In this document: positions 1-9,725 of the stretch, in pieces
How positions within the stretch are numbered: the stretch's first letter is position 1
How the letters are laid out: every line of letters starts with the position of its first letter
NCBI GenBank assembly: GCA_003696125.1
Contig: RFHZ01000018.1
Coordinates: 1 to 9,725, forward strand
DNA from: Nitrospinota bacterium
Lineage (GTDB): Bacteria; Tectomicrobia; Entotheonellia; J063
Length of the DNA stretch: 9,725 bases
Reading direction: 5' to 3'
Position numbers and translations under genes: made by a program
The notes under the pieces: generated by a model
Seen by the model: only the letters and a program-made list of their open reading frames with translations
Databases searched by the model: none
What the model was told of the DNA's origin: nothing

Positions 1-11
1 CCGCTTAACCG

Positions 12-521
12 GTGGAGGGGTTAAGGCTCGAAGTCCAGCAACCTCTACGCTCCACCGCTTTCCGTACCGAACCGGCCCCGGCCGAGACCCGCACCGATGG
101 GCGAGGGTTTACCTACCACGTCTACCACTTCCAGCAGGTGACGGCCGGCCAATCCATCCCTATCACCGTCACCTATCGCAAGGAAGACAGCAGACCTTCT
201 GTACCCAAAGCCCTCCCTGCATCGAGCGCAACGGAGACAGGGGAGAGCACGCCCTCTCCGGCTACACTTCCCTCGGCGTCGAGCGGCATGTCGGCCAGTC
301 AGATCTTTTTCGCCGTGCTCATGGGTATCGGTATCCTCCTCCTCTTATACCTCTACTGTTTCGGTGTTCCAGGAAGAGGGAGACCCCTGTTGCGCACGGC
401 ACAAGGAACGGGAGGCGAGAGACCACCTTCTGCGGGACACGGCAAGAACTTCTGTACCCAGTGTGGATACCGGCTACAGGAGGATTTTCGCTACTGTCCC
501 CGCTGTGGTCAAAAACTCTGA
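12..521 (+). CDS. Membrane-anchored zinc-ribbon protein, 5' part missing or frameshifted
   Basis: The readable part is 169 residues. Residues 1-58 look like the end of a beta-rich periplasmic domain; 61-92 are a Ser/Thr/Pro-rich linker; 96-117 are one transmembrane helix (SQIFFAVLMGIGILLLLYLY); the C-terminus carries a zinc ribbon of two CxxC pairs (Cys148/151 and Cys162/165). This order places the beta domain outside and the zinc ribbon in the cytoplasm. Similar beta domain-helix-zinc ribbon proteins occur in several deep-branching bacteria; I recall them as longer, with a signal peptide and more sequence ahead of this point. The GTG at 12 has no visible ribosome-binding site and falls inside the domain, and a TAA lies in frame at 6-8, so this is probably not the true start: either a frameshift sits near the window edge or the gene is degraded. 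The function is unknown. It ends 27 bases from the convergent efp stop, with no terminator hairpin between them. Confidence 0.7.
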   Translation: MEGLRLEVQQPLRSTAFRTEPAPAETRTDGRGFTYHVYHFQQVTAGQSIPITVTYRKEDSRPSVPKALPASSATETGESTPSPATLPSASSGMSASQIFFAVLMGIGILLLLYLYCFGVPGRGRPLLRTAQGTGGERPPSAGHGKNFCTQCGYRLQEDFRYCPRCGQKL

Positions 522-548
522 GCGGAAGGGGAAAAGGGAGGGAGGAGA

Positions 549-1115
549 TTAGCCCTTCTCTACCCGCTCCAGGTAAGAGTTATCAGAGGTATCGATCCGA
601 ACGATGTCGTTCTCCTCGATAAAGATGGGGACCTGCACCACCAGGCCGGTTTCTAAGGTGGCCGGCTTGGTAGAACGGCTGGCGGTCGCTCCTTTGAGTC
701 CCGGCTCTGTCTCAATGACCCGCAGGTCCACCGTTCCCGGCAGTTCAACACTGACCGGCGTCCCCTGGTAGAAGTTGACGATGATGCGGGTGTTGGGGAC
801 GAGGTATTGGAGGGCATCACCGAGGACCTCTTCGGTCAGCGCGATCTGTTCGTAGGTCTGGCTGTTCATGAAATAGTGATGGCCCTGATCGCTGTACAGG
901 TATTCCATCTCCTGCTGGTCCAGGGTGGCCCGCTCCACCTTCTCATCGGAGCGGAACCGGTAGTCGAGGGAGTTCCCGGTGCGCAGGCTCCTCAGCTTGG
1001 TCTGCATCATCCCGCGACCTTTCCCCGGCGTCACATGCTGGAAGTCAAGGACCTGGTACAGCTCCTCATCCAGGATAATGATCATCCCTCTCCGGATCTG
1101 TGTGGCTGTAATCAT
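549..1115 (-). CDS. efp: Translation elongation factor P
   Basis: EF-P binds near the ribosomal E site and relieves stalling at consecutive prolines. The 188-residue protein has the family's full length and three-domain layout: an N-terminal KOW-like domain with the tip loop PGKGRG (Lys32 at the position that is modified or contacts the P-site tRNA), a middle OB domain, and a C-terminal OB domain ending in FIEENDIVRIDTSDNSYLERV. The lysine at the tip puts it with the EpmA-type, aminopentanol-type or unmodified EF-Ps rather than the arginine type glycosylated by EarP; no modification enzyme gene is visible here. A TTG at 1118 lies directly before the ATG at 1115. I chose the ATG because family members commonly begin M-I-x-x-x-x-[IF]-R. 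An AGGGAG ribosome-binding site lies at 1129-1134. The gene follows the small acidic ORF by 24 bases, so the two are probably cotranscribed. Confidence 0.97.
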   Translation of the reverse strand: MITATQIRRGMIIILDEELYQVLDFQHVTPGKGRGMMQTKLRSLRTGNSLDYRFRSDEKVERATLDQQEMEYLYSDQGHHYFMNSQTYEQIALTEEVLGDALQYLVPNTRIIVNFYQGTPVSVELPGTVDLRVIETEPGLKGATASRSTKPATLETGLVVQVPIFIEENDIVRIDTSDNSYLERVEKG

Positions 1116-1139
1116 CAATAGACACGCTCTCCCTGTTGG

Positions 1140-1448
1140 TTATAAGTCTCCATCCTCATACTCGTCATCACTGCGTCCATCACCCTGCGTGCCCGGCTCT
1201 TCAAATTCCAGTTCGCTGAGTCCATCATAGCTGATACGCTGGGCCCGGGATTCTTGAATCCATCTCTCCAGCTTGCGCTGGAGCTCCTGTAATTCCTCTT
1301 CGGAAAAGTCTGACTTTTGTCGGTGTAAGAAGCGGCGAGGATCAGGATCTTCGCTTCCAGGAGATCTCAGCGGGTTGGCGGCAAAACTATGCGAGAAGAA
1401 GGACTTTTTTTTCAGCTCGTTGTCCTTATCTCTCAAGGTCTCTGACAT
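1140..1448 (-). CDS. Small acidic hydrophilic protein of unknown function, upstream of efp
   Basis: I do not recognise this 102-residue protein. It is highly charged, has no cysteine, no signal peptide and no membrane segment, so it should be cytoplasmic. Residues 10-40 are basic and polar and likely disordered; a predicted amphipathic helix follows around the segment SEEELQELQRKLERWIQES; the last 30 residues are strongly acidic (ends EYEDGDL). The ATG at 1448 is preceded by AAGGGG six bases away. A GTG at 1472 would add eight residues but leaves that ribosome-binding site inside the gene, so I prefer 1448. Clean codon structure and the 24-base gap to efp support a real gene. The layout resembles a short adaptor or regulator, but nothing in the sequence proves that. 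Confidence 0.68.
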   Translation of the reverse strand: MSETLRDKDNELKKKSFFSHSFAANPLRSPGSEDPDPRRFLHRQKSDFSEEELQELQRKLERWIQESRAQRISYDGLSELEFEEPGTQGDGRSDDEYEDGDL

Positions 1449-1472
1449 ACGATTCCCCTTTATTCCCTCCAC

Positions 1473-1798
1473 TCACAAGCGCATCTGGTATATAACCTCT
1501 GAGAAACTCCTCGTCTTCTCTTGTCCTTTTGCCGGCAGGAGAGGAGAAGACAGCAGTTTGTGCAATTGGAAGAATAATTTACCGTATTTCTCCGGCAGAT
1601 GCAACAGGTATTCAGGGGCTGTGGCCGCTTGGCGAGAGAAAAATTCTGTCCCGGACAGGAAGTAGGGTTCCCGTCTCGCAGGGGCAGGGAAGAGCGGGGC
1701 CTCCAACCTGGCGACATCCCTTGACGAAAAGGGAGGGGTATGGTATCTCTTTTTCCAGAAACCCGGATGAGATACGGTAGGGTCAGACCGGAGAAGCG
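1473..1798. other. Divergent intergenic region without a convincing gene
   Basis: These 326 bases separate the minus-strand acidic protein/efp pair from the plus-strand acetyltransferase gene. They hold a plausible plus-strand promoter (1721-1749) and, on the minus strand, an AT-rich TTATAT/TATATA patch at 1489-1495 that could be part of a promoter for the acidic protein, although I find no good -35 box for it. A minus-strand open frame of 77 codons (1473-1706, TTG start) ends in TGA directly in front of, and in frame with, the acidic-protein frame. It has no ribosome-binding site that I can see and no recognisable motif, so I do not call it a gene. Confidence 0.5.
1721..1749 (+). promoter_or_regulatory. 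Probable sigma-70 promoter for the acetyltransferase gene
   Basis: TTGACG at 1721-1726 matches five of six bases of the -35 consensus. After a 17-base spacer comes TATCTC at 1744-1749, a weak -10 box preceded by TGG, which gives the TGn of an extended -10 element. Transcription would start near 1756, leaving a leader of about 43 bases before the ATG at 1799. The site is inferred from sequence only. Confidence 0.5.
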
Positions 1799-2713
1799 AT
1801 GTCGAACTCCACCTCTTCCCCTCTTCTTATCCTCGATCCCTGGCAGCATGCCGAGGGGGTTAGCCGGTTCTTTCACTACTTTCACCTCCGGCAACGCCGG
1901 CCAGACATGCCTTTCTTACGCGAGATCCTGGCCGCCTTTTCCCACTTCCCCTATGAGAATTTGAGCAAGATCATCAAGCTCGATGCCGGCTATGGGAGTA
2001 CCTACAGGATACGGCTTCCCGAAGAGGTGATGGCCGACTATATGGCGTTTCGCTTAGGGGGGACCTGCTTTTCCCTCACCTTTTTCCTGCAGACCATCCT
2101 GACCCATTGCGGCTTTTTCTCCTACCCGGTAATGGCGGATATGCAGGCAGGAGAGAATATCCACTGTGCCCTGGTCGTGTTGCTGGAGGGAGGGAAGTAT
2201 CTGGTCGATCCCGGCTACCTCCTGCACCAGCCGATGGAACTGCATCCGGCAGGGCGAAAGCTCTTCCGTACCCCCTTTGCCGGGGTGGAGATCACGCATA
2301 ATCCCTCTACGGGACGGTACGCCCTCTATACCTTTGACCGCGTGGAGCGGAAGTGGCGGTATACCTTTACCGACCGCCCTACCCCTCCGGCAGAATTTCT
2401 CCAGCACTGGTACGCCTCCTTTCATAAGACGATGATGCATGCCCTCTGCCTGACCAGGGCCACCCCGCACGGTCTCCTCTACGTCCGGAAGTACTTCCTG
2501 CGAGAGACCACCTTTGAGGGCAAACGTAACCGTAACATCCGCCGGAACTACCATGCCGTGCTTCGCGATCTGTTCGGGATCAGGGAGGAGATTGTGGAGC
2601 AGGCAGAGCTGGCCCTGCAACGGAATCTGGCTCGAGAACGGGCAAGGAGAGAGCACCATGAAACCACAACCCCCGGCACCGGTCAAACTCTTTATCGCCG
2701 CCCTCTACAGTGA
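1799..2713 (+). CDS. Arylamine N-acetyltransferase-like enzyme
   Basis: Members of this family transfer an acyl group from CoA through a cysteine protease-like Cys-His-Asp triad to arylamines, hydrazines or related substrates in the cytoplasm. All three triad residues can be placed: Cys90 in RLGGTCF (family RGGxC), His122 in NIHCALVV and Asp137 in YLVDPGY. The N-terminal FPYENLSKI (50-58) matches the family's PFENL element. The 304-residue length is slightly above the usual 260-290; the last 25 or so residues are Arg/Thr-rich, unlikely to be conserved, and overlap the next gene. The ATG at 1799 has GGAG five bases upstream. It begins an apparent two-gene operon with the DUF4416 gene. The motifs are divergent from classical NATs, so the acceptor, and even the acyl donor, cannot be told from the sequence; some relatives acylate biosynthetic intermediates instead of xenobiotics. 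Confidence 0.85.
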   Translation: MSNSTSSPLLILDPWQHAEGVSRFFHYFHLRQRRPDMPFLREILAAFSHFPYENLSKIIKLDAGYGSTYRIRLPEEVMADYMAFRLGGTCFSLTFFLQTILTHCGFFSYPVMADMQAGENIHCALVVLLEGGKYLVDPGYLLHQPMELHPAGRKLFRTPFAGVEITHNPSTGRYALYTFDRVERKWRYTFTDRPTPPAEFLQHWYASFHKTMMHALCLTRATPHGLLYVRKYFLRETTFEGKRNRNIRRNYHAVLRDLFGIREEIVEQAELALQRNLARERARREHHETTTPGTGQTLYRRPLQ

Positions 2714-3188
2714 TGCCGGGAAGATGGAAGAGGCGGCAAGGCTTCTGCAGGACCGATATGGAGCGATCGATTTCCGCAGCCAGCCCCTCCCCTTTACCGT
2801 TACCGACTACTATGCCCCCGAGATGGGTTCCCCCCTCTTCCGGCAGATCCTGGCCTTCCAGCCGCTCATCGATCCCGGAGAGCTGGCCCGCATCAAGCTG
2901 GAGACCAATACCCTGGAAGAGCGCCTGGCCGTGGCAGGACAGCGTAAGGTGAACCTCGATCCCGGCTATCTCGACTACGACAAGGTGGTGTTGGCCTCCA
3001 CCAAATATAACGGGCAGAAGATCTACCTGGCGCATGGCATCTATGCGGACCTGACCTTGCGTTACAGCAAGGGGAGCTTTTCCCCTTATCCCTGGAGTTT
3101 CCCCGATTTTAAGACCGGAGAGTATACCCCCTTCTTCCTGCAGATCCGTACGCTGTACAAACAGCAGCGGAAGGTCGCCTCCCAGTAG
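2658..3188 (+). CDS. DUF4416 family protein
   Basis: The 176-residue protein matches the DUF4416 pattern along its whole length: an N-terminal PVKLFIAALYSD strand, then DYYAPEMGSPLFR, the segment around IKLETNTLEERLA, RKVNLDPGYLDYDKVVLASTK, GIYADLTLRYSKG and PWSFPDFKTGEY near the end. The family is widespread in Desulfobacterota, Nitrospirota and related groups; its function is not established. There is no signal peptide or membrane segment. The frame is open upstream to 2514, but the ATG at 2658 has AAGGAGAG (2644-2651) at good spacing and starts the conserved region, so it is the start. It overlaps the acetyltransferase gene by 56 bases in another frame, which suggests coupled translation. 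It ends seven bases before the convergent dedA stop, with no terminator visible. Confidence 0.93.
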   Translation: MKPQPPAPVKLFIAALYSDAGKMEEAARLLQDRYGAIDFRSQPLPFTVTDYYAPEMGSPLFRQILAFQPLIDPGELARIKLETNTLEERLAVAGQRKVNLDPGYLDYDKVVLASTKYNGQKIYLAHGIYADLTLRYSKGSFSPYPWSFPDFKTGEYTPFFLQIRTLYKQQRKVASQ

Positions 3189-3194
3189 AGGGGG

Positions 3195-3848
3195 TTACTT
3201 GCTGTAGTAATGGCGGAAAAGGAAGAGCAGGCCGAGCAGGCCGAGCACGGCAAGGGAGAAGAAGAGGATGCGATCGATATGGGAGATATAGCCTAACCAG
3301 ACCTCGCGATGATCGGCAAAGGTATAGCCGAGGGCAAGGAAGAAGGGGGCAAACAGTATGGCGCCCAGCGTATCCAGGAGGAGAAACCAGGCCAGGGGCA
3401 TGCGGAGGCTACCGGCGGTGAAGAAGGCGACCACCCGGACTCCACTGATGAAACGGGCGACCAGGACCACCCATTTCCCATAGCGCTCAAAGAGGGTGCG
3501 CATGTGGTCTACCCGGGGCCGGGTCAGGAGGGGGGCAAACCAGCGGTGTTGAAAGATCCATTCCCCATAGCGCTTCCCCAGCATGTAGAGACAACAATCC
3601 CCGCTTACGATGCCGACCAGGCTGATGAGAAAGGTCATGAGCGGCGTCGTAACCTGTTCCGCAATCAGGGCCCCACCGACGGCCAGCGTGATCTCTTCGG
3701 GGAAAGGGAGTCCTAAACCGGCAAGGATGAGGAAGGCCAGCAGCCCACCATAGCTGAAGTGTTCGATGTAGTTCGTAATGAATGCTGAGAAATCGAACAT
3801 GACCTGTGGGAGTATCGTGCTTTTAAGGAAGGCAGAAGAGGGGACCAT
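3195..3848 (-). CDS. DedA family (VTT domain) integral membrane protein
   Basis: DedA proteins are inner-membrane proteins linked to flipping of undecaprenyl phosphate or phospholipids and to envelope homeostasis. The sequence shows the family's features (numbering from 3848): the re-entrant segment GLGLPFPEE with the key acidic pair Glu51/Glu52, SGDCCLYMLGKRYGEW with Gly83-Asp84, and VARFISGVRVVAFFTAG with the conserved Arg132 and Arg138 of the R-F-x-x-G-x-R motif. Several membrane helices follow and the end is basic (RHYYSK). The length is 217 residues. The start is uncertain. The ATG at 3848 has the best ribosome-binding site (GAGAGGA, five bases away) but adds 16 residues that look unconserved. 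The ATG at 3800 (201 residues, MFDFSAFITNYIEHF) matches the usual N-terminus of the family but has only a weak AGG. A strong stem-loop covers the 3848 start. Confidence 0.93.
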   Translation of the reverse strand: MVPSSAFLKSTILPQVMFDFSAFITNYIEHFSYGGLLAFLILAGLGLPFPEEITLAVGGALIAEQVTTPLMTFLISLVGIVSGDCCLYMLGKRYGEWIFQHRWFAPLLTRPRVDHMRTLFERYGKWVVLVARFISGVRVVAFFTAGSLRMPLAWFLLLDTLGAILFAPFFLALGYTFADHREVWLGYISHIDRILFFSLAVLGLLGLLFLFRHYYSK

Positions 3849-3868
3849 CCGTATCCTCTCTTCTGCCT
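3830..3868 (-). promoter_or_regulatory. 15-bp stem-loop over the upstream dedA start
   Basis: GGCAGAAGAG at 3831-3840 is perfectly inverted at 3858-3867. The pairing extends outward by one A-T pair (3830/3868) and inward through one G.T and three more pairs to 3844/3854, leaving a nine-base loop (3845-3853). In the minus-strand transcript the stem holds the GAGAGGA ribosome-binding site and the loop holds the ATG at 3848. There is no T-tract after it on either strand, so it does not look like an intrinsic terminator. It could restrict translation initiation, protect an mRNA end, or bind a protein. Confidence 0.6.
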
Positions 3869-3875
3869 CTAACGG

Positions 3876-3898
3876 CGATGCTCTCAAAGAGAGCACCG
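3876..3898 (-). promoter_or_regulatory. Stem-loop, middle of a three-hairpin cluster
   Basis: TGCTCTC (3879-3885) and GAGAGCA (3889-3895) form a perfect 7-bp stem with a three-base AAA/TTT loop; two further G-C pairs extend it to 3876/3898 across one A.C mismatch. It lies between the hairpin at the preceding gene's stop codon and the hairpin at the dedA start. No T-tract follows on either strand. Confidence 0.5.
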
Positions 3899-3904
3899 AT
3901 ACGT

Positions 3905-3942
3905 GCTGCTGGAACCCCTAGCCGGTACTAGGGTACAGCAGC
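3905..3942 (-). terminator. Two-tier stem-loop spanning the stop codon of the small periplasmic gene
   Basis: The outer stem pairs GCTGCTG (3905-3911) with CAGCAGC (3936-3942); the inner stem pairs CCCTAG (3916-3921) with CTAGGG (3928-3933) around the six-base loop 3922-3927. On the minus strand the 5' arm is made of the last codons (Ala-Ala-Val-Pro) and the TAG stop itself. Position suggests 3'-end formation or mRNA stabilisation for the 97-residue gene. It lacks the U-run of a classical Rho-independent terminator, so the terminator label is tentative. Confidence 0.45.
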
Positions 3943-4221
3943 CAGTGCCGTTTCCGCCAGAAGCGTCGCGGCCTGGTTGGCCTTAATCATGGCCTGGACA
4001 TGGTCTCCACTCTTATGGAGCTTTAACGCCTGCTCGGTCAGTTGTTGGGCCTGAGCGAGCTTGGCTGCCGCCTTTTGCTTGAGCGACGTTTTTTCCGCCT
4101 GGGCAAGCAAGGCCCGGTTTTGCTTGACCATCAGCGGACAGTTGAACGCATAGGCCTGCATCAGGGGTCCTATGACGAGCAGACCCAGCATTATGGTAAG
4201 GGAGATAACCCTCCGTGACAT
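3928..4221 (-). CDS. Small secreted helical protein of unknown function
   Basis: The 97-residue protein has a clear Sec signal peptide: MSRR, a hydrophobic stretch (about residues 5-20) and a likely AYA-FN cleavage site near residue 25. The mature part of about 72 residues is almost wholly alpha-helical, Ala/Gln/Lys/Leu-rich, and looks like a helical hairpin (AEKTSLKQKAAAKLAQAQQL, then ALKLHKSGDHVQAMIKANQA). A single Cys lies three residues after the cleavage site; the sequence is not a lipobox. Small periplasmic proteins of this build are common, and I know no function for them. The start is fixed by the ribosome-binding site: AAGGAGG at 4228-4234 directly abuts an ATG at 4227 but is six bases from the ATG at 4221, so the latter is used. 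The stop lies inside a stem-loop. Confidence 0.82.
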   Translation of the reverse strand: MSRRVISLTIMLGLLVIGPLMQAYAFNCPLMVKQNRALLAQAEKTSLKQKAAAKLAQAQQLTEQALKLHKSGDHVQAMIKANQAATLLAETALAAVP

Positions 4222-4227
4222 AAGCAT

Positions 4228-4234
4228 CCTCCTT
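4228..4234 (-). promoter_or_regulatory. Strong ribosome-binding site deciding a start
   Basis: A full AAGGAGG Shine-Dalgarno sequence lies six bases upstream of the ATG at 4221. The ATG at 4227 touches it with no spacer and so is unlikely to be used. Confidence 0.75.
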
Positions 4235-4287
4235 CCCTAAGTGGTACGGTATGCCTTAAGCGTATCGTCTACGCTCCTGTTCTCGTT

Positions 4288-4307
4288 TATGGAAAGACTT
4301 TTCCATA
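4288..4307. promoter_or_regulatory. Perfect 8-bp inverted repeat, possible operator
   Basis: TATGGAAA (4288-4295) and TTTCCATA (4300-4307) are perfect inverted copies separated by GACT. Next to it is an 8-base palindrome, TTCTAGAA (4308-4315), and a perfect minus-strand TTGACA at 4320-4325, which contains the stop codon of the preceding gene. The site lies in the 100-base gap between the four-helix membrane protein and the small secreted protein, so it could be an operator for an internal promoter of the latter. I cannot find a good -10 box at 16-18 bases from TTGACA. A-T-rich pairing and no T-run argue against an intrinsic terminator. Confidence 0.4.
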
Positions 4308-4321
4308 TTCTAGAACGCTTG

Positions 4322-4642
4322 TCAAGAGGGAAGGGAGAGGAAACGACGCGTATGGCCCCATATCGATCCTGCCGTGGCCAGGATGGCAATCACCATGTGG
4401 GCGAACCCGGAGAGGAGTCCGCTGAAGGCTGCCAGCCCGGAAGCGATGACCAGAAGGAGCAGGAGCGCGGCCAGCAGGTCTCTCCCCTCTTTGCCCAGCA
4501 TGTGGGTGAGCAAGGCGATGAGTATCCCCACCAGCGAGATGCCGATATGGGTATTGACATCCAGGAGGCCAGCCATGGTTAAAAAGCCAAAGCCTATGGC
4601 CAGGAGCAATCCTACAACCGAAATACCACTCAAGATTCGCAT
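4322..4642 (-). CDS. Small four-helix membrane protein with paired H-x14-H helices (possible di-heme cytochrome b)
   Basis: I do not recognise the family. The 106-residue protein has four predicted membrane helices at about 5-25, 31-48, 57-76 and 81-98, and almost no soluble part. Its only four histidines lie at the two ends of helix 2 (His32 and His47) and helix 4 (His82 and His97), each pair 15 residues apart. In cytochrome b-type proteins two helices each carrying two histidines 14-15 residues apart bind two stacked hemes, so this protein may be a minimal di-heme electron carrier; this is inference from spacing alone. The ATG at 4642 is preceded by GGAGAGGA at good spacing, unlike the ATG at 4657, so 4642 is chosen. 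It overlaps the end of the RND gene by 13 bases, which implies coupled translation and a link to the pump or to the Ccm genes upstream. Confidence 0.8.
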   Translation of the reverse strand: MRILSGISVVGLLLAIGFGFLTMAGLLDVNTHIGISLVGILIALLTHMLGKEGRDLLAALLLLLVIASGLAAFSGLLSGFAHMVIAILATAGSIWGHTRRFLSLPS

Positions 4643-7600
4643 TTTTGTCCTCTCCATCGCCAGATTCGTTCACGCATCTCTTCCACCAGGCTATACAAGA
4701 TAGGAAGAAAAAAGAGGGTAAACAGCGTCCCTACCGACAGGCCACCCAGCACAACCCGTCCCAGAGGAGCCCATACCTCTGCCCCTTCTCCCCAGCCAAC
4801 AGAGAGGGGAAACAGGGCCAGGACCGTGGTCAGGGTGGTGATCAGGATCGGTCGTAGCCGGGTTCCGCCGGCTTCGATAATCGCTTCCCTGCTCCTCCTC
4901 CCCTGCTGGCGAAGGCGCTGGGCATAATCGATCAGGACGATGCCGTTGTTCACCACGATCCCTGCCAGCAGAATGATACCGATATAGACCGGCACGCTAT
5001 AGCTGGTACCGGTCATCCATAGACTGGCGATGATGCCGATAGAGGCAAAGGGGATGGTGAACATGATCACCAGGGGATGAAGGAGGGATTCGTAGAGGGA
5101 AGCCATGACCATGTATACCAGCAGCAAGGCCAGGGTGAAGGCGAGTACCACATCGCGGCGTGACTGCTGCATCGCCTCCCGTTCCCCGGCCAGCCGGAGG
5201 CTGAGTCCTTGCGGGAGCGGCACCTGGCGCACCCGCTCCTCTATCTCCCGCACCAGGGAGGAGAAGTCCCGACTCCCATCGCTTGCCACCTGGAGTGTAA
5301 CCACGCGCTGTTGGGCCCGTCGTTCGATCGTCATCGGTCCCCGGGCCCGGATGAGGGTGGCGATGTGATGAAGTGGTACCTGTCTGCCGGTCGGTGTGGG
5401 GATTAAGAGCTGCTCCAGATCCTTCCATCCCTCTCTATCCTGCTCCTGCAGCCGGACCAGAACGTCATACTGGTCTCCTCCGTCGCGGTAAGTGGTGGCA
5501 ACGGTGCCTTCCAGAGCGGTCTTTACCGTATTGAGGATATCTGCCATCCGGATCCCCAAGGCGGCCGCCTTGTCTCGCTGGATCTGAACCTGGATTTCTG
5601 GGATCTGGTCCTCGGTGCTGAGCAGGGTGTGTGATACCCCCTCGACCTGTTGCAGCACCTGGCTGAGTCGGTGGGCCAGGGCGGTACTGGCCTCCAGATC
5701 ATACCCCTGGATGTCGATCTCGATCCGCTCGCTACGGCCTCCTCCCCACAGACGGCGGAGATCAGAGGGGCGTTCAAAGATCCGAATCCGGGCTCCAGGA
5801 ATGGCTTTGAGTCTCTGTCGCAACTCTTGCATCAACACCGGAAGACTCTTTTCCCGTTGGGTCCGATCGAGGGCCTTGATAAACATAAACCCGGTATGGG
5901 TGCCACCCCCTCCCCGGCTGGTAACCCCTACCCGGGCAAAGGCGGCTTGAATCTCCGGGGTTTCCTGCACAATGATCCGCTCCATCTGGCGCATCACTCC
6001 ATCGGTGATAGCAAATTTCGTGCCGACCGGCATCTCCAGTCGGCCGTACATCAGCCCTTCATCCACCGCGGGGAGGAGTTCGCTCCCGATCTTCCTGTTC
6101 CCCCAGGAGGCCAGGATCAGGGTACCGGCAGCGACGGCGAGGACCAGGCCGCGATGGCAGAGGACCCGGTCCAGGCTGTGGCGATAAGTAGAGCCGAGCG
6201 CATGCAGCCGCTGGCGAGCCCTTCTCCTCTGCCTCCCCTCCTCTCCCCATGCTCCTGACTTCATCAGTCGGGCCGAAAGCATGGGGACGAGGGTCAGGGC
6301 CACTCCCAGCGAGGTCAGAAGGGAAGCGGTTACGGTCAGGGCCAGCTCGCGAAAGATGACCCCGATCGTCCCCTGCACAAAGATAATGGGGAGGAAGACA
6401 CAGAGGGTGGTCAGGGTGGAGGCAGCGATGGCAACCGTCACCTCCTGCCCTCCCCGTATGGCCGCTTCAACAGCCGGGAGGCCCAGACTGCGGTGCCGGT
6501 AGATGTTCTCCAGGACCACCACCGAGTTGTCGACCAGCATCCCGATGCCAAGAGCAAGGCCGCCGAGCGACATCCAGTTGAGGCTGATATCCCAGAGGTA
6601 GAGCAGGATAAAGGTGGCGATGATCGAGATCGGCATGCTCAGGGCGATGATGCAACTGGTCCGCAGGTTCTGGAGAAACAGGAAGAGGACGAGGAGGGCG
6701 ATCAGTCCCCCCTGGATGGCCGTGTTCCTCACCTGCCGGATCGAGTCCTTGATGAAGCGGGAACGGTCGTAGAGGATATCCAGGGATAACCCGGCTTCCA
6801 GGGTTTGTTGGATCGCTGGCAGACGGGCCCGTACCCGGTCTGCCACCTGCACGGTGTTCCCTCCAGACTGCTTGCGGACAGCCAGAATGACCCCTTCTTC
6901 CCCGTTGATACGTGTCTGGGTCCGCTCGTTTTCGTACCCTTTGACGACCTGTCCCACATCCTGCAGATAGACGGGGACTCCCTTGTGATGGGTCAACACC
7001 ACATGGGCAATGTCTTGAAGGGAGCGGAACTCCCCCAGCGGCCGGACCAGATAATCCAGGGAACCGGCTTCCAGCCGGCCACCGGCCAGGCTCAGGCTCT
7101 CCTGGCGCAGGGCGTCTACCACCTGGAGAAGGGAGAGGTTGACCGCTTCCAGCCGACTCTGATCCAGCCGGACCTGGATCTGGCGTCGTTTCCCTCCCCA
7201 GACATCCACGGCAGCTACCCCTTCCACCTGCTGGAGCAGATAGGCGAGGCGGTCTTCTGCTATCTGCCGGACATCATACCGCTCCCCATCCCCGTGAAAG
7301 CTGAGATACATGATCGGCTGGGAGGAGGTGTCATATTTCCAGATGCGGGGCTCTTCGACTTCGTCGGGGAGAAAGCGCTTGATCGAGGCGATCTTTTCCC
7401 GGACTTCGTTGACCGCTTCGGTCAGGTCTTTGTCCCAGCCGAAATCGATGACCACGGTGGAGTTCTCCTCTTTAGAAACGGAACGGACCTCCTGGACTCC
7501 ATCGATGGTACTCACCGCCTTTTCGATGTATTCGGTAACCAGCTTTTCCACCGTGTCTGGAGCTGCCCCTCTGTATCGGGTGCTGACGGTGACCGAAGGG

Positions 7601-7725
7601 AAGGTCACGTCGGGGAGTTGATCGAGAGGGAGGCGAGAGGCAGAGATCCCTCCCAGCACCAGGATGGCGAGGAAAAACATGGTAATGGTGACCGGTCTCT
7701 GCACCGCAAAACGGGAAAGGCTCAT
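4630..7725 (-). CDS. RND efflux transporter, AcrB/HAE1-type inner-membrane subunit
   Basis: This is the proton-driven inner-membrane pump of a tripartite efflux system, working with the membrane-fusion protein encoded just upstream and an outer-membrane channel not seen here. The 1031-residue length and architecture are complete: TM1 near 10-30, a first large periplasmic loop to about 335, TM2-6 (about 337-485), TM7 near 525-540, a second loop to about 855, and TM8-12 (860-1015). The TM4 motif GMLVDNSVVVLENIYRHR gives Asp399 at the AcrB Asp407 position, with Asn400 replacing Asp408. In TM10 the motif VVNNGIVLIDYA places Asn926 where AcrB has Lys940. This VDN/VNNGIV pattern is that of the HAE1 subgroup common outside Proteobacteria, so it is a drug, lipid or amphiphile exporter more probably than a CusA-type metal pump; the substrate is unknown. 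Its ATG overlaps the stop of the fusion-protein gene as ATGA. Confidence 0.97.
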   Translation of the reverse strand: MSLSRFAVQRPVTITMFFLAILVLGGISASRLPLDQLPDVTFPSVTVSTRYRGAAPDTVEKLVTEYIEKAVSTIDGVQEVRSVSKEENSTVVIDFGWDKDLTEAVNEVREKIASIKRFLPDEVEEPRIWKYDTSSQPIMYLSFHGDGERYDVRQIAEDRLAYLLQQVEGVAAVDVWGGKRRQIQVRLDQSRLEAVNLSLLQVVDALRQESLSLAGGRLEAGSLDYLVRPLGEFRSLQDIAHVVLTHHKGVPVYLQDVGQVVKGYENERTQTRINGEEGVILAVRKQSGGNTVQVADRVRARLPAIQQTLEAGLSLDILYDRSRFIKDSIRQVRNTAIQGGLIALLVLFLFLQNLRTSCIIALSMPISIIATFILLYLWDISLNWMSLGGLALGIGMLVDNSVVVLENIYRHRSLGLPAVEAAIRGGQEVTVAIAASTLTTLCVFLPIIFVQGTIGVIFRELALTVTASLLTSLGVALTLVPMLSARLMKSGAWGEEGRQRRRARQRLHALGSTYRHSLDRVLCHRGLVLAVAAGTLILASWGNRKIGSELLPAVDEGLMYGRLEMPVGTKFAITDGVMRQMERIIVQETPEIQAAFARVGVTSRGGGGTHTGFMFIKALDRTQREKSLPVLMQELRQRLKAIPGARIRIFERPSDLRRLWGGGRSERIEIDIQGYDLEASTALAHRLSQVLQQVEGVSHTLLSTEDQIPEIQVQIQRDKAAALGIRMADILNTVKTALEGTVATTYRDGGDQYDVLVRLQEQDREGWKDLEQLLIPTPTGRQVPLHHIATLIRARGPMTIERRAQQRVVTLQVASDGSRDFSSLVREIEERVRQVPLPQGLSLRLAGEREAMQQSRRDVVLAFTLALLLVYMVMASLYESLLHPLVIMFTIPFASIGIIASLWMTGTSYSVPVYIGIILLAGIVVNNGIVLIDYAQRLRQQGRRSREAIIEAGGTRLRPILITTLTTVLALFPLSVGWGEGAEVWAPLGRVVLGGLSVGTLFTLFFLPILYSLVEEMRERIWRWRGQKCES

Positions 7726-8984
7726 GGTATTCTCACCTGCATGCCGTCTTTTAGCCGTTCCTGCCCCTTGACGATCACCTGTTCTCCCTCTTGCAGGTGG
7801 TCGAGGACCACCACCAGTTCATCGGTCTGGTACCCGGTGCGGATCGTTCGGCTCTCCACTTTCCCGTCATGGTAGACAAAGACCCTGGTCCCCTGTCCGG
7901 CAGGTAGCAAGGCTACGCGAGGGATGAAGAGCACGTCGGGAAAGGTCTCTACAACCAGCTCGACCCGGGCGAACATGCCCGGCTTCAGCCGATGATAGGG
8001 GTTTTCCATGTGGATTTCAACCGGAACGGTTCGGGTCACCGGATCCATGGTCGGCCCTATCCGGAATAACGACCCGGTAAAACGCTCGGCCGGATAGGCA
8101 TCGACCCGGACCTCAGCCTGCTGGCCGGGGTGAAGGAGCTGGAGATGGCGTTCACTCACATGCCCGGCGATTTTGACCCGGTCCAGGTTCATGAGGGTGA
8201 GCAGGGGGGAGGAGGGGGTGGCAAAATCACCAGGGTCGATGTGGCGTTTGCTCACCATGCCATCGATGGGGGCCGTGATGCGGGCATGGCCGAGCCGGGT
8301 TCTGGCCAGCTCCAGTTCGGCTTCCGCTTCCCGGACCTGGGCAAGGGCGGCCTGCCGTTCTTCTGGTCGTGCCCCTTTGCGCAGCAGGGCCAGGGCATCT
8401 CGGGCGATGTTATACTCCGCCACGGCCGCCTCGTATTCCCGTTGCGCCTCTTCTCGATCCTGGTCAGAGAGGAAGTGTTTGGCAAAGAGCTCTTGGGCCC
8501 GCTCGTACACGCGCCGGGCCTTTTTCAGATTCGCTTCTGCTTTGCGCAGCCGATCGCGGGCCTGCGAGAGCTCCTCTGGTCGGGCCCCGGCCAGGAGCTG
8601 GGCGTAACGGGCCTGGTAAAGGGCCAGCCTGGCCTCTGCCTGTCGGACCTGTGCCGCCAGCTCGCGATGCTCCACCAATCCCAGCACCTCTCCCCGCTGT
8701 ACCGTGTCCCCCTCTTCGACCGTCAGCTCTTCGACCACACCGGCGATCTGGGCATGGACCTGCACCACCGATTGGGGGAGCACATCCCCGGTAAAGGAGA
8801 TACGCCGATCGAGGGTCCCTCGCCGTACCGGGGCGACGGCAACGGACAGGGGGGGAGGGGAGCGCATGGTGGCTTTCCCCTGAGCACCAGGATTGGTGGG
8901 GAAGAGGTCAGGGAGGAGGAAGAACCACACCAGCCCGAGGCCCAGGAGGAGTCCCAGTACACCCAGGGTGGAGCGTCTATTCAT
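7722..8984 (-). CDS. RND efflux membrane-fusion protein (periplasmic adaptor, HlyD/AcrA family)
   Basis: The adaptor joins the inner-membrane RND pump to the outer-membrane channel. The 420-residue protein has an N-terminal membrane anchor (about residues 6-24, no lipobox cysteine), a first barrel-sandwich half with QVHAQIAGVVEELTVEEGDTV (75-95), a long alpha-helical coiled-coil hairpin (about 108-232), the second lipoyl half with ARITAPIDGMV (234-244), a beta-barrel domain (about 265-345) and a membrane-proximal domain ending VKGQERLKDGMQVRIP. The hexapeptide GARPEE occurs twice (133-138 and 204-209), each time at the start of a helical stretch of similar build, so the hairpin arms may be an internal duplication. 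The hairpin is much longer than in metal-pump adaptors. Its start overlaps the ccmH stop by eight bases and its stop overlaps the pump's ATG by four, so translation of all three is probably coupled. Confidence 0.96.
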   Translation of the reverse strand: MNRRSTLGVLGLLLGLGLVWFFLLPDLFPTNPGAQGKATMRSPPPLSVAVAPVRRGTLDRRISFTGDVLPQSVVQVHAQIAGVVEELTVEEGDTVQRGEVLGLVEHRELAAQVRQAEARLALYQARYAQLLAGARPEELSQARDRLRKAEANLKKARRVYERAQELFAKHFLSDQDREEAQREYEAAVAEYNIARDALALLRKGARPEERQAALAQVREAEAELELARTRLGHARITAPIDGMVSKRHIDPGDFATPSSPLLTLMNLDRVKIAGHVSERHLQLLHPGQQAEVRVDAYPAERFTGSLFRIGPTMDPVTRTVPVEIHMENPYHRLKPGMFARVELVVETFPDVLFIPRVALLPAGQGTRVFVYHDGKVESRTIRTGYQTDELVVVLDHLQEGEQVIVKGQERLKDGMQVRIP

Positions 8985-9471
8985 ACTCGTCTAGTTCTCG
9001 CCGCAGTTGCTCGACGTACCGGCTTTCTCCCGGCGTGGTGCGGGAAGGAGCCTCTGGAGATGGTGGGGTCGAAGGGCGGAGGTGTTTTCCCGTTTTGGCC
9101 CACTGTCTTACCGTGATCCCGACGACGACACCACCGATAACCAGAAAGAGCGGGGGGAGGACCCAGACCAGGAGGTTGACCCCCTGCGGCTTGGGGCTGA
9201 GGAGGATCCACTCCCCGTATTTCTCGACAAAGTAGGCCTGGATCTGCTCCGGGGTTTCCCCGGCTTCCAGCTTCTCTCGAATCAGGTTCCGCATCTGCTT
9301 GGCCAGCTCTGATGGCGAATCCGCCACCGACAGGTTCTGTCAGACCGGACACCGGAGCTGGGAAGCGATCTGGCGCACCTGTTTCTCCAGGGCAGGGGCG
9401 GTTACCGCCCAGAGTGTTGTTACACTTCCCAGGAGCAGAACTATCAGGAGCAGCGTCCCTCGTATACGCAT
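8977..9471 (-). CDS. ccmH: CcmH cytochrome c maturation thiol reductase, apparent selenoprotein (in-frame TGA at 9340-9342)
   Basis: CcmH reduces the CxxCH heme-binding cysteines of apocytochrome c in the periplasm during System I maturation. Read through the TGA, the product is 164 residues and complete: an N-terminal signal anchor (about 5-22), the active site LRCPV-x-QNLSVADSPSE at 39-55, the helical domain with IREKLEAGETPEQIQAYFV and the conserved YGEWILLSPKP, a second membrane helix (about 98-120), and a charged cytoplasmic tail. Family members have LRCxxCQNxxxADS; here Cys41 is present and residue 44, normally the second Cys, is TGA. Both flanks are in one frame, with no other lesion. 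A SECIS-like stem-loop follows, so the best reading is selenocysteine (CxxU). TGA ends other genes in this window, so a UGA=Trp code is unlikely. The ATG at 9471 has GA/G-rich ribosome-binding sequence upstream. Without recoding, only a GTG-started fragment (8977-9327) lacking the active site would remain. A nonsense mutation or base error is the alternative. Confidence 0.85.
9311..9342 (-). promoter_or_regulatory. SECIS-like stem-loop with the candidate selenocysteine TGA codon
   Basis: On the minus strand the TGA (9342-9340) is followed after 11 bases by GGTGGCG (9328-9322), loop GATT (9321-9318) and CGCCATC (9317-9311): a 7-bp stem with one G.U pair. The loop begins with G at 19 nt after the TGA. 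Bacterial SECIS elements have a short apical loop with G in its first positions at about 16-37 nt after the UGA, and E. coli fdhF has its loop at 19 nt. A lower CTG/CAG pairing could add a stem below a bulge that contains a U. The E. coli-specific GGUCU loop is not present, but SelB recognition differs between phyla. Confidence 0.7.
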
Positions 9472-9494
9472 ATCCCTCTTTCCCTCTTCTGCAA

Positions 9495-9517
9495 GCCCGG
9501 CCATCCGATGGCAGGGC
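9495..9517 (-). repeat. GC-rich stem-loop in the ccmG-ccmH gap
   Basis: GCCC plus GCCAT pair with ATGGC plus GGGC across one mismatch (9499/9513), giving nine pairs around a three-base loop (9505-9507). It fills most of the 50-base gap between the ccmG stop and the ribosome-binding region of ccmH. No U-run follows on either strand, so it is more likely an RNA stability or attenuation element than a terminator. Its role is unknown. Confidence 0.4.
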
Positions 9518-9521
9518 GTAT

Positions 9522-9725
9522 CTATAGCAGTTTTTCGATCTCGCGCCGGATGGTCATGGCGCTGATCTCTCCGATGTTCTTATAGGCAATCCGGCCCTCT
9601 CGGTCAATGAAAAACGTCTCCGGCACACCATACACCCCATAGTCGATGGAGATCTTTCCCTCCCTGTCCAGGCCGATGGGAAAGGTTTTATGGAATTTTT
9701 GCACAAACTCCTGCACCTTGTCTCG
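9522..9725 (-). CDS. ccmG: CcmG/DsbE thioredoxin-like protein, C-terminal 67 residues (gene runs off the window)
   Basis: CcmG is a membrane-anchored periplasmic thioredoxin-fold protein that passes reductant to CcmH or to apocytochrome c. Only the C-terminal third is present, so its WCxxC active site lies outside the window. The visible part is characteristic: FPIGLDREGKISIDYGVYGVPETFFID, with Pro35 of this fragment as the cis-proline of the thioredoxin fold in the family's GVYGVPETF motif, then REGRIAYKNIGEI and a final helix ending IEKLL. The gene ends 50 bases before the ccmH start, the usual ccmG-ccmH order, and the adjacency confirms the identity of ccmH. TlpA/ResA-type proteins share the fold, but the GVYGVPETF motif and the neighbour favour CcmG. 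Confidence 0.92.
   Translation of the reverse strand, partial: RDKVQEFVQKFHKTFPIGLDREGKISIDYGVYGVPETFFIDREGRIAYKNIGEISAMTIRREIEKLL

Follow-up and report, generated by a model that had tools for sequence, protein, structure and literature searches.

A candidate selenoprotein CcmH, with TGA at the second active-site cysteine codon, in an uncultured bacterium

The ccmH gene and its internal TGA

The window analysed here, 9,725 nucleotides long, is the entire contig C449 of a fragmented metagenome bin (MAG; 4.18 Mb in 990 contigs, 94.8% complete, 8% contamination), and the features described in it all lie on the minus strand. Genes for an RND efflux permease (4630..7725, 1031 codons) and an RND efflux periplasmic adaptor (7722..8984) are both intact and end at ordinary TGA stops, and the start of the adaptor gene overlaps the end of ccmH (8977..9471). 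Directly upstream of ccmH, the contig end cuts ccmG (thioredoxin-like CcmG/DsbE), of which the 3' part (9522..9725) is present. The ccmH frame runs from an ATG at 9471 to a TAG stop at 8979-8977 and would encode 164 residues, laid out as a signal/anchor, a redox domain and a C-terminal transmembrane helix. Its only internal stop is a TGA (9340..9342) at codon 44, the second Cys position of the LRCPVC motif; translation and homologue alignment place the first active-site Cys, Cys41, at a TGT codon (9349..9351). With TGA written as U the product reads MRIRG...SQLRCPVUQNLSVADSPSELAKQM...YVEQLRRELDEYE, giving a CxxU motif in which the second position equals the Cys of LRCxxC only if selenocysteine (Sec) is inserted.

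A first-pass annotation, made from the letters alone, had described a single in-frame TGA at this Cys position, flanked by about 43 intact CcmH-like codons upstream and 120 downstream. Translation and alignment confirm the position, and we find 43 and 120 codons with the Pfam CcmH domain (PF03918) spanning the TGA at 113-120 bits (119.8 bits for the read-through, against a cut-off of 25). A genome-wide profile search also found PF03918 at the same locus (E 2e-32, with one TGA inside the match). Moreover, an AlphaFold2 model with C replacing U (mean pLDDT 88.9) finds its best PDB matches in 2KW0 and 2HL7, both solved CcmH domains. The TGA aligns with a conserved Cys of homologues, which is a criterion for selenoproteins, and Cys41 and Cys44 are invariant in 26 of 26 aligned CcmH homologues. 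The annotation had also asked which codon close relatives carry here; the homologues all have Cys at the site and none has TGA, the comparison genomes of the window's class being four others, none of its family. In a separate group of more distant homologues (L022, L023, L020, L021, L024 and L026; e.g. MSPACPG), which takes in both CcmH-bearing genomes of the window's own class, the first active-site Cys is replaced by Ser or Ala and the second is kept.

The TGA might instead be a real nonsense mutation, leaving a ccmH pseudogene or just a 116-residue fragment. A GTG start indeed lies five codons past the TGA, at 9327, and the resulting open reading frame (8977-9327) is what a gene caller would give, as the first-pass annotation anticipated. 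However, this fragment would lack both the signal sequence and the redox motif, and the remaining frame beyond the TGA is intact and coding-like.

A SECIS-type hairpin past the TGA

A stem-loop with a G-starting loop had been noted at +19, and it is real: the SECIS-type hairpin (9311..9328; GGUGGCG-GAUU-CGCCAUC, -10.0 kcal/mol) has a 7-bp stem formed by a 5' arm (9328-9322) and a 3' arm (9317-9311), with the loop GAUU (9321-9318) lying 18 nt past the TGA. The bSECIS model calls for a loop of 3-9 nt, a stem of 4-16 bp, a minimum free energy of -7.5 kcal/mol or lower, a G within the first two loop nucleotides and a spacing of 16-37 nt (PMC13188914). A search for a bacterial SECIS element 3' of the TGA, as the annotation had suggested, thus places the ccmH hairpin within the model on every count (4-nt loop opening with G, 7-bp stem, 18-nt spacing, -10.0 kcal/mol). 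Its loop is without the commoner G-[G/U] start, which counts against the Sec reading. An Rfam scan of the window gave nothing useful.

Within the same genome, hairpins at least as good occur after 1.9% of random codons (n = 12,368), 2.4% of Cys codons (n = 948) and 2 of 74 TGA gene ends, and they arise in 0.42% of synonymous recodings (n = 5,000); such rarity suggests that the hairpin is more than chance. None of 21 Cys-containing CcmH homologues has an equal or better hairpin. Among six other TGA-Sec genes of the genome (see below), SelD, PrdB-like and CYCXC carry hairpins at -9.7 kcal/mol or better, and GrdA, DsbA-like and SelW-like fall outside the simple SECIS model, so that the ccmH hairpin ranks among the organism's stronger ones. 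If the TGA were a nonsense mutation, the hairpin would be a coincidence; likewise, a sequencing or assembly error would have had to strike the catalytic Cys codon just 5' of a hairpin that is rare at other positions.

Selenocysteine machinery, other selenogenes and cytochrome c maturation in the bin

Lack of Sec machinery would have spoken against a selenoprotein, yet selA, selB, tRNA-Sec and selD are all present in the bin. SelA (526 bits) adjoins SelB (386 bits), the tRNA-Sec scores 74 bits and has a UCA anticodon, and selD carries TGA at its own known Sec site. Contamination is unlikely as the source of the window, because its contig is the closest of 58 contigs to the median tetranucleotide profile of the bin.

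To place the ccmH TGA among other interrupted genes, 380 kb of contigs were scanned for stops flanked on both sides by coding-like sequence that stays in frame, a heuristic control rather than a full census. The scan gave 89 candidates, of which 62 were TAA or TAG; by eye, most were gene boundaries or antisense shadows. When 20 candidates were tested against Pfam, each match crossing a stop did so at a TGA in a catalytic Cys/Sec site (CcmH, Rcas_1661-like DsbA, GrdA, SelT/W/H, PrdB/GrdB-like and CYCXC), and none of the tested TAA/TAG candidates was crossed by a conserved domain. The in-frame TGA genes besides ccmH encode GrdA (L100:1311-1937, plus strand), a PrdB/GrdB-like protein (L181:12798-13670, plus), a DsbA-like protein (Rcas_1661-like; L093:713-1372, minus), a SelW-like protein (SelT/W/H; L160:10524-10871, plus), CYCXC (L169:3632-3940, plus) and SelD (L034:3-299, minus). 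NCBIfam names several of the TGA-crossed genes as (seleno)proteins, including GrdA (NF040748, 208 bits) and CYCXC (NF041379, 130 bits against a cut-off of 90); none of its selenoprotein models matched CcmH. Seven selenogenes, ccmH included, in about 9% of the bin suggest a large selenoproteome, and by the evidence of these genes the organism uses selenium in several proteins. Since the tested TAA/TAG candidates show no domain crossing, stop-creating errors look rare in this bin and Sec use looks common.

It is also evident that TGA keeps its ordinary meaning. TGA, TAA and TAG end 74, 72 and 65 of 211 long genes (TGA 35%); TGA thus closes long genes as often as TAA or TAG, and a reassigned genetic code was rejected. 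Any read-through would restore the CcmH frame, whichever amino acid were inserted, through a reassigned code or plain read-through alike, but the interrupting TGAs sit at Cys/Sec sites in a genome with Sec machinery, and insertion of another amino acid is hardly credible.

An error at the TGA, with TGC or TGT as the true codon of an ordinary Cys CcmH, is a more serious alternative, because ccmH lies on a single contig of a 990-contig bin and contig ends in this assembly carry variation or errors. C102 and C184 overlap within selA (L002:3658-3919, L083:1-262) at only 95.8% identity, with conserved residues changed, which points either to differences between strains or to errors near the ends of contigs. 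However, the ccmH TGA is about 380 nt inside its contig, the neighbouring genes are all intact, and no tested TAA/TAG candidate from the 380 kb interrupts a conserved domain. We consider such an error unlikely.

A gap between contigs C597 and C449 probably interrupts the ccm operon, as C597 carries ccmC, ccmE and ccmF together with the 5' portion of ccmG, and C449 begins in the 3' part of ccmG; the join itself is inferred. CcmE is of the His type (HSEEY). In the ccmG of this operon, which reads WASWCYPACWNEAP (L190:5350-5400, near a contig end), three residues rather than two appear to separate the two active-site Cys. Multiheme c-type cytochromes with 12, 8, 5 and 4 CXXCH motifs imply a need for cytochrome c maturation. 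On the contig of the CYCXC selenogene (L169:3841 region) there are also genes for c-type cytochromes with 12, 8 and 4 hemes. A profile search of this genome (MAG 94.8% complete) found no second ccmH. The first-pass annotation had held that Cys in all relatives together with an intact second ccmH would tell against Sec; the relatives do all have Cys, but the second gene is absent. CcmH is missing in some System I* organisms (PMC3601427), which counts in favour of a nonsense mutation; nevertheless, with His-type CcmE and multiheme cytochromes present and no other CcmH in the genome, a nonsense mutation is very unlikely.

These results argue for the candidate selenoprotein CcmH (CxxU) of the first-pass annotation, now with the machinery, six other TGA-Sec genes and a quantified hairpin behind it, though from a single sequence. 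A selenoprotein gene with Sec at residue 44 is the best explanation of ccmH, with a probability of roughly 0.9, and the remaining doubt concerns almost wholly one base in one assembly.

Novelty and a possible role of Sec in apocytochrome c reduction

To explore whether a second Sec-CcmH exists, we scanned 84,980 species genomes, leaving out those very near the window's own, with a motif that demanded a CGN Arg codon and an A-[D/E]-S stretch and that AT-rich or divergent forms could therefore escape; the 17 matches were all chance and none lay in CcmH. Among 386 sampled genomes, 99 bear CcmH and no other has a TGA inside a CcmH above cut-off; similarly, none of the 85 CcmH-bearing genomes among 95 of one phylum contains a TGA in CcmH. 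Family searches over about 480 genomes in all, and a motif scan of viral contigs, likewise returned no second Sec-CcmH. The annotation's remark that CcmH is not known among the commonly listed bacterial selenoproteins agrees with an inventory from 2026 that covers 119 families and subfamilies of prokaryotic selenoproteins and is without CcmH, NrfF or PF03918 (PMC13188914), and a literature search, judged by title and abstract, gave nothing relevant that links CcmH or cytochrome c maturation to selenocysteine or selenoproteins. In the Sargasso Sea metagenomic survey two different sequences were needed for a selenoprotein family and singletons counted as candidates only (PMC1088965); by this two-sequence rule Sec-CcmH is a strong candidate and not an established family. 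It is nevertheless quite likely an undescribed selenoprotein family, in which Sec, on a fold other than that of thioredoxin, would carry out the attacking step of System I apocytochrome c disulfide reduction; the lineage also has a DsbA-like Sec protein.

With the CcmH/CycL/NrfF family (PF03918; 2HL7, 2KW0) the predicted protein shares the LRCPxC motif, the ADS-S region, the YGE-W motif, the C-terminal membrane helix, the predicted fold and the ccmC-E-F-G neighbours; it differs in that the second active-site Cys is a TGA followed by a SECIS-type hairpin. Like the bacterial CxxU selenoproteins (SelW-like, GrdA, AhpD-like, CMD-like and mercuric transport proteins), it would have Sec as the C-terminal member of a CxxC-type motif, and its TGA precedes a short hairpin with G at the loop start, but none of these in the 119-family inventory (PMC13188914) has the CcmH three-helix fold or a role in cytochrome c maturation. 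The Sec-containing TlpA/ResA-like and DsbA/DsbG-like oxidoreductases also perform thiol-disulfide exchange with an active-site Sec; they have the thioredoxin fold and are mostly UxxC, with Sec N-terminal, whereas CcmH does not have a thioredoxin-like fold and the C-terminal residue is its proposed attacker.

It is debated which of the two CcmH cysteines attacks the disulfide of the apocytochrome, and also whether the direct reductant is CcmH or CcmG. Structural studies of CcmH, as reviewed in PMC3884852, show a buried N-terminal Cys and an exposed C-terminal one, the latter being the proposed attacker; the predicted Sec44 would sit at this exposed position. From the observed gene, TGA, hairpin, machinery, selenogenes and ccm context we infer Sec insertion and its chemistry as follows. 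SelB with Sec-tRNA(Sec) would bind the hairpin just 3' of the UGA and insert Sec at residue 44, yielding a periplasmic, membrane-anchored CcmH with the redox motif LRC-P-V-U. The selenolate would take the place of the exposed C-terminal thiol in attacking the CXXCH disulfide of apocytochrome c, and a selenenylsulfide intermediate would form and be resolved by CcmG or Cys41, leaving a reduced apocytochrome ready for heme attachment by CcmF. Selenium thus probably performs the CcmH chemistry in this uncultured bacterium. A natural Cys-to-Sec exchange at the C-terminal position only would point to the C-terminal residue as the catalytic one, and the selenol could serve as a tool with which the attack and its mixed intermediates might be trapped and followed. 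If the Sec reading is true, the list of selenoprotein families reaches cytochrome c maturation, through a TGA-containing gene of the kind that ORF callers miss.
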